This document shows positions 1 to 64,000 of a stretch of DNA of 64,000 bases, in pieces (the stretch's first letter is position 1; every line of letters starts with the position of its first letter). Under the pieces are notes generated by a model, which worked only from the letters and a program-made list of their open reading frames with translations, was not told the origin of the DNA and did not search any database. Where the stretch lies: contig CANFKE010000015.1 in NCBI GenBank assembly GCA_947447465.1, positions 1 through 64,000 of the forward strand, written 5' to 3'. Origin of the DNA: Chitinophagaceae bacterium. GTDB lineage: Bacteria > Bacteroidota > Bacteroidia > Chitinophagales > Chitinophagaceae. The position numbers and the translations under genes were made by a program.

Positions 1-267
1 ATGGGGTGTCGGGTTGGTTGTTTCGGCGGGTCAGAGACCCGTTAAATTGTGTCGTCACGAGAGCGTCCCTGTCGGGACAACTCTCGCGACAGTGTTATAA
101 TTGATTTTTGGGAGATGCCCGATGGTCGATGAAATTTTCATCGGGTATAGGTTGGGTGTAATGTTTTGGTTTTCATTGGGTTGTGTTTTTGGGTTATGCC
201 CGATCGTGCCCGATTTTGTGCCCGATGGGGTGGTTGTTTTGCTTGTTTGCTTTGCACAGCCGCTTTG

Positions 268-287
268 GAGACGCAAGTATGCGTCTC
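268..287. repeat. GAGACGCA hairpin, REP-like
   Basis: A perfect 8-bp inverted repeat, GAGACGCA / TGCGTCTC, has a 4-nt loop (AGTA) and is followed by TAC. The same stem with loop TAAT recurs at 27251-27270, with a third arm at 27360-27372, so this is a repeat family within the window rather than a chance palindrome. Confidence 0.6.
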
Positions 288-435
288 TACGTCAGTTTGT
301 TGTGGTATTTAGTATTTTGGTGCAATTTACTGCCGGGTTGTTGGGTGGAAAAGTACATTAACAAATTGTGGATATCTTTCTGCAGCTGAGATTAGTGCTG
401 GGTGCTTGTTTGGCGCGAGAATCAGGAGATTCCCT

Positions 436-477
436 ACCGGTGGAGCCCCGAAATAATCGGGATAAACTCCGTCCGGT
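436..477. repeat. Imperfect long hairpin
   Basis: ACCGG (436-440) pairs with CCGGT (473-477). Inside it GGAG pairs with CTCC and CCGA with TCGG across an AAATAA-type loop. It lies just downstream of the stop of the minus-strand toxin gene (stop at 486), so it could act as its terminator, although no T-run follows on the minus strand. Confidence 0.4.
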
Positions 478-485
478 GACTAAGC

Positions 486-773
486 TCAGCGTGGGGTGTT
501 TTCCCGATTTGTGTTAAATACATCAATCACAAGGATATCATTATTGACGACTTCGTACACAACTGTGAAGGGGAAATTTGTTAGTGCAATATCCCGATAG
601 ATATTCTGAGTATCAATGAAACTGTAGTATTGAGGGTGTTGAATTATTTTTTCGTAAGCGATTTCAAGTTCTGATAAAAATCTCAAGCCGAGACCTTCTT
701 GCTGCTCCTCATAATAGATACCTGCCTCTAATGCGTGATCCTGAGCAGTTTGAAGTACTATTAGGTGGTACAC
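486..773 (-). CDS. RelE/ParE-type toxin
   Basis: A 95-aa protein resembling the RelE/ParE toxin superfamily. Near residues 17-33 it has the typical helix with a YYEEQQEGLGLRF segment. It then has the IIQHPQYYSF...YRDIALTNFPFTVVYEV stretch, where these toxins alternate strand and basic residues, and it ends in a V-x-DVFNTNR-type strand. Family members inhibit gyrase or cleave ribosome-bound mRNA; which applies here cannot be told. The start is GTG and its first base is shared with the upstream antitoxin's TAG stop (TAGTG), implying translational coupling. The antitoxin-first order is usual for such pairs. Confidence 0.8.
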   Translation of the reverse strand: MYHLIVLQTAQDHALEAGIYYEEQQEGLGLRFLSELEIAYEKIIQHPQYYSFIDTQNIYRDIALTNFPFTVVYEVVNNDILVIDVFNTNRENTPR

Positions 774-1012
774 TATTTTCCTGCAATTTTATGTTTGAGC
801 AGATCAATTGCTTCCTCCATAGGTATGCCTTGGATTTTCCCTGTGCGGTAACTTTCACTTGCGGAACGGAAGGAGGCTAATGCTGTCTCATCATAGAGTT
901 TCGATCTGTCTTCCATATCATTTTCCACTAAAGCATACAATGTCTGCAGCTTCTTTTCATCAATGTTCTCTATATACTCGTGTAATTTTCCTTTAACAGC
1001 CGCAATGGTCAT
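773..1012 (-). CDS. Antitoxin of a ParE/RelE-type pair
   Basis: A 79-aa, mostly helical, charged protein directly upstream of and overlapping the toxin gene. The C-terminal half (about residues 40-79, ending GIPMEEAIDLLKHKIAGK) has the acidic/amphipathic character expected of a toxin-wrapping segment. Many Bacteroidota antitoxins of this type have a short N-terminal helical region instead of a classical ribbon-helix-helix. No closer family name is assigned. It would neutralise the 95-aa toxin and probably repress the shared promoter. The ATG start is clear, and no RBS-like sequence is visible, as is normal in this phylum. Confidence 0.75.
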   Translation of the reverse strand: MTIAAVKGKLHEYIENIDEKKLQTLYALVENDMEDRSKLYDETALASFRSASESYRTGKIQGIPMEEAIDLLKHKIAGK

Positions 1013-1179
1013 AGTTGGTATTTTACTTGTATAAAAGTACGAAATATTGATATTAGGGGAATAATAAATTGTGAAGTAAAGTTTAAACTGATTGAGTTGG
1101 TTACACAGCTGCTATTATTGTTTTTCTGAGAACTAGGAGATCTTCAGACGATTTCGCCCAGCTTGGGAAGTTAATGGAA

Positions 1180-2037
1180 TTAATTTACTGCCTTCTCAAA
1201 ATCCCCCAATGTTTTATTTTCTTTTGTTTTCCATTCTTTTAACCCGTTTGCACTTCTGCCCATTACTACGGCAGCAGCTGTAGATGGACTACTAAAAATA
1301 TAATCTTCAGTGAATTCAAAATTACCAGCTTTTACTGCCAGAATATTTTGTGCAAGCAACTTTTGTCTTAATGTTGTAAAACTCAGAGGCATTGAATTGA
1401 CTTCACTATCTGCTGCTTTTGAACCTTTAAATACGACAAACCCATCAGATGTTGGTTCGCCTTGTGCATCAGCGCCTCTATTAGCTGTAATATAAAATGT
1501 TACTTTATTATTCTTAGGTTTTTCGTCTCTTTTAGTGTCAAATACTTTATGCCCAAGTGCATTAACCAACATTTTGATATTTTCAATAAACTCTTCCATT
1601 TCAGCTCTATCTGATTCCGATATCGTAGTTATTGCTGGAATTGTAGAGTTTTCAACTGAATATCTGTTTGCTAATTTTGTCATTTCATAAAGCCTGCTTT
1701 CCAGATATTTCACATGGGCTTTATTTAGATTTTCATCTTTACTTATGAAAATGATTACTTCATTCCAAAAATCCTTTTGTGCTAAATGTTGTTGAAGCCT
1801 TTTTAAAATATTTTCTGCTTCTCCAATATAAACAATATCATCACCTGTTTCATTTTTTCCTAATAATAAGTAAACACCTGTATTGGTTAAATCAGGTCTG
1901 TCTGAGCAGTCTTTGACATTAATTCTTGGTATTTTATATGCTTTTCCGGACCAATTACTAAGCTCACAACTCATTCTACCATTTGAGTCTCCATCAATAA
2001 GGAATATTTTTATTGTTTTTCCGAATTTGTTAGCCAT
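1180..2037 (-). CDS. GIY-YIG nuclease-like protein with DUF4357
   Basis: A 285-aa protein. Residues about 50-125 carry a GIY-YIG-type fold: GVYLLL is followed by VYIGEAENILKRLQQH, then a catalytic-type Glu in KYLESRLYEM. The C-terminal part (about 200-280) matches DUF4357, with GFVVFKGS-type and LTTLRQKL-type elements and the ending GRSANGLKEWKTKENKTLGDFE. GIY-YIG/DUF4357 proteins are widespread, often near mobile or restriction genes, and are presumed nucleic-acid binding or cleaving; no precise role is established. The gene is lower in GC than mnmE beside it and sits next to a toxin-antitoxin pair, so an accessory origin is plausible. The ATG start at 2037 gives a full-length N-terminus. 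Confidence 0.85.
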   Translation of the reverse strand: MANKFGKTIKIFLIDGDSNGRMSCELSNWSGKAYKIPRINVKDCSDRPDLTNTGVYLLLGKNETGDDIVYIGEAENILKRLQQHLAQKDFWNEVIIFISKDENLNKAHVKYLESRLYEMTKLANRYSVENSTIPAITTISESDRAEMEEFIENIKMLVNALGHKVFDTKRDEKPKNNKVTFYITANRGADAQGEPTSDGFVVFKGSKAADSEVNSMPLSFTTLRQKLLAQNILAVKAGNFEFTEDYIFSSPSTAAAVVMGRSANGLKEWKTKENKTLGDFEKAVN

Positions 2038-2103
2038 TAAGAGATCGTATTGTCAGTTAACTTATTAATGTATTTTATTGTTTTGAATTCCTATATGTTC
2101 TTC

Positions 2104-3480
2104 CTACTTCCCGATACAAAACTTACTAAATATGTAGTCCAGTTTGTCTTCGGTGGTTATTTCGCCGGTTATTTCGCCGAGGTAGTGGAGGCAGTGGCGG
2201 ATGTCGAGGGCAATGAGGTCGCCGGGAACATGGTTGTCGAGGCCGGTCTTTATGTCGTGGAGCGATCGAAGTACTTCCTGTAGTGCTCCGTAGTGGCGCA
2301 CATTGGTGATGATGGTGCCTTCCTGTTGCAGGTCTCCGGTGGCTACAAGGTCGTAGAGGGCGGTCTTCAGTTCGCCAATGTTCTCTTTGTTCTTTGCTGA
2401 GATAAAAATGATCTGTTTGTCTATGCCGCGATAGGTGTCGTGGGCTTTTTCCAGTCCGCGGGCATCGGCTTTGTTGCCTGCCAGCAGGTATTTTATATTG
2501 TGTTCCTCAAAGTATTGTTGTTGCTGTTTTACTTCATCCAGTTGGTCTTCTGACGCGTCGAAGAGGTAAACGGCTATGTCGGCCTTTTTCATGGCTTCGC
2601 GGCTGCGCTCTATGCCTTGCAGTTCTATTACATCCTGGCTGTGCTCACGTATGCCGGCGGTGTCTATGAGTCGGAAGATGATCCCGTTGATGTTGAGTGT
2701 TTCTTCTATGGTGTCGCGTGTGGTACCGGCTATATCGCTGACAATGGCGCGTTCTTCGTTGAGCAGGGTATTGAGCAGGGTACTTTTGCCGGCATTGGGT
2801 TTGCCCACAATAGCCACGCTCACGCCGTTCTTAATAACATTGCCGAGGCTAAAGGAGTTAACCAGGTTTTGGGTCACATGGGTAAGTGCGCCTATCAATT
2901 GGTAGAAGCGGGTGCGGTCGGCAAATTCTACATCTTCTTCGCTGAAGTCGAGCTCCAGTTCCATAAGTGCGCTGAAGGTGATGAGTTGCTCGCGCATATC
3001 TTTAAGGTCATCGCTGAAGCCGCCACGCAGGGTGTGCATAGCGGCACGGTGAGCGCTGTTGCTCTGACTGGCTATCAGGTCGGCTACGGCTTCGGCCTGT
3101 GTCAGGTCCAGCTTGCCATTGAGGAATGCCCTTAGGGTGAATTCTCCTGCCTGCGCCATGCGCGCGCCATGTTGCAGGCATACGCTTACTACTTGTTGCA
3201 ATATATAGTTACTGCCATGGCAGCTTATTTCTACCACATTTTCACCGGTATAGCTTTTGGGGTTTTTGAACAGGCTGATGACCACTTCGTCTATAACAGC
3301 GCCATTGCTGACTATCTTACCAAAATGCAGAGTGTGGCTGGGTTGTTGTTCTAATCCTTTTTTAGAGAATATCTGCGCGGCAATGGTAATGGCGTTGGCT
3401 CCGCTGAGGCGGATGATGCCGATGGCTCCTTCGCCGGGAGGTGTAGCAATAGCAACGATGGTATCGGTAAGAGGCAGCAT
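2104..3480 (-). CDS. mnmE: tRNA uridine-5-carboxymethylaminomethyl(34) GTPase MnmE
   Basis: A 458-aa GTPase. With MnmG it installs the (carboxymethyl)aminomethyl group at wobble U34 of tRNAs. The N-terminal tetrahydrofolate-binding domain begins DTIVAIATPPGEGAIGIIRLSG. The embedded G domain has Walker A GKPNAGKS (226-233), TTRD (253-256), DTAG (273-276) and NKAD. The C-terminus ends with the invariant CIGK, whose Cys is essential in the family. The start at 3480 is chosen because the family begins right at this Met. An upstream in-frame Met at 3633 would add 51 unrelated residues that run through a repeat element. It is transcribed away from the moxR-like gene. Confidence 0.97.
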   Translation of the reverse strand: MLPLTDTIVAIATPPGEGAIGIIRLSGANAITIAAQIFSKKGLEQQPSHTLHFGKIVSNGAVIDEVVISLFKNPKSYTGENVVEISCHGSNYILQQVVSVCLQHGARMAQAGEFTLRAFLNGKLDLTQAEAVADLIASQSNSAHRAAMHTLRGGFSDDLKDMREQLITFSALMELELDFSEEDVEFADRTRFYQLIGALTHVTQNLVNSFSLGNVIKNGVSVAIVGKPNAGKSTLLNTLLNEERAIVSDIAGTTRDTIEETLNINGIIFRLIDTAGIREHSQDVIELQGIERSREAMKKADIAVYLFDASEDQLDEVKQQQQYFEEHNIKYLLAGNKADARGLEKAHDTYRGIDKQIIFISAKNKENIGELKTALYDLVATGDLQQEGTIITNVRHYGALQEVLRSLHDIKTGLDNHVPGDLIALDIRHCLHYLGEITGEITTEDKLDYIFSKFCIGK

Positions 3481-3517
3481 AATGTAGTTGTTGGGTGCAA
3501 AAGTACGATAATAGCAT

Positions 3518-3626
3518 TGGTCGAAGTATTCCGCTTCGTCTATATTTAGTGGAAGCGGGGCGCTTCCGTTGGTTTCGCAAGCGGGACGCTTGCATGTTGG
3601 CAGGACGAAGCGGGAAGCTTCGACCA
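3518..3626. repeat. 109-bp folded repeat with 23-bp terminal inverted repeats
   Basis: The left arm (3518-3540) and right arm (3604-3626) are 23-bp inverted repeats differing only in a short central stretch (about 3 mismatches). Between them are two further perfect hairpins with 7-bp stems: GGAAGCG-GGG-CGCTTCC (3551-3567) and GCAAGCG-GGA-CGCTTGC (3577-3593). Each arm also contains its own small stem (right arm: CGAAGC/GCTTCG). As single-strand DNA or RNA it would form a cloverleaf-like fold. It lies in the divergent mnmE/moxR promoter gap and resembles REP/BIME or MITE-type elements. Confidence 0.8.
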
Positions 3627-3719
3627 GTAACACGTATCACCTTTTCACAAAAAATTAGAAACCATATATTTTTTGGTCCGCTATTAATCGTTAATCTTGT
3701 ACAAAAGAAATTAAGCCCA

Positions 3720-4709
3720 ATGGATATCCCTGTTTCAGAGACTTTGAATATAGATGCTACCGTTGCCATCAAGCAGTTGGTGGATAATATGGAGACCGTT
3801 ATCCGCGGTAAACGCAGACAAATAGAAATGGTGGTTACCTGCTTGCTGGCAGGCGGACATATACTGATGGAAGATAATCCGGGTACGGGTAAGACCGTGC
3901 TTGCCCGCACACTGGCGCAATGCATCAGCGGTGAAAGGGAAGGGGAGCATGTGATCTTTAAGCGCATTCAGTTTACCCCTGATCTGCTGCCTATGGACCT
4001 GATAGGCTCGCATATATTTGATGATGTCAATAAAGAATTTGTTTTTAAGAAAGGACCGCTGTTCTGCAATGTTTTGCTGGCGGATGAAATAAACCGTGCT
4101 TCGCCAAAAGTGCAGAGTGCGCTGCTGGAGGCTATGGCCGAACAACAGATCACATCGGGTGATACTACGCTAAAACTGGAGCGTATGTTCTTTACCATTG
4201 CTACGCAGAACCCGATAGAAATGGAGGGCACTTATCCATTGCCGGCGGCACAGTTGGACCGTTTCTATATGAAGATCTACTTCGGTTATGTAGATGAGGC
4301 AACTGAACTGAACATTTACCGTGAATACCTGAATATTGCCCGTAATCTGGTGGAGCTGACACAGGTGCTGAGCATGAAGGATATTCTGGATCTGCAGGCA
4401 CAGGCCGGTGCTGTATTTGTTCATGATGAGATCGTTCGAGCTGTCAGCAATATCGTTCGTCAGACCCGCGAGCATCAGGATATATCTCTGGGGGCATCTA
4501 CCCGAAGTGGTATAGCCTTCCTTAAATGTCTGCGTGCGTATGCATTGGTGCAGGGGCGTACATATGTGATAGAGGATGATGTTAAGGACATAGCCCGTGT
4601 GGTACTGGACCATCGCCTTATCTATCGGAATAAGGATGGTAAACAAAAAGCGTTGGATAGTATCATCAATAAGGAGGCCGACAGGTTAGCCAAACTGAAG
4701 TTGTATTAG
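3720..4709 (+). CDS. MoxR-family AAA+ ATPase
   Basis: A 329-aa AAA+ ATPase of the MoxR/RavA class. Walker A is EDNPGTGKT (residues 51-59), Walker B is LLADEINRA (DEIN at 122-125), and ATQNPIEMEGTYPLPAAQLDRF contains sensor 1 and the arginine-finger region. A C-terminal lid follows (GASTRSGIAFLK). MoxR proteins act as chaperones that assemble metalloenzymes or VWA/DUF58 complexes. Here the usual partner genes (DUF58, VWA, BatA/B) are not adjacent, so the substrate is unknown. The ATG at 3720 matches where family members begin; translation from 3495 would read through the repeat element, so it is rejected. Confidence 0.93.
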   Translation: MDIPVSETLNIDATVAIKQLVDNMETVIRGKRRQIEMVVTCLLAGGHILMEDNPGTGKTVLARTLAQCISGEREGEHVIFKRIQFTPDLLPMDLIGSHIFDDVNKEFVFKKGPLFCNVLLADEINRASPKVQSALLEAMAEQQITSGDTTLKLERMFFTIATQNPIEMEGTYPLPAAQLDRFYMKIYFGYVDEATELNIYREYLNIARNLVELTQVLSMKDILDLQAQAGAVFVHDEIVRAVSNIVRQTREHQDISLGASTRSGIAFLKCLRAYALVQGRTYVIEDDVKDIARVVLDHRLIYRNKDGKQKALDSIINKEADRLAKLKLY

Positions 4710-4715
4710 ATGATA

Positions 4716-4732
4716 GACGGTGTTTTACCGTC
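4716..4732 (+). terminator. Weak hairpin after the MoxR gene
   Basis: GACGGT-GTTTT-ACCGTC is a 6-bp stem 6 nt after the stop codon, followed by ATTTCATTC rather than a clean T-run. It is a possible weak terminator. Confidence 0.3.
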
Positions 4733-4871
4733 ATTTCATTCGGTGTATTATCTTATTTATTGTGGTCGTTAACTAACAGCTAACGATATATGCGACATGT
4801 CTATAGGTAATAAATGTTGCAATGAGGTAATATTGTGCTTTCATTACATAGAAAAATAACCAGACATTCTG

Positions 4872-7800
4872 ATGGCGAAAAATAGTGAATTGCACATAGC
4901 ACACGTCCGTGAGGTGGAACCACCCAGGGTGCGCCATTTGCTTATTTACTATTTCTTTCAGGGAATTGGATTGTCGCTGTTCTTTACAGTTGCCACTTCT
5001 CTGTTCCTGTCTTCATTTGTTGCCGCAGATCTTCCGGTAGCTTTTGTGGCCTCGGCGGTAGCAATGGTATTGCTGGGAGGCATATATAATATAGTAGAGC
5101 GTAAGCTGGTAATGTACAAGCGGGCGTTTCTCCTTATTATCATTGCTATTTCAGTATTATTATTCTACCTGGGTATTCAAATGCAGTCAGGTACATGGCT
5201 GCCGTTCCTTATGTTCGTGTGGTGCAGGGTGGTATTCATGATCACCGATCTTGAATTCTGGGGACTATCTAATTTACTCTTTGATACCCGTGACTCTAAA
5301 AGCCTGTTCGGATGGATAAGTATGCGCGATGTGCCGGCAAGGGTGATCGGTTACTTTTCTGTTGGTTTGTTATTGCCGGTATTTGAGTTGCACTCATTGT
5401 TATTGTTTGCAGCCGCCGCCTTTTTTGCCAACTTTTTTGTTGTCAGGCAATTGCTGGACCCGGCCTATGCAAGAGATGTGAAGCCTGTGGCAACTGCCCC
5501 TGAAACGGAACACCGTCGTAAATTGTTCAATTTTCCGGGTGCAGGGTTATTGATGCTGCTGTGTGTATTGGGCATTACAGGTATTGTATTGTTCTCGGTC
5601 ATCAATTTTTCATTCCTCTCACTGGTAGAAGATAAGTTTCATAAAGCGTCTGAACTGGCAGCTTATCTCGGGCTTATCTATGGCGTTGCCAATATCTTAA
5701 CAGCCGGCGGTAAGACCTTTATGACCAATAAGGTATTATCTAAGATAGGTGCAAAGACCTCTATGCTGATACTGCCTATGTTCATCATAGCGGTGTCGTG
5801 TTTTGTTATAGGTAAGGTGGGTAGCGGAGAAGATCGCGTGCTTATCTGCTTTGTGCTGTTGCTTGCAGGAGGCACTATGCTGAAAGAAGTTTTTTATGAC
5901 CCAATCTATGTAAGTCTTACGCAGCCTTTACCGGGTGAAATAAGAAACAAAGCATACAGTATCATTCATGTTTTTGCCGAGCCGGGTGGTCTGGTATTAT
6001 CAGGTGTTCTCATCTATAATGTATTCGGGCGAGTATCTCATCCCGACCCGATAATGGCGGGTTATATTATAGCCGCTACAGCGTTGGCAGGTGCTCTGCT
6101 GATATTGATCACGTTCAGAAAATACATACTGACCTTTAAGGGGGCCATAGCCAAGCGGGTATTGGTCACCCGTGCTGTTGATTCATTCAATAGTTTTTCT
6201 CAGGCCATTATACGTGAAAAGCTGGAAAGTCGTGAACCCGAAGATGTGATCTATGCACATGAGTTATGCTCAGATAGCAATGTCCACTTTTTTGAGACCG
6301 AATTAGGACGCTTGTTGCGGCATGAGTCGGAGCAAGTAAGGAAGTATGCACTGGAGAAGATGTCTGTCAATACACCTTTCAGTGATACGGACGTGTTGAT
6401 CTATCTGGCTGTTACTGATCCTACGATCGAGGTAAAAGAACTGGCCATCATTCATTGCGGTGCCCGCTACAGAGATAGTTTCGGAGAGCAGTATAATAGT
6501 TTTCTGGAGAATCCGGATCTACGTATCAAGCAGGCGGCCATCAAGGGATTGATGGAGAGCGGTAATCCGGAGATCATTATGATAGCAGGGCATAAGCTCA
6601 ATGATCTGTTGGCATCAACAGATCCGGCGCAGAATGTGATAGGTGCCACCATCATAGGTGATATGCATCTTAATAGTCACTACAGGCATTTACTTAAATT
6701 CTTTGAAAATCAGGTAATTACAGTTCGAAAAGCAGCTATTATCGCAGCGGGGAAATTGACACATCCCAAGCTGATGCCGGCATTGTTCACTTTATTGTCA
6801 GACAGAAATCAGAGTGATGATGTAGTGCGGTCGCTGAGCAATTATCAGAAAGGCGTGATCAATCACCTGCTGGAAAACAAGGGCTTGCTGGAGCGTTATC
6901 CTGATGATATATTGAAGCTATGCGGATACATAGAGGAGAAGATAGCCGCTATGATCATCTGTATGTATCTGTTACCTCCTGCTGATACAGAGTTGCTGGA
7001 TGGCTGTCTGCAATCATTATATCTCATGAACAATGAGAAAGTAGAGGTAGATAGAGGTATCCTGGAGTTGAAGCTGGTCAACACGGGTGCACTCATTTAT
7101 TCAAGTCTGTATTATATAGATCAGTTGCCCGATAATGCTGTGTTGCTGAAAGAGGCATTCTACGCTGAAATAAAGAATGCCAAGAGGAGGATGTTGTTGC
7201 TTTTATCGCTGATGTATGACAGGTCTGTATTCGGTAAGATCATTAGTGCGTATGATAAGGCGGGAGATAAGAAAGACGCGGCCTTGAAATTAATGGAGGG
7301 CGTATTTGACGACAATCATAAAAAGCGCTTCCTGCCTGTTTTTGGATTAACAGACAATACTGCACTTAAGTCGCACCTGGCGCAGTTCTACCCGCTACAG
7401 GTGAAGGATGACATCAGTGAGGCTGTATTGATGGGTAAGAAAAAGAGCATATTCTTACTGTGGACGCAGGCTGCTGCGCTCTATACTTATTTGTTAGAGC
7501 TTTCAGATGAGGTGTTGCAGAACTATAAGGACCATCATGAAAAGATGATCTTTGAGATGGTACAGTTGGCACTCAGCCGTAAGCCATTTGCATTGAGATT
7601 GATAGAAGATGAATCTAATGCCAGCTTTACTATAGATCAGGAGCATGATGATGCACTGCTAAATATAGAGAAGATAGTGGTATTGAAGACCATTCCTATT
7701 TTTGAACACTTTACTCAGTCTATGCTGTCGGCCATCTGTGATATTATGCAGGAGCAGCGATATCTGGCCAATGGAGTATTGTATGGGGAAGGAGAGCCGG

Positions 7801-8042
7801 GTGACAGCATGTATATCATATATTATGGTACTGTGTCTATGTACAATGGTGTTGCCGAGATCATGAGGCAGGGAGGGAAAGAGATCATTGTAAAGATCGA
7901 CACTCCGGGTCAGGAGCTGGCATCGGCAAAAGCCATGACCGATACTTTATTGTTCAAGATCAAAAAGGAAGATATTGAAGCTCTGCAGTCCACTCAGCCG
8001 GAAATAGCCAAGAGTATGTTGCAGATGTTCAGCACTGTATAA
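4872..8042 (+). CDS. NTT-like membrane protein fused to HEAT repeats and a CRP-fold domain
   Basis: A 1056-aa three-part protein. Residues about 20-435 form a domain of about 12 transmembrane segments. Its loop DLEFWGLSNLLFD...SKSLFGWIS resembles the FW...D...K-LFG signature of ATP/ADP-translocase (NTT)-related carriers. Residues about 450-800 are alpha-helical and HEAT-like (repeated E-V-RKYALEKM and LRIKQAAIKGLMES-type helices). Residues about 930-1050 adopt a cyclic-nucleotide-binding (CRP-like) fold, with GEGEPGDSMYIIYYG at about 972. The phosphate-binding cassette (FGE...R-A) is absent, so nucleotide binding is doubtful. It would sit in the inner membrane with a cytoplasmic regulatory tail. 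Transport substrate is unknown. The ATG start at 4872 is well placed. Confidence 0.8.
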   Translation: MAKNSELHIAHVREVEPPRVRHLLIYYFFQGIGLSLFFTVATSLFLSSFVAADLPVAFVASAVAMVLLGGIYNIVERKLVMYKRAFLLIIIAISVLLFYLGIQMQSGTWLPFLMFVWCRVVFMITDLEFWGLSNLLFDTRDSKSLFGWISMRDVPARVIGYFSVGLLLPVFELHSLLLFAAAAFFANFFVVRQLLDPAYARDVKPVATAPETEHRRKLFNFPGAGLLMLLCVLGITGIVLFSVINFSFLSLVEDKFHKASELAAYLGLIYGVANILTAGGKTFMTNKVLSKIGAKTSMLILPMFIIAVSCFVIGKVGSGEDRVLICFVLLLAGGTMLKEVFYDPIYVSLTQPLPGEIRNKAYSIIHVFAEPGGLVLSGVLIYNVFGRVSHPDPIMAGYIIAATALAGALLILITFRKYILTFKGAIAKRVLVTRAVDSFNSFSQAIIREKLESREPEDVIYAHELCSDSNVHFFETELGRLLRHESEQVRKYALEKMSVNTPFSDTDVLIYLAVTDPTIEVKELAIIHCGARYRDSFGEQYNSFLENPDLRIKQAAIKGLMESGNPEIIMIAGHKLNDLLASTDPAQNVIGATIIGDMHLNSHYRHLLKFFENQVITVRKAAIIAAGKLTHPKLMPALFTLLSDRNQSDDVVRSLSNYQKGVINHLLENKGLLERYPDDILKLCGYIEEKIAAMIICMYLLPPADTELLDGCLQSLYLMNNEKVEVDRGILELKLVNTGALIYSSLYYIDQLPDNAVLLKEAFYAEIKNAKRRMLLLLSLMYDRSVFGKIISAYDKAGDKKDAALKLMEGVFDDNHKKRFLPVFGLTDNTALKSHLAQFYPLQVKDDISEAVLMGKKKSIFLLWTQAAALYTYLLELSDEVLQNYKDHHEKMIFEMVQLALSRKPFALRLIEDESNASFTIDQEHDDALLNIEKIVVLKTIPIFEHFTQSMLSAICDIMQEQRYLANGVLYGEGEPGDSMYIIYYGTVSMYNGVAEIMRQGGKEIIVKIDTPGQELASAKAMTDTLLFKIKKEDIEALQSTQPEIAKSMLQMFSTV

Positions 8043-8068
8043 TTCTTGTTGTTATCGGTGAATGTCAG

Positions 8069-9001
8069 CTATTGCATCTTATGCTGTTTGTTGCAGAAGT
8101 CAGTTATCGTGCCCAAAGCATCATTGATGAAGTTCAGCGGAACAGGTATCTTACCATGACCGTCCTCTATATCTATTACATAAGTAGGGCATGCTATTCC
8201 ACTCAGGCCGGCTGTTAGTTGAGTAGCGATCTCTTTTTCTTTTTCTATATCTACCGAAAAGTGCTGAATACCTTTTACCGCATCGCAGTGATAGAGGTAA
8301 TAGGGTATGACCCCTATATGGTGTAGCTGTGTGTATAGTTGATGTAGTGTATTGTAATTATCATTGATCCCCAATAGAAAAACGGACTGTGATAGTAGTG
8401 TTACTCTATGTTGTCGCAAGAGTGCAATTGCTTTCAGTGCGTCAGGTGTAAGTTCATCAGGGTGGTTGATATGTAATAATATATAGAATGGACGTCCGGC
8501 GCTAATCTCATCTATCAGCGATAGTAATTGTTGTATAGCCTCGGAGCTGAATGCCTCCGGCAACTGAAGTGGAAGGCGAGTGCCGATGCGAAATACCTTT
8601 ATGCTATCAATGGTTTTGATTTGTTCCAGAAGTTGATGGGTCAGCTTTGCGGTATAGAACGGATCACCTCCAGATAAGATCACCTCATCTATTTCAGGGT
8701 GATGTTGTAAGTACAATACTATATTGTTTATCTCCTCTGTGTTTAATGTGCCTTCAGGATGGCCTATCTGCCGGATACGCGTACAGAAACGGCAATGTGC
8801 CGCACATTGGTAGCTTACTTTTATTAAAGCCCTGTTAGTGTATTTATGGACCAGACCTTTTACTACTTCGTGTTCTTCTTCATGCAAAGGATCGTTATAA
8901 ACGGTTGCTGTCAGCGGTTCGTTTTTGTTTATGCAATATTGTCCACTGATGGATAAGGAGCCGGTAAGTCGCTTTAAGTATGGTGTTAGTTTTTCTTTCA
9001 T
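8069..9001 (-). CDS. KamA-family radical SAM aminomutase-like protein
   Basis: A 310-aa protein of the lysine 2,3-aminomutase family (KamA/EpmB branch). It has the radical SAM cluster C66-x3-C70-x2-C73 (QCAAHCRFCTR), a PLP phosphate-binding motif LSGGDP (110-114), and GHGKIPVP near the C-terminus, whose Lys (about 284) matches the PLP Schiff-base lysine. Both cofactor sites are thus intact. At 310 aa it is much shorter than clostridial KamA (about 416 aa), closer to EpmB. It would interconvert alpha- and beta-amino groups of lysine or a related amino acid. It is the last gene of an overlapping operon, its ATG sharing 4 nt (ATGA) with the GNAT-like gene. The substrate is unknown; an EF-P role (EpmB) is not supported by a neighbouring epmA or efp. 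Confidence 0.88.
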   Translation of the reverse strand: MKEKLTPYLKRLTGSLSISGQYCINKNEPLTATVYNDPLHEEEHEVVKGLVHKYTNRALIKVSYQCAAHCRFCTRIRQIGHPEGTLNTEEINNIVLYLQHHPEIDEVILSGGDPFYTAKLTHQLLEQIKTIDSIKVFRIGTRLPLQLPEAFSSEAIQQLLSLIDEISAGRPFYILLHINHPDELTPDALKAIALLRQHRVTLLSQSVFLLGINDNYNTLHQLYTQLHHIGVIPYYLYHCDAVKGIQHFSVDIEKEKEIATQLTAGLSGIACPTYVIDIEDGHGKIPVPLNFINDALGTITDFCNKQHKMQ

Positions 9002-9627
9002 TCTATTATAATGTTGTGTGCCAGTACCATGGGATACAGCGGGTGCTTCATTGCCTGCTCGTAAAAATCATCTGCCTCTACTAAATGTATATCTGAGTTG
9101 ATATGGCCAATGACAGGATATGTTTCGTCTATGTTGCCGGCCAAACAACCATTGGCTGCATGAACGAATGGTATTGCTGCAAGGTTCTTTACCGGCTTAT
9201 TGACCGTAGTAGCAAAAAGAGTCTGATGCCCGTTGGAGAATGCCCAATTGGTGATATGGTAAGCCAGTGCTACTGCCGCACGTTTATGTCCGGTGAGGAA
9301 TGCAAATTGCTCGAAGTAGCAGAGCGATCGTGATTCATATTTTGTGAGATCAATAGACCATGAGGCGCTATGACGTCGAATCCATACTTCCGATTCCCGT
9401 AGTTTTTCGTCAGGGAAAATAATACCGAACCCGATGACCTTGTTATCTTCTTCGGCAACCATACAATAGGAGCTATTGATGTAGTCAATATAAGTAGCTT
9501 CGTCTGTACCCAATAGAAAGCCACCTGAAGAAGTATTGTCTTCGTTCAACATCAGGGGTAGTTGCTCCTTTATATATAAGAATGCTTTCGCATCATCGGG
9601 TGTGGCCTTACGAAGTCTTGTTCTCAT
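8998..9627 (-). CDS. GNAT-like N-acyltransferase
   Basis: A 209-aa protein that begins like a GNAT acetyltransferase (RLRKATPDDAKAFLYIKEQLP, then a CMVAEEDNKVIGFGIIF strand pair). The acetyl-CoA-binding motif A is weak: the usual Q/R-x-x-G-x-G/A is represented only by HKRAAVALAYHI. The C-terminal half (TVNKPVKNLAAIPF...) is not familiar. It lies between a desaturase-like gene (20-nt overlap) and a KamA-like gene (4-nt overlap), so all three are likely translated together. A KamA/acetyltransferase pair recalls ablA/ablB for N-epsilon-acetyl-beta-lysine, but this protein is not clearly AblB, so the comparison is only suggestive. Confidence 0.65.
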   Translation of the reverse strand: MRTRLRKATPDDAKAFLYIKEQLPLMLNEDNTSSGGFLLGTDEATYIDYINSSYCMVAEEDNKVIGFGIIFPDEKLRESEVWIRRHSASWSIDLTKYESRSLCYFEQFAFLTGHKRAAVALAYHITNWAFSNGHQTLFATTVNKPVKNLAAIPFVHAANGCLAGNIDETYPVIGHINSDIHLVEADDFYEQAMKHPLYPMVLAHNIIIE

Positions 9628-10552
9628 ATACTATTGTCGGGCCTTTAAATTGATTGATAATTGCGCGAAAGAAATTCCATGTATTCTGATTCTGGTCATG
9701 ATACTCCTGAGGTAGCGGTGTACTCTTCGCCGGTAGCTCGTGCCATGATACATTTGGGTATTGATGGTGTGTGGCATGTTCGTTGAAATTCATAAGTATC
9801 CATGAGAACACCGGAACTCGATCTACAGACCGTACATTGAATCTTACACCTGTTCCTGTAGTAGTGTCATAATGAAAGATATATACCAGCATGGACAATA
9901 CCCATGCAAAAGATAGCATAGGGTAACCAAGTGTATAGAGATATATTTCTTTTCCTAAGAGAACGAATACAGAAAGATGTAGTGCAACGCCTAAAGAAAA
10001 CAGCGCAATGGATCTCAACTGGTCTTTCACGCCCCAGTTGTTGAAGGCGGGAGATATTTTTTTCGACAATGATACAGGTACAAACAAAAATAGTAGGATG
10101 GATATCAGTGAGTGAATAAAAAAGCCGCCCATGAAAACACTGATGTACCATACAGTGTAACAATATAGTTTGCGCATAAGTGTAGGTTTGCCTTTTATGA
10201 CGAATGTATCTAGTGAGGAGGTGTGGTGGTCTTTGCGATTAAAGCCATGATGGAACATGTGTATCTTTCGGTAGATAGTGATGGGTACCATAATGGGCAG
10301 TAGCACTACCGATCCCCAAAAGTCATTGAGTTGTTTATTTTCTCTTATCAGTTTGTTATGAGATGCCTCATGACCTACTATATAAAATCTGTAGAACCAT
10401 AATCCCTGAAACAGCAGAACAGGTGCATATATAGCCCATCTTATTCCTGATGATAGGGGAAGATGTTGTATGCTCACCGCAACAATGCTCTGAATGATAA
10501 ATATTATTAAGGTCTCTGCAATAAGCTTGTTATTGATCGATCGCGATGTCAT
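9608..10552 (-). CDS. Membrane fatty-acid-desaturase-superfamily protein
   Basis: A 314-aa integral membrane di-iron protein. Three histidine boxes are visible: H61-EAS-H65, H98-MF-H101-H102 and H259-AT-H262-H263, with an extra His near 271. Hydrophobic segments lie at about 12-55, 80-95, 132-160, 180-200 and 208-228. Superfamily members desaturate or hydroxylate acyl chains, carotenoids or other lipids using O2. Here it is the first structural gene of an operon with a GNAT-like and a KamA-like gene, so an amino-acid-containing lipid or a hydroxylated amino acid is a possible product; this is inference. The start ATG at 10552 is the only good one. Confidence 0.88.
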   Translation of the reverse strand: MTSRSINNKLIAETLIIFIIQSIVAVSIQHLPLSSGIRWAIYAPVLLFQGLWFYRFYIVGHEASHNKLIRENKQLNDFWGSVVLLPIMVPITIYRKIHMFHHGFNRKDHHTSSLDTFVIKGKPTLMRKLYCYTVWYISVFMGGFFIHSLISILLFLFVPVSLSKKISPAFNNWGVKDQLRSIALFSLGVALHLSVFVLLGKEIYLYTLGYPMLSFAWVLSMLVYIFHYDTTTGTGVRFNVRSVDRVPVFSWILMNFNEHATHHQYPNVSWHELPAKSTPLPQEYHDQNQNTWNFFRAIINQFKGPTIVYENKTS

Positions 10553-10640
10553 AAAATTATAAACACAAGTTTGTTATTGAAAGAAACGAGTGATTGTAAA
10601 GTAGCAAAAATCCAGCCAAAAATTCAAAGCAGCTGATCTA

Positions 10641-10793
10641 CTAATGGCAACTCATGTAGATCCACTCTATCGTTTTGGCTATAGCATATAAGAATAATGG
10701 AAAGCCTACAATCAGTGCAAATAAACAAGATAGTATGAGTATTGATTTTTTAAGTACAGGTGCAATCGTTGCGATGTATTGCTTGAGGTTCAT
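10641..10793 (-). CDS. Possible 50-aa membrane peptide upstream of the desaturase operon
   Basis: ATG (10793) to TAG (10641) encodes 50 residues beginning MNLKQYIATIAPVLKK, followed by a hydrophobic stretch (about 17-38, SILILSCLFALIVGFPLFLY) and ending in WIYMSCH. It fits a one-helix membrane peptide. It lies 15 nt downstream of a strong terminator hairpin and 88 nt upstream of the desaturase start. No family is recognised. The coding reality rests only on length, topology and position. Confidence 0.35.
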   Translation of the reverse strand: MNLKQYIATIAPVLKKSILILSCLFALIVGFPLFLYAIAKTIEWIYMSCH

Positions 10794-10807
10794 GATGAAC
10801 TTATGAT

Positions 10808-10850
10808 AAAAAAAAAGTCCCGAGATACCTTGGTATCTCGGGAAGGGACT
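10808..10850 (-). terminator. Strong hairpin plus U-run in the leader of the desaturase operon
   Basis: Read on the minus strand, CCCGAGATACC pairs perfectly with GGTATCTCGGG (11 bp, 10819-10842) and is followed by nine T residues (10816-10808). An outer AGTCCC/GGGACT pairing competes for the same GGG, giving two alternative registers. No minus-strand gene precedes it, since the next gene to the right (Hsp20) is on the plus strand. It therefore either ends a small RNA or attenuates transcription into the desaturase/GNAT-like/KamA-like operon. Confidence 0.75.
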
Positions 10851-10857
10851 GTACTTA

Positions 10858-10887
10858 CTAACCCATCGTTAGCATAGCAAATATCAT
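10858..10887 (-). CDS. Candidate 9-codon leader peptide
   Basis: A minimal reading frame, MIFAMLTMG then TAG, ends 8 nt before the terminator hairpin, the spacing seen in leader-peptide attenuators. Three of nine codons are Met, and no other residue is enriched. A small stem, CTAAC/GTTAG, spans its end. Too short to be proven by sequence. Confidence 0.25.
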   Translation of the reverse strand: MIFAMLTMG

Positions 10888-11193
10888 AAAAAGGTTCGGA
10901 ATTGAAAAATTATTTTTTGATACTTCTTTATTTTGTTTAAATATTTTTATTTGTACGCTTTGTCCTTATCGTCTTTTTCTTAAACATAAATTAGTCTATT
11001 TCGTTCGTTATCAAACAATTAGTAGAACTAATTTGAAGTGTTTATGCGTCATTATGACGTAGTAAAAAATATTAAAATGACAATATGGCTGATTGTTAAA
11101 AAGATTTAAGACATAATGTCTGATTTAATTGATTGGTACTTAGTTTGTTCAGGTAATAACAAATCAATCATTAACAACAAAAAAATAAAAACT

Positions 11194-11640
11194 ATGTACC
11201 AGAAGAGAAATTACGGAATGATGCCTGCAACATTTGGCGGTTTATTGGAAAACATGTTCCACAGCGGAATCAATCGTATCAATGAAGATGCAAATGCGTT
11301 TTCTACGCCTGTCAATATTCATGAAACAGACAAAGGTTATGAACTACATGTAGTTGCTCCCGGCATCAGGAAAGAAGATTTTAAGATCAATGTTGATAAG
11401 AACGTACTTACGGTCTCTTATGAACACAAGGAAGAGCCAAAAGAGGAGGGTAAGGAAGAAAACCAGACCAGGTATTTAAGAACAGAGTACAGTGTTCGTT
11501 CCTTCAAAAGAAGCTTTACGCTCAATGAAAAGGTAGATATGTCTGCGATCTCCGCTAAGTACACCGATGGTATTCTCAATGTATCATTACCTAAAAAAGA
11601 GAATGCTGAAGTGCCTGTAAAGGAAATAGTGATCAACTAA
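11194..11640 (+). CDS. Small heat-shock protein Hsp20/alpha-crystallin
   Basis: A 148-aa protein. An ATP-independent holdase that binds unfolding proteins as oligomers. The alpha-crystallin domain runs from about residue 42 (VNIHETDKGYELHVVAPG, then KEDFKINVDKNVLTVSYEHK) to the conserved AKYTDGILNVSLPKKE near 130. The N-terminus MYQKRNYGMMPATFGG is short. The ATG at 11194 is preceded by an A-rich leader (AACAACAAAAAAATAAAAACT), typical for this phylum. An earlier in-frame Met at 11116 would add 26 unrelated residues. A long AT-rich upstream gap suggests its own, probably stress-responsive, promoter. Confidence 0.93.
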   Translation: MYQKRNYGMMPATFGGLLENMFHSGINRINEDANAFSTPVNIHETDKGYELHVVAPGIRKEDFKINVDKNVLTVSYEHKEEPKEEGKEENQTRYLRTEYSVRSFKRSFTLNEKVDMSAISAKYTDGILNVSLPKKENAEVPVKEIVIN

Positions 11641-11661
11641 GATAGTAGTGTGTGTGAAAGT

Positions 11662-11700
11662 GTAAGGGTGATACTGAAAAGTGTCACCCTTTACTATTTT
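11662..11700 (+). terminator. Terminator after hsp20
   Basis: GTAAGGGTGA (11662-11671) pairs with TCACCCTTTAC (11684-11694), followed by TATTTTG. It lies 22 nt after the stop. Confidence 0.7.
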
Positions 11701-11776
11701 GTTATATTGACTAAAATTGTTGATTTAGTAATTGGATAATTTTCACTCTTCAATATTTTGAACTATTTTCGCCCTC

Positions 11777-12826
11777 ATGGAAAAAACTCTGTTGATAACT
11801 GGTGGTGCAGGATTCATAGGCTCCCATGTTGTAAGATTATTTGTTCAGAAACATCCTGAATACCATATAGTTAATCTGGATGCGCTTACCTATGCAGGTA
11901 ATTTAGAGAACCTGAAAGATATAGAGAATGCACCTAATTATACTTTCGAACACGCTAATATCAATGATGCTGAGCAGCTCAATGAGCTATTTGCCAAATA
12001 TAAATTTGATGGTGTTGTTCATCTGGCTGCAGAAAGTCATGTTGACCGTTCTATTACCGATCCTAATGCATTTATACAGACCAATGTAATGGGTACTGCT
12101 AATTTGCTCAATGCCGCATTGGCATCATGGAAGGGTAATTTTGACGGTAAGCGTTTCTATCATGTTTCTACAGATGAGGTATATGGCTCATTGGGAGATA
12201 CCGGATTTTTCTTGGAGACAACACCTTACGATCCGCAATCTCCGTATTCTGCATCTAAGGCGGCATCAGATCATCTGGTACGTGCTTATGGCAATACTTA
12301 TCATATGCCATTTGTATTGACCAATTGTTCCAACAACTATGGACCTAACCATTTCCCGGAAAAGCTGATACCATTATTCATCAATAACATTCGTAACAAA
12401 AAGCCATTGCCTGTTTATGGTGATGGTAAATATACCCGCGACTGGTTGTATGTTATTGACCATGCAAGAGCCATAGAACTGGTTTTTGAGAAAGGAAGAA
12501 ATGGAGAGACATACAATATCGGTGGTTTCAACGAGTGGCAAAATATAGAGCTGGTAAAATTACTTTGCCGCGAAATGGATGCCAAGTTGGGTCGTGAAGC
12601 AGGAGAATCTGAAAAGTTGATCACTTATATCAAGGATCGTCCGGGACATGACAGACGTTACGCCATTGATGCCACTAAGTTGAACAAAGAACTCGGATGG
12701 TATCCATCAGTAACATTTGAAGAAGGATTGAGCAAAACAATTGATTGGTATCTGGCTAATGAAGAGTGGTTGAATAATGTGACCTCAGGTGATTATCAGA
12801 AGTACTATTCAAAACAATACAACTAA
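11777..12826 (+). CDS. rmlB: dTDP-glucose 4,6-dehydratase
   Basis: A 349-aa extended short-chain dehydrogenase. It converts dTDP-D-glucose to dTDP-4-keto-6-deoxy-D-glucose. It has the N-terminal NAD-binding GGAGFIGSHV, the substrate motif HLAAESHVDRSI, a VSTDEVYGSLG segment and the catalytic Tyr/Lys in SPYSASKAASDHLVRAY. The ending (RYAIDATKLNKELGWYPSVTFEEGL) is typical of RmlB. It is directly followed by rmlA (28-nt gap), giving a BA pair; rmlC and rmlD are not in the window. The product can feed L-rhamnose or other deoxysugars such as those used by the transferases at 40043-51365 (inference). Confidence 0.97.
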   Translation: MEKTLLITGGAGFIGSHVVRLFVQKHPEYHIVNLDALTYAGNLENLKDIENAPNYTFEHANINDAEQLNELFAKYKFDGVVHLAAESHVDRSITDPNAFIQTNVMGTANLLNAALASWKGNFDGKRFYHVSTDEVYGSLGDTGFFLETTPYDPQSPYSASKAASDHLVRAYGNTYHMPFVLTNCSNNYGPNHFPEKLIPLFINNIRNKKPLPVYGDGKYTRDWLYVIDHARAIELVFEKGRNGETYNIGGFNEWQNIELVKLLCREMDAKLGREAGESEKLITYIKDRPGHDRRYAIDATKLNKELGWYPSVTFEEGLSKTIDWYLANEEWLNNVTSGDYQKYYSKQYN

Positions 12827-12854
12827 TTCTTAAGTATTTACAACTTACAACCAG

Positions 12855-13721
12855 ATGAAAGGAATCATACTTGCCGGCGGATCCGGAACACGTTTATATC
12901 CATTGACCATTGCAGTTAGTAAGCAGCTGATGCCTGTTTATGATAAGCCAATGATATATTATCCTTTATCAACGCTGATGTTGGCAGGGATCAATGAAAT
13001 TCTGATCATAACGACTCCGGAAGATCAGCCTGCTTTCAAGAAATTGTTGGGCGATGGTAGTCAGATCGGTTGCCGTTTTGAGTATGTTGTTCAGCCAAAG
13101 CCGGAAGGTCTTGCACAGGCCTTCATTTTAGGCGCAGACTTCATTGGTTCAGATCCTGCTGCACTTGTATTGGGAGATAATATCTTCTACGGTTCAGGAA
13201 TGGGTACTTTGCTCAAAAAGAAATCAAACCCTGACGGTGCTGTTGTATTCGCATATCAGGTACATGATCCGGAGCGTTACGGCGTTGTAGAATTTGATAA
13301 GAACAACAGGGTGTTAAGTATTGAAGAAAAGCCGGAACAACCTAAATCTAATTATGCGGTTCCCGGTCTTTATTTCTATGATAATGAGGTAGTTGCGATA
13401 GCTAAGTCAATTAAGCCTTCACATAGAGGTGAGTTAGAGATCACAGATATCAACAAAGTATATCTGGAGAAAGGAAAGCTGGAAGTAGGTGTGCTTGACA
13501 GAGGTACAGCCTGGTTAGATACCGGTACTTTCGATTCATTGATTGAGGCAGGAGAATTTATTGAGGTGATAGAAAAGCGTCAGGGATTAAAGATAGGTTG
13601 TATAGAAGAGATCGCTTACCGCAATGGTTGGATCAATGATGAGCAGATGGAAAAACTGGCCAAGATCTACATGAAGAGTGGTTATGGTAAGTATCTGCAA
13701 GGGTTGATAGGCAAGATCTGA
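12855..13721 (+). CDS. rmlA: Glucose-1-phosphate thymidylyltransferase
   Basis: A 288-aa nucleotidyltransferase. It makes dTDP-glucose from dTTP and glucose-1-phosphate. It opens with [16 protein letters not shown] (nucleotide-binding signature). It has [34 protein letters not shown] and [17 protein letters not shown], all hallmarks of the RmlA short family. Length and start are standard. It sits immediately after rmlB, most likely co-transcribed, with a good terminator 20 nt after its stop. Confidence 0.97.
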
Positions 13722-13740
13722 TAAGTAATATTTATAGTGA

Positions 13741-13776
13741 AGAGTTTGGGCAATATTGTCCAAACTCTTTTGTTTT
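13741..13776 (+). terminator. Intrinsic terminator after rmlA
   Basis: AGAGTTTGG (13741-13749) pairs with CCAAACTCT (13760-13768), with a further CAA/TTG inner pairing, and is followed by TTTGTTTT. Confidence 0.85.
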
Positions 13777-13831
13777 GCATACAAGGTATAGCGTAATTAA
13801 TCAGTTCATTTTTAACCTATAGTACATCAAT

Positions 13832-16800
13832 ATGAAAAAAATCTTTTTACTGACCTCATTTTTGTCAATAGTATTCACTTCAACCGCACAGAATTACGAG
13901 ACCTGTTTAAAGTATTTTCAGGAGAACAAGTACACCGAAGCAGTCAGTGGACTTAAAAATATAGTAGCTAGTGGGGGGAACACAAAGGATGCAGCCCTAT
14001 TACTGTCGATGGTCCAATTCGATCTTCGTAACTACACAGATGCATTCAAGTCGTTTGAAATTTTCTACAAACAGTCAGATGATCCATATCCCTACCTATA
14101 TGCCGAGTTGAACAATGGTCTCTTCGATATGAGAGAAAAGGACCAGCAGGCTTTTTTAGAAAAAGTTCTTAAAGACCCTAAGGCGACAAGTGAGTTAAAA
14201 ATACTTGTCATTGAAAAGTTGAGAACAGTGCTTACAAGTGCCGGAGATTTTACAGCCGTGCGTGCTTTGAATGATAATACCGGTATTGTGAATAACTGGA
14301 GTGTCGTTGGTGTTTTTGATAATACAAGTGGATCAGGCTTCAATAAAAATTTCGGATTTCTTGAGCATCCTGAAGCAGACCATGTTTTTACAAGTAAAGG
14401 TGGATTTGATATCAAATGGTTCGACATACCTGGTGTGAAAAATGACGGCTGGTATGATAATGAATTTTACTTCTATCCCGAAAATACGATCATAGCAGCG
14501 CAAACTTTTATACAAAGCGATAAGGATAAAGAGGTGCTACTGAAGGTTGGTGTATCAGGCAGCCTAAAGCTGTGGTTGAACGATTACCTTGTTGACAGTG
14601 AATATCAGGAGCGGAATACTAACGGAGACGTATATACCTGTAAAGTAAAATTACAGGCTGGTACTAATAGAATATTGGTACAGACAGGGTCGAGTGAGAT
14701 CACTAAAAATAATTTTCTGGTCAGATTATACGACCTGAACAACAATCCGTTGACAGATATTATTGCTCAGCCCCGGTATAAACCATATACTAAGGCTGCT
14801 CCATATCAGGTGGTCAAGATACCTCTATTCGCAGAAAAGTATTTCGAAGATAAGTTGGCAGTAACATCAGGAAATGATTTTATCAATTCCTTGTTTTTGT
14901 ATTATGTATATTTTGCCAATGAACATAAAGAGCCATGTTATGAACTGCTCAAAAAACTCAAAAAGCAATATCCTGTATCATCTTGTATCTCGTGGATGGC
15001 TGCCCGTTATGCTGAGATAGATAATAATCAGGTACTGGCATCAAAAGAGAAAGAGTCTATCATAGCTAAAGATCCCGAATGTCCTGTTGCATTGTTGCTT
15101 CGTTATTCAGAAGCATTTGAGAAAGGAAAATGGGATGATGCTCAAACTTTGAATGAACGCTATATAGCATTGTATGGTGCATCTGAAAAGACAGAAGAAA
15201 AAAAACTGACACTTTTATCTAAGAAGAAAGAGACTGAACGACTGAATCAGGAGTTAGATCTTGCCTATTCGCTTTATCCATTGAACAAAAATATTGTTGA
15301 GGAAAAATACTTTGCAGTACTTAATTCAACTAAAGATATAAGTAAGGCCAATGAAATTCTCATCCGCTACATCAATTCAGATTTCGATCCGTCGTTTATC
15401 AGAAAGCTGAGGGACAATTATTTCAAAAACGGGAAAATAGAGGAGGGTAAGAAGTGGTACAAAAAGGTTTTTGATTACAGCCCAATTGCCGTAGGGTGGT
15501 ATAGAAGCTATGCCGAGAGCCTTTATGGAATAAAGGATTATGCAGGTGCTATGGAGATGTTAGATAAAGCTATCTCGATTTGTCCTTACAGTGGATATCA
15601 ATATACATTGAAAGCTAAATTGTTCGAAGTGCTCGGTAAAACAGATGAAGAGATCGAAGCATATAAATTGGCTATCAAATATAATCCCGACTACAGTATC
15701 TCCAGAAAAAAACTGGCAGAATTGCAGGGTAAAAAGGAATTGTCGTCCTTGTTCAAAGAGAATGACATTAAAGCTATATGTACTGAGGCGCAGAATGATA
15801 ACAGTGCACCGGATAACAATGTGATATGCCTGCTTGATGATAAGCGGCTTATCGTTTACGAAGGGGATGGTGCTGTTTTGGAACAGAATGAACAATTATT
15901 CCTTATCAAGTCGTCTGCCGGGGTAGAGGCGCTCAAAGAAGTGGATATACCCTATAATTCAGGATCGCAAAGGTTATTGGTAGATAAAGCCGAGATCATT
16001 AAGAAAGATGGAAGTAAGGTGTCGGCAGAAAGAAATAAGAATAAATGTGTTTTCTCTTCTATAGAGGTAGGTGATGTCATTCACCTCTCTTACAAGATAG
16101 AAAATTCATACAAAGGAAGACTAGCGCAATATTTCTGGCAGAATATCGCTTTCAATGCCATCTATCCTGAGAAATTGATCAGATTCAGTATGATCATTTC
16201 TGCAGATAAAAAATTCAAATGGGAGGCTGTCAATACCGAATTAGACCCTACACAACAGGATCTTAATGGTTATAAATTATATACCTGGGAAAAGACGAAT
16301 GTGCCCAGAGTAGTTTTGGAACCGTTAATGACCTACAGCAGCAGAGCTCAGCTTATTATATCCTCTATTCCCGATTGGAAATATGTAGCGAATTGGTATA
16401 GCGATCTTAGCTACACCAAAACAGTTGCTGATCCGTTTGTAAGAGATAGGGTAAAGGAATTGATGGCAGGTAACGAAAAAAGATCAGATCTGGAAAAGGC
16501 GCGCATCATTTACAATTTCATCCAATCCAATTGTCATTATAGTAGTGTGTCTTTCCTGCAGAGCGGCTTGGTACCTCAGCGAGCTTCAAGAACATTGACA
16601 GCAAAATTGGGCGATTGTAAAGACCTGGCATCGCTATTTGTTGCTATGGCAAGAGAAGCAGGGCTAAAGGCCAACCTGGTGTTGGTCAGTACCAGAGGTG
16701 AAGACGAGAATGAATTCAGATTACCGACTATTGGATTCAATCATTGTATTGCCCAGTTGCATGTGAACAACAAATCTTATTTATTGGAATTGACCAATAA

Positions 16801-17563
16801 TTGTCTTCCTTTCGGTTCTGTTCCTTCATCACTGTTAGGTGCTAATGGTCTGTATATACCTGCCAATGGAGTTGCTGTAGATAGCGCAGCCTTGGTGAAG
16901 TTGGGAAATAATGAGGGATATTCAACAATTGCATATCGCTCTGCACAACTGGCAATTAGCGATAATAAGGCAGTTATACAGCGAAATGTAGTAAAGACCG
17001 GTGCACAATCTATGTACCTGCGTATGTACTATCGCGGACTTAGTGAAGAGGAGCAGGTAAAAAAGCTAAAGGAAAGTGTGAATAAGGAGTTTGGGAAGAA
17101 CGTATCTATTACCAATGTAAAGATCGCGGGTATGGATACGCTTACTGATTCTATCAAATTCAGTTATGATATAGGTATTGATAATTTTTGTTCCACTATT
17201 GTAGGTATGAGTGTGTTTAAAATGCCATGGACCGATCTGTTCAGTTTGTCTGAAGCGCTTGCTTTGGATGAGCGGAAGTATCCATTGGACATGTGGCCTT
17301 TAAATGATGGTAAAGACAATAGAGAGACCATAACAGTGCAGATACCGGCGGGTAAAAAACTTGTAGAGCAACCCAAAGATGTGATACTTAAAAATCCTTT
17401 CATCACTTACAGTATCAAATATTCTGTAAGCGGTAATAAATTGGTCGCAGTTAAGAATGTTCAATATCTGAAGGAAAAGATACCTACAGAAGAATATGCC
17501 GGTCTGAAAGTAATTGCTAAAAAAATAGAAGAGGCTGAAAAGAAAGAGATCGTATTCAAATGA
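13832..17563 (+). CDS. Exported TPR / DUF3857 / transglutaminase-like protein
   Basis: A 1243-aa protein with a Sec signal peptide (MKKIFLLTSFLSIVFTSTAQ). Residues about 20-640 contain TPR-like helical repeats. About 660-830 matches DUF3857 (LIVYEGDGAVLEQNEQ..., YNSGSQRLLVDKAEI). A transglutaminase-like core at about 900-1000 has Cys929 in LGDCKDLASLF and His971 in FNHCIAQ. The third triad position, usually Asp in an LDxT motif, is Glu986 here (LLELT). Such proteins are common and exported in Bacteroidota. The role is unknown, presumably periplasmic or cell-surface peptide processing. It is a single gene between rmlA and the convergent flavoprotein operon. Confidence 0.85.
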   Translation: MKKIFLLTSFLSIVFTSTAQNYETCLKYFQENKYTEAVSGLKNIVASGGNTKDAALLLSMVQFDLRNYTDAFKSFEIFYKQSDDPYPYLYAELNNGLFDMREKDQQAFLEKVLKDPKATSELKILVIEKLRTVLTSAGDFTAVRALNDNTGIVNNWSVVGVFDNTSGSGFNKNFGFLEHPEADHVFTSKGGFDIKWFDIPGVKNDGWYDNEFYFYPENTIIAAQTFIQSDKDKEVLLKVGVSGSLKLWLNDYLVDSEYQERNTNGDVYTCKVKLQAGTNRILVQTGSSEITKNNFLVRLYDLNNNPLTDIIAQPRYKPYTKAAPYQVVKIPLFAEKYFEDKLAVTSGNDFINSLFLYYVYFANEHKEPCYELLKKLKKQYPVSSCISWMAARYAEIDNNQVLASKEKESIIAKDPECPVALLLRYSEAFEKGKWDDAQTLNERYIALYGASEKTEEKKLTLLSKKKETERLNQELDLAYSLYPLNKNIVEEKYFAVLNSTKDISKANEILIRYINSDFDPSFIRKLRDNYFKNGKIEEGKKWYKKVFDYSPIAVGWYRSYAESLYGIKDYAGAMEMLDKAISICPYSGYQYTLKAKLFEVLGKTDEEIEAYKLAIKYNPDYSISRKKLAELQGKKELSSLFKENDIKAICTEAQNDNSAPDNNVICLLDDKRLIVYEGDGAVLEQNEQLFLIKSSAGVEALKEVDIPYNSGSQRLLVDKAEIIKKDGSKVSAERNKNKCVFSSIEVGDVIHLSYKIENSYKGRLAQYFWQNIAFNAIYPEKLIRFSMIISADKKFKWEAVNTELDPTQQDLNGYKLYTWEKTNVPRVVLEPLMTYSSRAQLIISSIPDWKYVANWYSDLSYTKTVADPFVRDRVKELMAGNEKRSDLEKARIIYNFIQSNCHYSSVSFLQSGLVPQRASRTLTAKLGDCKDLASLFVAMAREAGLKANLVLVSTRGEDENEFRLPTIGFNHCIAQLHVNNKSYLLELTNNCLPFGSVPSSLLGANGLYIPANGVAVDSAALVKLGNNEGYSTIAYRSAQLAISDNKAVIQRNVVKTGAQSMYLRMYYRGLSEEEQVKKLKESVNKEFGKNVSITNVKIAGMDTLTDSIKFSYDIGIDNFCSTIVGMSVFKMPWTDLFSLSEALALDERKYPLDMWPLNDGKDNRETITVQIPAGKKLVEQPKDVILKNPFITYSIKYSVSGNKLVAVKNVQYLKEKIPTEEYAGLKVIAKKIEEAEKKEIVFK

Positions 17564-17583
17564 TCATATTCATGGTCATCTAC

Positions 17584-17616
17584 AATGCTGCGCAGATATA
17601 AGATCTGCGCAGCATT
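17584..17616. terminator. Bidirectional terminator hairpin
   Basis: AATGCTGCGCAGAT (17584-17597) and its perfect 14-bp complement (17603-17616) are separated by ATAAG. It lies between convergent genes (stops at 17563 and 17662), so it can serve both, though no long T-run is present. Confidence 0.75.
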
Positions 17617-17661
17617 GAAGATTGAAGAAGGTGGTTGATTTTGTGTGTTGTTGATGGCAGT

Positions 17662-18819
17662 TTATACAATACTTTGTATATACTTTCTGATGCGCTTATT
17701 TTTACCCAAGAGGAATACAAGGTCGAGGAGGAACGGCAATTTAGATAACGTTTGTTGCGCTTTATAGCTACTGTATAACCCATCTACTATGGCCGATTGA
17801 AGCGCATTATCATATCCTTTCATATACGTCTCACTAAAATCATTGGCTTTAAATGCACTGATCAATTGGTCTGCAGCTATTTTGCCACTCAGCACTGCAT
17901 TGCCCATACCTGTGCCAGATAATGGATTGGATAAAGAGGCCGCATCGCCAATGAGCATAAATCTATTGCCTGATACAGTGCCTATAGTTGATCCAAGTGG
18001 TACGCCGAAACCTTCCAGTGGTGAGACCTGCTCTGCATCAGCAAATTTTTCCGCCAATTCAGGACTTTGTTTGAAATAGTCGTAGAATGACTCTTTAAGG
18101 TTGATCTTATTTTCAGAGATATTGCTGGATAACAGCCCGAAGCCAACATTAGATAAATTATCGGCAATAGGAAATACCCATAGATAATTGAGATTGTATT
18201 TAGAGCTGAAGAATACTTCGCTGGTAATATTGTCTGTATTCTTTACATTCTTGTAATATGCTCTTACAGCACCGAGGTAATGATCTCTATCCAGTACCTT
18301 CTCAGTAAGTTGCTTGGCAACAATAGAGTTAGCACCATCGGCGCCAATGATCGCTTTGGCTGTAAAGACTACATCTGAATTTTTAATAGTAACTGTTACG
18401 CCTGTGTCAGTTGTCGTTATTTTGTCTGGTGTGGTAGCAGTAAATATCTCTGTATCGGTATATTTTCTCACTACATTGAGCAGGAAATTATCCAACTGAA
18501 GTCTAGGGCAAGTATATGATTCACTGACCCAGTCGAAGGTGAGTGTCTTTTTCTTATAATGAACTCTGGTATGTTTTAAGACCAGCGTTTTTGGAAAGTC
18601 GATAAATTCTTTTTCAAATCCCGGCAAAATAGTGTTCAACGTTTCCACTGCCTTTTTATGCAATAATTCGCCACATACTTTATCTCTGGGAAATTCACTT
18701 TTATCTATGATCGCTACTTTTAGCCCAGCCTGTCGTAAAGCTAATGCGCAGCTTGTACCTCCCGGGCCAGCGCCCAGTATCAGTACATCATATTGTTTCA
18801 CATTTGCTGTTTCGGTCAT
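17662..18819 (-). CDS. Geranylgeranyl-reductase-family FAD-dependent oxidoreductase (copy 2)
   Basis: A 385-aa flavoprotein. The FAD-binding Rossmann motif is at the N-terminus (LILGAGPGGTSCALALRQAG...AIIDKSEFPRDKVCGE), and the second FAD motif is GDAASLSNPLSGTGMGNAV at about 290. Family members (ChlP/GGR, digeranylgeranylglycerophospholipid reductase) reduce isoprenoid double bonds. In Bacteroidota many are annotated as NAD(P)/FAD oxidoreductases, with menaquinone or other isoprenoid lipids as possible substrates. Length matches the adjacent homologue (also 385 aa), which lies 25 nt upstream. It is probably the last gene of that operon. Confidence 0.88.
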   Translation of the reverse strand: MTETANVKQYDVLILGAGPGGTSCALALRQAGLKVAIIDKSEFPRDKVCGELLHKKAVETLNTILPGFEKEFIDFPKTLVLKHTRVHYKKKTLTFDWVSESYTCPRLQLDNFLLNVVRKYTDTEIFTATTPDKITTTDTGVTVTIKNSDVVFTAKAIIGADGANSIVAKQLTEKVLDRDHYLGAVRAYYKNVKNTDNITSEVFFSSKYNLNYLWVFPIADNLSNVGFGLLSSNISENKINLKESFYDYFKQSPELAEKFADAEQVSPLEGFGVPLGSTIGTVSGNRFMLIGDAASLSNPLSGTGMGNAVLSGKIAADQLISAFKANDFSETYMKGYDNALQSAIVDGLYSSYKAQQTLSKLPFLLDLVFLLGKNKRIRKYIQSIV

Positions 18820-18844
18820 CGGGTAAAATTTCGATACTATGCAA

Positions 18845-20002
18845 TTATACTAAACTCTGTATTTTTTTCTTTATCCATTCATACTGTGCCAACCAGAAAA
18901 GTATATCGAGAATGAAAGGGATGCCTGCCAAAAATTGGGTTGCTTTATAGCTGGCCACCAGATCTTTATATATCTGCTTGTCGAGTAGTGCATTATATGA
19001 GCCCATAAATGCAGCACTGAAATTTTGTTGTTTGAAGCATTCTTTAATCTGATCTGCGGCAAGTTTTCCGCTCACTACTGCATTGCCCATGCCGGTGCCA
19101 GAAATAGGATTGGTGAGTGAAGCCGCATCTCCTATAAGCAGGAATCTGTCGCCGGATACTGTACCCATTACTGAGCCCAAAGCTACTCCAAAACCTTCCA
19201 GAGGACCTTCCTGTTGCGCATTTTTAAATTTCCCCCCCAAATCAGGGTCTATCTTGAAATACTGATAGAATGATTCCTTAAGGTTGATCTTCTTCTTTGA
19301 AATGTCGCTTGACAGCAAACCGAAACCAACATTAGCACGACCTCCCTCTACAGGGAAGACCCACATACAGTTGAGGTGATACTTAGAGTTGAAATAGATC
19401 TCGGAGGTATTACTTTTCAGATCGGTGATGTTGGAAAAATAAGTTCTTACCGCACCCAGATAATGTTCTTTATTGATGACCTTGTGCGCCAGTTGCTTAG
19501 CAACGGCAGAGTTGACACCATCTGCACCTATCAGTACTTTAGCACGAAAAACAAAGTCTTCGTTCTTTATAGTGATCAAAATATTTTCCTCCTCATGGAT
19601 GAATTTATCTGGTGTAGTATTGGTAAATACCGAAATATTGCCGGCCTCCTTTACTTTATTCACCAAAAAATTATCGAAGTGTATGCGCGGACAAGTGTAT
19701 GATTCTCCTTCCCAATTATAGGTGACAGTTTTGCCTTTGTAGTGCATTATGGTATGTTTCAATACCAATGTCTTTGGGAATTTGGTAAACTCTTCTTTGA
19801 ACCCGGGAATGATGGAGTTGAAAGTTTCAACTGTTTTTTTGTGCATCAACTCACCGCAAACCTTATCTCTGGGAAATTCACTTTTGTCAATAATGGCAAC
19901 TTTAAGTCCGGAATCTTTCAGCGCTAATGCACAACTTGTACCCCCAGGTCCAGCACCTATGATCACTACATCATAATCTCTTATTTCAGCCCCGTTCCCC
20001 AT
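18845..20002 (-). CDS. Geranylgeranyl-reductase-family FAD-dependent oxidoreductase (copy 1)
   Basis: A 385-aa paralogue of the downstream gene, aligning end to end: VIIGAGPGGTSCALALKDSG at the N-terminus, KVCGELMHKKTVETFNSIIPGF, and GDAASLTNPISGTGMGNAV. The C-terminal 40 residues differ most. The pair is a clear tandem duplication retained with considerable divergence, suggesting different substrates or steps rather than a recent copy. It is divergent in role from lptG and tgt upstream, from which it is separated by about 110 nt. Confidence 0.88.
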   Translation of the reverse strand: MGNGAEIRDYDVVIIGAGPGGTSCALALKDSGLKVAIIDKSEFPRDKVCGELMHKKTVETFNSIIPGFKEEFTKFPKTLVLKHTIMHYKGKTVTYNWEGESYTCPRIHFDNFLVNKVKEAGNISVFTNTTPDKFIHEEENILITIKNEDFVFRAKVLIGADGVNSAVAKQLAHKVINKEHYLGAVRTYFSNITDLKSNTSEIYFNSKYHLNCMWVFPVEGGRANVGFGLLSSDISKKKINLKESFYQYFKIDPDLGGKFKNAQQEGPLEGFGVALGSVMGTVSGDRFLLIGDAASLTNPISGTGMGNAVVSGKLAADQIKECFKQQNFSAAFMGSYNALLDKQIYKDLVASYKATQFLAGIPFILDILFWLAQYEWIKKKIQSLV

Positions 20003-20112
20003 TATTGCAATACCGTAAAATGTATTTTGTGTAAAATTATGAAATAAAAGTTAAACAAAATGATGATCTATATCACATATCTCAATAGGGGTATTATTTT
20101 GTTATGATAACA

Positions 20113-21192
20113 TCACTTCACTTGTCGCCTGTAAAGATAATAGGCAATAATGGCAAATATGAAGTTGGGTATCCATACAGAGATGAGCGGATTGAGCGAA
20201 GCCTTGGTAGAGAAAGTAGTGGACAACTGCATGAACATTACATAGATAGCGCTGATGGCGATACCTAATGCCAGATGAAAACCACTTCCTCCACGTATCT
20301 TTCGGCTGGCGATACATGCACCAATGACCGTTAGTATAAGACCTGCAAATGGTTGTGATGTTCTTCTGTCTTTTTCTACATAGAACATATTCAGGTTCTC
20401 GCGTCCCCTCAGTGATTCAGTTTCAATGTAGTCTATGAGCTCAGGGGTGGTCAGAGCCTCTTTCAGTGCCTCATTACGGTTAAGGTCTGTAGGTTTGAAA
20501 GGGTAGTTGATATAAAGATCTTCCAGCTTAGTGACCGACTCTTTGAGGGTGTCGTTTTTACGGATGATGATATTATGCAGATGCCATGTTTTTTTCAGGC
20601 TATCGTAAGAGATATCATCAGCCATCATTTTTTCGAGCAACTGAGTCCCTTTCATCTTTTCTGCTGTAAATCCATTGCCCTTGCCGCTGGTAAAATTGAA
20701 ATTTTTGATATAGACATAGGCATCCTTGGCATAGGCAAGATGCACATTCTCTCCGGGTATGGCATAGTTACCATCATTGATATATCTATCCTCAAAGGCA
20801 ACGCGCTGTTTATTGGCCAGTGGGATGATCCAGTGATTGGCGATCAGTGAAATGATACACAGAAAACTAGCGCCTATGATGTAGGGGCGAAGGAACCGCT
20901 GAAATGAAACTCCGGATGAAAGAATGGCTATGATCTCTGACTTATAGGCCATCTTGGAGGTAAAAAAGATGGTAGCGATAAAGATGAACAAGTGAAACAA
21001 AAGAGCGGTAATGTGCGGAATGAAGTTTTTATAGTAGTTGAGCACTACCATAAAAGGCGCTTTTTTCTGCACGATATTGTCCACCTTTTCTGAATAATCA
21101 ATAACACAGGATATCACCACCAATATCATGATGGCGAAGAAGAAGGTCGTTAAGAACTTCTGTATGATGTACCAATCCAGTTTTTTGATCAT
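20113..21192 (-). CDS. LptF/LptG-family permease
   Basis: A 359-aa inner-membrane permease of the YjgP/YjgQ family, part of the ABC machine that extracts lipopolysaccharide for transport to the outer membrane. Three N-terminal transmembrane helices (YIIQKFLTTFFFAIMILVVIS; FIPHITALLFHLFIFIATIFF; FLRPYIIGASFLCIISLIAN) are followed by a soluble periplasmic domain (about 130-270) and three C-terminal helices. Which of LptF or LptG it is cannot be decided here. Tgt lies directly upstream (76-nt gap), a gene order common in Bacteroidota. Confidence 0.92.
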   Translation of the reverse strand: MIKKLDWYIIQKFLTTFFFAIMILVVISCVIDYSEKVDNIVQKKAPFMVVLNYYKNFIPHITALLFHLFIFIATIFFTSKMAYKSEIIAILSSGVSFQRFLRPYIIGASFLCIISLIANHWIIPLANKQRVAFEDRYINDGNYAIPGENVHLAYAKDAYVYIKNFNFTSGKGNGFTAEKMKGTQLLEKMMADDISYDSLKKTWHLHNIIIRKNDTLKESVTKLEDLYINYPFKPTDLNRNEALKEALTTPELIDYIETESLRGRENLNMFYVEKDRRTSQPFAGLILTVIGACIASRKIRGGSGFHLALGIAISAIYVMFMQLSTTFSTKASLNPLISVWIPNFIFAIIAYYLYRRQVK

Positions 21193-21268
21193 TCGGTATC
21201 AGTTCGTATTTTTCTTTTTGTAGTGGTTCGGTGAGGCTCACCCTGACAATAGAAAAAGGATTTATTTT

Positions 21269-22399
21269 TTAGAGTCTTGTTTTAAGTAAAGGTATCATTT
21301 CATTTTTCCACGAAGTAAAATCACCTGCAATAATGTGTTCGCGGGCTTGTTTTACCAGATGCAGATAGAACGCCAGATTGTGGATACTTGCTATCTGCAT
21401 GGCCAGTATCTCACCGGCTATGAACAGGTGACGCAAATATCCCTTACTGTAATAGTTACTGGTATAGCAGTCTATGCCGTCATCAATAACGCTGAAATTG
21501 GTAGCCCATTTCTTATTGCGGATATTGACCACTCCCTTTGATGTGAAGAGCATACCATTACGACCATTACGGGTTGGCATTACGCAGTCGAACATATCTA
21601 CACCCAAAGAAATATTCTCCAGGATGTTCCATGGAGTGCCGACACCCATCAGGTAGCGAGGCTTATCCTGTGGGAGGTATTCGCAGGTAAGAGCGCATAG
21701 CTCATACATCATTTCTTCAGGTTCACCTACCGACAAGCCACCAATAGCATTACCATCGGCGCCCATAGATGCTATGAATTCTGCTGATATTTTTCTGAGG
21801 TCTTTGTAGGTACTTCCCTGTACAATAGGAAATAGTGCCTGATCATAACCATACAAAGGTTCGGTATCAGACATATGTTTTACACAACGGGCCAGCCACC
21901 TGTGGGTGAGCTCCATTGAGTTTTTGGCATAAGTATATTCAGAAGGGTAGGGCGGGCACTCGTCGAAAGCCATAATGATGTCGGCACCTATAGCACGTTG
22001 TGTATCTACAACATTCTCCGGTGTGAACAAGTGGCGTGAGCCATCAATATGCGACTGGAACACTACTCCTTCTTCCTTTATTTTACGATTGGCAGCCAAC
22101 GAAAATACCTGATAACCGCCACTATCGGTAAGGATAGGGCGTGGCCAGCCGGCAAATTTGTGAAGTCCACCTGCTGCTTTGAGTACTTCAGTACCCGGGC
22201 GGAGGTATAGGTGATAAGTATTACCCAGAATGATCTCGGCCTTAACTTCTTTTATCAATTGCTCATGTGTAACAGCCTTTACGCTGCCCACAGTGCCTAC
22301 CGGCATAAATATAGGTGTCTCTATCTCGCCGTGGGCGGTAGTCATTTTGCCCGCACGGGCCGATGATGCGCTATCCTGCGCTTGTAATTGAAATTCCAT
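21269..22399 (-). CDS. tgt: Queuine tRNA-ribosyltransferase
   Basis: A 376-aa TIM-barrel transglycosylase. It exchanges guanine 34 for preQ1 in GUN-anticodon tRNAs. Motifs include PIFMPVGTVGSVKAVTHEQL, the substrate Asp region LTDSGGYQVFSL, MAFDECPPYPSE, AIGGLSVGEP, YLMGVGTP and the nucleophile GVDMFDCVMPTRNGRNG. In the zinc-site region (canonically C-x-C-x2-C...H) it reads GIDCYTSNYYSKGYLRH, keeping one Cys and the His but losing two ligands, so it probably lacks the structural zinc. Start at 22399 is standard. Confidence 0.96.
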   Translation of the reverse strand: MEFQLQAQDSASSARAGKMTTAHGEIETPIFMPVGTVGSVKAVTHEQLIKEVKAEIILGNTYHLYLRPGTEVLKAAGGLHKFAGWPRPILTDSGGYQVFSLAANRKIKEEGVVFQSHIDGSRHLFTPENVVDTQRAIGADIIMAFDECPPYPSEYTYAKNSMELTHRWLARCVKHMSDTEPLYGYDQALFPIVQGSTYKDLRKISAEFIASMGADGNAIGGLSVGEPEEMMYELCALTCEYLPQDKPRYLMGVGTPWNILENISLGVDMFDCVMPTRNGRNGMLFTSKGVVNIRNKKWATNFSVIDDGIDCYTSNYYSKGYLRHLFIAGEILAMQIASIHNLAFYLHLVKQAREHIIAGDFTSWKNEMIPLLKTRL

Positions 22400-22601
22400 T
22401 TTACAGGTGGCAAAGGTAGTAATAATGGGGCAATGACCTAATGGCTCAATAGCTCAATGAGGTTAATATACATGTTAAAATTATTGGGGGTAATCGGGTC
22501 ATTTGTTTGTTGATATGATATTTATTTATGTGTGTGCGCTTCATATGATCCGATGTAGTTTAATGGAAGATCATGATAGCAAATGATAACCCCATTCTGC
22601 C

Positions 22602-22609
22602 TACCTTTA
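22602..22609 (+). promoter_or_regulatory. Possible -7 element before the riboswitch-like RNA
   Basis: TACCTTTA matches the Bacteroidota -7 consensus TAnnTTTG except in the last base. If used, transcription would begin near 22616, right at the 5' strand of the RNA's closing stem. No clear -33 element is seen. Confidence 0.35.
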
Positions 22610-22614
22610 CGCCC

Positions 22615-22690
22615 ACAAGGAACCGTGTGTAATTCACGGGTTGTCGCGCAACTGTAAGTTATATACCTATGTAACAAGCCAGATACTTGT
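22615..22690 (+). ncRNA. Compact cobalamin-riboswitch-like element
   Basis: The conserved cobalamin-aptamer core is visible. A GGAA-CCGTG...CACGG stem-loop (22623-22639) is followed by GTCGCGCAACTGTAAG (22643-22658). A GTTATATA/TATGTAAC arm comes next (22658-22675), then the B12-box-like AAGCCAGATACTTGTCC (22676-22692). A closing helix ACAAG (22615-22619) / CTTGT (22686-22690) brackets the core. The usual 5' P2/P3 part of the class is not recognisable upstream. It precedes a Cys-rich CWC-type gene by about 130 nt on the same strand. In the class, cobalamin binding lowers expression. Confidence 0.72.
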
Positions 22691-22820
22691 CCATTTATAC
22701 CAGACATATGCTTTCGCGAAAAAAGGCAGTAGTCGTAAGATAGTGCGTTATTCCGACCGGGATATGCGGCATGTTTTATCCTACCCCGTTTCCGCAAAAG
22801 TGTTGGTCAACAACAACACA

Positions 22821-23021
22821 ATGATCATGGAGAACAAACAATGTCCCCGATGTAAGGCCACATTTGAGTGCAAGGCTAATGATATACTGAATTGCCAGTG
22901 TAATGGGATTGTGTTTAACGAGCATCAGAAATACAGAATTGCCAAGGACTATAATGATTGTCTTTGCCGGAAGTGTCTCCTTGAGTTACAGCATGAGCCG
23001 GCAAAACCAGTTAGGAATTAA
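22821..23021 (+). CDS. Cys-rich CWC-type small protein
   Basis: A 66-aa protein starting MIMENKQCPRCKATFEC. It has CPRC, a C at residue 17, CQC in the middle and CLCRKC at the C-terminal end. The Cys pairs and size resemble the cysteine-rich CWC family, a probable zinc- or metal-binding domain of unknown role often near cobalamin genes in Bacteroidota. The upstream riboswitch-like RNA suggests B12-dependent control. A second ATG at 22827 could be the true start; in-frame extension further upstream would run through the RNA and is unlikely. Confidence 0.75.
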   Translation: MIMENKQCPRCKATFECKANDILNCQCNGIVFNEHQKYRIAKDYNDCLCRKCLLELQHEPAKPVRN

Positions 23022-23043
23022 ATGACAACATACATCCTATTGG

Positions 23044-23118
23044 CCGCGAACCTACGGCTCGCGGTTGAACGTAGGGTTTGCGATACTACAAACCTTTTGC
23101 ACTTACGGCGCAATATCG
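23044..23118. repeat. Imperfect palindromic repeat cluster
   Basis: CCGCGA (23044-23049) pairs with TCGCGG (23059-23064). A competing larger fold pairs CGCGAACCTACG with CGTAGGGTTTGCG (23070-23082). CGATA/TATCG brackets the rest. It sits between the CWC gene and the thioesterase gene and resembles a REP-like intergenic element. Confidence 0.5.
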
Positions 23119-23194
23119 TGTTTTTGCAGTATTTAAAGGTCTAACCAAATGAAACAATAAAACAACAGCAATTTTTCACCCCTAATAAACAACC

Positions 23195-23581
23195 ATGACA
23201 ATAGCAGAAAGAAAATCAGCATCTGAAACACGCATATTTAAAGCGGTATTTCCCAACACTACCAACCACTACGATACCTTATTTGGCGGTACAGCTATGT
23301 TGCTGATGGATGAGGTGGCATTCATAACCGCTACCAGATTTGCGCGTAAGCGGATGGTGACGGTCAGCTCTGATAAGATCGATTTCAAAAAACCTATTCC
23401 CGCAGGAACTATCATAGAGCTGGTAGGTACTGTAGCGCATGTGGGCAATACCAGTCTTAAGGTGCTGGTAGAGATCTACATTGAAGAGATGTATTCGTTT
23501 GTGAGGCAGAAAGCGATAACAGGTACATTCACCTTCGTGGCCATAGATGAACACAAGCATCCTATAAAAGTTACTGAATAG
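23195..23581 (+). CDS. Hotdog-fold acyl-CoA thioesterase (YciA-like)
   Basis: A 128-aa protein of the YciA/BACH thioesterase family, hydrolysing acyl-CoA to free acid and CoA. It has FPNTTNHYDTLFGGTAMLLMDEVAFITATRFA, with the conserved N-H-x-x-T-LFGG and the acidic catalytic residue in MDE. This is followed by VTVSSDKIDFKKPIPAGTIIEL and VGNTSLKVLVEI. Its single-domain length is normal. The ATG start is preceded by AACAACC. It is followed 43 nt later by a bestrophin-like gene, and the two may be co-transcribed. Confidence 0.93.
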   Translation: MTIAERKSASETRIFKAVFPNTTNHYDTLFGGTAMLLMDEVAFITATRFARKRMVTVSSDKIDFKKPIPAGTIIELVGTVAHVGNTSLKVLVEIYIEEMYSFVRQKAITGTFTFVAIDEHKHPIKVTE

Positions 23582-23624
23582 AACAGATAAAACATTTCTC
23601 TGTTTTTAGTACTTTACACCATAC

Positions 23625-24506
23625 ATGATAAGAATAGGGAAAAAGGGGAACTTGATCAATGTTTTCGAGCTCCGTAAGGCAGATACCTTCAGCAGGTTGC
23701 TGCCTTACATAGCTGCTGTGTGCATTTATACCGCAGGTGTCGATTTTGTAATGATATCAACGCTTCATCTGCACGAAGTGCCTCCTTTCAAAAATATATT
23801 GGTCCTGCACACATTGCTGGGAGCCGTTATCAGTTTGTTGATGGTATTTCGCACCAATACAGCTTACGACAGGTGGTGGGAAGGCCGAAAGCTATGGGGG
23901 GCATTGGTGAACAACAGCCGTAATCTGGCCGTGAAGATGAATGCCATGCTGCCACGAGCCAACGAGAAGGACAGAAGCTTTTTTAAGAAGATCATACCTA
24001 TGTTTGCTGATGCGTTGTATTTACATCTGAGGGCAGAGAGTACAAGGCTGGAGCTGGATGAAGAGCCACATCCGGAGATTCCTGACTTTGACCATACCAG
24101 GCATGTGCCCAATCAGATAGCCTCTGTTATGGCTACTAAGCTAAACCTGATGTATAAAGAAGGAACGCTGACCGGAGATCAGTTGATCACTTTGACCGGA
24201 GAATTTCAGTCATTTTTGGATGTTTGCGGTGCTTGCGAGCGCATAAAGAATACCCCCATACCTTATTCGTACAGCACATTCATCAAAAAGTTCATCTTCC
24301 TGTATATCATTACACTGCCTTTCGGGTTGGTGTTTACCCTTACCTATCTCAGCATTCCTATTGTAGGTATCGTGTTCTATGTATTGGCCAGTCTGGAGAT
24401 GATCGCTGAAGAGATAGAAGACCCTTTTGGTACAGAGTTTAATGATCTGCCACTAGAGAAGATGGCCGATAATATCAAGAAGAATGTGGAGCATATATTG
24501 ATGTAG
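23625..24506 (+). CDS. Bestrophin-family anion channel
   Basis: A 293-aa membrane protein (bestrophin/UPF0187 family), predicted to form a pentameric, probably chloride- or bicarbonate-conducting channel. Hydrophobic helices lie at about 24-47 and 55-75, then the family hallmark TAYDRWWEGRKLWGALVNNSRNL, a central charged helical region, and a pair of helices at about 225-270 ending in EEIEDPFGTEFNDLP. The last motif, with its acidic EEIEDPFG, is strongly conserved. The start at 23625 is supported by the immediate family N-terminus. Confidence 0.94.
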   Translation: MIRIGKKGNLINVFELRKADTFSRLLPYIAAVCIYTAGVDFVMISTLHLHEVPPFKNILVLHTLLGAVISLLMVFRTNTAYDRWWEGRKLWGALVNNSRNLAVKMNAMLPRANEKDRSFFKKIIPMFADALYLHLRAESTRLELDEEPHPEIPDFDHTRHVPNQIASVMATKLNLMYKEGTLTGDQLITLTGEFQSFLDVCGACERIKNTPIPYSYSTFIKKFIFLYIITLPFGLVFTLTYLSIPIVGIVFYVLASLEMIAEEIEDPFGTEFNDLPLEKMADNIKKNVEHILM

Positions 24507-24560
24507 TTTTTAGTCGTAAGTTGTAAGTCTAAAGAGTCCATTTGGCTACAAAGCTCAGCT

Positions 24561-25469
24561 CTAACTCGCCAGCTTATTCCTATACATACCCGGCGTTACT
24601 CCTTCCGATTTTTTGAATAGCTTGATAAAATTGTTGGTATCCTCAAAGCCTGTTTCCATGCATATCTGCTGTATGCTCATCTTAGTGCCGGCTATCAGCA
24701 TCTTCGCCATTTTCAGTCGCTCGCTGATGATGTACTGAGTAGGGGAGATGCCATATTCACGTTTGAAGTGGCGGAAGAAATTAGGACGGCTCATATATAC
24801 TTTGCGGCTGAGCGTATCTACATCTATCCTGTTGTGCAGGTTCTCCTTTATAAATTGCGATAGATATCCGAATGCGGTGTCGGTAGGTGGTATATGCTCA
24901 TGTATCTCATACAGATTCTGCAATTGCACAATACGCACCACCAGTTCCTTCATGGTCAGGTCGGCCAGTATATCTTTGGTCAGGTTTTGTTCGCTGCAGA
25001 TGTTGACCATCTTATTGATCACGTCTGCCAGCACACTACTGTTCTTCAGGTGGGTAAATCTGAAATTGATGTCCCAGGATGCGTTGGTACCTTCCCTAGG
25101 AAAGTTATGATTCAGGTAGTTCACCGTTTTGTTCACCGCCTCCTTATCTATGGTCAGCGCTATACACTGGGTAGGATTCTTTTCTTCGGCCTCTGGGAAA
25201 TCGATAGCCATTCGGGTACCTGCGGGGGCCAGTACCGTTTCGCCCGGCACATATTCAAACGACGGGTTAGTGGGCAGGTGCATTACTTTTTTACCACGCA
25301 CCATACTGGTGATCACCAGATCGTGAAAGGTAAGCTGCACCAATTCAGAAGTGCGATAGGTCTCAAAAACATTGAGTTCGCATTTGTCCAACGTGTAGAT
25401 CTTCCTGTTCTCCACATCGGTGAGCAGGTTTTTCTGAGGGGTAAGCTGAATTTGTTGGATAAAACTCAT
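24561..25469 (-). CDS. AraC-family regulator next to the aldehyde dehydrogenase
   Basis: A 302-aa regulator with an N-terminal AraC_N-type sensory domain (about 20-190; LTPQKNLLTDVENRKIYTLD..., FEYVPGETVLAPAG). It has a C-terminal double helix-turn-helix (about 205-300; IDVDTLSRKVYMSRPNFFRHFKREYGISPTQYI, then GFEDTNNFIKLFKKSEGVTPGMYR). It is divergent from the aldehyde dehydrogenase gene with 158 nt between starts, the usual arrangement for a dedicated activator. It probably senses an aldehyde or alcohol, and that is inference. Confidence 0.92.
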   Translation of the reverse strand: MSFIQQIQLTPQKNLLTDVENRKIYTLDKCELNVFETYRTSELVQLTFHDLVITSMVRGKKVMHLPTNPSFEYVPGETVLAPAGTRMAIDFPEAEEKNPTQCIALTIDKEAVNKTVNYLNHNFPREGTNASWDINFRFTHLKNSSVLADVINKMVNICSEQNLTKDILADLTMKELVVRIVQLQNLYEIHEHIPPTDTAFGYLSQFIKENLHNRIDVDTLSRKVYMSRPNFFRHFKREYGISPTQYIISERLKMAKMLIAGTKMSIQQICMETGFEDTNNFIKLFKKSEGVTPGMYRNKLAS

Positions 25470-25627
25470 ACAGTCGTTTTTCTACAGTACTAATTTAACT
25501 ATAATAGAGATAGCAGCAAGAAAAAACGAATAATTGATACAATTGTATGATTGGGCTGATACTTTTTACCCGTATTTCCGACCAATATAAAAATAGCTTT
25601 GATTCATACTAAATCAAACACTACTAT

Positions 25628-27175
25628 ATGTCAACGCAATCAGCACCCAAGAGTACTATCCTGAGCGATAGCTTATCAAAGAACAATTGGCCGGCATTAA
25701 AGAGCCGTTATGAGAATTACATTGGTGGCAAATGGACCGCACCAGTAGGTGGTGAGTATTTTGATAATATCTCTCCTGTTACCGGTGAAGTGTTCACACA
25801 GGCTGCACGATCGAAAAAAGAAGATATTGAGCTGGCTGTAGATGCTGCCCTTGAAGCATTCAAGACATGGAGCAAAACAGCGGCTACTTACAGAAGCAAT
25901 ATATTATTGAAGATAGCACAGGTGATCGAAGATAATCTGCCTTATCTGGCTACGGTAGAAACCATAGATAATGGTAAGCCTATCCGCGAGACAATGGCTG
26001 CAGATCTGCCATTGGTGGTAGATCACTTCCGTTATTTTGCAGGCGTAATCAGGGCAGAAGAAGGAACTATCTCCGAACATGATGAACATACAGTCAGCAT
26101 CAACCTGCATGAGCCTATCGGCGTAGTTGGTCAGATCATTCCATGGAACTTCCCGCTGCTGATGGCTACCTGGAAGATGGCGCCTGCATTGGCTGCAGGT
26201 TGCACTGTGGTATTGAAGCCGGCTGAGCAGACTCCTACCAGCATTATGGTGCTGATGGAACTTATAGGCGATCTGTTGCCTGCAGGTGTGCTGAACATAG
26301 TTACAGGTTTTGGGCCTGAAGCCGGTAAGCCATTGGCTACTTCACCGAGAATATCTAAGGTGTCATTTACAGGGGAGACCACTACCGGCCGACTAATAAT
26401 GCAGTATGCATCTGAAAATCTGGTGCCTGTTACTATGGAGTTGGGTGGCAAGTCGCCAAACATCTTCTTCCCTTCAGTTGCTGAAGCTGATGATGATTTC
26501 TTCGATAAGGCTATTGAAGGTGCGGTAATGTTTGCCCTCAATCAGGGTGAGATATGCACCTGCCCATCTCGTATCCTTGTTCATGAAAGCATCTACGATA
26601 AGTTCATGGATCGCGTAATAGCTCGTGTTAAAGCCATCAAGACCGGCAACCCGCTCGACGCAGCTACCATGATCGGTGCTCAGGCATCTAATGATCAGTA
26701 CGAAAAGATACTTTCTTACATCAATATTGGTTTGCAGGAAGGTGCTGAACTGTTGGTAGGCGGTGCACCGGTAAAGCAGGACAGCGATATAGAAGGCGGT
26801 TACTATATACAACCAACAATTTTCAAGGGCAACAATAAAATGCGCATCTTCCAGGAAGAGATATTCGGACCGGTAGTATGTGTAACTACCTTCAAGACCA
26901 CAGAGGAAGCAATAGAGATTGCTAATGATTCCTTCTATGGTTTGGGTTCAGGTGTTTGGACCCGCGATGCACATGAACTCTATCAGGTGCCGCGCGCTAT
27001 ACAGGCCGGTCGTGTTTGGGTGAACTGTTATCATGCATACCCTGCACATGCACCATTTGGAGGTTATAAGAAGTCAGGCTTTGGTCGTGAGACACATAAG
27101 ATGATGTTGGGCCACTACAGGCAGACAAAGAATATGCTGATCTCTTACAGCAAACAAAAACTAGGATTCTTTTAA
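25628..27175 (+). CDS. NAD-dependent aldehyde dehydrogenase (ExaC/AldB type)
   Basis: A 515-aa aldehyde dehydrogenase. It has the cofactor region [22 protein letters not shown], the glutamate motif [10 protein letters not shown] and the nucleophile in [11 protein letters not shown], whose first Cys is C310. The second Cys of CTC is typical of the ExaC/AldB acetaldehyde dehydrogenases. The ending [31 protein letters not shown] is also typical of that group. It likely oxidises acetaldehyde or related short aldehydes to acids. Its divergent AraC regulator and the DUF779 gene at 27405 form a recurring module. Confidence 0.95.
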
Positions 27176-27204
27176 TTGATAGGTTAACGATAGTGTCGCT
27201 TATC

Positions 27205-27235
27205 GGGAGCCATTGTAACAATGGCTCCCTTTTTT
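27205..27235 (+). terminator. Intrinsic terminator after the aldehyde dehydrogenase
   Basis: A perfect stem GGGAGCCATTG / CAATGGCTCCC with loop TAA is followed by TTTTTT, 29 nt after the stop. It suggests the downstream DUF779 gene has its own promoter or depends on readthrough. Confidence 0.92.
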
Positions 27236-27245
27236 GATTTCACTC

Positions 27246-27372
27246 TGGTAGAGACGCATAATTGCGTCTCCACCCAAACCGAGCCACAGAAATCCGTTTG
27301 CGATGAGCGCAATCAGTCGCTTGGAAGACGCACCCTTCTATAAAAACTCATGATGACAATGCGTCTCTACCA
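27246..27372. repeat. 127-bp element with 13-bp terminal inverted repeats (GAGACGCA family)
   Basis: TGGTAGAGACGCA (27246-27258) and TGCGTCTCTACCA (27360-27372) are perfect inverted repeats. The left arm also forms its own hairpin, GAGACGCA-TAAT-TGCGTCTC (27251-27270), the same stem as the one at 268-287 with another loop. It lies between the aldehyde dehydrogenase terminator and the DUF779 gene and looks like a non-coding miniature element. Confidence 0.75.
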
Positions 27373-27404
27373 CATTTGCCATTTTAAAACAACAAAATGA
27401 AATT

Positions 27405-27782
27405 ATGGAAACCATACACCGTGTTATAGCCACAGACAAAGCAAAAGAACTGATAGCACAGCTAAAAGTAGGTCATGGGGAACTAATGTTCCATCAGAGC
27501 GGCGGGTGCTGCGATGGGTCGCAACCCATGTGCTACGAAAAGGGCGACTTTCGTATTGGTAGCAGTGATGTGCGTCTGGACGTAGTAGAAGGTTGCGAAT
27601 TCTGGATGGCCAGAGATCAGTTTGAATACTGGCAATACAGCGAACTGACCCTTGATGTCATCCCCGGCCGTGGTTCCAGTTTTTCTATAGAGATCCCCCT
27701 AGGTTTTCGCTTTCTTACTCGCTCACGCATTTTTACAGATGATGAGGTAGGGGAGTTAGTAGAGGTGGTTAGTGGAGAATGA
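27405..27782 (+). CDS. DUF779 protein of the aldehyde dehydrogenase module
   Basis: A 125-aa protein matching DUF779: residues about 20-55 read LKVGHGELMFHQSGGCCDGSQPMCYEKGDF, the Cys-Cys core of the family, followed by VEGCEFWMARDQFEYW and DVIPGRGSSFSIEIPLGFRFLTRS. Proteins of this family recur next to ExaC/AldB-type aldehyde dehydrogenases, but their function is not established. Here the pair is separated by a terminator and a repeat element. The ATG start at 27405 fits the family. Confidence 0.9.
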   Translation: METIHRVIATDKAKELIAQLKVGHGELMFHQSGGCCDGSQPMCYEKGDFRIGSSDVRLDVVEGCEFWMARDQFEYWQYSELTLDVIPGRGSSFSIEIPLGFRFLTRSRIFTDDEVGELVEVVSGE

Positions 27783-27794
27783 TCAACTATTTGC

Positions 27795-27802
27795 TAATTT
27801 TG
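27795..27802 (+). promoter_or_regulatory. -7 element TAATTTTG
   Basis: An exact match to the Bacteroidota TAnnTTTG -7 consensus, 11 nt upstream of the ATG at 27813. No convincing -33 TTG at the standard spacing. Confidence 0.5.
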
Positions 27803-27812
27803 CCCGATCATT

Positions 27813-28118
27813 ATGAGCCAATCGTTAAGCATACTGCGTAAACACATTAAAACGACCATTTTCTTTAGCCTGTACATTTTAATCTGGCTGCTGCCGGTGT
27901 TTTCTTCAATTAATAGGTCAAACAATCCTACATCATGCGGAGCGGGAACTGGTGGCCTATACGCGCTGTTAATGCTGGTTACTTTTGTTTACACTGTTAT
28001 TTTAATTGTAAAAATGGCTACCAGTCCAAATAAAGAGTTCTTTGGGGTTGTATTGTTGTTATCGTGGGTATTGCCTGTTTTGTGCCTTTTAGCGTCAGGT
28101 GCGTTTTCTCGAATATAG
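27813..28118 (+). CDS. Small membrane protein, unrecognised
   Basis: A 101-aa protein with three hydrophobic segments (about residues 14-32, 48-68 and 76-97), separated by short loops (SSINRSNNPTSCGAGTGG; MATSPNKEFFG). No family recognised. It has a TAnnTTTG-type promoter 11 nt upstream. Its stop overlaps the start of the next frame by 20 nt, consistent with a two-gene operon. Confidence 0.6.
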   Translation: MSQSLSILRKHIKTTIFFSLYILIWLLPVFSSINRSNNPTSCGAGTGGLYALLMLVTFVYTVILIVKMATSPNKEFFGVVLLLSWVLPVLCLLASGAFSRI

Positions 28119-28470
28119 GATTTTTTTCGTTGTTGAGAATAACGAAACAACTGTAAATGAATATTATATCATAAAGGGAGTATTCAAAGTAAGTAGTGAG
28201 ACTTATCTGGTCATTGCTGATACATTGACAGACCAAACACCTCCTAGTGGTAGATTGGAACGTGGCCGATATTATGTAAAGGATGCCAATGCTTTGTTTA
28301 CCAGTCATATCTGTATAACTCGATTAGAGTCATCCATATCTTGTTTTTCAATAAAGCCAACAAGCAAATTACACAAGTCACATAACGAAGATCTGGGTAG
28401 GTATTTATTAGCACTGATATATAATGATGAATATCAATTCGCCTTTCAGTCTGATAGAGGTATGTATTAG
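28099..28470 (+). CDS. Hypothetical protein, possible overlap partner
   Basis: A 123-aa frame starting with GTG and overlapping the upstream small membrane protein by 20 nt. It is soluble and mixed alpha/beta (VNEYYIIKGVFKVSSETYLVIADTLTDQ). No motif recognised. Frame length and overlap support coding, while the weak GTG start and lack of homology argue caution. The end runs close to a repeat element at 28482. Confidence 0.45.
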   Translation: MRFLEYRIFFVVENNETTVNEYYIIKGVFKVSSETYLVIADTLTDQTPPSGRLERGRYYVKDANALFTSHICITRLESSISCFSIKPTSKLHKSHNEDLGRYLLALIYNDEYQFAFQSDRGMY

Positions 28471-28481
28471 GTTTTTCCTTT

Positions 28482-28522
28482 GTTGGTGTTATCGCCAACA
28501 ACCACGGGACGTATTCGTTTTC
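28482..28522. repeat. GTTGG...CCAACAAC repeat, copy A
   Basis: A short stem GTTGG...CCAAC with a TTAT-type loop is followed by AACCACGGGACGTATTCG. The same layout recurs at 61435-61476, and the core alone at 57086-57105. It is a recurring intergenic palindrome. Confidence 0.65.
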
Positions 28523-28634
28523 GGAAAATGAATGAAATGATTTGACACAAGCCAAATGTGTAACTGACTAACATGCATCAAAATTCAGTCAATTGCATAG
28601 CCGGAAAACTGTATCATGGTCAGGGATATTTCGT

Positions 28635-28642
28635 TAATTTTG
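28635..28642 (+). promoter_or_regulatory. -7 element TAATTTTG of mtaB
   Basis: Matches TAnnTTTG and lies 20 nt before the mtaB ATG. Confidence 0.5.
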
Positions 28643-28661
28643 CCATCTTTTAAATATTTAC

Positions 28662-29942
28662 ATGAGCAGATCGGTAGCATTTCATACACTGGGTTGTAAA
28701 CTCAACTATTCAGAGACCTCTACATTGAGCAGGTCTTTGGAGGCAGATGGGTTTGTGAAGAAAGATTTTAATGAGCAGGCTGATGTGTATGTGATCAATA
28801 CTTGCTCGGTTACTGACAATGCCGATAAAGAGTGTCGCTACATTGTACGTGGCATTCAGCGTCGTGCACCGGAGGCTTTTGTGGTCATAACGGGTTGTTA
28901 TGCGCAATTGAAGCCTAAAGAGATAGCACAGATAGAAGGTGTGGATCTGGTATTGGGCGCAGCCGAAAAATTCAATCTGGTGCATCATCTCAGTGAACTG
29001 ACCAAGGGTGCTGCCGACAATGGCGGTGCCAAAATATGTAGTTGCGATATAGAGGAAGTAGAAGGTTTCAATAGTTCTTATTCACAAAGCGACCGTACCC
29101 GTGCCTTCCTGAAGGTGCAGGACGGTTGCGATTATAACTGCAGTTTCTGCACCATACCACTGGCACGCGGACATAGCCGCAGCGATAGTATTGAGGGGGT
29201 TTTGGCCAACATGACCGAACTGGCGGCAGGTGGCACTAAAGAGATAGTATTGACCGGTATTAACCTGGGCGACTTTGGTAAAGGTTATGATGGCGGCAAG
29301 AAACGCGACACCTCTTTCTACGAGCTGATACAGGCAATGGATGCGCATGAAGGTATAGACAGGATCCGTATTTCCAGCATAGAACCCAATCTGCTGACCA
29401 ATGAGGTCATCGCATTTGTGGCGCAGTCTAAGAAGTTCATGCCGCATTTTCATGTGCCGTTGCAGAGTGGTAGTGATACGATATTGGCAGCTATGCGCAG
29501 GCGTTATCGTCGCGAATTGTATGCCGACAGGGTAGCCACCATCAAGAAGTATATGCCGCACTGCTGTATTGGTGCCGATGTGATAGTTGGCTTCCCCGGC
29601 GAAACAGAGGAGCATTTTAAAGAGACCTTCGATTTTCTGCATGATATAGATGTGTCTTATCTGCACGTATTCACCTACTCCGAAAGAGATAATACATTGG
29701 CCGCAGAGATGAAGCCTGTGGTACCTGTGCATGTGCGCAATGAGCGTAATAAAGCGCTGAGAAATCTGTCTTATCAGAAGATGAGTTATTTTACTGAGCA
29801 GCAGAGGGGGGCAAAGCGTAATGTACTATTCGAGATAGCGCCTAAAAATGGTATCATGGAAGGCTATACCGATAACTATGTAAAGGTGCAGACACCTTAC
29901 CGTCCTGAGTGGGTAAACAGTATTGTAGAGTGGGAGCTATAG
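28662..29942 (+). CDS. mtaB: tRNA t6A37 methylthiotransferase MtaB
   Basis: A 426-aa radical SAM methylthiotransferase. It converts t6A at position 37 to ms2t6A in tRNA. It has N-terminal UPF0004 cysteines C12 (TLGCKLNY), C48 (NTCSVT) and C79 (GCYAQ) and the radical SAM cluster C156-x3-C160-x2-C163 (CDYNCSFC). The TRAM-like C-terminal region ends TDNYVKVQTPYRPEW. The GCKLN-type N-terminus distinguishes MtaB from MiaB and RimO. It is a single gene. Confidence 0.95.
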   Translation: MSRSVAFHTLGCKLNYSETSTLSRSLEADGFVKKDFNEQADVYVINTCSVTDNADKECRYIVRGIQRRAPEAFVVITGCYAQLKPKEIAQIEGVDLVLGAAEKFNLVHHLSELTKGAADNGGAKICSCDIEEVEGFNSSYSQSDRTRAFLKVQDGCDYNCSFCTIPLARGHSRSDSIEGVLANMTELAAGGTKEIVLTGINLGDFGKGYDGGKKRDTSFYELIQAMDAHEGIDRIRISSIEPNLLTNEVIAFVAQSKKFMPHFHVPLQSGSDTILAAMRRRYRRELYADRVATIKKYMPHCCIGADVIVGFPGETEEHFKETFDFLHDIDVSYLHVFTYSERDNTLAAEMKPVVPVHVRNERNKALRNLSYQKMSYFTEQQRGAKRNVLFEIAPKNGIMEGYTDNYVKVQTPYRPEWVNSIVEWEL

Positions 29943-30161
29943 TTGTACCAGTTATCTTGGTTGAATGACTTTGTCTGAAAGGGTGACATAACTTTATGAG
30001 TAAAAGGAAATCTTAAAGATCCCTATATACTGATCACAAATTTTACAAAACTATTATTCAACCCACATCGTACCTGATTTGAAAAAATCTTTATCTTGCC
30101 GCACCTTTTGATGGCATGGTTTTCCCCGACCATCAAACGATCATTAACCCATTTATACTTT

Positions 30162-30614
30162 ATGAGTGCAATAAAAGAAAAACTATACCTCCTCTGTCAC
30201 GACTACATTGCCAGCAGAGTAGCCATAATAAAACAAAATGCCGCCGAAGCTCAGGAAGCCGCTAATGATGATACCAAGAGCAGTGCAGGAGATAAATTTG
30301 AGGTGGGCCGTGAGATGATGCAACAGGAAGTAGAGTTGAATCTGGCTCGTTTAGGTGATATGTATAAGCTTAAGATAGCACTGGAAAACGTAAGTCCTTC
30401 CGTAAAGAGCGATACAGTAGCACCGGGTTCGCTTGTGCTCACTAATGGCGGTAGTTATTACATTGCTATAGGTGCTGGAAAACTGCAACTGGACGGAACT
30501 ACTTACTATGCCATTTCTCCCGAGGCGCCGATAGCCATACAAATGATGGGTAAGGTTGCCGGAGATGAGTTTACACTGAATGGTAAAAATCTCAAAATAG
30601 AAAAGGTACTCTAA
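30162..30614 (+). CDS. GreA/GreB C-terminal-domain-like protein
   Basis: A 150-aa protein. The N-terminal half is a helical hairpin, with IASRVAIIKQNAAEAQEAANDDTKSSAGDKFEVGREMMQQE at residues about 17-57. The C-terminal half (about 85-150) is a small beta-domain resembling the GreA/B C-terminal FKBP-like fold (GSLVLTNGGSYYIAIGAGKL, AISPEAPIAIQMMGKVAGDEF). Bacteroidota homologues are often loosely named '3-oxoacyl-ACP synthase', for which the sequence gives no support. It likely binds RNA polymerase, by analogy. The ATG at 30162 is chosen because upstream sequence reads as leader. Confidence 0.75.
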   Translation: MSAIKEKLYLLCHDYIASRVAIIKQNAAEAQEAANDDTKSSAGDKFEVGREMMQQEVELNLARLGDMYKLKIALENVSPSVKSDTVAPGSLVLTNGGSYYIAIGAGKLQLDGTTYYAISPEAPIAIQMMGKVAGDEFTLNGKNLKIEKVL

Positions 30615-30634
30615 CAGTGCCTGTTAATATGTTG

Positions 30635-30672
30635 TATATCCTGCAGGTACTCACCTGCAGGATATATTTATT
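30635..30672 (+). terminator. Intrinsic terminator after the GreA-C-like gene
   Basis: A 14-bp perfect stem (TATATCCTGCAGGT at 30635-30648; complement at 30653-30666) has a 4-nt ACTC loop and is followed by TTTATT. Confidence 0.85.
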
Positions 30673-30746
30673 TGTAGCTATACCCTGAGCATGTATTATT
30701 ACCACCCGTAAACTTTCACTAATTTCACTTTCAAACATCCGTTATT

Positions 30747-31898
30747 ATGAAAAAAATATGGCTTCTGTTGTGTCTGTGTACCCTTGCATTCATCAAGGTC
30801 AATGCCTTTGATGGTAACAGGGCATTCATATTTGTATATGGTGAGGGTAACGACCATTATGGCTATTTTATTCAGATGCAAGGCAAGGAGTGGGGGGAGT
30901 TTGATTGGAAGAATAACCGCAAAAAACAGACCTACACCTGTATATCAGAGCATGGCGACGATGTTTTACTGAAAGACAACGTCCGCAAGTTGTTCATTCG
31001 TTTGTCCAGAAATCAATGTTATATGGGTAAGACACAGGATGATGTTCATGATAAAGTGTATGATGGCGAATGGCGTACTCATATGGTCACAATGAATCTT
31101 TCGGAATTCAGGAAAAAGGCGGGCACCTATTTTGTGTATGAGAAATATGGTATACAGTTCCTTATTGCCCGCCCCAAACCGGCACAGCCTAACGATATCT
31201 GGTATGCATTCGACTATAGTAACTGGATAGATCTGAAACACCTTATCGTTCAATATGAGTGTCGAGATTATATCATCTTGTCCACCTTGCGCACTAATGA
31301 GGCGTACAAGATCACCAAAGACAAAATATACAAAGCTTCGAGTGCGTTCGGCTCAGACTTCAAAGAGTGGGCAACCGGTGCATGGTGCAACGGACAGGAT
31401 TATGATGTTTCTGTAGCTCTGAAGAACGATGTACGCGATAGCTTGTATCGTATCCTCACCATTCGTAGTCTGGGTTATCAGCAACTCAAAGAAAAAGGAT
31501 TGGATACTGTAAAGCTAAAGTTGATGGCCGATGATATTGCTAAATTCTATTTACATGAAATGAAAACCGATCAGTTAAAATTTCTCGACTCCACAGTCAT
31601 GAGCTTATCGGTATATGATAAAAAGAAGCACGAAGTATCGATAGTCTATCAGGGTGATCTGTATAATGTACCTATGACAGCTGCCGAATACGAAAGCTTA
31701 CAAAAGAACAACACCGATGGCCTATTCAGTAATAAAGATTATTACTTCAACGGACATAAGTTCAAGCTATGCTCATTCACTATCACCGATCCTGTTACCA
31801 AAAAGACATTCAGATACAATGCAAAGACCCGGGTCATGGAGCGCAAAACAATGCTGATAGAAACAGGAAGTGTCTCTATTAAGATGCCATCAGAATAA
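30747..31898 (+). CDS. Exported protein, unrecognised
   Basis: A 383-aa protein with a signal peptide (MKKIWLLLCLCTLAFIKVNA). The mature part is rich in aromatic and charged residues (FIFVYGEGNDHYGYFIQMQGKEWGEFDW) with no recognised domain. Near the C-terminus it has paired Y-x-P-M-T-A-A-E-Y-E segments. It is probably periplasmic or cell-surface. It lies between two terminators, so is likely monocistronic. Confidence 0.7.
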   Translation: MKKIWLLLCLCTLAFIKVNAFDGNRAFIFVYGEGNDHYGYFIQMQGKEWGEFDWKNNRKKQTYTCISEHGDDVLLKDNVRKLFIRLSRNQCYMGKTQDDVHDKVYDGEWRTHMVTMNLSEFRKKAGTYFVYEKYGIQFLIARPKPAQPNDIWYAFDYSNWIDLKHLIVQYECRDYIILSTLRTNEAYKITKDKIYKASSAFGSDFKEWATGAWCNGQDYDVSVALKNDVRDSLYRILTIRSLGYQQLKEKGLDTVKLKLMADDIAKFYLHEMKTDQLKFLDSTVMSLSVYDKKKHEVSIVYQGDLYNVPMTAAEYESLQKNNTDGLFSNKDYYFNGHKFKLCSFTITDPVTKKTFRYNAKTRVMERKTMLIETGSVSIKMPSE

Positions 31899-31922
31899 CT
31901 GTTCTTAGCGAATTAGCTGATA

Positions 31923-32792
31923 TTAGAATCTAGGCTTATTGTAAGGGCTGTAGTTGTCTCCGCGGCCTCTCCAGTCCCATGAGAAAGGATTGATGAGCAG
32001 GGACACAGTAGCAGTGGTGCCGCCGGTCACCTTTATATCCAGATTGCCATAGCCATCGCTGTAGCCACTGGTCGCATCAAATATATCAGCATATTTATTC
32101 TCAACCAGTATCATATTGCCCATATATACAGTAGCGCGCAGTTTCCAGGCAATACCTGCAAACACACCAAACTCGGCCATCACATATTTACGAGATCCCA
32201 TCATCAGGTTACTGAAGGCAATGATCTTGGAGCCTGATATATAAGGGGCTACACCGCAACCCATTGTGAACATGAACTTGCTCTTTTTATTGAGGTTTAC
32301 CTCGCCACCATATTTATAGACCAGTCCTATAGGAAAGTAGAATTGTTCAGAGATACCTTCTTCCACTATACCCGTAGTAGCAGAATAATCTATCGGGCCT
32401 ATGCTATACTGAATCAGGTTCACACTTGCAGATACGTCCAATGCGATAAGGCCTTCTCTGCCTACCTTCTGTAGTGGGAAAAATGTTCCTTCGGTATAGT
32501 TTATGGCAGATGCCGCGCTGTATTTGGTATGGATAAAGGTATCTGCAGTTTTGCCGCCGGTATTGTAGTTGGTATTTGGGTCCGGGTCAACGTAGCGGAT
32601 ATCGGTATAGTGCTGTTTTACGTCAATGGCCATGAATGCCTTGCCATAACCCATATAGTCGCGCTGGTACATTTTTTTTGCCTTCGAGCTCGACCGCATG
32701 TATCTGTTGTAGTAGCTGAAAACAGATTGTGCCTGAGTAGTAGTGCAACATAATGAGACTACTACACAGAGTAATAAGATCTTTTTATACAT
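31923..32792 (-). CDS. Exported outer-membrane-type protein, unrecognised
   Basis: A 289-aa protein with a signal peptide (MYKKILLLCVVVSLCCTTTQA). The mature region alternates aromatic/polar strands (GKAFMAIDVKQHYTDIRYVD, KYGGEVNLNKKSKFMFTMGCGVAPYI, YVMAEFGVFAGIAWKLRATVYMGNM) and suggests an outer-membrane beta-barrel. The start at 32792 is preferred because the signal peptide begins there; a Met 7 residues upstream exists. It is followed by nothing on its strand and is convergent with the gene ending at 31898. Confidence 0.65.
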   Translation of the reverse strand: MYKKILLLCVVVSLCCTTTQAQSVFSYYNRYMRSSSKAKKMYQRDYMGYGKAFMAIDVKQHYTDIRYVDPDPNTNYNTGGKTADTFIHTKYSAASAINYTEGTFFPLQKVGREGLIALDVSASVNLIQYSIGPIDYSATTGIVEEGISEQFYFPIGLVYKYGGEVNLNKKSKFMFTMGCGVAPYISGSKIIAFSNLMMGSRKYVMAEFGVFAGIAWKLRATVYMGNMILVENKYADIFDATSGYSDGYGNLDIKVTGGTTATVSLLINPFSWDWRGRGDNYSPYNKPRF

Positions 32793-32889
32793 AGTTTTCG
32801 GTTTTAGAAGCACGAAAATAGTAAAAAGATCAGCAAACAGAAATGTATGGAGTAATAGGTATTGAAATCACCACCAATTTAAAAGAGCA

Positions 32890-33582
32890 CTACTGCAAGT
32901 TAAACAGCGGCATTACCTTATCCGCATAGTTGATGCCGATAGGTATTTCGGTCGGGCCTATGAATATTGCTTTGTTCTTGGCAGCGGTTATTCTCTTCAT
33001 AGAAACGATGTAAGACCTGTGAACTCTTACAAAATCATTAGCGGGCAATTTTTCCACTATGCCTTTCATACTCATTCTGGCCAGTATTGGTTTCTTGCCA
33101 TCCAAATGAAGTTTGATATAGTTGTCCATACCTTCAATATAGATGATGTCATCTATAAGTATTTTCTGTGTACTGTAATCTGCTCTGATGTATAGATACT
33201 GAGCAGCGGGATCGATAGTGTTCAGATAGTTGATCTGTTCGCGAGCTTTGTCAACTGCTTGCATAAATCTTGTGAATTTGAACGGCTTTAAAAGATAATC
33301 TGTAGCGCTGATATTGAAACCTTCCACTGCATATTCGCTGTGGGCGGTAGTGAAAATGACCAGAGCATTACCTCCGGCGGTCTTAAAAAAATCTATACCG
33401 CTGATACCCGGCATATTGATATCCAGAAAAAGAAGGTCTATCTGATTGTCTTTAAGATAGGCCATAGCTTCAGTAGGAGAGGTAGTAGCATATTTCAGGT
33501 CAAGAAAATCAACTCGTCCGCAATATGCTTTTATTATTTCAAGTGCCAGTGGTTCGTCATCCAGTGCCAGTGCATTGATCAT
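32890..33582 (-). CDS. LytTR-family response regulator
   Basis: A 230-aa protein. The receiver domain (about 1-115) has the phosphoacceptor Asp in LLFLDINMPGISG, the acidic pocket NALALDDEPLALEII and Lys in YLLKPFKF. The LytTR DNA-binding domain (about 130-230) reads YLYIRADYSTQKILIDDIIYIEG...VRVHRSYIVSMKRI. The start overlaps the kinase stop by 4 nt (ATGA), so the two are translationally coupled. LytTR regulators bind imperfect direct repeats at promoters. The divergent TonB receptor at 34767 is a candidate target; this is inference. Confidence 0.95.
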   Translation of the reverse strand: MINALALDDEPLALEIIKAYCGRVDFLDLKYATTSPTEAMAYLKDNQIDLLFLDINMPGISGIDFFKTAGGNALVIFTTAHSEYAVEGFNISATDYLLKPFKFTRFMQAVDKAREQINYLNTIDPAAQYLYIRADYSTQKILIDDIIYIEGMDNYIKLHLDGKKPILARMSMKGIVEKLPANDFVRVHRSYIVSMKRITAAKNKAIFIGPTEIPIGINYADKVMPLFNLQ

Positions 33583-34646
33583 ACAAGGTCAATTTTAAGT
33601 GATACACTAAATTCTGTCTCCCGGTCGTAAATGGCCAACAAGTGCTTGCCCGGGTAGAGCATCTGCAGCCTCTTTCTGGTATTACTGATACCTACTCCGG
33701 TACCGGTATCCTCACTTTTATAAATAGTTACTTTTTTATTCCAAACATGCATTTCTATTGAAGTATCTGCGATATCTATAATAATGTTGATGTTAGACTC
33801 CTGTTCAGCGTTCACGCCATATTTGAATGCATTCTCTATAAAAGGGATCAGCACAAATGGTGCCAGTTTTTTACCCACAGGATTGCCGGTGATCTTATAG
33901 TTGAATGTGATGTTCTTATCCAACCTTAGCTTCTGCAATTCTATATAGTTCTGTATGTAATCTACTTCTTTTTCCAATGAAACGTACTGTTGTCCGGTAT
34001 CACTAACGGCATATCTCATCATCCCCGACAGTTTCAGAACGGCCTCGGGAGCATCATCTGACTTGGTAATGGTCAATGAGTATATGCTATTCAATGTGTT
34101 AAATAGAAAATGAGGATTAATTTGAGCTTTTAAAAATGAGATTTCCGCATTCAATTTTTCTTCATAAACATTTCTCCAGTTATTATAAGTTCTCATTGCA
34201 AAGGAGAAAATGAGCGTAATCATATACATGAAGAGGTTGTACGGAGGGCCTAGTATGGTCTTATGATGGTGATGCGAATGCGAAGTGCCTGATGAGTATG
34301 GGGTGATCAGGTAATTGAGCATCAGAAAAATTACAAATGTGGTAAGGATGTAAACTGCAATAAAAATGAATGTCCTGTAATAGTAATAAGATGGTATAGC
34401 AACGAAATAACTGAAATAGAAGAGTATGATAAAGAATAATCCATTGACGATACGGGGAGGATATACCAAGTCTTCTATGACATCCTGAAGACCAAGTTCA
34501 GAGATATTGTCGTTGAATAGCTCCGGTAAACATAAAAACGCCAGCCAGCATATAAAATGTATCCCTACAATTTTCAGAAGCTGTGGTATGTTGATCTTAT
34601 TGGTCAATCGGATGGTTTGCTGTTGAATAGTTGAAGCATGCAACAT
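33579..34646 (-). CDS. LytS-type sensor histidine kinase
   Basis: A 355-aa kinase. Residues about 20-160 hold four to five hydrophobic segments (LKIVGIHFICWLAFLCLP; NGLFFIILFYFSYFVAIP; FIFIAVYILTTFVIFLMLNYLI; PYNLFMYMITLIFSFAM). The dimerisation/phosphoacceptor motif is AQINPHFLFNTLNSIYSLTI. The ATPase segment has PFVLIPFIENAFKYGVN and GVGISNTRKRLQMLYPG. It phosphorylates the adjacent LytTR regulator. No extracellular sensor domain is seen, so the stimulus is unknown. It is divergent from the TonB-receptor gene. Confidence 0.93.
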   Translation of the reverse strand: MLHASTIQQQTIRLTNKINIPQLLKIVGIHFICWLAFLCLPELFNDNISELGLQDVIEDLVYPPRIVNGLFFIILFYFSYFVAIPSYYYYRTFIFIAVYILTTFVIFLMLNYLITPYSSGTSHSHHHHKTILGPPYNLFMYMITLIFSFAMRTYNNWRNVYEEKLNAEISFLKAQINPHFLFNTLNSIYSLTITKSDDAPEAVLKLSGMMRYAVSDTGQQYVSLEKEVDYIQNYIELQKLRLDKNITFNYKITGNPVGKKLAPFVLIPFIENAFKYGVNAEQESNINIIIDIADTSIEMHVWNKKVTIYKSEDTGTGVGISNTRKRLQMLYPGKHLLAIYDRETEFSVSLKIDLV

Positions 34647-34766
34647 GTAAGTATAGTATGTTGCATGTACAAATTTTCTTATTACAAGTTGTTTTTACAA
34701 CTAAATGACGTGTAGCATGTTAATAATGGGGCGAATGAAAACCACTGAAGATGGTATCTTCGCAGC

Positions 34767-36728
34767 ATGTTTTGCCGATCGTATCATATCTGTTGTCTTG
34801 CTTTTATGCTGTTGGCTGGTCTGCCTGCGGCAATGGGTCAGTCGGCTATCGATACGCTTAAAGATAAGAGAATACTCAAAGAGGCTACGGTAAATGGAAC
34901 TGCCGGTGGAGGAAAGGATATTAAGTTAAGAGAATTTGCTCCCGGACAAAAGTTGACTTCCATAGATACCGTTACATTGCAGCAGTATAGGTTACAGAGT
35001 ATAGGTAATCTGCTTACTCAGCAGGTACCCGTGTTCATCAAGTCATATGGATTCAATGGATTGGCTACGCTGAGTTTCAGGGGGGCATCGGCGGCACAGT
35101 CTCAGGTATTGTGGAATGGGGTGCCTATACAGAACGCTGCATTAGGTATTGCGGATGTATCCACTCTGCCGGTAATGTTCATGAATAATGTAGATATTAT
35201 TTATGGCGGTTCTTCAGCACTCACCGGTAGTGGTAATGTAGGCGGCGCATTAGTTTTGGGCAATGAGTCACCTCAGTATGCCGGTAAAAGATATACTTTG
35301 TCTTTAGCGGGTAGTGGCGGCAGCTTCGGGCAATTGGCAACAGGTATAGATATGTCGGTGTCGTTAAGAACATGGAATATCTCTGCTAAGGCATTGCTGC
35401 AAACCGCAGATAATAACTTTACCTATACCGATGACAGGGGCAAGAGAGTGACGAACAGTAATGGTCAATTGAACGGATCTGCAATGATGTTGCGCGTTTC
35501 GCACATAGTAAAGGATGCCGGGAATTTCAATTTTGTGGCATGGTGGCAGCAATATGACCGTCAGATACCTCCTGCTCTGTTTGAACGAAATTCATTCAAA
35601 AATCAGAATGATGGCTCTTTGAAACTGGCACTCAACTGGAGTGGTCCGGTCATCAATAGGTCGCGTTGGTATGCGCGTACATCTTTTATTAAAGACAATA
35701 TAGACTATGCTGATCAGGCACTGAAGCTTAAAAGCAATGCTGTTACCTGTCAATATTTTCAGGAAGTAGGATGGGAAAGGTTTTCGGGAAAGCATGGTAA
35801 GCTATTGATATTTACACCGGCACAAGTATCGTGGCTGACGGGTACTCAAAGTCGGGGGACAAAGCAACAGAATAAGATAGCATTGGCTGCTGTTTATGAT
35901 CTGAAATTGCAGGATAACAAATTGGATATTGCAGCTAATATAAGGGTTGAGTCGGCTGACTCTATTGCATTTTCATTGAACAGGGGGCAGCGGTTCTTGC
36001 TGCCGGGGGCTGATGCATCGTACCAACTGACCGATTGGCTCTCATTAAGAGCCAATATACAAAGGACCTATAGACTACCGACACTAAATGAACTCTATTA
36101 CTATCCTGGTGGGAATGCCTCGTTAAAGCCTGAGTATGGCTGGAATGAAGATGCGGGTTATACCGCAGCAGTTACCATCAAAAGATTCAAAGTATATCAT
36201 GACCTATCTGTGTTCAACAGGAATATTCATGATTGGATCATTTGGTTGGGTGGGGCCATTTGGACACCTCATAACATTGCTGAGGTGCACAGCAGGGGAG
36301 TAGAAACAGAGAACAGGCTCGAATATATGACCGGTAAATGGATGCTGCATCTGAAGGTGAATACTGCCTATGTCTTAGCAACTACTCTCACTAGCTACGT
36401 CTATAATGATGCCAGCATAGGCAAACAAATACCCTATGCGCCTCGTTATAACGGACAGTTGAATATCGGGTTTACATACAAGAGTCTGTACTTTAACTAT
36501 AATCATACCTATACTGGCTACAGGTTCACGGTAGCAGATGAGTCGGTCTATTTGCCCCCTTATCAAACCGGGAATGTGCAGGTCATGTACAATACTGCAA
36601 TAAAGCATCATTCTATTCAGCTTACTGCGCAATGCAATAATATATGGGGAGAACAATATAATGTTGTCTTCTCTCGTCCTATGCCCGGTGTTAATTTCCT
36701 TGCCGGGTTTAAGGTAGGGGTATTGTAA
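34767..36728 (+). CDS. TonB-dependent outer-membrane receptor (BtuB-like)
   Basis: A 653-aa protein with a signal peptide (MFCRSYHICCLAFMLLAGLPAAMG). A plug domain at about 65-170 contains LLTQQVPVFIKSYGFNGLATLSFRGASAAQSQVLWNGVPIQNA. A 22-strand-type barrel follows, ending FLAGFKVGVL. It lacks the N-terminal carboxypeptidase-like repeat of SusC proteins, so resembles BtuB/siderophore-type receptors. The ligand is unknown. No riboswitch was found in the 120-nt gap upstream. The gap holds a TATCTTCG, similar to a -7 element. Confidence 0.9.
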   Translation: MFCRSYHICCLAFMLLAGLPAAMGQSAIDTLKDKRILKEATVNGTAGGGKDIKLREFAPGQKLTSIDTVTLQQYRLQSIGNLLTQQVPVFIKSYGFNGLATLSFRGASAAQSQVLWNGVPIQNAALGIADVSTLPVMFMNNVDIIYGGSSALTGSGNVGGALVLGNESPQYAGKRYTLSLAGSGGSFGQLATGIDMSVSLRTWNISAKALLQTADNNFTYTDDRGKRVTNSNGQLNGSAMMLRVSHIVKDAGNFNFVAWWQQYDRQIPPALFERNSFKNQNDGSLKLALNWSGPVINRSRWYARTSFIKDNIDYADQALKLKSNAVTCQYFQEVGWERFSGKHGKLLIFTPAQVSWLTGTQSRGTKQQNKIALAAVYDLKLQDNKLDIAANIRVESADSIAFSLNRGQRFLLPGADASYQLTDWLSLRANIQRTYRLPTLNELYYYPGGNASLKPEYGWNEDAGYTAAVTIKRFKVYHDLSVFNRNIHDWIIWLGGAIWTPHNIAEVHSRGVETENRLEYMTGKWMLHLKVNTAYVLATTLTSYVYNDASIGKQIPYAPRYNGQLNIGFTYKSLYFNYNHTYTGYRFTVADESVYLPPYQTGNVQVMYNTAIKHHSIQLTAQCNNIWGEQYNVVFSRPMPGVNFLAGFKVGVL

Positions 36729-36763
36729 TTTTTCTTATAACATAACTCGAGTTGTTGAATTAA

Positions 36764-37561
36764 TTATTTCAGAATAGGACGAAAATCTAGTGTAAATTTT
36801 TCAGAACTGATTGCAGTTTCAAAAATTTGAGCTGTTGGAAAATTAGATTTAGCTAATCGATAAACTTCATCTTTTTCTTTACTTGGCATATTGCACCCAA
36901 TAATTATTTCTGCAACTGCTTCAACAGGCATTTTTATTACTTCTCTTGATCCTTCAATTTTGATAATTCTAAACTCATTTTCATAAGACCATTGCGACGA
37001 CTTTGTTGTTATCAAAGTTCTCACTGCAGCGACATGATCCGCAAAAAGAGGGATTTCAGGTAAATAATCACTAGAGATATATTTAACTGTATCTAGGAAG
37101 AATTTTTTTTGATGAATTAAATTTCTAAAAAGAATCTCTAGATCTAATCCAACGCAAAAACCTTTGTGCGAATCTGCATAATGTGACCACATCAACAAAT
37201 TATCTCTGTGGGTTGTCAATGAAAGAATTCCAAAATACTCATTTACTAATTTTTTGAATGAAGGAAACATTTTTTGCCAATATGAATCACTCTCGAAATC
37301 ACCAGACATTTGAAGTTCATAACACCTCTGCTCTAATTCAGAATCAGATAATAATGGCCATTCCCTTGTTCCTAACTCACGTAGTTTAAGGTAGATATTT
37401 GCGGGTGTAAGATCTGATTTCCTATACTTGTATGGTAGCGCAGCATCGAACGGATCATTGAACTGATTTGCTGATGCAAAAAACAATTCACTTTCGGTCA
37501 ATATTCTCTTGTGGAAAACATCTGTCCAAGTTCTATACTTATATAAAAGTTCCTTTTTCAC
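36764..37561 (-). CDS. DUF2971 protein
   Basis: A 265-aa protein matching DUF2971: LLYKYRTWTDVFHKRILTESELFFASANQFNDPFDA at the N-terminus, then GILSLTTHRDNLLMWSHYADSHKGFCVGLDLE, and SYENEFRIIKI near 205. The family has no established function but is often found in phage or defence neighbourhoods. It is a single AT-richer gene between the TonB receptor and the dipeptidase. It begins with GTG. It could be an accessory insertion. Confidence 0.85.
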   Translation of the reverse strand: MKKELLYKYRTWTDVFHKRILTESELFFASANQFNDPFDAALPYKYRKSDLTPANIYLKLRELGTREWPLLSDSELEQRCYELQMSGDFESDSYWQKMFPSFKKLVNEYFGILSLTTHRDNLLMWSHYADSHKGFCVGLDLEILFRNLIHQKKFFLDTVKYISSDYLPEIPLFADHVAAVRTLITTKSSQWSYENEFRIIKIEGSREVIKMPVEAVAEIIIGCNMPSKEKDEVYRLAKSNFPTAQIFETAISSEKFTLDFRPILK

Positions 37562-37657
37562 GGTTAGTTGTTTATATAAAATTGCTTCAAAGTAGAATAA
37601 TATCTCCTGGATGATTTTTTACCTATAGGTACATGAAAATTTTGAATGAATATTGTA

Positions 37658-37689
37658 AAAGGGGTAATAAGTTGCCTTATTACCCCTTT
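37658..37689 (-). terminator. Intrinsic terminator of the dipeptidase gene
   Basis: A 14-bp perfect stem (37658-37671 with 37676-37689; AAAGGGGTAATAAG) has a TTGC loop. Read on the minus strand it follows the dipeptidase stop by 26 nt and its own 3' end is CCCTTTTAC. Confidence 0.85.
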
Positions 37690-37714
37690 GATATTTATTT
37701 TATGACCTAAACCA

Positions 37715-39082
37715 TTACGCTTTCTCCGCAAAGAACTTATGGAAGTAAGGTATGGTTTCTATGCCTTTGAAATAGTTGGCAACATCATATTTCTCGTTAG
37801 GGGAGTGGATGTTGTCATTGTCCAGTCCGAAGCCCAGAAGAACGGTTTTAAGACCTAGTGTCTTTTCGAACAACGCTATGATAGGTATGCTGCCTCCACC
37901 GCGTGTTGGAATAGGATCTTTACCGAAAGTGGTCTGTATGGCCTTCTCGGCAGCCTTGTATGCATGGCTGTTGGTAGGTGTTACAACGGGTTCGCCACCG
38001 TGGTGAGCTGTTACCTTTACCTGTACATTGGCAGGTGCTATCTTTTCGAAATGTGCTTTGAAGAGGTTAGAGATCTCGTCAGAGGTCTGGTTAGGTACCA
38101 GACGCATAGAGATCTTAGCATATGCCTTTGAAGGTAACACAGTCTTTGCGCCTTCGCCGGTATAGCCACCCCATATACCATTCACATCGAGTGTAGGACG
38201 TGTGCCGGTGCGTTCTAAAGTGCTGTAGCCTTTTTCGCCCCATGTTTCTTTTACGCCCAGTTCATCGGCATATTCCTTCAGGTCGAATGGTGCATTGTTG
38301 AGGGCTTTCTTTTCAGCATCGGTCAGCTCCTGTACTTTTTCGTAGAAACCAGGAATGGTAATGTGGTTATTTTCATCGTGCATAGAAGCGATCATCTTGC
38401 ACAATATGTTGATAGGGTTGGCTACAGCTCCACCATATACACCACTATGCAGATCGCGGTTAGGGCCGGTTACTTCTACTTCCATATACGCCAGTCCGCG
38501 CAATCCGCTTTCTATAGACGGGTGCTCCATACTGATCATAGAAGTATCTGATACCAACACGATGTCAGCTTTCAGCTTTTGTTTGTTGTCTTCCAGAAAT
38601 TTGCCCAGATTGCTGCTGCCTACTTCTTCCTCACCTTCTATCATCACCTTTACATTGCATTGCAGGGTATTGGTCTTAGCCATTACTTCCAGCGCCTTTA
38701 TGTGCATGAACATCTGTCCTTTATCATCACATGCGCCACGGGCAAAGATCTTACCATCTCTGATCACCGGTTCGAACGGACCGCTTGTCCACAAGTTGAT
38801 AGGATCCGCTGGCTGCACATCGTAGTGGCCATAGACCAATACTGTAGGCAGACTTGCATCAACTATCTTTTCACCATAAACAATAGGGTGACCTGCAGTA
38901 GGGCAAACCTCAGCGCTATCGCAACCAGCCTTCAGCAAATGCTCCTTTACTGCATCGGCACAGCGGGCTACATCACCTTTATACTTGCTGTCGGCACTTA
39001 CAGATGGTATGCGCAACAGGTCCAGCAATTCATCTAAAAAACGGTCTTTATTTTGGTCTTGATATTCTTTCCAGGCTTGCAT
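37715..39082 (-). CDS. M20-family dipeptidase (CNDP-like)
   Basis: A 455-aa zinc peptidase. Metal-binding sites are visible in VLVYGHYDVQPADP (H and D), ARGACDDKGQ, the EGEEEVGSSN pair (catalytic Glu and ligand Glu), a D in VLVSDTSMIS and the C-terminal His in DNDNIHSPNEKYDV. It has an inserted dimerisation domain (about 200-330). It cleaves dipeptides in the cytoplasm. No partners nearby. Confidence 0.93.
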   Translation of the reverse strand: MQAWKEYQDQNKDRFLDELLDLLRIPSVSADSKYKGDVARCADAVKEHLLKAGCDSAEVCPTAGHPIVYGEKIVDASLPTVLVYGHYDVQPADPINLWTSGPFEPVIRDGKIFARGACDDKGQMFMHIKALEVMAKTNTLQCNVKVMIEGEEEVGSSNLGKFLEDNKQKLKADIVLVSDTSMISMEHPSIESGLRGLAYMEVEVTGPNRDLHSGVYGGAVANPINILCKMIASMHDENNHITIPGFYEKVQELTDAEKKALNNAPFDLKEYADELGVKETWGEKGYSTLERTGTRPTLDVNGIWGGYTGEGAKTVLPSKAYAKISMRLVPNQTSDEISNLFKAHFEKIAPANVQVKVTAHHGGEPVVTPTNSHAYKAAEKAIQTTFGKDPIPTRGGGSIPIIALFEKTLGLKTVLLGFGLDNDNIHSPNEKYDVANYFKGIETIPYFHKFFAEKA

Positions 39083-39191
39083 GTTCTTGTTTCTGATTTA
39101 GAACTCAAATGTAGTAAAAAGTAGGAAGTCCTAAGTAGAAAGTCGTAAGAGGTTTGCGGAGGTTCATGCCAAAGGGGGCAGTTAGGGTATA

Positions 39192-39629
39192 TTAACTATT
39201 TTTTGCAAGTTGTGTTACAAATGTAGATGGCGATAATACTTTAAGCTGTGGCAGTGCATGCTTATAGTCTTTCAGGTTAGAAGTTACGAAGAAATCAATC
39301 CCGTCTTGGTTTATGGCTGTGTAGTATTGTACAGCATCTTCCTTATCCTTAAATTTTGAGGAAACAGCAATTTCAAATGTTGTATTATCCGGGTCTGTGA
39401 GTGTGGTAAAACTGAGAATATCCTTGGCTGTTTCTGCAATTTTACCTGCAGGAATTTTGTACATACCCATTATGTACATGATGTTTAACAACGAAGATGA
39501 TGAAGTAAATAATTTCAGTTTCCCCTGCTCAGCAAGGTGGAAGATAGATTCTGACATCTGCCAGTCGGAGCCACGCTGGAGTAAAACGTCGAGATACATG
39601 TTGGTATCAACAAAAATTTTATAAGCCAT
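39192..39629 (-). CDS. PIN-domain toxin (VapC-like)
   Basis: A 145-aa PIN-domain protein, presumed metal-dependent RNase. The acidic quartet is plausible: D in FVDTNMYLDVLL near the N-terminus, E in FEIAVSSKFKDKEDAVQYY, and D in DGIDFFVTSNLKDYK. It starts at 39629, which overlaps the antitoxin stop by 11 nt, indicating coupled expression. An upstream Met at 39659 would extend it 10 aa into the antitoxin frame and is less likely. Confidence 0.87.
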   Translation of the reverse strand: MAYKIFVDTNMYLDVLLQRGSDWQMSESIFHLAEQGKLKLFTSSSSLLNIMYIMGMYKIPAGKIAETAKDILSFTTLTDPDNTTFEIAVSSKFKDKEDAVQYYTAINQDGIDFFVTSNLKDYKHALPQLKVLSPSTFVTQLAKNS

Positions 39630-39861
39630 ACTTCTCTTTAAGATATGCGGCCTTAACATCTTTCCATTCCATATCTGCAGGGGCTTTGTCCTTCAATAGC
39701 CCGCTTATTTTTTTTACAGCACCGGCATTTTTTGTTGTGGCTTCTATGGTATTAAAATACTCCTCTACCATTTTACTGATGCTTTTACCCGTCTTGGCTG
39801 AAAGTATTTTTGCGCGTTGTATCGTCTCCTGCTCAATGCTCAGGGTAAGTTTGACTGTCAT
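39619..39861 (-). CDS. Antitoxin of the VapBC-like pair (DUF6364-type)
   Basis: An 80-aa protein. The N-terminal ribbon-helix-helix-like segment (MTVKLTLSIEQETIQRAKILSAKTGKSISKMVEEYF) resembles DUF6364 family antitoxins, and the C-terminal part (LLKDKAPADMEWKDVKAAYLKEKYGL) would bind the toxin. It precedes and overlaps the PIN gene by 11 nt. A repeated TACGTATA sits upstream and may be the operator. Confidence 0.82.
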   Translation of the reverse strand: MTVKLTLSIEQETIQRAKILSAKTGKSISKMVEEYFNTIEATTKNAGAVKKISGLLKDKAPADMEWKDVKAAYLKEKYGL

Positions 39862-39873
39862 TTTTCTTTTTTA

Positions 39874-39905
39874 CAAAAATACGTATAAAAATATTTGTAC
39901 GTATA
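39874..39905 (-). promoter_or_regulatory. Promoter/operator of the VapBC-like pair
   Basis: On the minus strand TATTTTTG (39881-39874) matches TAnnTTTG, 12 nt before the antitoxin ATG. The octamer TACGTATA occurs twice on the plus strand (39880-39887 and 39898-39905), 18 bp apart start to start, and TACGTA is itself palindromic. This fits paired sites for an autoregulating ribbon-helix-helix dimer. Confidence 0.55.
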
Positions 39906-39991
39906 GGTGTTTGTTCGTGAATTTTGTGCTAAACGGTCGTGATCTGAAACTCCTGTAGTTAACTCGAAGACCGATATTTATTTTATTTGAT

Positions 39992-40030
39992 ACTAGCTGT
40001 GTGTAGTCAGGAAGACTTCGCCCTGCTAGT
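39992..40030. repeat. GTAGTC...GACT palindrome, copy 1
   Basis: ACTAGC (39992-39997) pairs with GCTAGT (40025-40030) around an inner GTAGTC-AGGAA-GACTTC. The inner part resembles CGTAGTC-AAGGA-GACTACG at 58306-58324. It lies just past the glycosyltransferase gene (stop at 40043) on the minus strand and may terminate its transcript. Confidence 0.5.
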
Positions 40031-40042
40031 AAGTTATCCTCC

Positions 40043-41209
40043 CTACCTTCTCTTACTCTTCTCCCATGCCGCACTCTGGCTGCCTTTCAGGTAGCGGCGG
40101 ATGCCCGCAACTACTGCATAGTTCATCATGCAGAAGTAGTAGGGGATAAAGAGGATCTTTACCTTTATCTGTCTTGTTTCCAATAGCCAACCCAATAATG
40201 ATGCGCCATAGAACATGGTTTGGCAACCCAGCAATGCAAGATAGATAGGCGATCCTCCTTTGGTAACTATGAGCAGGTTCAGGATATATGCCAATATCAT
40301 CAGGAAGGGTGTTATCGTCCAGCGCAGTACACGGTGGCTGATGTATTGAAAGGTAAGCGTGAACTGTTTGAAGGGGTTCAGGAGTGCTTTCAGTCTAACA
40401 ATAGATTGTATACCTCCTGCAGCAATGCGCACCTTGCGTTTCAGTTCTTCTTTTACATTTTCAGAGCCTGTTTCTGTAGCATAGGCCATAGGCTCATACA
40501 CTATCCTGTAGCCCTTTTCTGCTATCAGCATAGAGATCATAAAGTCATCGAGGATGGTATCTGGCTCAACAGGTATGTAGAGACTGGTGCGTACGCTGAA
40601 CAACTCTCCGGCAGCACCTACAACTGAGTATAACTCACTATCCCATGTCTTCAGTTTCGATTCATACTTCCAGTAAAAACCTTCGCCGGCGGTGGCATCT
40701 GCCACATCTTCTATGCTCACCCGCTTCTCTCCCGAAACAGCACCAACAGTAGGGTCGGCATAATGGCGGGCAATATTGAGCATGGAGTCTTTGTTGAGGA
40801 AGGTATTGGCATCGGTGAAGATGGCCACTTCAGTAGTTACCTCTTTCATTGCGCGGTGCACTGCGGCTATCTTGCCGCTACGCTCGGGGCGGTGCATCAG
40901 TTTTATCTGCGGATAGGTAGCAATGAGGTCGGGTGTTTTGTCGTTGCTGCCGTCAGTAACAAAGATGAAGTTGATCTTGTCTTTAGGATAGTTCAGCTCC
41001 AGTGTGTTCTTTATTTTGTCTATTATATAGTCCTGCTCATTATAAGCAGCTACTATCAAGGTAACAGTTGGCCAGTTACCGCCATTATCGGGTATCTTAC
41101 GTTTACCCTTGATGGCTACTCGTAGCTTTACCAATATATATAGTAGTATGCCATACCCGAAAAAGGTATAGAATACCAGAAACAGACTTATCCAGAATGC
41201 AATGATCAT
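40043..41209 (-). CDS. GT2 membrane glycosyltransferase
   Basis: A 388-aa GT2 protein. An N-terminal membrane helix (about 5-27) is followed by the catalytic domain (about 45-280). The domain has VAAYNEQDYI, VTDGSNDKT (first Asp), FTDANTF (DxD-like), EPDTILDDFMIS (catalytic Asp) and RKVRIAAGG in the position of QxxRW. Two to three helices end the protein (about 300-365). It resembles processive or cellulose-synthase-like transferases. It probably adds sugars to the polysaccharide at the inner membrane. It is the last gene of the GT14-GT2-GT2 operon (3-nt gap from the preceding one). Confidence 0.87.
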   Translation of the reverse strand: MIIAFWISLFLVFYTFFGYGILLYILVKLRVAIKGKRKIPDNGGNWPTVTLIVAAYNEQDYIIDKIKNTLELNYPKDKINFIFVTDGSNDKTPDLIATYPQIKLMHRPERSGKIAAVHRAMKEVTTEVAIFTDANTFLNKDSMLNIARHYADPTVGAVSGEKRVSIEDVADATAGEGFYWKYESKLKTWDSELYSVVGAAGELFSVRTSLYIPVEPDTILDDFMISMLIAEKGYRIVYEPMAYATETGSENVKEELKRKVRIAAGGIQSIVRLKALLNPFKQFTLTFQYISHRVLRWTITPFLMILAYILNLLIVTKGGSPIYLALLGCQTMFYGASLLGWLLETRQIKVKILFIPYYFCMMNYAVVAGIRRYLKGSQSAAWEKSKRR

Positions 41210-41212
41210 GTA

Positions 41213-42130
41213 TTATTTTTTAATTTCCCAACCCAGGTCTTTACTGTCAATGGAGTGAGTCAAATTCCACCCTATAGCTTTCAGCAACACTTTTGTGAAC
41301 GGTTGTTTTTCCCTGATGTAAGTTAGTATATTCCTCGGGCTAACGATACACAAAAAGTAGATCCAGAAAAAAGTTCGAATACCGAATCCGCAATTCCGCC
41401 TGATGAACAGCAACCTGTTGCGATTCATAAAGTATTCTTTCAGTGCGCTTTTGCTGCCTACCGATATAGATTCTTTATGATAAATGAGTGCCTGCATATT
41501 GATGCGGATAGTGAAGCCTGCGCGCTTTATCATCTCACACCAATCCATTTCTTCGTAGTACAGGAAGTAGTTTTCGGGCATCAGTCCGGCCTTTTCCATT
41601 GCCGCGCGGGGAAGCATCATTGCTGCACCATGTATATAACCCGTTTCGCCGGAAAGGTCATCATACTGTCCATTGTCTTTTTCAAACTGACCGATACATT
41701 TGTTTCGGGCAGTGTAGTAATTCATGGGCGTGAATCCTGCGTATTGCAGCATGTCCGGCTGGTCGAAGTAGCGGATCTTGGGTGATATGATACCACATTC
41801 CGGATGTGTTTCCAGTGTTGCGACCAGTGTTTCAATAAGTCCCTCGGTTATCTCTGTATCATTATTGATAAAGAAAAGGTAATCTCCCTTAGCCTGTTGA
41901 ATACCCAGATTATTCCCGCCGGCAAATCCAAGATTCTGTTCAGAACGAATGAACTTTACTGATGGGTATTTCTGTTGCCATGCCGGAATGGGATCGACAG
42001 TACTGCCATTGTCCACAACTATTATTTCCAGCAGGGCATAGGTATTTTTGGCAAACACAGAGTCCAGCATGGCATCAGTGACATGGCTGTGATTATAATT
42101 GACAGTGATGATGGATACACTTTTGGTCAT
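41213..42130 (-). CDS. GT2 glycosyltransferase (WbbL/rhamnosyltransferase-like)
   Basis: A 305-aa GT2 protein of the WbbL-type. It begins SIITVNYNHSHVTDAMLDSV, has VVDNGST and LGFAGGNNLGI, the metal-binding FINNDTEI, and the acceptor-side FLYYEEMDWCEMIKRAGF typical of this branch, many of which use dTDP-rhamnose. rmlBA is at 11777-13721, so a rhamnosyl role is possible. Co-transcribed with its neighbours (3- and 14-nt gaps). Confidence 0.88.
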   Translation of the reverse strand: MTKSVSIITVNYNHSHVTDAMLDSVFAKNTYALLEIIVVDNGSTVDPIPAWQQKYPSVKFIRSEQNLGFAGGNNLGIQQAKGDYLFFINNDTEITEGLIETLVATLETHPECGIISPKIRYFDQPDMLQYAGFTPMNYYTARNKCIGQFEKDNGQYDDLSGETGYIHGAAMMLPRAAMEKAGLMPENYFLYYEEMDWCEMIKRAGFTIRINMQALIYHKESISVGSKSALKEYFMNRNRLLFIRRNCGFGIRTFFWIYFLCIVSPRNILTYIREKQPFTKVLLKAIGWNLTHSIDSKDLGWEIKK

Positions 42131-42144
42131 GCAGATAACAAAAC

Positions 42145-42990
42145 TCAGAGCGTAAAGTTATCAATGTAATCCAATACCGCACTATCTGTGTCGCTATTAA
42201 ATTTACGGGCAAATAATTTATCAGATGCCTTGAGTGCAGCAGCATCCTTCATGGTCAGGAGCTTTGGGCTAGGTTTTTTCTCCGACCAGTCGATATAGAG
42301 CAGATTATTATTGACCATCTGATCTTTGAAAGGTGAGTTGAAGAGAATGGTCTGAAAAATGATCTCATCGGCAGCCCAGCTCATCTTAAAGAAGCGCGAT
42401 ACCCATTGTTCGTTCTTTACATAATCAACAATATAGGCAATACTTTCGCGGGAGGCGGTAAACCACTGTGAACGACCCATGGCCACTATGCCTTGCGGCA
42501 TTTTTCTTTCCGGCATCACCGCATTCATCAATTGCTCAACTCTATAGGTACCAACAGGCAATTTCAGATTGGCCAGATGGTATTTCTTTATTCTGGGTAA
42601 GGCTTCATGCCATTCGTTCTCTACAGATAGATAATGCATAAATATCTTACCCTTGTTCTGCGACAGAAACTGATGAATATTTGCGGTGCTTTTGATAGGG
42701 TAGTCTTGTCCGCTCAGCAGGTTGATATGGTCATATTGAATACCTGTGGCCAGTATCTCCTCAAAACTGTTAATAGTAGCCTGTACAATGCTGTAACCAC
42801 CCCAATATACTTTTATCCGGTTTTTGATAAAGCTCACATTAGGCAGGTCGGATAGTTGAAGGAACGGTTCTATGTCCGTTTTTTTATCCAGGTGAATATA
42901 GAAATGGCTGTTACTGTGCGCCAGTTTTCCTATCAACCTTTTTAGTTGAGAAGGGTTGGAGTGTGCCAGAATAAGGTGTGCCAGTTTCAC
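42145..42990 (-). CDS. GT14-like (core-2/I-branching) glycosyltransferase
   Basis: A 281-aa protein resembling bacterial GT14 beta-1,6-N-acetylglucosaminyltransferase-like enzymes. It begins KLAHLILAHSNPSQLKRLIGKL, followed by FYIHLDKKTDIEPF, VYWGGYSIVQATINSF, NLLSGQDYPIKS and WAADEIIFQTI. Co-transcribed with the GT2 pair. No signal sequence, so cytoplasmic or peripheral. Probably branches or decorates the polysaccharide. Confidence 0.85.
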   Translation of the reverse strand: MKLAHLILAHSNPSQLKRLIGKLAHSNSHFYIHLDKKTDIEPFLQLSDLPNVSFIKNRIKVYWGGYSIVQATINSFEEILATGIQYDHINLLSGQDYPIKSTANIHQFLSQNKGKIFMHYLSVENEWHEALPRIKKYHLANLKLPVGTYRVEQLMNAVMPERKMPQGIVAMGRSQWFTASRESIAYIVDYVKNEQWVSRFFKMSWAADEIIFQTILFNSPFKDQMVNNNLLYIDWSEKKPSPKLLTMKDAAALKASDKLFARKFNSDTDSAVLDYIDNFTL

Positions 42991-43131
42991 TTATGCAAAC
43001 ATAATATTAGTTAGTTAAAAATTAGTAATTTATATACCCCAATAAAACAGGGGTGAATAATAAACCATAGAAATAATACGGTATTTGCAGGTATTTAGTT
43101 TTTATAATCTATTCGTTTTCTTAATTGCAAA

Positions 43132-43161
43132 AGTAAAGGGCTGCATCAGCAGCCCTTTACT
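43132..43161 (-). terminator. Intrinsic terminator of the giant surface protein gene
   Basis: A 13-bp perfect stem (AGTAAAGGGCTGC, 43132-43144; complement 43149-43161) has an ATCA loop. Read on the minus strand it is followed by TTTTGC, 12 nt after the stop. It separates the giant gene from the GT14 operon. Confidence 0.85.
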
Positions 43162-43172
43162 CCGTATTGATA

Positions 43173-46100
43173 CTAGTTATTGTTCAGTGTAAAGTGGATG
43201 ATCTTAGATTCTCCATCATTGACAATTCTCATTATGTAATTGCCGGGTGGAATATTATCGCCCATCTTTATCTCTTGTTTTATCTCTTCACCTCTGGTCA
43301 TTCCCTCTGCGGTATGTACTATTCTGCCCATCATATCTATTACCTGATAGGTGATCTTGGTATTGGATGCAGAATTGGTCTTGCCTGATACGGTGAAGCT
43401 ACCATTATTAGGATTAGGATACATTGCAATGTCATTTAAGGAAATGGCGTCACCTATTCCCAACGTACCTATCCTGATGATCCTGATATCACTGGTGTCG
43501 AATGATGAAGTGGCACATTCCACATCGCTGGTCATAATGCAATACACTGTATCATCTGAATAGATCTCAGTTGAATAAGTAGCGTTGGTAGCACCTGTTA
43601 CCGGCACGCCGTTCAGATACCATTGGTAAGTTGGTGCCGTACCACCATAATTGACAGTTGAGAAGAAGGTCACAATTTCGCCGAGGTAAGTGATCAGATC
43701 GCCTGCTACTGATGAAACAATAGTGATGGTAGGTGTAACTACAGGGCGAACGAACATACTGATGCCCGCAGATGTGTCTGATGGAGGAACAGGACATGGA
43801 GCGCTACTGATCATGATACAAGACACATAGTCAAAGTTGGCAGGAGCATATGTAAATATGTTAGCTGTATCAACCGGAGACCCGAATATTGTCCAGATAT
43901 AGGTAGGTGTAGGGCCACCATTTACCGGTGTTGGCGTAAATGTGACCAATGTGCCTGCACATACTGTATCATTAGGAGTAAGTGTAATAGTGACCGATGG
44001 AACGACTATCGGGTTGACCGTCATAGGGTGAGTGGTAAAGGCAACGCCGCAGAAGTTAGTAACTGTATATTTAATACTTGCTGTACCCGGTGCCACACCT
44101 CCTACTACTCCGGTGCCCGAAGTGACGGTCACAACAGCAGTGTTCAGACTGCTCCAAACACCACCGCCTACTGTGCTGCCCAGTGTAACAGTTGCACCCG
44201 GACAAACTAATGAAGGACCTGTGATAGTGCCCGCAGTAGGGAATGGTATTACTACAGCAGGGAAGGTAGAAATATCCGTACCGCACACATTGGTATATGA
44301 ATAAGATATGGTAACACTACCGGGGGTAACACCACCAACTACGCCACCCGATGTAACGGTAGCGATACCTGTATTACCACTTATCCAGATACCACCCGGA
44401 GTGGTGCTGGAAAGTGTTGTAGTAGTACCCGGACATAGGTTAGGAATACCTGTAATGGTTCCTGCATGTGGTAGCGGATTGACCGTAAACGGATAAGTAG
44501 AGTAGTCTGTACCGCAAGAGTTGGTATAAGCGTATGATATGGTCAAGGTGCCGGCTGTAACGCCGCCAACGGTTCCCGTAGCACTTATTGTAGCTCTTGT
44601 AGTATTGCTGCTGCTCCAAACACCACCGCCTACTGTGCTGGTAAGCGATATAGTAGATGCCTCACATACAGCTACAGGGCCGGAAATAGTTCCCGCATGT
44701 GGTAGTGGATTGACAGTGACCAAAGCTGTATCAAATACAGATCCGCAGCTGTTAGATACGGTATATGAGATCAATACTGTTCCTGCTGCAACACCACCCA
44801 CTGTACCACCTGCTACGGTAGCTACTGATGTGTTCTGACTGCCCCATACTCCGCCCGTTGCTGTATTGCTGAGTGTGGTCACTGACGCTTCACAAACTGT
44901 AGTGATACCGGTAATGGTACCTGCAACCGGTTGCGGATTGACTGTTACAGCCCATGTTGCAATAGCTGTTCCGCAGGTATTGGTCACTGTGTAAGATATG
45001 GTCACGTTGCCTGCCAGAACACCTCCGACAACACCTGTTGACGAAACTGTTGCCGTACCATTATTAGAACTGCTCCAGGTGCCACCCGGTGCTGCATCTG
45101 TAAGTGTTATCTGTGTAGCCTCACAAACAGTTGAAAGTCCTGATATCGAACCTGCGTTTGGCAGAGGATTTACTGTAACGGACTGTGTAGCTGTAGCTGA
45201 TCCGCAACTGAATGTTGATACTGTATAGCTGATAGTTGTATTTGCCAGTGTAACTGATGCACCACCTACTACGCCTGTCGCAGATACCGTAGCTATAGCA
45301 TTAGATGCGCTGCTCCATGTACCACCCGGTGCAGGGTCAGTAAGTGATATTGTTGCTCCGTTACATACACTTGATGCTCCGGATATTGTTCCGGCATTGG
45401 GTAAAGGTTTTACGGTTACCGGATGAGTAACGGTAGCTGATCCGCAACTAAATGAGTTGACCGTATAAGATATAGTAGTAGTTGATAAGGTAGTTGCGGC
45501 CCCGAAAACATTGCCGGTAGCATTGACCGTTGCAATTGCTGTGTTGGCACTGCTCCATGTACCCGGGTCGCCGGTCGCATTTGTCAGTGATATACTTGCT
45601 GCTGAACAAACGCTATCCAAACCTGTAATGGCACCACCAACCGGTGTATGCTTAACGGTAACAGGGTGAGTTACTGAAGCCGATCCGCAACTGAATGATG
45701 GTACTGTATAGCTAATGGTAGTAGTTGATAATGTATTGGTCGCACCAAATACGTTTCCGGATGCATTGACCGTAGCGATAGCATTGGAAGCGCTGCTCCA
45801 TGTACCACCTGTACCTGTAGTGGTCAATGAGATACTTGCATTGAAGCACACACTGTCTGCACCGGTAATACTACCTGCATTAGGCAAAGCCTTTACAGTA
45901 ACCGGATGAGTAACAGTGGCCGATCCGCAACTGAATGAGTTGACAGTGTAAGATATGGTAGTTGTTGATAGAGTGGTAGCTACGCCGAACACATTACCAG
46001 AGGCATCAACAGTAGCAATAGTATTAGATGCACTACTCCATGTACCCGGGTCGCCGGTTACGTTTGTCAATGAGATGCTTGCTGCTGAACATACACTATC

Positions 46101-49100
46101 TGCACCTGTTATTGCACCACCTACAGGTGTATGCTTAACAGTAACAGGGTGAGTAGCAGTGGCAGAACCGCAACTGAATGTGGATGCGGTATAGCTTATG
46201 GTAGTTGTAGATAATGTATTGGTCGCACCAAATACGTTTCCTGATGCGTTGACAGTAGCGATCGGGTTAGATGCGCTGCTCCATGTACCACCTGTACCTG
46301 AAGTTGTCAATGAGATACTAGCATTGAAGCATACACTGTCTGCACCTGTAATAGTACCAGCATTAGGCAAAGCCTTTACAGTAACCGGATGAGTGACAGT
46401 GGCCGATCCGCAACTAAATGAGTTGACAGTATAAGAAATAGTAGTTGTTGATAGAGTAGTAGCTACTCCGAACACATTACCTGACGCATCAACTGTAGCA
46501 ATTGCATTGGATGCACTACTCCATGTACCCGGGTCGCCGGTTATGTTTGCCAATGAGATGCTTGCTGCTGAACATACACTATCTACACCTGTAATGGCAC
46601 CACCAACAGGTGTGTGCTTAACAGTAACAGGGTGAGTAGTAGTAGCAGAACCGCAACTGAATGTGGATGCGGTATAACTTATGGTAGTTGTAGATAATGT
46701 ATTGGTCGCACCAAATACGTTTCCTGATGCGTTGACCGTAGCGATCGGGTTGGATGCGCTGCTCCATGTACCACCTGTACCTGAAGTTGTCAATGAGATA
46801 CTTGCATTGAAACACACACTGTCAGCACCGGTAATCGTACCTGCATTAGGCAAAGCCTTTACAGTAACAGGATGAGTGACAGTGGCCGAACCGCAACTGA
46901 ACGAGTTGACCGTATAAGAAATAGTAGTTGTTGATAGAGCAGTAGCTACTCCGAATACATTACCTGATGCATCAACTGTAGCAATTGCATTGGATGCACT
47001 GCTCCATGTACCGAGGTCGCCGGTTACGTTTGCCAATGAGATGCTTGCTGCTGAACATACACTATCTGCACCTGTAATGGCACCACCAACCGGTGTGTGC
47101 TTAACAGTAACAGGGTGAGTAGCAGTAGCAGAACCGCAACTGAATGTGGACGCGGTATAGCTTATCGTAGTTGTAGATAATGTATTGGTAGCGCCAAATA
47201 CGTTTCCTGATGCGTTGACCGTAGCGATAGGGTTAGAAGCGCTACTCCATGTACCACCCGTACCTGAAGTTGTCAATGAGATACTTGCATTGAAGCACAC
47301 ACTGTCAGCTCCGGTAATAGTTCCTGCATTAGGTATAGCTTTTACGGTAATAGATTTTGTAGCGACTACCGGGCCACAGCCATAAGCTACTGTATAAGAA
47401 ATAGTGATTGTCCCTGTACTCACACCGCTCACTACACCTGTTACTGCATCCACTGTGGCAACTGCAGTATTATTACTTACCCATGTGCCACCTGTAGCGC
47501 CGTTAGATAAACTGATAGTAGCAGCCTGACAAACACTATCCGGACCTGAAATGGGAAGAGAAACACCAGTTGATACTACGCCAACCGGATGTTTAGCAGT
47601 ATCTGAGCCACAAAGCGTGGTAGTTGCTATATATAATATTGTATCAGCACCTACTATCAAACCTGTGATCACATTGGTAGTTCCGGTAGGTACAGCATTA
47701 GCAAGGGTAGGGTATTTGTTTACCCAGGTACCACCGGCAAGTGATGCTGTAAGCGTTATGGATGAACCTGTACACACTCCGTTAGCTCCGGTTATAGTAC
47801 CCGCATTGGGTAATGCATTCACTGTAACAGCGTGTGACGCACTTAACGGACCACAACTTAATGATGAAGCCGTATAAAATATGGTAGCATTACCCGGAGC
47901 AACACCTGTTACAACACCTGTTGCAGATACAGTAGCCACAGCATTATTGCTGCTGCTCCATGTCCCGCCTGTTACAGTTTCTGATAGGGAGATGGTCGAG
48001 TTAACGCATACGTTTGCCGGACCGGAAATAATACCGGTATCTGCTATTGGCAAGATCCTGACAATAAAATGAACATAATTGGTGTCAAACAATGATACTA
48101 CTGCCATTGTAACTGTATCCAGACCGGCGGTAACTCCTGTTATTACTGCATTACTATCCAATGCCCCTGCGCCACCTGCTATGGTAGCGTTTGCGTTAGA
48201 TACGCTCCAGTAAGCACTGCCATTCGCACAATGCTGGCTGGCCAATGTCATAGAGTTGCCCATGCAAAGGCTGTCAATACCGCGTATTGAGTTAGTGTCA
48301 GGGGTAGCTGTATTTTTAAAGATAGAGATCGTGTTGCTACCTATATTGCCCACCACTATGTCAGGTTTATTATCACCATCCATGTCGCCTACGGTCACTC
48401 CCTGCGGAGTTGAACTCGATCCTGTAGATAATATGGAACCTGCGGTGAACGTACTTGATCCTATAGTGCCTCCAGCAAAAGTATTTTTGAAAACAGATAA
48501 TGTGTTGCTATTTACATCACTGAATACAATATCAGTTTTTCCGTCACCGTCAAAATCTCCCATATCCAGTCCTGCCGGTCCTGTGCCTGCTCCGATATTG
48601 AATGTTGTAGCTGTAAATGAACTTGCATTTAGTGGGGTAGTAGTAACATTATTCTGGAAAACAGTAAATGAATTATCTGTATTATTGGCTACAATGATCT
48701 CCGGTTTGTTATCACCATTTATATCCATCACCTTGACCTGTCCCGATCCTGCTCCGGCGATGTAGTCCACATTTGGTTCGAATATAAATGTGTCAGTAAG
48801 TGAGATATTTCTTAATACGGAGATGGTACCATCAGTGTAGTTGGATGCTATCAGATCGGGTTTATTATCTCCATCTACGTCTGTAGCGCTGATACTTAAT
48901 GGCGTATTTCCGGCTGTAAAGGCTACATAGTAATTGGTAAATGTTCCTGTGCTGGGAAATGCTCCGACTCCTCCTGATGGTATTGAAGTAATGATGTTCC
49001 TGTATATTTCTATAGTATTACTTTGGTAGATAGCGCAGGCTATATCTAGTTTGCCATCCCCATCAAAATCCGCCAAAGCAACATCTATAGGGCCAGATGA

Positions 49101-49853
49101 AAAAGATTTGTTGGCTGGTGGCGCAACGGATATATTTCCCGGAGTGCTTTTGTTTCTGATACAGGAAACTCTTCCTGATCCGCTGCATGCGATGACGATA
49201 TCCAGTTTGCCATCTCCATCCAGATCTCCAAGTTTTACAATTCGACCACCATTGGCAACCGAACACAGAACCGGTGCCGCGTAACTTAGTTGCCCTTGAA
49301 CGCCTGTGTTCCTGTAAATATACATATACCCAAGTCCACCTGAATAGGGTTGATAGGTACACACGACCAGATCCGGCATTCCATCTCCATCAATATCCCC
49401 TATTGCTGAATAATATGGATCAGAATCTGATGTCGCATCAATGTTGAAATCTACTCTTGGCTTAAATGAACTGGTTCCCGGGATATAACAGCTATTGTCA
49501 TAATCAGGTGCGAACTGGTTTGCACTTACTGCTGTCAGTCTTGTCGTCAAGTTCAAAACCGATATCGATGAGTATTGAGCACCCAAGGGAACAGTTACTA
49601 ACAATGAGTTGGCAGTTGCTGTAACTACAGTCGCCTGCACTCCGCCAAACCAAACAACATTCCGTGTAGCAGTATCATTAAATCCTGAGCCTGCGATCAC
49701 CACTGTCCCTGAAACAGGTAATCCGCTGATGGGAGTAATGGATGTAATAGCGGGCGCTGCAGCATAGGAGCTACTGGTAAGAGTAGTCAGTAATAGAATG
49801 GTCGTAACTACAGACAATAGAACCTTTACTCGGAAAATAAATGTTTTCTTCAT
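43173..49853 (-). CDS. Giant T9SS-secreted repeat protein (VCBS + Ig-like)
   Basis: A 2226-aa surface protein. In order: a signal peptide (MKKTFIFRVKVLLSVVTTILL...); an IPT/TIG-like domain (about 34-115); seven FG-GAP/VCBS calcium motifs of type GDxDGDxxPD (about 150-510); 18 Ig/BIG2-like modules of about 80 aa, each with two Cys (VC... and CG), at about 520-1960; two PKD/Ig-like domains; and a C-terminal T9SS type A sorting domain (IAMYPNPNNGSFTVSG...PPGNYIMRI). Eight consecutive Ig modules are almost identical in two alternating types. Predicted to be secreted and attached at the cell surface, probably adhesive. It lies inside the polysaccharide region. Confidence 0.92.
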   Translation of the reverse strand: MKKTFIFRVKVLLSVVTTILLLTTLTSSSYAAAPAITSITPISGLPVSGTVVIAGSGFNDTATRNVVWFGGVQATVVTATANSLLVTVPLGAQYSSISVLNLTTRLTAVSANQFAPDYDNSCYIPGTSSFKPRVDFNIDATSDSDPYYSAIGDIDGDGMPDLVVCTYQPYSGGLGYMYIYRNTGVQGQLSYAAPVLCSVANGGRIVKLGDLDGDGKLDIVIACSGSGRVSCIRNKSTPGNISVAPPANKSFSSGPIDVALADFDGDGKLDIACAIYQSNTIEIYRNIITSIPSGGVGAFPSTGTFTNYYVAFTAGNTPLSISATDVDGDNKPDLIASNYTDGTISVLRNISLTDTFIFEPNVDYIAGAGSGQVKVMDINGDNKPEIIVANNTDNSFTVFQNNVTTTPLNASSFTATTFNIGAGTGPAGLDMGDFDGDGKTDIVFSDVNSNTLSVFKNTFAGGTIGSSTFTAGSILSTGSSSTPQGVTVGDMDGDNKPDIVVGNIGSNTISIFKNTATPDTNSIRGIDSLCMGNSMTLASQHCANGSAYWSVSNANATIAGGAGALDSNAVITGVTAGLDTVTMAVVSLFDTNYVHFIVRILPIADTGIISGPANVCVNSTISLSETVTGGTWSSSNNAVATVSATGVVTGVAPGNATIFYTASSLSCGPLSASHAVTVNALPNAGTITGANGVCTGSSITLTASLAGGTWVNKYPTLANAVPTGTTNVITGLIVGADTILYIATTTLCGSDTAKHPVGVVSTGVSLPISGPDSVCQAATISLSNGATGGTWVSNNTAVATVDAVTGVVSGVSTGTITISYTVAYGCGPVVATKSITVKAIPNAGTITGADSVCFNASISLTTSGTGGTWSSASNPIATVNASGNVFGATNTLSTTTISYTASTFSCGSATATHPVTVKHTPVGGAITGADSVCSAASISLANVTGDLGTWSSASNAIATVDASGNVFGVATALSTTTISYTVNSFSCGSATVTHPVTVKALPNAGTITGADSVCFNASISLTTSGTGGTWSSASNPIATVNASGNVFGATNTLSTTTISYTASTFSCGSATTTHPVTVKHTPVGGAITGVDSVCSAASISLANITGDPGTWSSASNAIATVDASGNVFGVATTLSTTTISYTVNSFSCGSATVTHPVTVKALPNAGTITGADSVCFNASISLTTSGTGGTWSSASNPIATVNASGNVFGATNTLSTTTISYTASTFSCGSATATHPVTVKHTPVGGAITGADSVCSAASISLTNVTGDPGTWSSASNTIATVDASGNVFGVATTLSTTTISYTVNSFSCGSATVTHPVTVKALPNAGSITGADSVCFNASISLTTTGTGGTWSSASNAIATVNASGNVFGATNTLSTTTISYTVPSFSCGSASVTHPVTVKHTPVGGAITGLDSVCSAASISLTNATGDPGTWSSANTAIATVNATGNVFGAATTLSTTTISYTVNSFSCGSATVTHPVTVKPLPNAGTISGASSVCNGATISLTDPAPGGTWSSASNAIATVSATGVVGGASVTLANTTISYTVSTFSCGSATATQSVTVNPLPNAGSISGLSTVCEATQITLTDAAPGGTWSSSNNGTATVSSTGVVGGVLAGNVTISYTVTNTCGTAIATWAVTVNPQPVAGTITGITTVCEASVTTLSNTATGGVWGSQNTSVATVAGGTVGGVAAGTVLISYTVSNSCGSVFDTALVTVNPLPHAGTISGPVAVCEASTISLTSTVGGGVWSSSNTTRATISATGTVGGVTAGTLTISYAYTNSCGTDYSTYPFTVNPLPHAGTITGIPNLCPGTTTTLSSTTPGGIWISGNTGIATVTSGGVVGGVTPGSVTISYSYTNVCGTDISTFPAVVIPFPTAGTITGPSLVCPGATVTLGSTVGGGVWSSLNTAVVTVTSGTGVVGGVAPGTASIKYTVTNFCGVAFTTHPMTVNPIVVPSVTITLTPNDTVCAGTLVTFTPTPVNGGPTPTYIWTIFGSPVDTANIFTYAPANFDYVSCIMISSAPCPVPPSDTSAGISMFVRPVVTPTITIVSSVAGDLITYLGEIVTFFSTVNYGGTAPTYQWYLNGVPVTGATNATYSTEIYSDDTVYCIMTSDVECATSSFDTSDIRIIRIGTLGIGDAISLNDIAMYPNPNNGSFTVSGKTNSASNTKITYQVIDMMGRIVHTAEGMTRGEEIKQEIKMGDNIPPGNYIMRIVNDGESKIIHFTLNNN
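45391..47322 (-). repeat. Four tandem copies of a 483-bp two-module repeat
   Basis: Within the giant gene, alternating modules A (TITGADSVCFNASISLTT...) and B (AITGxDSVCSAASISL...) of about 80-81 codons repeat four times. The repeat distance is 483 bp at several landmarks (45715, 46198, 46681). Copies differ at few positions, and many of these are silent or conservative. The near-identity indicates recent tandem duplication or gene conversion. The copy number may vary between strains and may be under- or over-counted in short-read assemblies. Confidence 0.92.
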
Positions 49854-50135
49854 GAATCTACTTCATTAATTGTTAGGCACGTAGAATTAATTCTAATTTG
49901 GGTATGATCAGAATAAGACGCTGTAAGATAAAAAAAACAATTATGATTTCTTAGTGACATAACATTATCGTATTAATTTTAATAAAAATATACTGTAATA
50001 ATGTTTATGTCAACTAGTTATTAACAGAACAAGTGTTTTCAGGTATGTGAAATTTAGGCTGATATTCTGTGGATAGGAACAGAATTATAAGCCCGTCATA
50101 TATATGGCGGGCTTATAAAGTATTATTATTCAAAA
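49854..50135. other. AT-rich promoter gap between giant protein and GT4-like gene
   Basis: 282 nt that must contain the promoter of the giant surface protein gene (minus strand, reading from 49853). No clear -7/-33 pair was identified. The only structured part is the terminator at 50085-50118. Confidence 0.4.
50085..50118 (-). terminator. Terminator hairpin after the GT4-like gene
   Basis: TTATAAGCCCG (50085-50095) pairs with CGGGCTTATAA (50108-50118), 18 nt past the minus-strand stop at 50136. It marks the end of the upstream polysaccharide operon and separates it from the giant gene. Confidence 0.7.
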
Positions 50136-51365
50136 CTATAAGCTAAGAATGGCACTGTAAATTTCTTTCACATTATTCTCCCATGTATGCGAAGATGCGA
50201 ATGCTCTCCGTGCATCCTGTAACGATGTCGAATCTTCGTTGAGCGCCTTCGTGATCAGCGCAACATACTCTTCTTTGCTATTGGCCAGATAAGTATGGTC
50301 TGCAAAAATACTCATTGCCTCTGTGGCAGTTGCTACAGTAGGCTTACCCATCGCCAGATATTCATCAATTTTTCTCGGGTAATTACCTATTGTTACCTGA
50401 TTGACTATCTGTGGGTTGAGACAAACATCAAATGAATTGATATAGGCAGGAAGTACAGAAGGGTCTTTGCCACCCAGGAAGTGAACATTAGCTATTTTGT
50501 GCAAATTGCTTGCTTTGAATTCATCATCCTCGGGTCCTACCAGCACTATGCTCCATTCCGGTTTCTGAGTAGCAATGTATTCGAGCAGGTCAATATCCAG
50601 TCTGATACTTTGTAATGCACCAACATATCCGATAACCGGGTGAGATAGTGCTGCAATATCTGCGGGTATGCTTTTATCCTTTGGATTACTGAACATTTCC
50701 AGATCACAACCCTGACCCACATAGAATGATCTCGGATTATATTTTTTACAGTAATTGGCCAGATAAGTAGAATTGGCCACACAGATATCACTTTTGGCTA
50801 TCAGTTCAGGTTCCAGTTTTTCACCATGGTATTTCCAGTAATCAACTGCCAGCATATAATCGCGGCTATAGTAGATACTTACAGTAGGTTGTAGCAATTC
50901 TTTAAGGTAAAATGAACGGAACATATCATTGTCATTGAACAAAATGATGTTCTTAAATCCCAGTTCATTGATCGCCTTTTGTATAGATCGGGCAAATTTT
51001 TTATTGTTGATCTTATTGAGCCAGTTGAAAACAGATCGGCTCTTGATCCAGTTTATTGATTCGGTCAGCTCATCGGGGTAAAGATTCCAGAGATTTTCCT
51101 GTAAGGTAACGATACCTTTCTCTTTGCCTTTGATCACCGAAAGGCGCTTTTGCACTTTCGGATCAGCTTTATGTTTGATGAGGGTGATCCTGTCCAGTGT
51201 ACTATTTACATACAGTACTCTGTTATGTTTACTGAACTCCAATGCAATATTCTTGCAGTTGCTACCTATACCGGTATCCCAAGGTTGCTGACCAACCACC
51301 ACAATATCTCTGTTCAGTATAGTACTACTTCCCTGCATCAAGGAGTTCATTTTGTTGTTTATCAA
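50136..51365 (-). CDS. GT4-like glycosyltransferase
   Basis: A 409-aa GT-B-fold transferase. A Rossmann-like N-terminal half begins RDIVVVGQQPWDTGIGSNCKNIALEF. The C-terminal donor site includes VIGYVGAL, VLVGPEDDEF, NVHFLGGKDPSVLPAYINSFDVCLNP and KIDEYLAMGKPTVAT (E-x7-E-type region). Resembles GT1/GT4 transferases. The first Met is at 51365; Met at 51350 or 51338 reduces the overlap with the upstream ligase gene (stop 51325) from 41 to 26 or 14 nt and may be the real start. It is the last gene of the operon before a terminator. Confidence 0.83.
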   Translation of the reverse strand: MINNKMNSLMQGSSTILNRDIVVVGQQPWDTGIGSNCKNIALEFSKHNRVLYVNSTLDRITLIKHKADPKVQKRLSVIKGKEKGIVTLQENLWNLYPDELTESINWIKSRSVFNWLNKINNKKFARSIQKAINELGFKNIILFNDNDMFRSFYLKELLQPTVSIYYSRDYMLAVDYWKYHGEKLEPELIAKSDICVANSTYLANYCKKYNPRSFYVGQGCDLEMFSNPKDKSIPADIAALSHPVIGYVGALQSIRLDIDLLEYIATQKPEWSIVLVGPEDDEFKASNLHKIANVHFLGGKDPSVLPAYINSFDVCLNPQIVNQVTIGNYPRKIDEYLAMGKPTVATATEAMSIFADHTYLANSKEEYVALITKALNEDSTSLQDARRAFASSHTWENNVKEIYSAILSL

Positions 51366-52824
51366 TGCGTAGTGTTACGCCTATCATTGCGGTAACGAGA
51401 TAAAAGTAAACATTGGAAGGGTATTGTACTATAGCCTCCTGCGGATAATTACCAACATTGAGTGCAAAAACGATAAGTACTGCCGCAAGGCAATAGGATC
51501 GTAGTTCGGGGTCTTTGATAATATAGTAATTATTGATGCCGGTCTTCAATATGGTGAATACGAGCAGACAAAATAGGAACAACCCTATCCACCCCAGTTC
51601 TACTGCTATACGCACATAACCACTGTCTGGCGGAAAGTTGGCCAGATAGGAGTACGGGGCGAACCGCTTGCCCCATTCGCCGGTTGCCCCAAGCCCGCCA
51701 CCAAGCGGATGTGATAATATATATGGCTGTATTCTTTTCTGGTTCATCTTCCTGAGGTTGAAAGATGCATCCTCTGATGGTTTAAATGCAGACTGGAACC
51801 TGAAGAGTGTTTGATTGCTGGTAGGCATGAATATTACTCCCACTGCCAATACCGCACTTATACCTACCGCAATAAGTATTTTTTTATTGTATTTGATGAT
51901 CGTCAGTAATATCATTGTAGCAGGTATCAGTACATACGCACCTCTCGTACCTGAATAAAGCATCACCAACAAAAAGAATACGGTCAGGAATCCCAATCTT
52001 ACCCTTCTCCATGTAGATATTTCACCTGTCATCAGTCCTATACACAGCAAGCTGGCAGTGACCATATTGTAAGAAAAGGCTACAGGATCCGAGAATATGG
52101 AGAATTTACGCCACACACCACCAATGAAAAGTAACAATTCAATACCCGGATCTGAATGCAGATAGGCATCTTCAAAGGGGAAGAAACCAATATGCTCCTG
52201 TTTAAATGCATACAAGGCGGCAAAAAATGCCAATGCTATCCATAATCTGAAGATGATGCGGATAAACTCTTTGGTGGTGATATAGTAGAGGAATATAAAG
52301 TACATGATCATTACTACCGCCACTGTTCTTACTGTATATACCCATGCCATTCTGGACTCCGCAGTAGGGTTGGCTATCTGGAACAGATTATAGCCTATCC
52401 ATATCAGGATCATGGTGCTAACCGGCCCTTTGAACATGCTCCAGTCCTTATCTCGCTTTTGCTTAATGAACAGACTGAGAATGAATAATGCCTCCATACC
52501 ATCCATAAGAGTACCCAGCGGGAAGTTGACCCCCAGCTTGAAGAACCACATGATCAGGTAGGCCATTGACAGATAGACAATGATGCCGAATCTGGGATAG
52601 GCTACAATGCCATAAACTATTGGCATGGCTATCAGACCTACTATTGCCAATAACCCTTCCTTTAGTCCTACAATAGAAACAACGGCAGCAATGGCAATAG
52701 AAAATAAGAGCAACAGACCAAAGCCCAGCGGGTTGTTGAGCTTTTCTATAAGAAACAGTCTGCGTAATGTTTCACGCAAACTCTCCTTTTTAGATACCAG
52801 CGGTATGATCAGTTCTTTATTCAT
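51325..52824 (-). CDS. O-antigen-ligase-like / Wzy-type polymerase membrane protein
   Basis: A 499-aa polytopic membrane protein with about 10-12 hydrophobic segments. It has the large periplasmic-type loop with RGAYVLIPA and the HPLGGGLGATGEWGKRF-type region seen in the Wzy_C/WaaL superfamily. Such enzymes ligate or polymerise glycan repeat units. The start ATG overlaps the stop of the small upstream gene (TAATG), so translation is coupled. Polymerase or ligase cannot be decided from sequence alone. Confidence 0.83.
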   Translation of the reverse strand: MNKELIIPLVSKKESLRETLRRLFLIEKLNNPLGFGLLLLFSIAIAAVVSIVGLKEGLLAIVGLIAMPIVYGIVAYPRFGIIVYLSMAYLIMWFFKLGVNFPLGTLMDGMEALFILSLFIKQKRDKDWSMFKGPVSTMILIWIGYNLFQIANPTAESRMAWVYTVRTVAVVMIMYFIFLYYITTKEFIRIIFRLWIALAFFAALYAFKQEHIGFFPFEDAYLHSDPGIELLLFIGGVWRKFSIFSDPVAFSYNMVTASLLCIGLMTGEISTWRRVRLGFLTVFFLLVMLYSGTRGAYVLIPATMILLTIIKYNKKILIAVGISAVLAVGVIFMPTSNQTLFRFQSAFKPSEDASFNLRKMNQKRIQPYILSHPLGGGLGATGEWGKRFAPYSYLANFPPDSGYVRIAVELGWIGLFLFCLLVFTILKTGINNYYIIKDPELRSYCLAAVLIVFALNVGNYPQEAIVQYPSNVYFYLVTAMIGVTLRIDKQQNELLDAGK

Positions 52825-52964
52825 TAAAGGAACAGCAACTTTATAAAAAAGAAGAAGGTACTCAGGAATGCAACTACTATCGCCAGTGTGCGGGTGACCT
52901 TGATGGTCATCTCTCTGCGGTAGGCAACAGCATTGGCATATTTATCTTCGGGATCTCTTCTCAT
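52824..52964 (-). CDS. 46-aa single-helix membrane protein in the polysaccharide operon
   Basis: ATG at 52964 overlaps the upstream glycosyltransferase stop (ATGA), and its TAA stop overlaps the next ATG (TAATG). It encodes 46 residues: a charged cytoplasmic start (MRRDPEDKYANAVAYRREM) and one hydrophobic helix (TLAIVVAFLSTFFFFIKLLFL). The double coupling argues that it is a real gene despite its size. No family recognised. It may be a small subunit or regulator of the transferase or ligase. Confidence 0.7.
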   Translation of the reverse strand: MRRDPEDKYANAVAYRREMTIKVTRTLAIVVAFLSTFFFFIKLLFL

Positions 52965-54160
52965 GATTCTTTTTTTACTTCATCAATATCCTGTGCATGA
53001 TAGTGAGTGGTAGCAACAGAAATAGTATTGGCCTTCCTGATCTTCATCAACGACAATACCTGATAGAATATGAATTTAGGGATACCTATTAATGATGCCC
53101 ATACCTTAGTGTCCGGTCTTGAATGGACCAATGCCAGCAGGAACCCTACGACAAAACTGAGGAAGGCACCTGCCCACATCAACACAGCAGTAGTACTGAT
53201 AAAGATATTGGCGGCAGCAAACATCAATGATAGTAACAGGAAGATGAACAACGGTGGTCGCAATAATATGATGCCGAATAATATTCTGTTCCAGCTCAGC
53301 TTCACAATGCCTTTTCCTATCATGGAAAATCCAAACTTGAAATACCTGAACCAGGTATTGATCCAGCGGGCACGTTGTTTTACAAGTTGGTCCGAATTAG
53401 ATGTTTTTTCGTCATACACCACAGCTTTGTTGGTAAATGCTATTCTGTACCCTCTGCCTACTATTTCATTTTGCAGTACTTTGTCAAATCCTGCACCTGT
53501 TATGTCCAGTTGCTCCAGACATTCTTTATACAGCGCGGTAGTAAATGCCATACCCGAGCCGGCTAGGGTAGCTGATGAACCAAGATCGAACAATGCCTCA
53601 CCATCATAGAAGTGATAGTACATGTCGCGGGCAGCATCCAGACACGCTACAGTAGTGTCCATGTTCTTTGCCTTCCTTAAGCCTTGCACTGCTACAAATC
53701 CCTCATTAAATAACTTGTTCAGTTCTATAAGATATTCCGGATCAACAAGATTGTCACTGTCTATGATCGTCAGTCTTTCGTGCGCTCGTTTAAAACGATT
53801 GATGGCATAAAAGTGAGACCTCGTATTGCTGCCCAGTGTTTCTTCAGGACGTAATACAATGATCCTGTTGTCAGCAAATTTCAGATCGGTCACATCACAC
53901 TTGTCTGCTACAATATATACCAGATAGTTGCTGTATTTTAGTTTCAGAATAGAGTCTGTAACAGCTTTGAGCATATAGGTCTGCTCATATGCGGTCACTA
54001 TTATGGCATAGTCAGCTTCTTCGTTGTTCGTAAGTGAATGGCGTAGTTGATACGAACCTGCAATAAGATGCAGCACATACAATACTAATGGCAATACAAG
54101 ATTGTAGCCAATGAGTACCTGCAGTATTATCCATACATTCATAAGTATCGATTGGCTCAT
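52961..54160 (-). CDS. GT2 glycosyltransferase with QxxRW (processive type)
   Basis: A 399-aa membrane GT2. N-terminal helix (about 8-33), then YAIIVTAYEQTYMLKAV, VYIVADKCD, TIIDSDNLVDPEYL (DxD), GAGFDKVLQNEIV (catalytic Asp) and KQRARWINTWFRYF (QxxRW). The C-terminal part has two to three helices. QxxRW is the mark of processive synthases (cellulose, hyaluronan, alginate). It overlaps the upstream Wzz-type gene by 4 nt and the small gene by 4 nt. The product polymer is unknown. Confidence 0.9.
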   Translation of the reverse strand: MSQSILMNVWIILQVLIGYNLVLPLVLYVLHLIAGSYQLRHSLTNNEEADYAIIVTAYEQTYMLKAVTDSILKLKYSNYLVYIVADKCDVTDLKFADNRIIVLRPEETLGSNTRSHFYAINRFKRAHERLTIIDSDNLVDPEYLIELNKLFNEGFVAVQGLRKAKNMDTTVACLDAARDMYYHFYDGEALFDLGSSATLAGSGMAFTTALYKECLEQLDITGAGFDKVLQNEIVGRGYRIAFTNKAVVYDEKTSNSDQLVKQRARWINTWFRYFKFGFSMIGKGIVKLSWNRILFGIILLRPPLFIFLLLSLMFAAANIFISTTAVLMWAGAFLSFVVGFLLALVHSRPDTKVWASLIGIPKFIFYQVLSLMKIRKANTISVATTHYHAQDIDEVKKES

Positions 54161-56355
54161 ATGTCAGCTTTATTCTTAAAGAAACGCTTTCCGGATTTAG
54201 GGGCATCCTCATCTTCAGTAAGTCTGTTCATCACCCATCCTAAGTATTTGTTATTCAGCGACTTCAGGTATCCTACGTGGATTTTCTTTTCTCCGTTGAT
54301 CACCTTATTGGCTTCAAAAGAAGCGATCACTTTATCGGTCACCGTTATCCACTCTTTGGCCTGATTCATTGTATCAAGAGCCGGAGATTCTACTATGATG
54401 ATATCAAAGGCATCTTTCAGTTGTTGTATCTTCTGTCTGATGATGGCCTCCGTATTGATCTCGAACAAGGATATATCCTGTCCTTTGTTACCAATAATGG
54501 TAATGTCCGTTTCTTCGCCCGGATAGGGGATATTGGTCCTCCCGGTCAGAAAATCTTCTATCAGGTAAGCTGGTTCGGTCAGTGCGGTGATAGTATTGTT
54601 ATTGAAATTACCATCTATCAGCAATACCTTCTTGTTCACCATTGTATAGGCACTGGCCAAACACATAGATAAGAAGGTTTTACCCTCACCCTCACCAAGG
54701 CTGGTCACCACCAGCATATGGTTGCCTTCCATGCAATTTTCTGTCTCAAACCGTACTGAGCGCAACTGGTTCCTGAATTCTCTATCTATAGTACTATCAT
54801 TGTCAGGTGCCCATAACTCATTCAGATTCAGTAGCGAAGAGTGTACTATATAGGGTAGTGTACCCAATACAGGTAAGTTGGTTTTATTAGATAATTCATC
54901 TACATATTTCAACGAATTATCGAGGTAGAACAAAAGGAAAATAACAAGCAGGCAGATAACAAGACTACCTATTCCGCTCACCAATACCAGCAATATCTTC
55001 TTAGATGGTAGTTTATTGCCCGGCATAGCCATTTCTATTTGCTTTACCTGAGAGCTGGAGTTAAAGGCCATAGTAGCCTGGTTATACTTCTTCTGTATCT
55101 CTACGTATTCCTGACTTGCCACACTGATATTGCCTTCATAGGTATTGATAGCGGCTTCTTTTGGTACCAGTGAATCAAATCGGGTATTCAGTTTTCTCAA
55201 TTCTCTCTGCAAAGACATGATGCTGCTTTGGGCAAGATCTCTGTTCACTTCCAGATTGATACGCTGAGAGATCAGATTCTCTTTTGTTGCGCTCGGATTA
55301 GCGGTATATCTGTTGCCGGCCTGATTCAATAATAGTTTTTTAGCATTCACCAGAGAGTCAATTTTTCTCAGGTATCTGCTGTCAAAGTTGCTTTTGGTAT
55401 AATCATCCTGCGCCATGCTGATTTGTTCGGTCAGTGTGATCACAGACTGGTTCATAGAAGATAAAGCCTTGTCAATGTTACGCTGCTCATCCGATGTGAA
55501 TTTAGCATTCAGACTCTCCAATGCACCATTATTAGCGTCTATGTTCTTCTGTACTTCCTGTATCTTATTCTCAAACTCTGTTATTTGCGCATACAAACTC
55601 TTGCCCTGATCATTCAGATTCAGTAGTCGGTTGTCTATTTTAAAACGCTTCAACGATCCCATGCTGGTATCAAGTGCATTGCGTTTTTCATTCAGCAGGT
55701 TGCCCAGAAATTTGATGGTGTTCTCTTCGCTTTCGTGGTTGATCGATGTATGATAGGCGATGAATTCTGAGCAGAGCGTATTGACCGCATAAGCTGATAA
55801 TACCGGCGACTCAGACTCAAACTCGACCGTTATGAAGTCACTATTGTCTATTCTGTACACCTTCATCTTCTTGGTGAGCGACTCATAATCATACCCCATA
55901 GAAATGATGAGGTCATTCAATCCTTTCTGGTCCTGGTCCCACAACGATAGCGGTTGTCTTTTGTTATATAGTTCTTTATAGACCTTTATCGCGTGTTTTC
56001 TGGCATCATTATTCAACTGCCCCATCAGCTTACTTTCCTTTCTGAATGGTTCTGTGTTTTCCAGATCATGCAATATGAGCATGTACGATACCTGATCATA
56101 CACTTTCTTCATCTGCATCAGTTGGATCATGTTCCCGAACTCCTGACTTATCTTAGAGTCTTGAAGCGGATTTTTGTCCAATATGGATTCCTGAGAGGAT
56201 GCTTTGATGATACCGGCCGCAAGACTTCCTTTTGATGAATATACATTGGGTAGTTTGCGCGTCAATAGGAACGCTATGACCATTACCAGTACCGGTATGA
56301 CCATTAGTGTGTACTTCTGCTTCTTTAATATATTTAAGAATCTTTTTCCTTCCAT
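54157..56355 (-). CDS. Wzz/BY-kinase-like polysaccharide co-polymerase
   Basis: A 732-aa protein. N-terminal helix (about 13-32) of a Wzz domain, a long coiled-coil region (about 190-440), a second transmembrane helix (about 467-487) and a C-terminal BY-kinase-like ATPase domain. The domain has Walker A in SLGEGEGKTFLS, Walker A'-like VLLIDGNFNN, and Walker B-like DIIIVESPAL. The usual C-terminal Tyr cluster is absent (ends DEDAPKSGKRFFKNKADI), so autophosphorylation there is unlikely. Start 56355 is preferred (MEGKRFLNILKK, gap of 5 nt to the upstream stop); a Met at 56388 would add 11 residues and overlap. Confidence 0.88.
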   Translation of the reverse strand: MEGKRFLNILKKQKYTLMVIPVLVMVIAFLLTRKLPNVYSSKGSLAAGIIKASSQESILDKNPLQDSKISQEFGNMIQLMQMKKVYDQVSYMLILHDLENTEPFRKESKLMGQLNNDARKHAIKVYKELYNKRQPLSLWDQDQKGLNDLIISMGYDYESLTKKMKVYRIDNSDFITVEFESESPVLSAYAVNTLCSEFIAYHTSINHESEENTIKFLGNLLNEKRNALDTSMGSLKRFKIDNRLLNLNDQGKSLYAQITEFENKIQEVQKNIDANNGALESLNAKFTSDEQRNIDKALSSMNQSVITLTEQISMAQDDYTKSNFDSRYLRKIDSLVNAKKLLLNQAGNRYTANPSATKENLISQRINLEVNRDLAQSSIMSLQRELRKLNTRFDSLVPKEAAINTYEGNISVASQEYVEIQKKYNQATMAFNSSSQVKQIEMAMPGNKLPSKKILLVLVSGIGSLVICLLVIFLLFYLDNSLKYVDELSNKTNLPVLGTLPYIVHSSLLNLNELWAPDNDSTIDREFRNQLRSVRFETENCMEGNHMLVVTSLGEGEGKTFLSMCLASAYTMVNKKVLLIDGNFNNNTITALTEPAYLIEDFLTGRTNIPYPGEETDITIIGNKGQDISLFEINTEAIIRQKIQQLKDAFDIIIVESPALDTMNQAKEWITVTDKVIASFEANKVINGEKKIHVGYLKSLNNKYLGWVMNRLTEDEDAPKSGKRFFKNKADI

Positions 56356-56360
56356 TAAGT

Positions 56361-57041
56361 CTAATTGAATTCTTCCAGTTTGGCGCACAATACCTCTTCA
56401 AGTGCTGCTTTGGCTCTTAATACTGCCGATTCAGCCTCGATCTTATTCTGAGAAGATACGGAATATAATACAAGTACCTTGCTGTAATTGTCGAATGTTT
56501 CGATTCCCTGCTCGTACTTATATTTGATCTGTGTTTGAGAAATGTCGGCATCGCTCGCCGATTTGGCCCTCAGATTCAGTATGGCCAGCTTTTCTACATA
56601 GCCGAAATACCTGTCTTTCACCATCTGCTCTATGTTCTGGATAAACTCTTCCTTATCTGCTTCAGCCACCTTCTTTTCTTCACGTGCCATTCTGATGGTG
56701 GCCGGTCTGGATAACAAAGCACCGAAATTCAGGAACACACCGGGTGAATATCCGGTCAGAGATTGATTTTGTGAAACGGGCGCATTGCTGATAGATGCAT
56801 TGTAGGTATAGCTGAATGTAAGTCCGTCGAACCAACCCCATTTAGCCTTATTCACTCCCCATGCGGCTTGCTTTATCTTATGATCATACTTCTTCATTCG
56901 TGGATACCTTACCTTGGCGGTATCTATCATACGCTGCAGCAGGTTATAATCTACGCTGCTCATCATAGATTGTTGCGCAGGTGCAGCAAAAGCTAGTAGA
57001 ACGAGAAAAAGGACAAGCAATAATTTATATCTGGCGATCAT
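56361..57041 (-). CDS. Half-size TolC-like exported protein
   Basis: A 226-aa protein with a signal peptide (MIARYKLLLVLFLVLLAFAAPAQ). The mature part is helical and coiled-coil-like with strands (FDGLTFSYTYNASISNAPV; GVFLNFGALL) and resembles half of a TolC-type outer-membrane factor (about 450 aa when complete). One repeat of the two-repeat family seems present. It may form an outer-membrane or periplasmic channel together with the downstream Wzz-type protein, or act as a truncated relic. First gene of the polysaccharide operon. Confidence 0.7.
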   Translation of the reverse strand: MIARYKLLLVLFLVLLAFAAPAQQSMMSSVDYNLLQRMIDTAKVRYPRMKKYDHKIKQAAWGVNKAKWGWFDGLTFSYTYNASISNAPVSQNQSLTGYSPGVFLNFGALLSRPATIRMAREEKKVAEADKEEFIQNIEQMVKDRYFGYVEKLAILNLRAKSASDADISQTQIKYKYEQGIETFDNYSKVLVLYSVSSQNKIEAESAVLRAKAALEEVLCAKLEEFN

Positions 57042-57085
57042 TTAATTGTGTCAGTAGTTGTTTAAAAAACGCATATACGCTCAAA

Positions 57086-57105
57086 GTTGGATCATATCCA
57101 ACAAC
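57086..57105. repeat. GTTGG...CCAACAAC core copy
   Basis: GTTGG-ATCATAT-CCAAC followed by AAC shares the stem of the elements at 28482 and 61435 but not their GGGAxGTATTCG tail. It lies in the divergent gap between the operon start (57041) and the acyltransferase. Confidence 0.4.
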
Positions 57106-57295
57106 TTATAACAATAAAGCAAATTAAATTATAATTATAAAATAATGCTCATTGTTGTAAATAGCTTCAAATTTAGGAAATAGACCTTAATTTTTACAGA
57201 CTTATTTAATGTATGCGCAAATGTCTTTAGTTTTACAACAGAGACACCTGCCAAAGGGAGGATCTTTTGCTTGTTTCACTTACACAAATGAATAT

Positions 57296-57946
57296 ATGTC
57301 CATTGCAGATAAAATAAAGAGCAACCCTAAGTTAAAGAGCTTTGTTCATCGCCTGTTGATACCGAGAGGGGAGGCCAGGCCACGCTTATGGGTCAAAATT
57401 TTTCTCAACAGGTTTTTGCATAAACGCGGAGCAGGATCTACTATTCGTTTCAATACTAGAATGGACGTATTACCATTCAATAAATTCTCATTGGGTAAGG
57501 GATCGTTGATCGAAGATTTTTCAACCATCAATAATGGAGTAGGGGATGTGCACATTGGTAGCAATACCTTGATAGGCATGAGCAATGTGATCATAGGTCC
57601 TGTTACTATCGGAAACAATGTGATCTTTGCTCAGAACATTGTAGCCAGCGGACTCAATCATGAGTATAAAGACATCAATGTCCCTATTCACGAACAAAAA
57701 GTGACCGTCGCTCCCATAACTGTTGGCGACGATTGCTGGATAGCGGCCAATGCGGTAATAACTGCTGGTGTTACTATTGGTAAACACTGTGTGGTGGCGG
57801 CAGGAGCGGTAGTGACCAAAGATGTGCCCGACTATACAGTAGTGGCAGGCAACCCGGCAAAAGCCATTAAACAATACGATCAGGTAATGAAAGAATGGGT
57901 AAGAGTAGATCAGATGGTCAAGTCAAAACCCAAGCCGATACAATAA
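57296..57946 (+). CDS. LbH-type acyltransferase (WbbJ-like)
   Basis: A 216-aa protein of the left-handed beta-helix O-acetyltransferase group. Hexapeptide repeats (about 80-200) include VHIGSNTLIGMSNVIIGPVTIGNNVIF, VGDDCWIAANAVITAGVTIGKHCVVAAGAVVTKDV and ends VVAGNPAKAIKQYD. The catalytic His is probably in SGLNHEYKD. It would O-acetylate sugars of the polysaccharide. The start at 57296 (MSIADKIK) is preferred; Met at 57209 adds 29 unrelated residues. Divergent from the polysaccharide operon. Confidence 0.9.
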   Translation: MSIADKIKSNPKLKSFVHRLLIPRGEARPRLWVKIFLNRFLHKRGAGSTIRFNTRMDVLPFNKFSLGKGSLIEDFSTINNGVGDVHIGSNTLIGMSNVIIGPVTIGNNVIFAQNIVASGLNHEYKDINVPIHEQKVTVAPITVGDDCWIAANAVITAGVTIGKHCVVAAGAVVTKDVPDYTVVAGNPAKAIKQYDQVMKEWVRVDQMVKSKPKPIQ

Positions 57947-58023
57947 GCCGGAGTATCGACCGGATAGCAAATTTTTGTTGTCAGGATTTTTAGTGTTGAA
58001 TTTCTTTTTTTGAATAAAATACC

Positions 58024-58031
58024 TATCTTTG
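58024..58031 (+). promoter_or_regulatory. -7 element TATCTTTG before tRNA-Glu
   Basis: Exact TAnnTTTG match 19 nt upstream of the tRNA 5' end. A TTG (57996-57998) lies upstream but not at the ideal spacing. Confidence 0.6.
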
Positions 58032-58050
58032 CACTCCCAAAGCGGGAAAT

Positions 58051-58122
58051 GGCGTGTTGGTCAATCGGTTAAGACGCCTCCCTTTCACGGAGGAATGACG
58101 GGTTCGACTCCCGTACATGCTA
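58051..58122 (+). tRNA. tRNA-Glu (UUC anticodon)
   Basis: A full cloverleaf of 72 nt without encoded CCA: acceptor GGCGTGT / ACATGCT with discriminator A, anticodon stem CCTCC/GGAGG with loop CTTTCAC (anticodon TTC), and T arm ACGGG-TTCGACT-CCCGT. Confidence 0.93.
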
Positions 58123-58125
58123 CGA

Positions 58126-58162
58126 AATAAGAGCGGAGAAACACAGTTTCTCCGCTCTTATT
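58126..58162 (+). terminator. Terminator after tRNA-Glu
   Basis: A 17-bp perfect stem (AATAAGAGCGGAGAAAC and its complement, loop ACA) directly after the tRNA. Confidence 0.85.
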
Positions 58163-58276
58163 GATTTATACATACCATCTCTCTATTATTATCTGATTAT
58201 TTAAATGGCTTAACTTGAATAGCTACTATTTATAGAACTTGATCTGTTTTAGAAAGTAAAATATTTATGTATTACA

Positions 58277-58344
58277 GTTGTCTGGAGACTCCAGACAACA
58301 AAGGACGTAGTCAAGGAGACTACGCCGAGCACTGGAGTTGTTCC
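58277..58344. repeat. Palindrome cluster GTTGTCTGGAG and GTAGTC, copy 2
   Basis: GTTGTCTGGAG-A-CTCCAGACAAC (58277-58299) is a perfect 11-bp inverted repeat. CGTAGTC-AAGGA-GACTACG follows (58306-58324) and resembles the inner part of the element at 39992-40030. A degenerate CACTGGAGTTGTT end (about 58330-58342) resembles the outer arm. Confidence 0.6.
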
Positions 58345-58454
58345 ATTTTTACGTTTTTTATAAATAGTTGCTTTTGAATAGAAAAGTCTATTAATTAGAT
58401 CATTTAACAATTGTGGAAAATTTTACCGAACTTTATATAAGAACAAAAATTACC

Positions 58455-58811
58455 ATGAGTTATATTGTTTATGACACGCATACTTGGCAACCTGTACAGG
58501 CAGGGTTTAATGCTAATCAAATACGTTTTGCACCTTCTGCTATCAGAATTTCAGAAAACGACCCACAGACAATACAAGATAGAATGCCAGCCTATTTATT
58601 AAATCTTTCATTTGGATTTGCATACATAACAAGGCATGACAACAACCATGGTTACAATTTCTTGACGATACAAACAAATGTAGGGAGGAGAATGGAGTTT
58701 GACATAGAAATACCAGAAACCTTACGTAATATAACATCAAACCCGCCACTTGCTGCAAATTCTTATATTACTAAATGGGCAAAGAATATATCATTTAGAT
58801 ATTGGTTTTAA
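58455..58811 (+). CDS. Hypothetical protein, AT-rich island
   Basis: A 118-aa soluble protein (MSYIVYDTHTWQPVQAGF...WAKNISFRYWF). No motif recognised. The start at 58455 is preferred; a Met at 58413 would add 14 residues. It is followed by a small gene in a different frame. The neighbourhood is AT-rich and differs from flanking core genes. Confidence 0.5.
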   Translation: MSYIVYDTHTWQPVQAGFNANQIRFAPSAIRISENDPQTIQDRMPAYLLNLSFGFAYITRHDNNHGYNFLTIQTNVGRRMEFDIEIPETLRNITSNPPLAANSYITKWAKNISFRYWF

Positions 58812-58867
58812 TTTCTGCTTTCTTAATTAAACTACATAAACCCAGGCAACTTAAATTAAATCTTAGT

Positions 58868-59116
58868 ATGGTAAAAGAGCAACCTCAATATTATACATTA
58901 CAGGAGGCTGAGCGTATGCTTAGTGTTTATAGCCATTTAAAAGCAAAAAAACACGGTGGAGAGTCCATTCTCAAAATTAGACCACATAATAAAGAGGAGG
59001 ATAAATATCTAATTACAATCTTTGACGTAGATCAAGAGTTAACTCTGGCAGAATACAAACGCAAATACGGGCTTCCGTTTGACTTCAATGCAATCCATGA
59101 AAGAAGAATTGAATAA
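58868..59116 (+). CDS. Hypothetical small protein
   Basis: An 82-aa charged protein (MVKEQPQYYTLQEAERMLSVYSHLKAKK...). No family recognised. The ATG at 58868 is preferred over a TTG start at 58802 that would overlap the preceding gene. Probably co-transcribed with it. Confidence 0.5.
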   Translation: MVKEQPQYYTLQEAERMLSVYSHLKAKKHGGESILKIRPHNKEEDKYLITIFDVDQELTLAEYKRKYGLPFDFNAIHERRIE

Positions 59117-59287
59117 TCCACTTTGTCTTTCATGCCTTTAGTAATTAATGGTTTGAGAATGAAACCGTACTCGATATTTCCAAAAGTCTATAATTCGGGC
59201 TAAAGAAAGATTTGGTGAAAAAAGTAAAAAAGTGAACTGTGTGACTTCTGAGAGAATAGAGTTTCAACCTCAAAAAACCTATGACGT

Positions 59288-60187
59288 ATGAAAATGTTTC
59301 CCAAAATATCTACGAGGCATCACTATATTCCAGCATTTTATTCCAAAGGCTTCACTAATAGTTCTGGTTTCTTTTATATATATGATAAACAAACAGATCA
59401 TTTAAGTAGAAAAGAGCGAAGCCCCAAAAGTGTGTTTTTTGAGAACGATAGAAACACCATGAACTTAGGTACAGAAACATCGATCCTTGAAGATAAATTT
59501 TATAAGGAGTTAGATGATAAATGTAAAGTTGGAATAGAAAATTTAAGAGAGAAGCCCAATTCTATTGATTTACTGAATACGGATAATAAAACGGATGTTG
59601 ATGTTTTTGTGCTAAATCTGTTTTGGCGAATGCCTAAGACGGACTATGCTTTTGACAGATTTATAAGAGAAGCGGAAATTAATTTTACAACAAAGGACGG
59701 CAGTCAGGTACTAGACCAAGAACAAGAAGAACGGTTAAAGAATGACGAAAGTTACAAAAAGTTTCAACGAGCATTTTTACCGTTTAAATTTTTGCGTTCT
59801 TATTTAGATGCAACTGAAAAAAAATCGAGATCTTATTGCCAATTATATGAGAAACCAGATAATTGGTTTTTACTTGGAGATTATCCGATGGTATTTAGTA
59901 AAACGCCAAACACGGGAGATGACTTGTTTGAAATAGATTTTTACCTACCTATATCATCGAACCGTTTATATTATACTTCATGTAAAAAACGTAAATTAGA
60001 ATTTGAATTTGACATGGTGGTACGGCTAAATGCTTTGATAATAGACCAATCTCATCGCTATGTTTGTGGACCAGATTTAGCCTATCTGCAAAGAAGTATA
60101 GAATATTATAAAGCTTTAAGAGCACAAAATATTTTGCCTGAAGTACATCGCAAGGTGTTTTTACGAACTGAAACAATAATTAATTAA
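59288..60187 (+). CDS. DUF4238 protein
   Basis: A 299-aa protein with the DUF4238 signature near the N-terminus (TRHHYIPAFYSKGFTNSSGFFYIYDK) and FLLGDYPMVFS-type segment in the middle. The family is uncharacterised and occurs mainly in accessory regions, sometimes near phage or defence genes. Start ATG at 59288; a second Met 2 codons later exists. AT-rich sequence. Confidence 0.85.
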   Translation: MKMFPKISTRHHYIPAFYSKGFTNSSGFFYIYDKQTDHLSRKERSPKSVFFENDRNTMNLGTETSILEDKFYKELDDKCKVGIENLREKPNSIDLLNTDNKTDVDVFVLNLFWRMPKTDYAFDRFIREAEINFTTKDGSQVLDQEQEERLKNDESYKKFQRAFLPFKFLRSYLDATEKKSRSYCQLYEKPDNWFLLGDYPMVFSKTPNTGDDLFEIDFYLPISSNRLYYTSCKKRKLEFEFDMVVRLNALIIDQSHRYVCGPDLAYLQRSIEYYKALRAQNILPEVHRKVFLRTETIIN

Positions 60188-60424
60188 CGGCTCATATATT
60201 TATGAGCTTAACTTTCAGCAATACCATTTCTGTGTTAAAATTGTCAATTTAGGCAAGAAATAAATTTGATATTTGTAATTTTGGTGATGTTATTCAAAAG
60301 GCAACCATAAATCGCTGCAATTTTTTGTATTTCTACTAGCATTATAACCTTTTTCACATTAATATATATATTCAAAACCAAAACTGATTTTAACCTGTAC
60401 CTTTGGTTTTAAGACATTTAGTAT
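60188..60424. other. AT-rich gap before the 148-aa gene
   Basis: 237 nt of AT-rich DNA holding the -7 element at 60398; nothing else recognised. Confidence 0.4.
60398..60405 (+). promoter_or_regulatory. -7 element TACCTTTG
   Basis: Exact TAnnTTTG match, 19 nt before the ATG at 60425. Confidence 0.5.
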
Positions 60425-60871
60425 ATGGACTTAGCAATACAATTGATCGAAAAATATTGTGAACAAAACGGATGGCCAATAAATATTCGAATTGATATTC
60501 ACGATATAACTACCGATATTAGGGTAGTCGCAGGTGGTTATGATCAGAATGGTAGTAGAGCCGAATACTTATCATTTCAAGACCTAAGAGAAATCTTAGA
60601 AGTTAATGATGTTATCGGGAAAACTATTAATGACAACAGTTTAGTTAAAGAGCAACTTGATTTTTATAACAAGGAAATGAGTAATGGTAAAGGAGACAAT
60701 TTCAACAGGCTCCAAAATGTTGAAAGCTTGATTTATGATACCTTGGCAAAGTACATTATTCAGATGCTACACGGTGCGACATTACCTCGAATATTTTACC
60801 CAGAGATAATACCGCTCCAAAAGCATAAGGCCACACATTTTACTGAACTTGCAGAAGAAGCTAATGAATAA
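60425..60871 (+). CDS. Hypothetical protein
   Basis: A 148-aa soluble, acidic/helical protein (MDLAIQLIEKYCEQNGWPIN...). No family recognised. It has its own TAnnTTTG promoter. Part of the AT-rich island. Confidence 0.5.
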   Translation: MDLAIQLIEKYCEQNGWPINIRIDIHDITTDIRVVAGGYDQNGSRAEYLSFQDLREILEVNDVIGKTINDNSLVKEQLDFYNKEMSNGKGDNFNRLQNVESLIYDTLAKYIIQMLHGATLPRIFYPEIIPLQKHKATHFTELAEEANE

Positions 60872-60950
60872 GTGAATCACACAGACTCAGAAATACAGAC
60901 ACGTAAAAATATTAGTATATATTTTGCAGTTAATTTTATTATATTTATAT

Positions 60951-61346
60951 ATGCACCTAACTACAAATGACTATATCTGTTTGGTTGCTGCAATTGCAAC
61001 TATTCTTGCTTTACCACCTGCATATCAGAACTATTTCAAGAAAAATAAAGAGGAAAAATTAAACAGAACTAAAATTCAGTCTGAAGGTACAAATGCGCAA
61101 ACTGAAATTGTTGAGAAACAACCTATGCCAGCGTTCATGAAGGCGTTTGTCTGTGTTGCATTTGCCGCTGCTATTTTAGTTATAGAGTTGATAGCTTTTA
61201 GTTGGATTTTAAGCATTGCTGGAATAGAATTCAACTTAGATACTATGCCTGTCAATTGGAAGATTGGATTTTATGCTATGTTTGCGATACCGGGTATATC
61301 GTGCTTTATTGCACTACTACATATTTCTTCAACTTTTTCTGATTAG
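60951..61346 (+). CDS. Hypothetical membrane protein
   Basis: A 131-aa protein with hydrophobic segments at about 6-25, 63-87 and 100-125, and a charged stretch between (FKKNKEEKLNRTKIQSEGT). The ATG at 60951 is chosen; a TTG at 60924 would add 9 residues. No family recognised. Confidence 0.5.
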   Translation: MHLTTNDYICLVAAIATILALPPAYQNYFKKNKEEKLNRTKIQSEGTNAQTEIVEKQPMPAFMKAFVCVAFAAAILVIELIAFSWILSIAGIEFNLDTMPVNWKIGFYAMFAIPGISCFIALLHISSTFSD

Positions 61347-61428
61347 TTGTTCGTATGCTTTTACGACGTCAATATTATGCTTGACCAACTTTGCTAAATT
61401 TATTGGATTGATGTTATTATTCCCTCCC

Positions 61429-61476
61429 CCCGATGTTGGTCTTATGACCAACAACTATCGGGAAGTATTCGTTTCC
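61429..61476. repeat. GTTGG...CCAACAAC repeat, copy B
   Basis: GTTGGTC-TTAT-GACCAAC is followed by AACTATCGGGAAGTATTCG. An outer CCCGAT/ATCGGG stem brackets it (61429-61434 with 61457-61462). The core and the GGGAxGTATTCG tail match the copy at 28482-28522. Confidence 0.65.
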
Positions 61477-61515
61477 CGCTAAAACTGAAAGAACCTCTAA
61501 AACATTATTCCGCAA

Positions 61516-61551
61516 AACAACAAAGCCCCCGATACCGGAGGCTTTGTTGTT
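61516..61551 (-). terminator. Terminator of the DUF5777 gene
   Basis: AACAACAAAGCC (61516-61527) and its perfect 12-bp complement (61540-61551), 18 nt past the minus-strand stop at 61569. Confidence 0.8.
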
Positions 61552-61568
61552 ATAAATATCTGGAATAC

Positions 61569-62492
61569 TTAGTTTCTGAATTCCTTAGGTTTTACAACCG
61601 TAAATACGCGGGAAATGTTGAATCCGAAATGGATACCACCATCCTTCCAGCTATCACCTGTCTGCCCAATGATCACTCGTTCAGTATTGGTAAATGAGTT
61701 GCTCAGCATCAATTGGAATACGTGTCCACCTGTTTCAACATCTATACCAACAGTAGCTGAATTGTAGGTCTTACCTGTACTGCCTATTACCGGCATGTCC
61801 TGGTTGGTCAGGCGCAGATAATACTCAGCGGTAATGGCCACACGCCTGCTTAGTTTCACGCGTCCGCCTATACCCAATGCAATAGTGTTATTGCTATACT
61901 TAGAGCTATCCACCAGATTATAGTGTACCAGAGTTGGGGTCAACTGCAGTGATATTGCATTGCTCATTTTACGAGCTATCAATACCTGATTGATGTAGGC
62001 CAATTGGTTAGAGAAATGCCATTCTGTACCAGCAGGTATAGGTAGTGTGCTCTTCCTTACTGCCGATATAGAACCATAGTAGCTCAGCGTAATAGGCATG
62101 CCGTTCTTCTGTTGCTTCAGTAGCTTAGCCTTTACAAATACATCATTCTCTTTGTTCAGTGTACTGTGCTCCACACCTACCATCAGCCATTTCTTTATAC
62201 CATAGTCCAGTCCCAGTTTGGTGGTCGCGTTATCAAGACCATAAAAGTTCTCTGCACCCTGGTTCAGTCGGCCAAAGCGGTGGTTCACCCTAAAGTCGAG
62301 TACACCTTCGCCCAGATTTTCAACACTGCTGGTATTGCAGATACGGGTAGCCTTAAAGGTAAACTCAACATCTTCCTTCTTCGCTGTTGCTTTTACATCA
62401 TTGTCCAGTTCATTCATCAAACTGTCTGCCGACTGGGCAAACGATAGAGTGGTGCCGCATATAAGGGCAGAAGCCAATAAAAATTTACGCAT
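61569..62492 (-). CDS. DUF5777-type beta-barrel protein
   Basis: A 307-aa exported protein with a signal peptide (MRKFLLASALICGTTLSFA). The start of the mature part reads TFKATRICNTSSVENLGEGVLDFRVNHRFGRLNQGAENFYGLDNATTKLG, typical of DUF5777, an outer-membrane barrel-like family of unknown function in Bacteroidota. It follows a YceI-like gene and a heme-binding lipoprotein on the same strand, which may share its function. Confidence 0.85.
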   Translation of the reverse strand: MRKFLLASALICGTTLSFAQSADSLMNELDNDVKATAKKEDVEFTFKATRICNTSSVENLGEGVLDFRVNHRFGRLNQGAENFYGLDNATTKLGLDYGIKKWLMVGVEHSTLNKENDVFVKAKLLKQQKNGMPITLSYYGSISAVRKSTLPIPAGTEWHFSNQLAYINQVLIARKMSNAISLQLTPTLVHYNLVDSSKYSNNTIALGIGGRVKLSRRVAITAEYYLRLTNQDMPVIGSTGKTYNSATVGIDVETGGHVFQLMLSNSFTNTERVIIGQTGDSWKDGGIHFGFNISRVFTVVKPKEFRN

Positions 62493-62597
62493 GTTTTCGT
62501 TTTTTGTTCGCGGTGTTCAGCCGCTTTATTGTTTTTATATTACTGCTTGTGCCGGGTGGGTAGCCGGTATTGGTAATGATCGCCTCAGCTAACCAGA

Positions 62598-63149
62598 CTA
62601 TTTCTGAGCTAGTGCTGCATCAATAGTAATGATCGCGTCTTTAGCCACCTTGTCGCCAACTACAGAAGGTACATCTACCTTATAGTCTGCCAGTTTTATC
62701 TGCAGCTTGGCACTTGCAGTAGCCGTACCGCCCTTTACGGTAATAGTACCCGGTACCGAAACGGTTTTGGTCACGCCATGCACAGTTAGGTCGCCGCTTA
62801 CAGTTACCTTATAGGTGCCGTCTTTAGCGAGGTTTACATCACCGAAGTTGGTGATCTTACCTTTGAACATAGATTTAGGGAACTTGTCGCTCTCCATGTA
62901 GTTCTCGTTAAAGTGCTGCTGCATCAGCTCGCGCTCAAACTTAAAGCTCTTTACCTGAAGCTGGAACACGAAGTCTCCGGTCTTGGCATCCAGGATACAA
63001 GCTACTTCATTATTTACACCCTCTATCTTTTCAGGAGATTTTGGGGTCGTGGCGTTGAAAGATATCTTAGCAGTGCGCGACATGAGTTTTTGCGCGAAAG
63101 ATGGGCTGGCAATTGCCAATATAGCCGCGGCTAGAATGATTTTTTTCAT
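62598..63149 (-). CDS. YceI-family protein
   Basis: A 183-aa periplasmic protein with a signal peptide (MKKIILAAAILAIASPSFA). It has the YceI features: FEFERELMQQHFNENYMESDKFPKSMFKGKI, GDLTVHGVTKTVSVPGTITV and VGDKVAKDAIITIDA. YceI folds are lipocalin-like and bind isoprenoid quinones or other lipids. In the operon with the CxxxxCH lipoprotein and the DUF5777 protein. Confidence 0.92.
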   Translation of the reverse strand: MKKIILAAAILAIASPSFAQKLMSRTAKISFNATTPKSPEKIEGVNNEVACILDAKTGDFVFQLQVKSFKFERELMQQHFNENYMESDKFPKSMFKGKITNFGDVNLAKDGTYKVTVSGDLTVHGVTKTVSVPGTITVKGGTATASAKLQIKLADYKVDVPSVVGDKVAKDAIITIDAALAQK

Positions 63150-63182
63150 AAAAGATGTTGTTGAATGTTTGAATGAATGAGA

Positions 63183-63557
63183 TTAGTTATTAGCAGCGCC
63201 ATGGTTCACCCAATACGTTATCTGCTTGATCTTACAGTCGGTCAACTTACCTAAGCCTTTAGGCATGGTACCTCTGTTGATGTCTGATAACAACAGGCCA
63301 TTATCTGCCGCTGTTTTTACACCGGTGTAGTTCGATAGGTCATATCCTGCCGCGGCATCTATCGCATCATGGCAGCCAGCTATTGCGCAAGACTGGCTCA
63401 TTATTGGCTTGATGTTGTTGGTATAGGTAGATGCGTTCGTAGCAGTATCGCAAGGATCCGCTGTTACTACCGGTGCAGGGTAGAGCTTGTCATATTTGTC
63501 GCTGTAGCAGCTGCCAAGCGAAACGGCGATCACTGCGAAAAGAAGTATTTTTTTCAT
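63183..63557 (-). CDS. c-type-heme-like lipoprotein (CxxxxCH)
   Basis: A 124-aa lipoprotein. A lipobox (SLGSC, acylated Cys 17) follows the signal helix. A variant heme motif is C57-AIAG-C62-H63 (CxxxxCH instead of CxxCH), and M98 in GTMPKG is a plausible second heme ligand. Such cytochrome-like proteins are known in Bacteroidota. The start at 63557 places the signal peptide correctly; the Met at 63599 is upstream of it. It is followed by YceI. Confidence 0.75.
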   Translation of the reverse strand: MKKILLFAVIAVSLGSCYSDKYDKLYPAPVVTADPCDTATNASTYTNNIKPIMSQSCAIAGCHDAIDAAAGYDLSNYTGVKTAADNGLLLSDINRGTMPKGLGKLTDCKIKQITYWVNHGAANN

Positions 63558-63623
63558 TGAATATGTATGGTTAAGTCTAAAAGCAAACTTGAATAGCACA
63601 GTTAAAAGGGTATCGATTCGAGG

Positions 63624-64000
63624 TTATTTGATCACACAATCCGTAAGAGATACACCTGTAATGCCATTGCCGGAGCAAAAGCCTTTGATGGTCACATTTT
63701 GTCCCTTACTAACGGTAATGTTCTTCTCTCTCATTGCGCACTGCACACCTGCTGTCGGGTCTTCGGTCTGCAGCACTACCATCAATCCTCCATCCTGATT
63801 CTTCTCAGATTCACCAACAATGCCGGTAACTTCTATTACTTTATTAAGATATTTGGCATCCGCAGCCTTCTCATCAGCACCATACTCTTTTGCCAGAGCC
63901 ACAGTGGTTATCGCTATTCCCTTTTGGTCTTCGGCCTTAGGGTGTGGCTTGGTCCACATTTTATAGGCAACACCCGCACCTATTGCGCCTATCACAACCA
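63624..64000 (-). CDS. OB-fold-like exported/membrane protein, cut by window end
   Basis: The C-terminal 123-plus residues of a protein continuing beyond the window. The visible start is a hydrophobic helix (IGAIGAGVAYKMW) and then a soluble domain with YLNKVIEVTGIVGESEKNQDGGLMVVLQTEDPTAGVQCAMREKN, which resembles a tRNA_anti-like OB fold. It precedes the cytochrome-like lipoprotein on the same strand. Confidence 0.65.
   Translation of the reverse strand, partial: VVIGAIGAGVAYKMWTKPHPKAEDQKGIAITTVALAKEYGADEKAADAKYLNKVIEVTGIVGESEKNQDGGLMVVLQTEDPTAGVQCAMREKNITVSKGQNVTIKGFCSGNGITGVSLTDCVIK

Follow-up and report, generated by a model that had tools for sequence, protein, structure and literature searches.

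Three overlapping minus-strand genes in a 64,000-nucleotide stretch of DNA, here called the window, encode a membrane desaturase-like protein, a GNAT-fold transferase and a KamA-family radical SAM aminomutase, and the locus raises the question of whether the three serve a single pathway, which an earlier note had suggested leads to an acylated or hydroxylated beta-lysine-like amino acid. Aminomutase-derived beta-amino acids occur in osmolytes, antibiotics and elongation factor P (EF-P), and with a membrane di-iron enzyme in the operon of an aminomutase their range would come to include oxidised and perhaps membrane-linked compounds. In open-access full text the three-gene set was not found in print, and in PMC3639832 the genes lie at separate places and not as one set.

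Operon organization

The features of the locus are listed in Table 1. The 3' end of the desaturase gene overlaps the start of the GNAT gene by 20 nt and the GNAT and KamA-like genes overlap by 4 nt, so that the overlapping arrangement described earlier is confirmed by the ORF coordinates of the window. The operon is real and not a chance arrangement, because the identical gene order and both overlaps recur in three further genomes of the host genus, Flavipsychrobacter. In 18 pairwise comparisons covering all three genes, pN was 0.035-0.253 against a pS of 0.40-0.85, with synonymous sites mostly saturated, and these sequence comparisons show purifying selection on the desaturase, GNAT and KamA-like genes alike.

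Table 1 Features of the three-gene locus in the window
Feature	Coordinates	Strand	Remarks
Membrane desaturase/hydroxylase-like di-iron protein	9608..10552	(-)	Gene 1; 314 aa; PF00487
GNAT-fold transferase without glycine acetyl-CoA loop	8998..9627	(-)	Gene 2; 209 aa
KamA-family radical SAM aminomutase, truncated form	8069..9001	(-)	Gene 3; 310 aa; LAM-type substrate residues
Conserved structured RNA	10805..10906	(-)	~250 nt before desaturase start; either a leader or an independent small RNA

The conserved RNA upstream of the operon has a terminator-like hairpin and a U run at its 3' end, and no Rfam family scored above its gathering score for it; the RNA model search covered 39 of 80 sequence sources. 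The interval first assigned to the operon, which extended to 10893, also covers most of this non-coding RNA. The three other operon-carrying genomes hold, upstream of their desaturase genes, no equivalent of the 50-aa ORF seen at 10641-10793 (minus strand).

Family and active site of the KamA-like protein

The product of gene 3 is a radical SAM protein that matches TIGR00238 (KamA) with 202.1 bits against a cut-off of 199.2, and it was the sole match to this model in the genome at E 1e-10 (201.4 bits). The CxxxCxxC cluster, SGGDP and the PLP lysine in GHGKIP, which had been read from the letters, were all found present. When the protein was aligned with lysine 2,3-aminomutase (LAM) of C. subterminale, R75, D240, D277 and K284 fell opposite R134, D293, D330 and K337, which we take to be the substrate residues and PLP lysine of that enzyme, and all four are found in 4/4 Flavipsychrobacter proteins; the proposed comparison of substrate-binding positions thus returned lysine-type residues in the active site. 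R75 and K284 are identical in 27/27 aligned KamA-family proteins and D240 is found in 21/27, so that D277 alone is at all selective, and an equivalent Asp also occurs in other KamA subfamilies; the KamA tree and the alignment behind it draw on 26 hand-selected rows, with 4 of 15 weak matches among them and no glutamate 2,3-aminomutase.

The protein lacks the C-terminal multimerisation domain and stops 26 residues past the PLP lysine. Its best NCBIfam score, that of AblA_like_2 (TIGR03822), is 220.5 bits and lies below the cut-off of 396.25, as do the scores for the AblA equivalog (TIGR03820, 215.1 bits, cut-off 525.4) and glutamate 2,3-aminomutase (TIGR04368, 196.7 bits, cut-off 650) relative to their own cut-offs. 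Arginine 2,3-aminomutase (BlsG) was rejected, as TIGR04468 gave 199.7 bits against 600 and the second Asp is present in the window protein; BlsG has Thr at the D277 position in 2/2 sequences. No KamA homologues were found in viral contigs, and plasmids gave 134 records with at most 40.9% identity. The KamA-like protein is probably a maker of beta-lysine.

The desaturase and the GNAT-fold protein

The desaturase matches PF00487 at E 2e-27 (97 bits, cut-off 29.7). All three of the His boxes reported for it are intact, HEASH (61-65), HMFHH (98-102) and HATHH (259-263), and their histidines (H61, H65, H98, H101, H102, H259, H262 and H263) are invariant in 8/8 desaturases. Its structure model aligns with AlkB 8f6t over 246 residues (Z 11.2, rmsd 5.1), and the Foldseek/VIA matches with the desaturase were two chloroplast FtsHi-complex chains, AlkB and SCD1, all silent on substrate. 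A PDB sequence search gave no match, no homologues were found in viral contigs, and plasmids gave one record at 22.9% identity. Beta-carotene ketolase CrtW was rejected (NF045690, 32.8 bits against a cut-off of 350). The clade is a narrow one, with the signature NEHATHHQ[YH]PN..W, and the GNAT described here is the partner at 8/8 loci seen. Ordinary lipids of the membrane could also be the substrate of this enzyme, which would count against a three-gene pathway.

The GNAT-fold protein scores 22.3 bits with PF00583 (cut-off 20.7), a family matched at E<=1 by 6/8 GNAT members. Its structure model matched 327 PDB chains at E<=0.001, and was aligned over 149 residues both with Ard1 6ag5 (Z 16.1, rmsd 2.2) and with the diamino-acid acetyltransferase EctA 6sjy (Z 14.7, rmsd 2.5), the latter one among many near-tied rows; judged from the model the GNAT fold is clear, and the fold match is silent on substrate. 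The acetyl-CoA loop motif of the GNAT superfamily is R/Q-x-x-G-x-G/A, and in the alignment the loop has no glycine in 8/8 members, in agreement with the poor acetyl-CoA motif noted before. Assignment to AblB was rejected, since none of the eight members matched an NCBIfam family at E<=1, in a library that presumably includes an AblB model, and hhalign gave a probability of 0.1% against AblB of Cytobacillus. Assignment to OlsB was rejected likewise, PF13444 being absent among the three families matched by the eight members at E<=1. No AblB or OlsB structure was among the 50 structure-comparison rows listed, which has no bearing on family membership. No GNAT homologues were found in the plasmids, viral contigs or phages searched, and a PDB sequence search gave no match. 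A 209-aa neighbour of a KamA in Leptospira was discarded as a relative, having neither a Pfam match nor a BLAST match to the GNAT.

Distribution of the three-gene and two-gene forms

The operon, with its overlaps and flanks, is kept in 4/11 Flavipsychrobacter genomes; KamA was found in four of the 11 and the desaturase in those same four, with the GNAT read at all four loci. Neither KamA nor the desaturase was found in the other seven genomes of the genus, 4/7 of which are <90% complete. The desaturase-GNAT pair also turned up in four genomes (G242, G042, G939 and G875) that belong to two other families, and the overlap within the pair is 17 or 20 nt at 8/8 loci seen, four of them outside Flavipsychrobacter. 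No KamA adjoins the pair at any of these four outside loci (0 of 4). A genome-wide profile search at E 1e-10 gave no KamA-family match in G242, G042 or G939, and a single one in G875 that falls under the family cut-off and belongs to a different type, in which Arg and Ser take the place of the two Asp. Co-occurrence of the three genes, which the earlier note had named as support for its pathway if conserved, therefore holds in the four Flavipsychrobacter genomes and fails at the four other loci, where the pair stands without KamA.

Because the pair elsewhere keeps its overlap but has no KamA adjoining, the conserved unit is the desaturase-GNAT pair, and KamA is a local addition. As no lysine-type KamA was found in the four pair genomes, the pair needs no KamA-made beta-amino acid and the Flavipsychrobacter GNAT need not act on beta-lysine; a beta-lysine pathway could thus apply to Flavipsychrobacter only. 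The comparison set now on hand (four three-gene genomes, four two-gene genomes and seven genomes of the genus in which neither KamA nor the desaturase was found) would let lipid and metabolite profiles be matched against gene content.

Proposed pathway and alternatives

The gene order, overlaps, conservation, families, active-site residues and the KamA-free pair at four loci were observed, and the reading that we favour, tentatively and at less than even confidence, is that in Flavipsychrobacter the pair acts with a recruited truncated lysine 2,3-aminomutase to give a modified beta-lysine amide. The core would be a rare two-gene module, in which the gene for a desaturase/AlkB-class di-iron oxidase of the membrane overlaps that for a GNAT-fold transferase, and which in Flavipsychrobacter would have gained the aminomutase as gene 3. 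All the reactions, their order and the product are what we infer: KamA would convert L-lysine to beta-lysine, the GNAT would form an amide on an amine of beta-lysine with a donor that is unlikely to be bound by the usual acetyl-CoA loop and may be acyl-ACP, and at the membrane the di-iron enzyme would introduce a double bond or a hydroxyl group into either the acyl chain or the product. The pathway first suggested retains the operon, the lysine-type residues and the absence of any sign of an EF-P role, and is narrowed by the finding of the three-gene set in one genus only; the operon suggests, without proving it, that a modified amino acid not yet described is made.

In one alternative, which is unlikely, the target of the pair is a glycan or glycolipid of the cell surface: the GNAT would acylate a free amino group and the membrane enzyme would oxidise the acyl chain. 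In G939 a methyltransferase precedes the pair, and a polysaccharide deacetylase (PF01522) and another GNAT come after it; G875 has, judged by eye, the same row, with ORFs near-identical to those of G939; in the window, rfbB- and rfbA-like genes begin 1.2 kb from the desaturase start and an exopolysaccharide-type cluster lies at 40-57 kb (both identified by eye). However, the rfb-like genes run in the opposite direction with an hsp20-like gene in between, no glycan-building gene was seen directly adjoining the pair in G042 or in G242, where 1.3 kb of contig precedes the desaturase, and we know of no place for a KamA in glycan synthesis. The amino group concerned could belong to an amino sugar or to a beta-lysine amide-linked to a sugar.

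It is rather doubtful that KamA and the GNAT make the compatible solute N-acetyl-beta-lysine in the manner of AblA/AblB, with the desaturase a separate cold or membrane-fluidity gene on the same transcript. The LAM-type residues and the 4-nt overlap of the KamA and GNAT genes would fit, ablB-ablA adjacency being a known arrangement (PMC2821294), but beyond Flavipsychrobacter the GNAT has the desaturase and not KamA as its coupled partner, it lacks the acetyl-CoA glycine loop, and its eight members neither match NCBIfam nor align to annotated AblB. Co-transcription of genes with separate jobs, the pair having one and the free beta-lysine of KamA serving another use, is equally hard to favour: the pair occurs without an adjoining KamA at the four outside loci, in genomes with no lysine-type KamA found, yet within the genus KamA and the desaturase are present or absent jointly and the 4-nt overlap is kept in 4/4. 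A further reading, which we regard as improbable, makes the pair a mobile oxidise-and-acylate cassette that works with lineage-specific amine suppliers to give undescribed unsaturated or hydroxylated amides, among them an N-acyl-beta-lysine lipid in Flavipsychrobacter. Its suppliers would be the beta-lysine-making aminomutase in that genus and the polysaccharide deacetylase in two other genomes.

That the KamA-like protein is EpmB, supplying beta-lysine to EF-P, is very improbable: its short C-terminus is EpmB-like (PMC2821294), grouping with EpmB is not rejected (p-AU 0.231) although the protein lies apart from EpmB in the tree itself, and the Glu of EpmB at the D277 place is a mild difference, but it differs from E. 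coli EpmB, with CTR for CFR, CD for LD and PTYVID for PKLAREI, scores 208.1 bits with the EpmB model TIGR03821 (cut-off 369.3), and has no efp among the ORFs flanking the operon. EpmB records are 34-38% identical to it over the matched part. The two enzymes differ in the form of their product, which is S for LAM and R for EpmB (PMC2821294). GenX/EpmA was not found above cut-off in the genome, which is 92% complete (best score 231.4 bits in a 531-aa frame, cut-off 286.9), in a search whose control exceeded the cut-off in 2/14 genomes. An EF-P role is unlikely because the protein is the sole KamA-family match in the genome and GenX/EpmA is below cut-off, and EpmB was set aside on this genome context and not on the tree; the position beside efp that the earlier note had named as fatal to its pathway was not seen. 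The same two results argue for a KamA role tied to the operon.

Comparison with known systems

A plasmid cluster of Citrobacter portucalensis (NZ_CP134684.1) holds a distant desaturase relative (23% identity, hhalign probability 97.8%) with radical SAM and GNAT genes adjoining, but the radical SAM proteins scanned are of the B12-binding type and its GNAT does not align; it was rejected as a counterpart, only its desaturase being related. AblA_like_2 and EpmB/YjeK are, like the window protein, truncated KamA-family proteins, but it scores far below both cut-offs, and differs from EpmB also in having neither EpmA/GenX above cut-off nor efp beside it. AblA/AblB likewise place a GNAT beside a KamA-family enzyme, and the equivalents of both Asp that bind lysine are shared; here, in contrast, the KamA is without the C-terminal domain, the GNAT has neither an AblB match nor the acetyl-CoA loop and is found also without KamA, and a desaturase is coupled in. 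The OlsB/OlsF/OlsE aminolipids (ornithine, lysine and hydroxylysine lipids) may share the scheme of an amino acid, a GNAT-fold N-acyltransferase and a membrane oxygenase, OlsE presumably belonging to a different Pfam family, PF04116. OlsB-type N-acyltransferases are PF13444 (PMC11631085), which does not match the window GNAT; an aminolipid, as the earlier note had put forward, may nevertheless be the product. With the fatty acid desaturases of PF00487 and the alkane monooxygenase AlkB, the window desaturase shares the three His boxes and an AlkB-like fold, and it differs from them in forming its own narrow, GNAT-paired clade.

Operon organization and conservation

The desaturase, GNAT-like (GNAT-fold transferase) and KamA-like (radical SAM aminomutase family) genes form a real operon, as ORF coordinates and family matches confirm, with the overlaps of 20 nt (desaturase/GNAT-like) and 4 nt (GNAT-like/KamA-like) read in the earlier note. 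The KamA-like protein and the desaturase occur in the same 4 of 11 Flavipsychrobacter genomes searched, own included, and the other three loci retain the operon and both overlaps. The window's host is itself a Flavipsychrobacter, its nearest named KamA relatives being those of F. stenotrophus (77-78 %). The flanks agree at all four loci: an AAA ATPase-like gene and the gene of a 1056-aa protein at one end, hsp20-, rfbB- and rfbA-like genes at the other, these names being assigned by eye except for the HEAT and cyclic-nucleotide-binding domains of the 1056-aa protein. In one genome (G307) additional ORFs separate the AAA-like from the 1056-aa gene. Non-synonymous change is far below synonymous change in each operon gene, with synonymous sites saturated in most pairs. 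The other seven Flavipsychrobacter genomes gave no KamA-family match at E 1e-10, and since four are less than 90 % complete and one is 93 % complete, some of these absences could be assembly gaps.

Features of the operon, its surroundings and the rest of the window, with one ORF of the G307 locus
Feature	Position	Strand	Remarks
Desaturase	9608-10552	minus	PF00487, 97 bits
GNAT-like protein	8998-9627	minus	PF00583, barely over cut-off
KamA-like protein	8069-9001	minus	Over TIGR00238 cut-off
Conserved structured RNA, ~100 nt	10805-10906	minus	Between hsp20-like gene and operon
50-aa ORF	10641-10793	minus	Hydrophobic stretch; just upstream of desaturase
1056-aa protein	4872-8042	plus	N-terminal part transporter-like (by eye), HEAT repeats, cyclic-nucleotide-binding domain; adjoins operon in four genomes
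Two tandem FAD-dependent oxidoreductase-like ORFs	17662-20002	minus	385 aa each; likely a duplication
2226-aa protein	43173-49853	minus	Many near-identical repeats; lies in a region at about 40-57 kb that is, by eye, of exopolysaccharide type
Transposase-like ORF (by eye)	2845-3771 of L037 (G307 locus)	minus	Among the additional ORFs of G307; absent from other three loci

The RNA is almost identical in the four genomes, and much of the neighbouring intergenic sequence diverges. Over 111 nt the predicted fold has an energy of -36.2 kcal/mol (z -4.95), which none of 200 shuffles reached, and the fold closes with a strong terminator-like hairpin and a U run. Covariation support for the predicted structure is modest, because the two of 25 pairs changed on both sides, both in G303 (another Flavipsychrobacter genome), are a level also attained in 33 of 500 shuffles. 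The RNA exceeded no Rfam gathering score, and a model built from the four sequences found no further members in 39 of 80 sources, barring opposite-strand matches of the palindromic hairpin. It may be an operon attenuator or a separate small RNA. The 50-aa ORF has no counterpart upstream of the desaturase in the other three genomes.

Desaturase and GNAT-like proteins

None of the eight histidines in the boxes varies among the eight desaturases compared, bearing out the three His boxes noted earlier. The desaturase model (mean pLDDT 76.2; weak at residues 103-112 and 228-244) matched AlkB 8f6t (Z 11.2, rmsd 5.1, 246 aligned) and, less well, SCD1 6wf2 (Z 5.1, rmsd 5.5, 177 aligned). The highest-ranked structure was 8xks_K, a chain of a chloroplast FtsHi complex (Z 17.7, rmsd 4.3, 281 aligned). 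The modelled fold supports a di-iron membrane oxidase and is silent on substrate.

The AlphaFold2 model of the middle protein (mean pLDDT 75.7; residues 143-151 below 50) has a clearly GNAT fold, matching Ard1 6ag5 (Z 16.1, rmsd 2.2, 149 aligned) and EctA 6sjy (Z 14.7, rmsd 2.5, 149 aligned) among many tied structure rows. The loop that in GNATs normally binds the pyrophosphate of acetyl-CoA is free of glycine in all eight members, bearing out the poor motif first reported. Other blocks, GGFLLGT and TTV..P among them, do not vary between the eight.

The desaturase-GNAT pair outside the genus

The order, family and phylum sets are overlapping samples, smaller than the whole phylum. Among 298 order genomes the desaturase was found in three, namely the window's own, G242 and G042, and among 395 phylum genomes also in three, where the own one was joined by two weak partial matches. 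The family to which G242 belongs gave three of 199 (G242, G875, G939), and that of G042 one of 6 (G042 itself). The GNAT was found in two of 195 family genomes, both Flavipsychrobacter, and in one of the 395 phylum genomes, its own. KamA matched 17 of the 298 order genomes at E 1e-20, own included: one other strong match (G270, 35 %) is AblA-like, and the remaining 15 show 28-34 % identity in open frames of 352-504 aa. At the G242, G042, G875 and G939 loci the GNAT gene lies downstream of the desaturase in every case (overlap 17 or 20 nt), with 58-69 % (desaturase) and 45-57 % (GNAT) identity to the window proteins, and no KamA gene adjoins the pair. The KamA family model matched 5 of 15 chosen genomes, namely the four operon genomes and, under cut-off, G875, whose protein is of a different type (Arg and Ser replace the two Asp; 64-66 % identity to weak Bacteroidota matches).

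Because the pair recurs at four outside loci with no KamA adjoining, what is conserved is the desaturase-GNAT unit, to which KamA is a local addition. The G875 and G939 desaturases share more identity with those of Flavipsychrobacter (67-69 %) than with that of G242, a genome of their own family (62-64 %), which suggests that the pair may have been transferred from one lineage to another.

The KamA-like protein

Residues 33-292 align with lysine 2,3-aminomutase (LAM) 2a5h (E 9.5e-50), and R75, D240, D277 and K284 match its R134, D293, D330 and K337 (numbering from the alignment), residues that hold carboxylate, side-chain amine and PLP. Among 27 aligned KamA-family proteins R75 and K284 are invariant and the D240 position is Asp in 21. 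At the D277 position Asp is found in the four proteins of the window type, in three AblA and three AblA_like_2 proteins and in four others; the four EpmB or EpmB-like proteins have Glu there, the two BlsG have Thr, and the rest have other residues. The alignment proposed earlier thus predicts a lysine-type site, yet residues alone do not separate LAM from EpmB or AblA_like_2. The protein reaches no NCBIfam subfamily cut-off (top score AblA_like_2, 220.5 of 396.25 bits). The four Flavipsychrobacter proteins form a single clade (support 100/100), for which grouping with AblA/BlsG (p-AU 0.595, at a likelihood slightly better than the unconstrained tree's), AblA_like_2 (0.365), EpmB (0.231) or Leptospira (0.151) was not rejected.

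An EpmB lying next to efp would, according to the earlier note, end the pathway idea. No efp was found among the ORFs surrounding the operon and no GenX/EpmA over cut-off in the window's genome, where the best score, 231.4 of 286.9 bits, belongs to a 531-aa frame that is presumably lysyl-tRNA synthetase. As this genome is 92 % complete, such a gene could have been missed. On the simplest reading, the KamA-like protein would be a lysine aminomutase serving a function of its own.

Proposed pathway and comparison with known systems

KamA would form beta-lysine, the GNAT would convert it to an amide, and the membrane enzyme would oxidise the acyl part or the product. The overlap of desaturase and GNAT, retained at 8 of 8 loci, argues for joint action of the two. 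A place for KamA in this pathway is proposed because its 4-nt overlap is conserved and the genes are present together in 4 of 11 genomes; the occurrence of the pair elsewhere without KamA speaks against it. The strongest rival reads the pair as acting on glycans: a polysaccharide deacetylase accompanies it in G875 and G939, and rfb-like genes lie close to the window operon. In G939 (L060) a methyltransferase precedes the pair, and the deacetylase and a second GNAT follow; G875 (L059) has, by eye, the same ORF row, both contigs being short (8.4 and 5.2 kb, respectively). The three-gene operon noted earlier is real; co-occurrence of all three genes holds in 4 of 11 Flavipsychrobacter genomes and fails at the four outside loci. 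The interpretation needs changing to a two-gene core with a local aminomutase.

Like EpmB/YjeK, described in PMC2821294 as lacking the C-terminal multimerisation domain, the window KamA-like protein is without it. On plasmid 7 of Rhizobium sp. Q54 (L067) a 'lysine-2,3-aminomutase-like' gene directly downstream of an annotated GenX (EpmA) overlaps it by 4 nt, and the family so named may therefore be an EpmB variant. The window GNAT differs from AblB, the beta-lysine acetyltransferase, which it does not match, and from OlsB, whose hallmark according to PMC11631085, PF13444, it lacks. A Citrobacter portucalensis plasmid cluster (L044, NZ_CP134684.1) encodes, besides a desaturase, several radical SAM proteins, of which the three scanned are of the B12-binding type, and PAP2, SnoaL-like, GNAT and GH3-like proteins; its desaturase, a distant relative, adjoins radical SAM and GNAT genes, but these partners are unrelated to those of the window.
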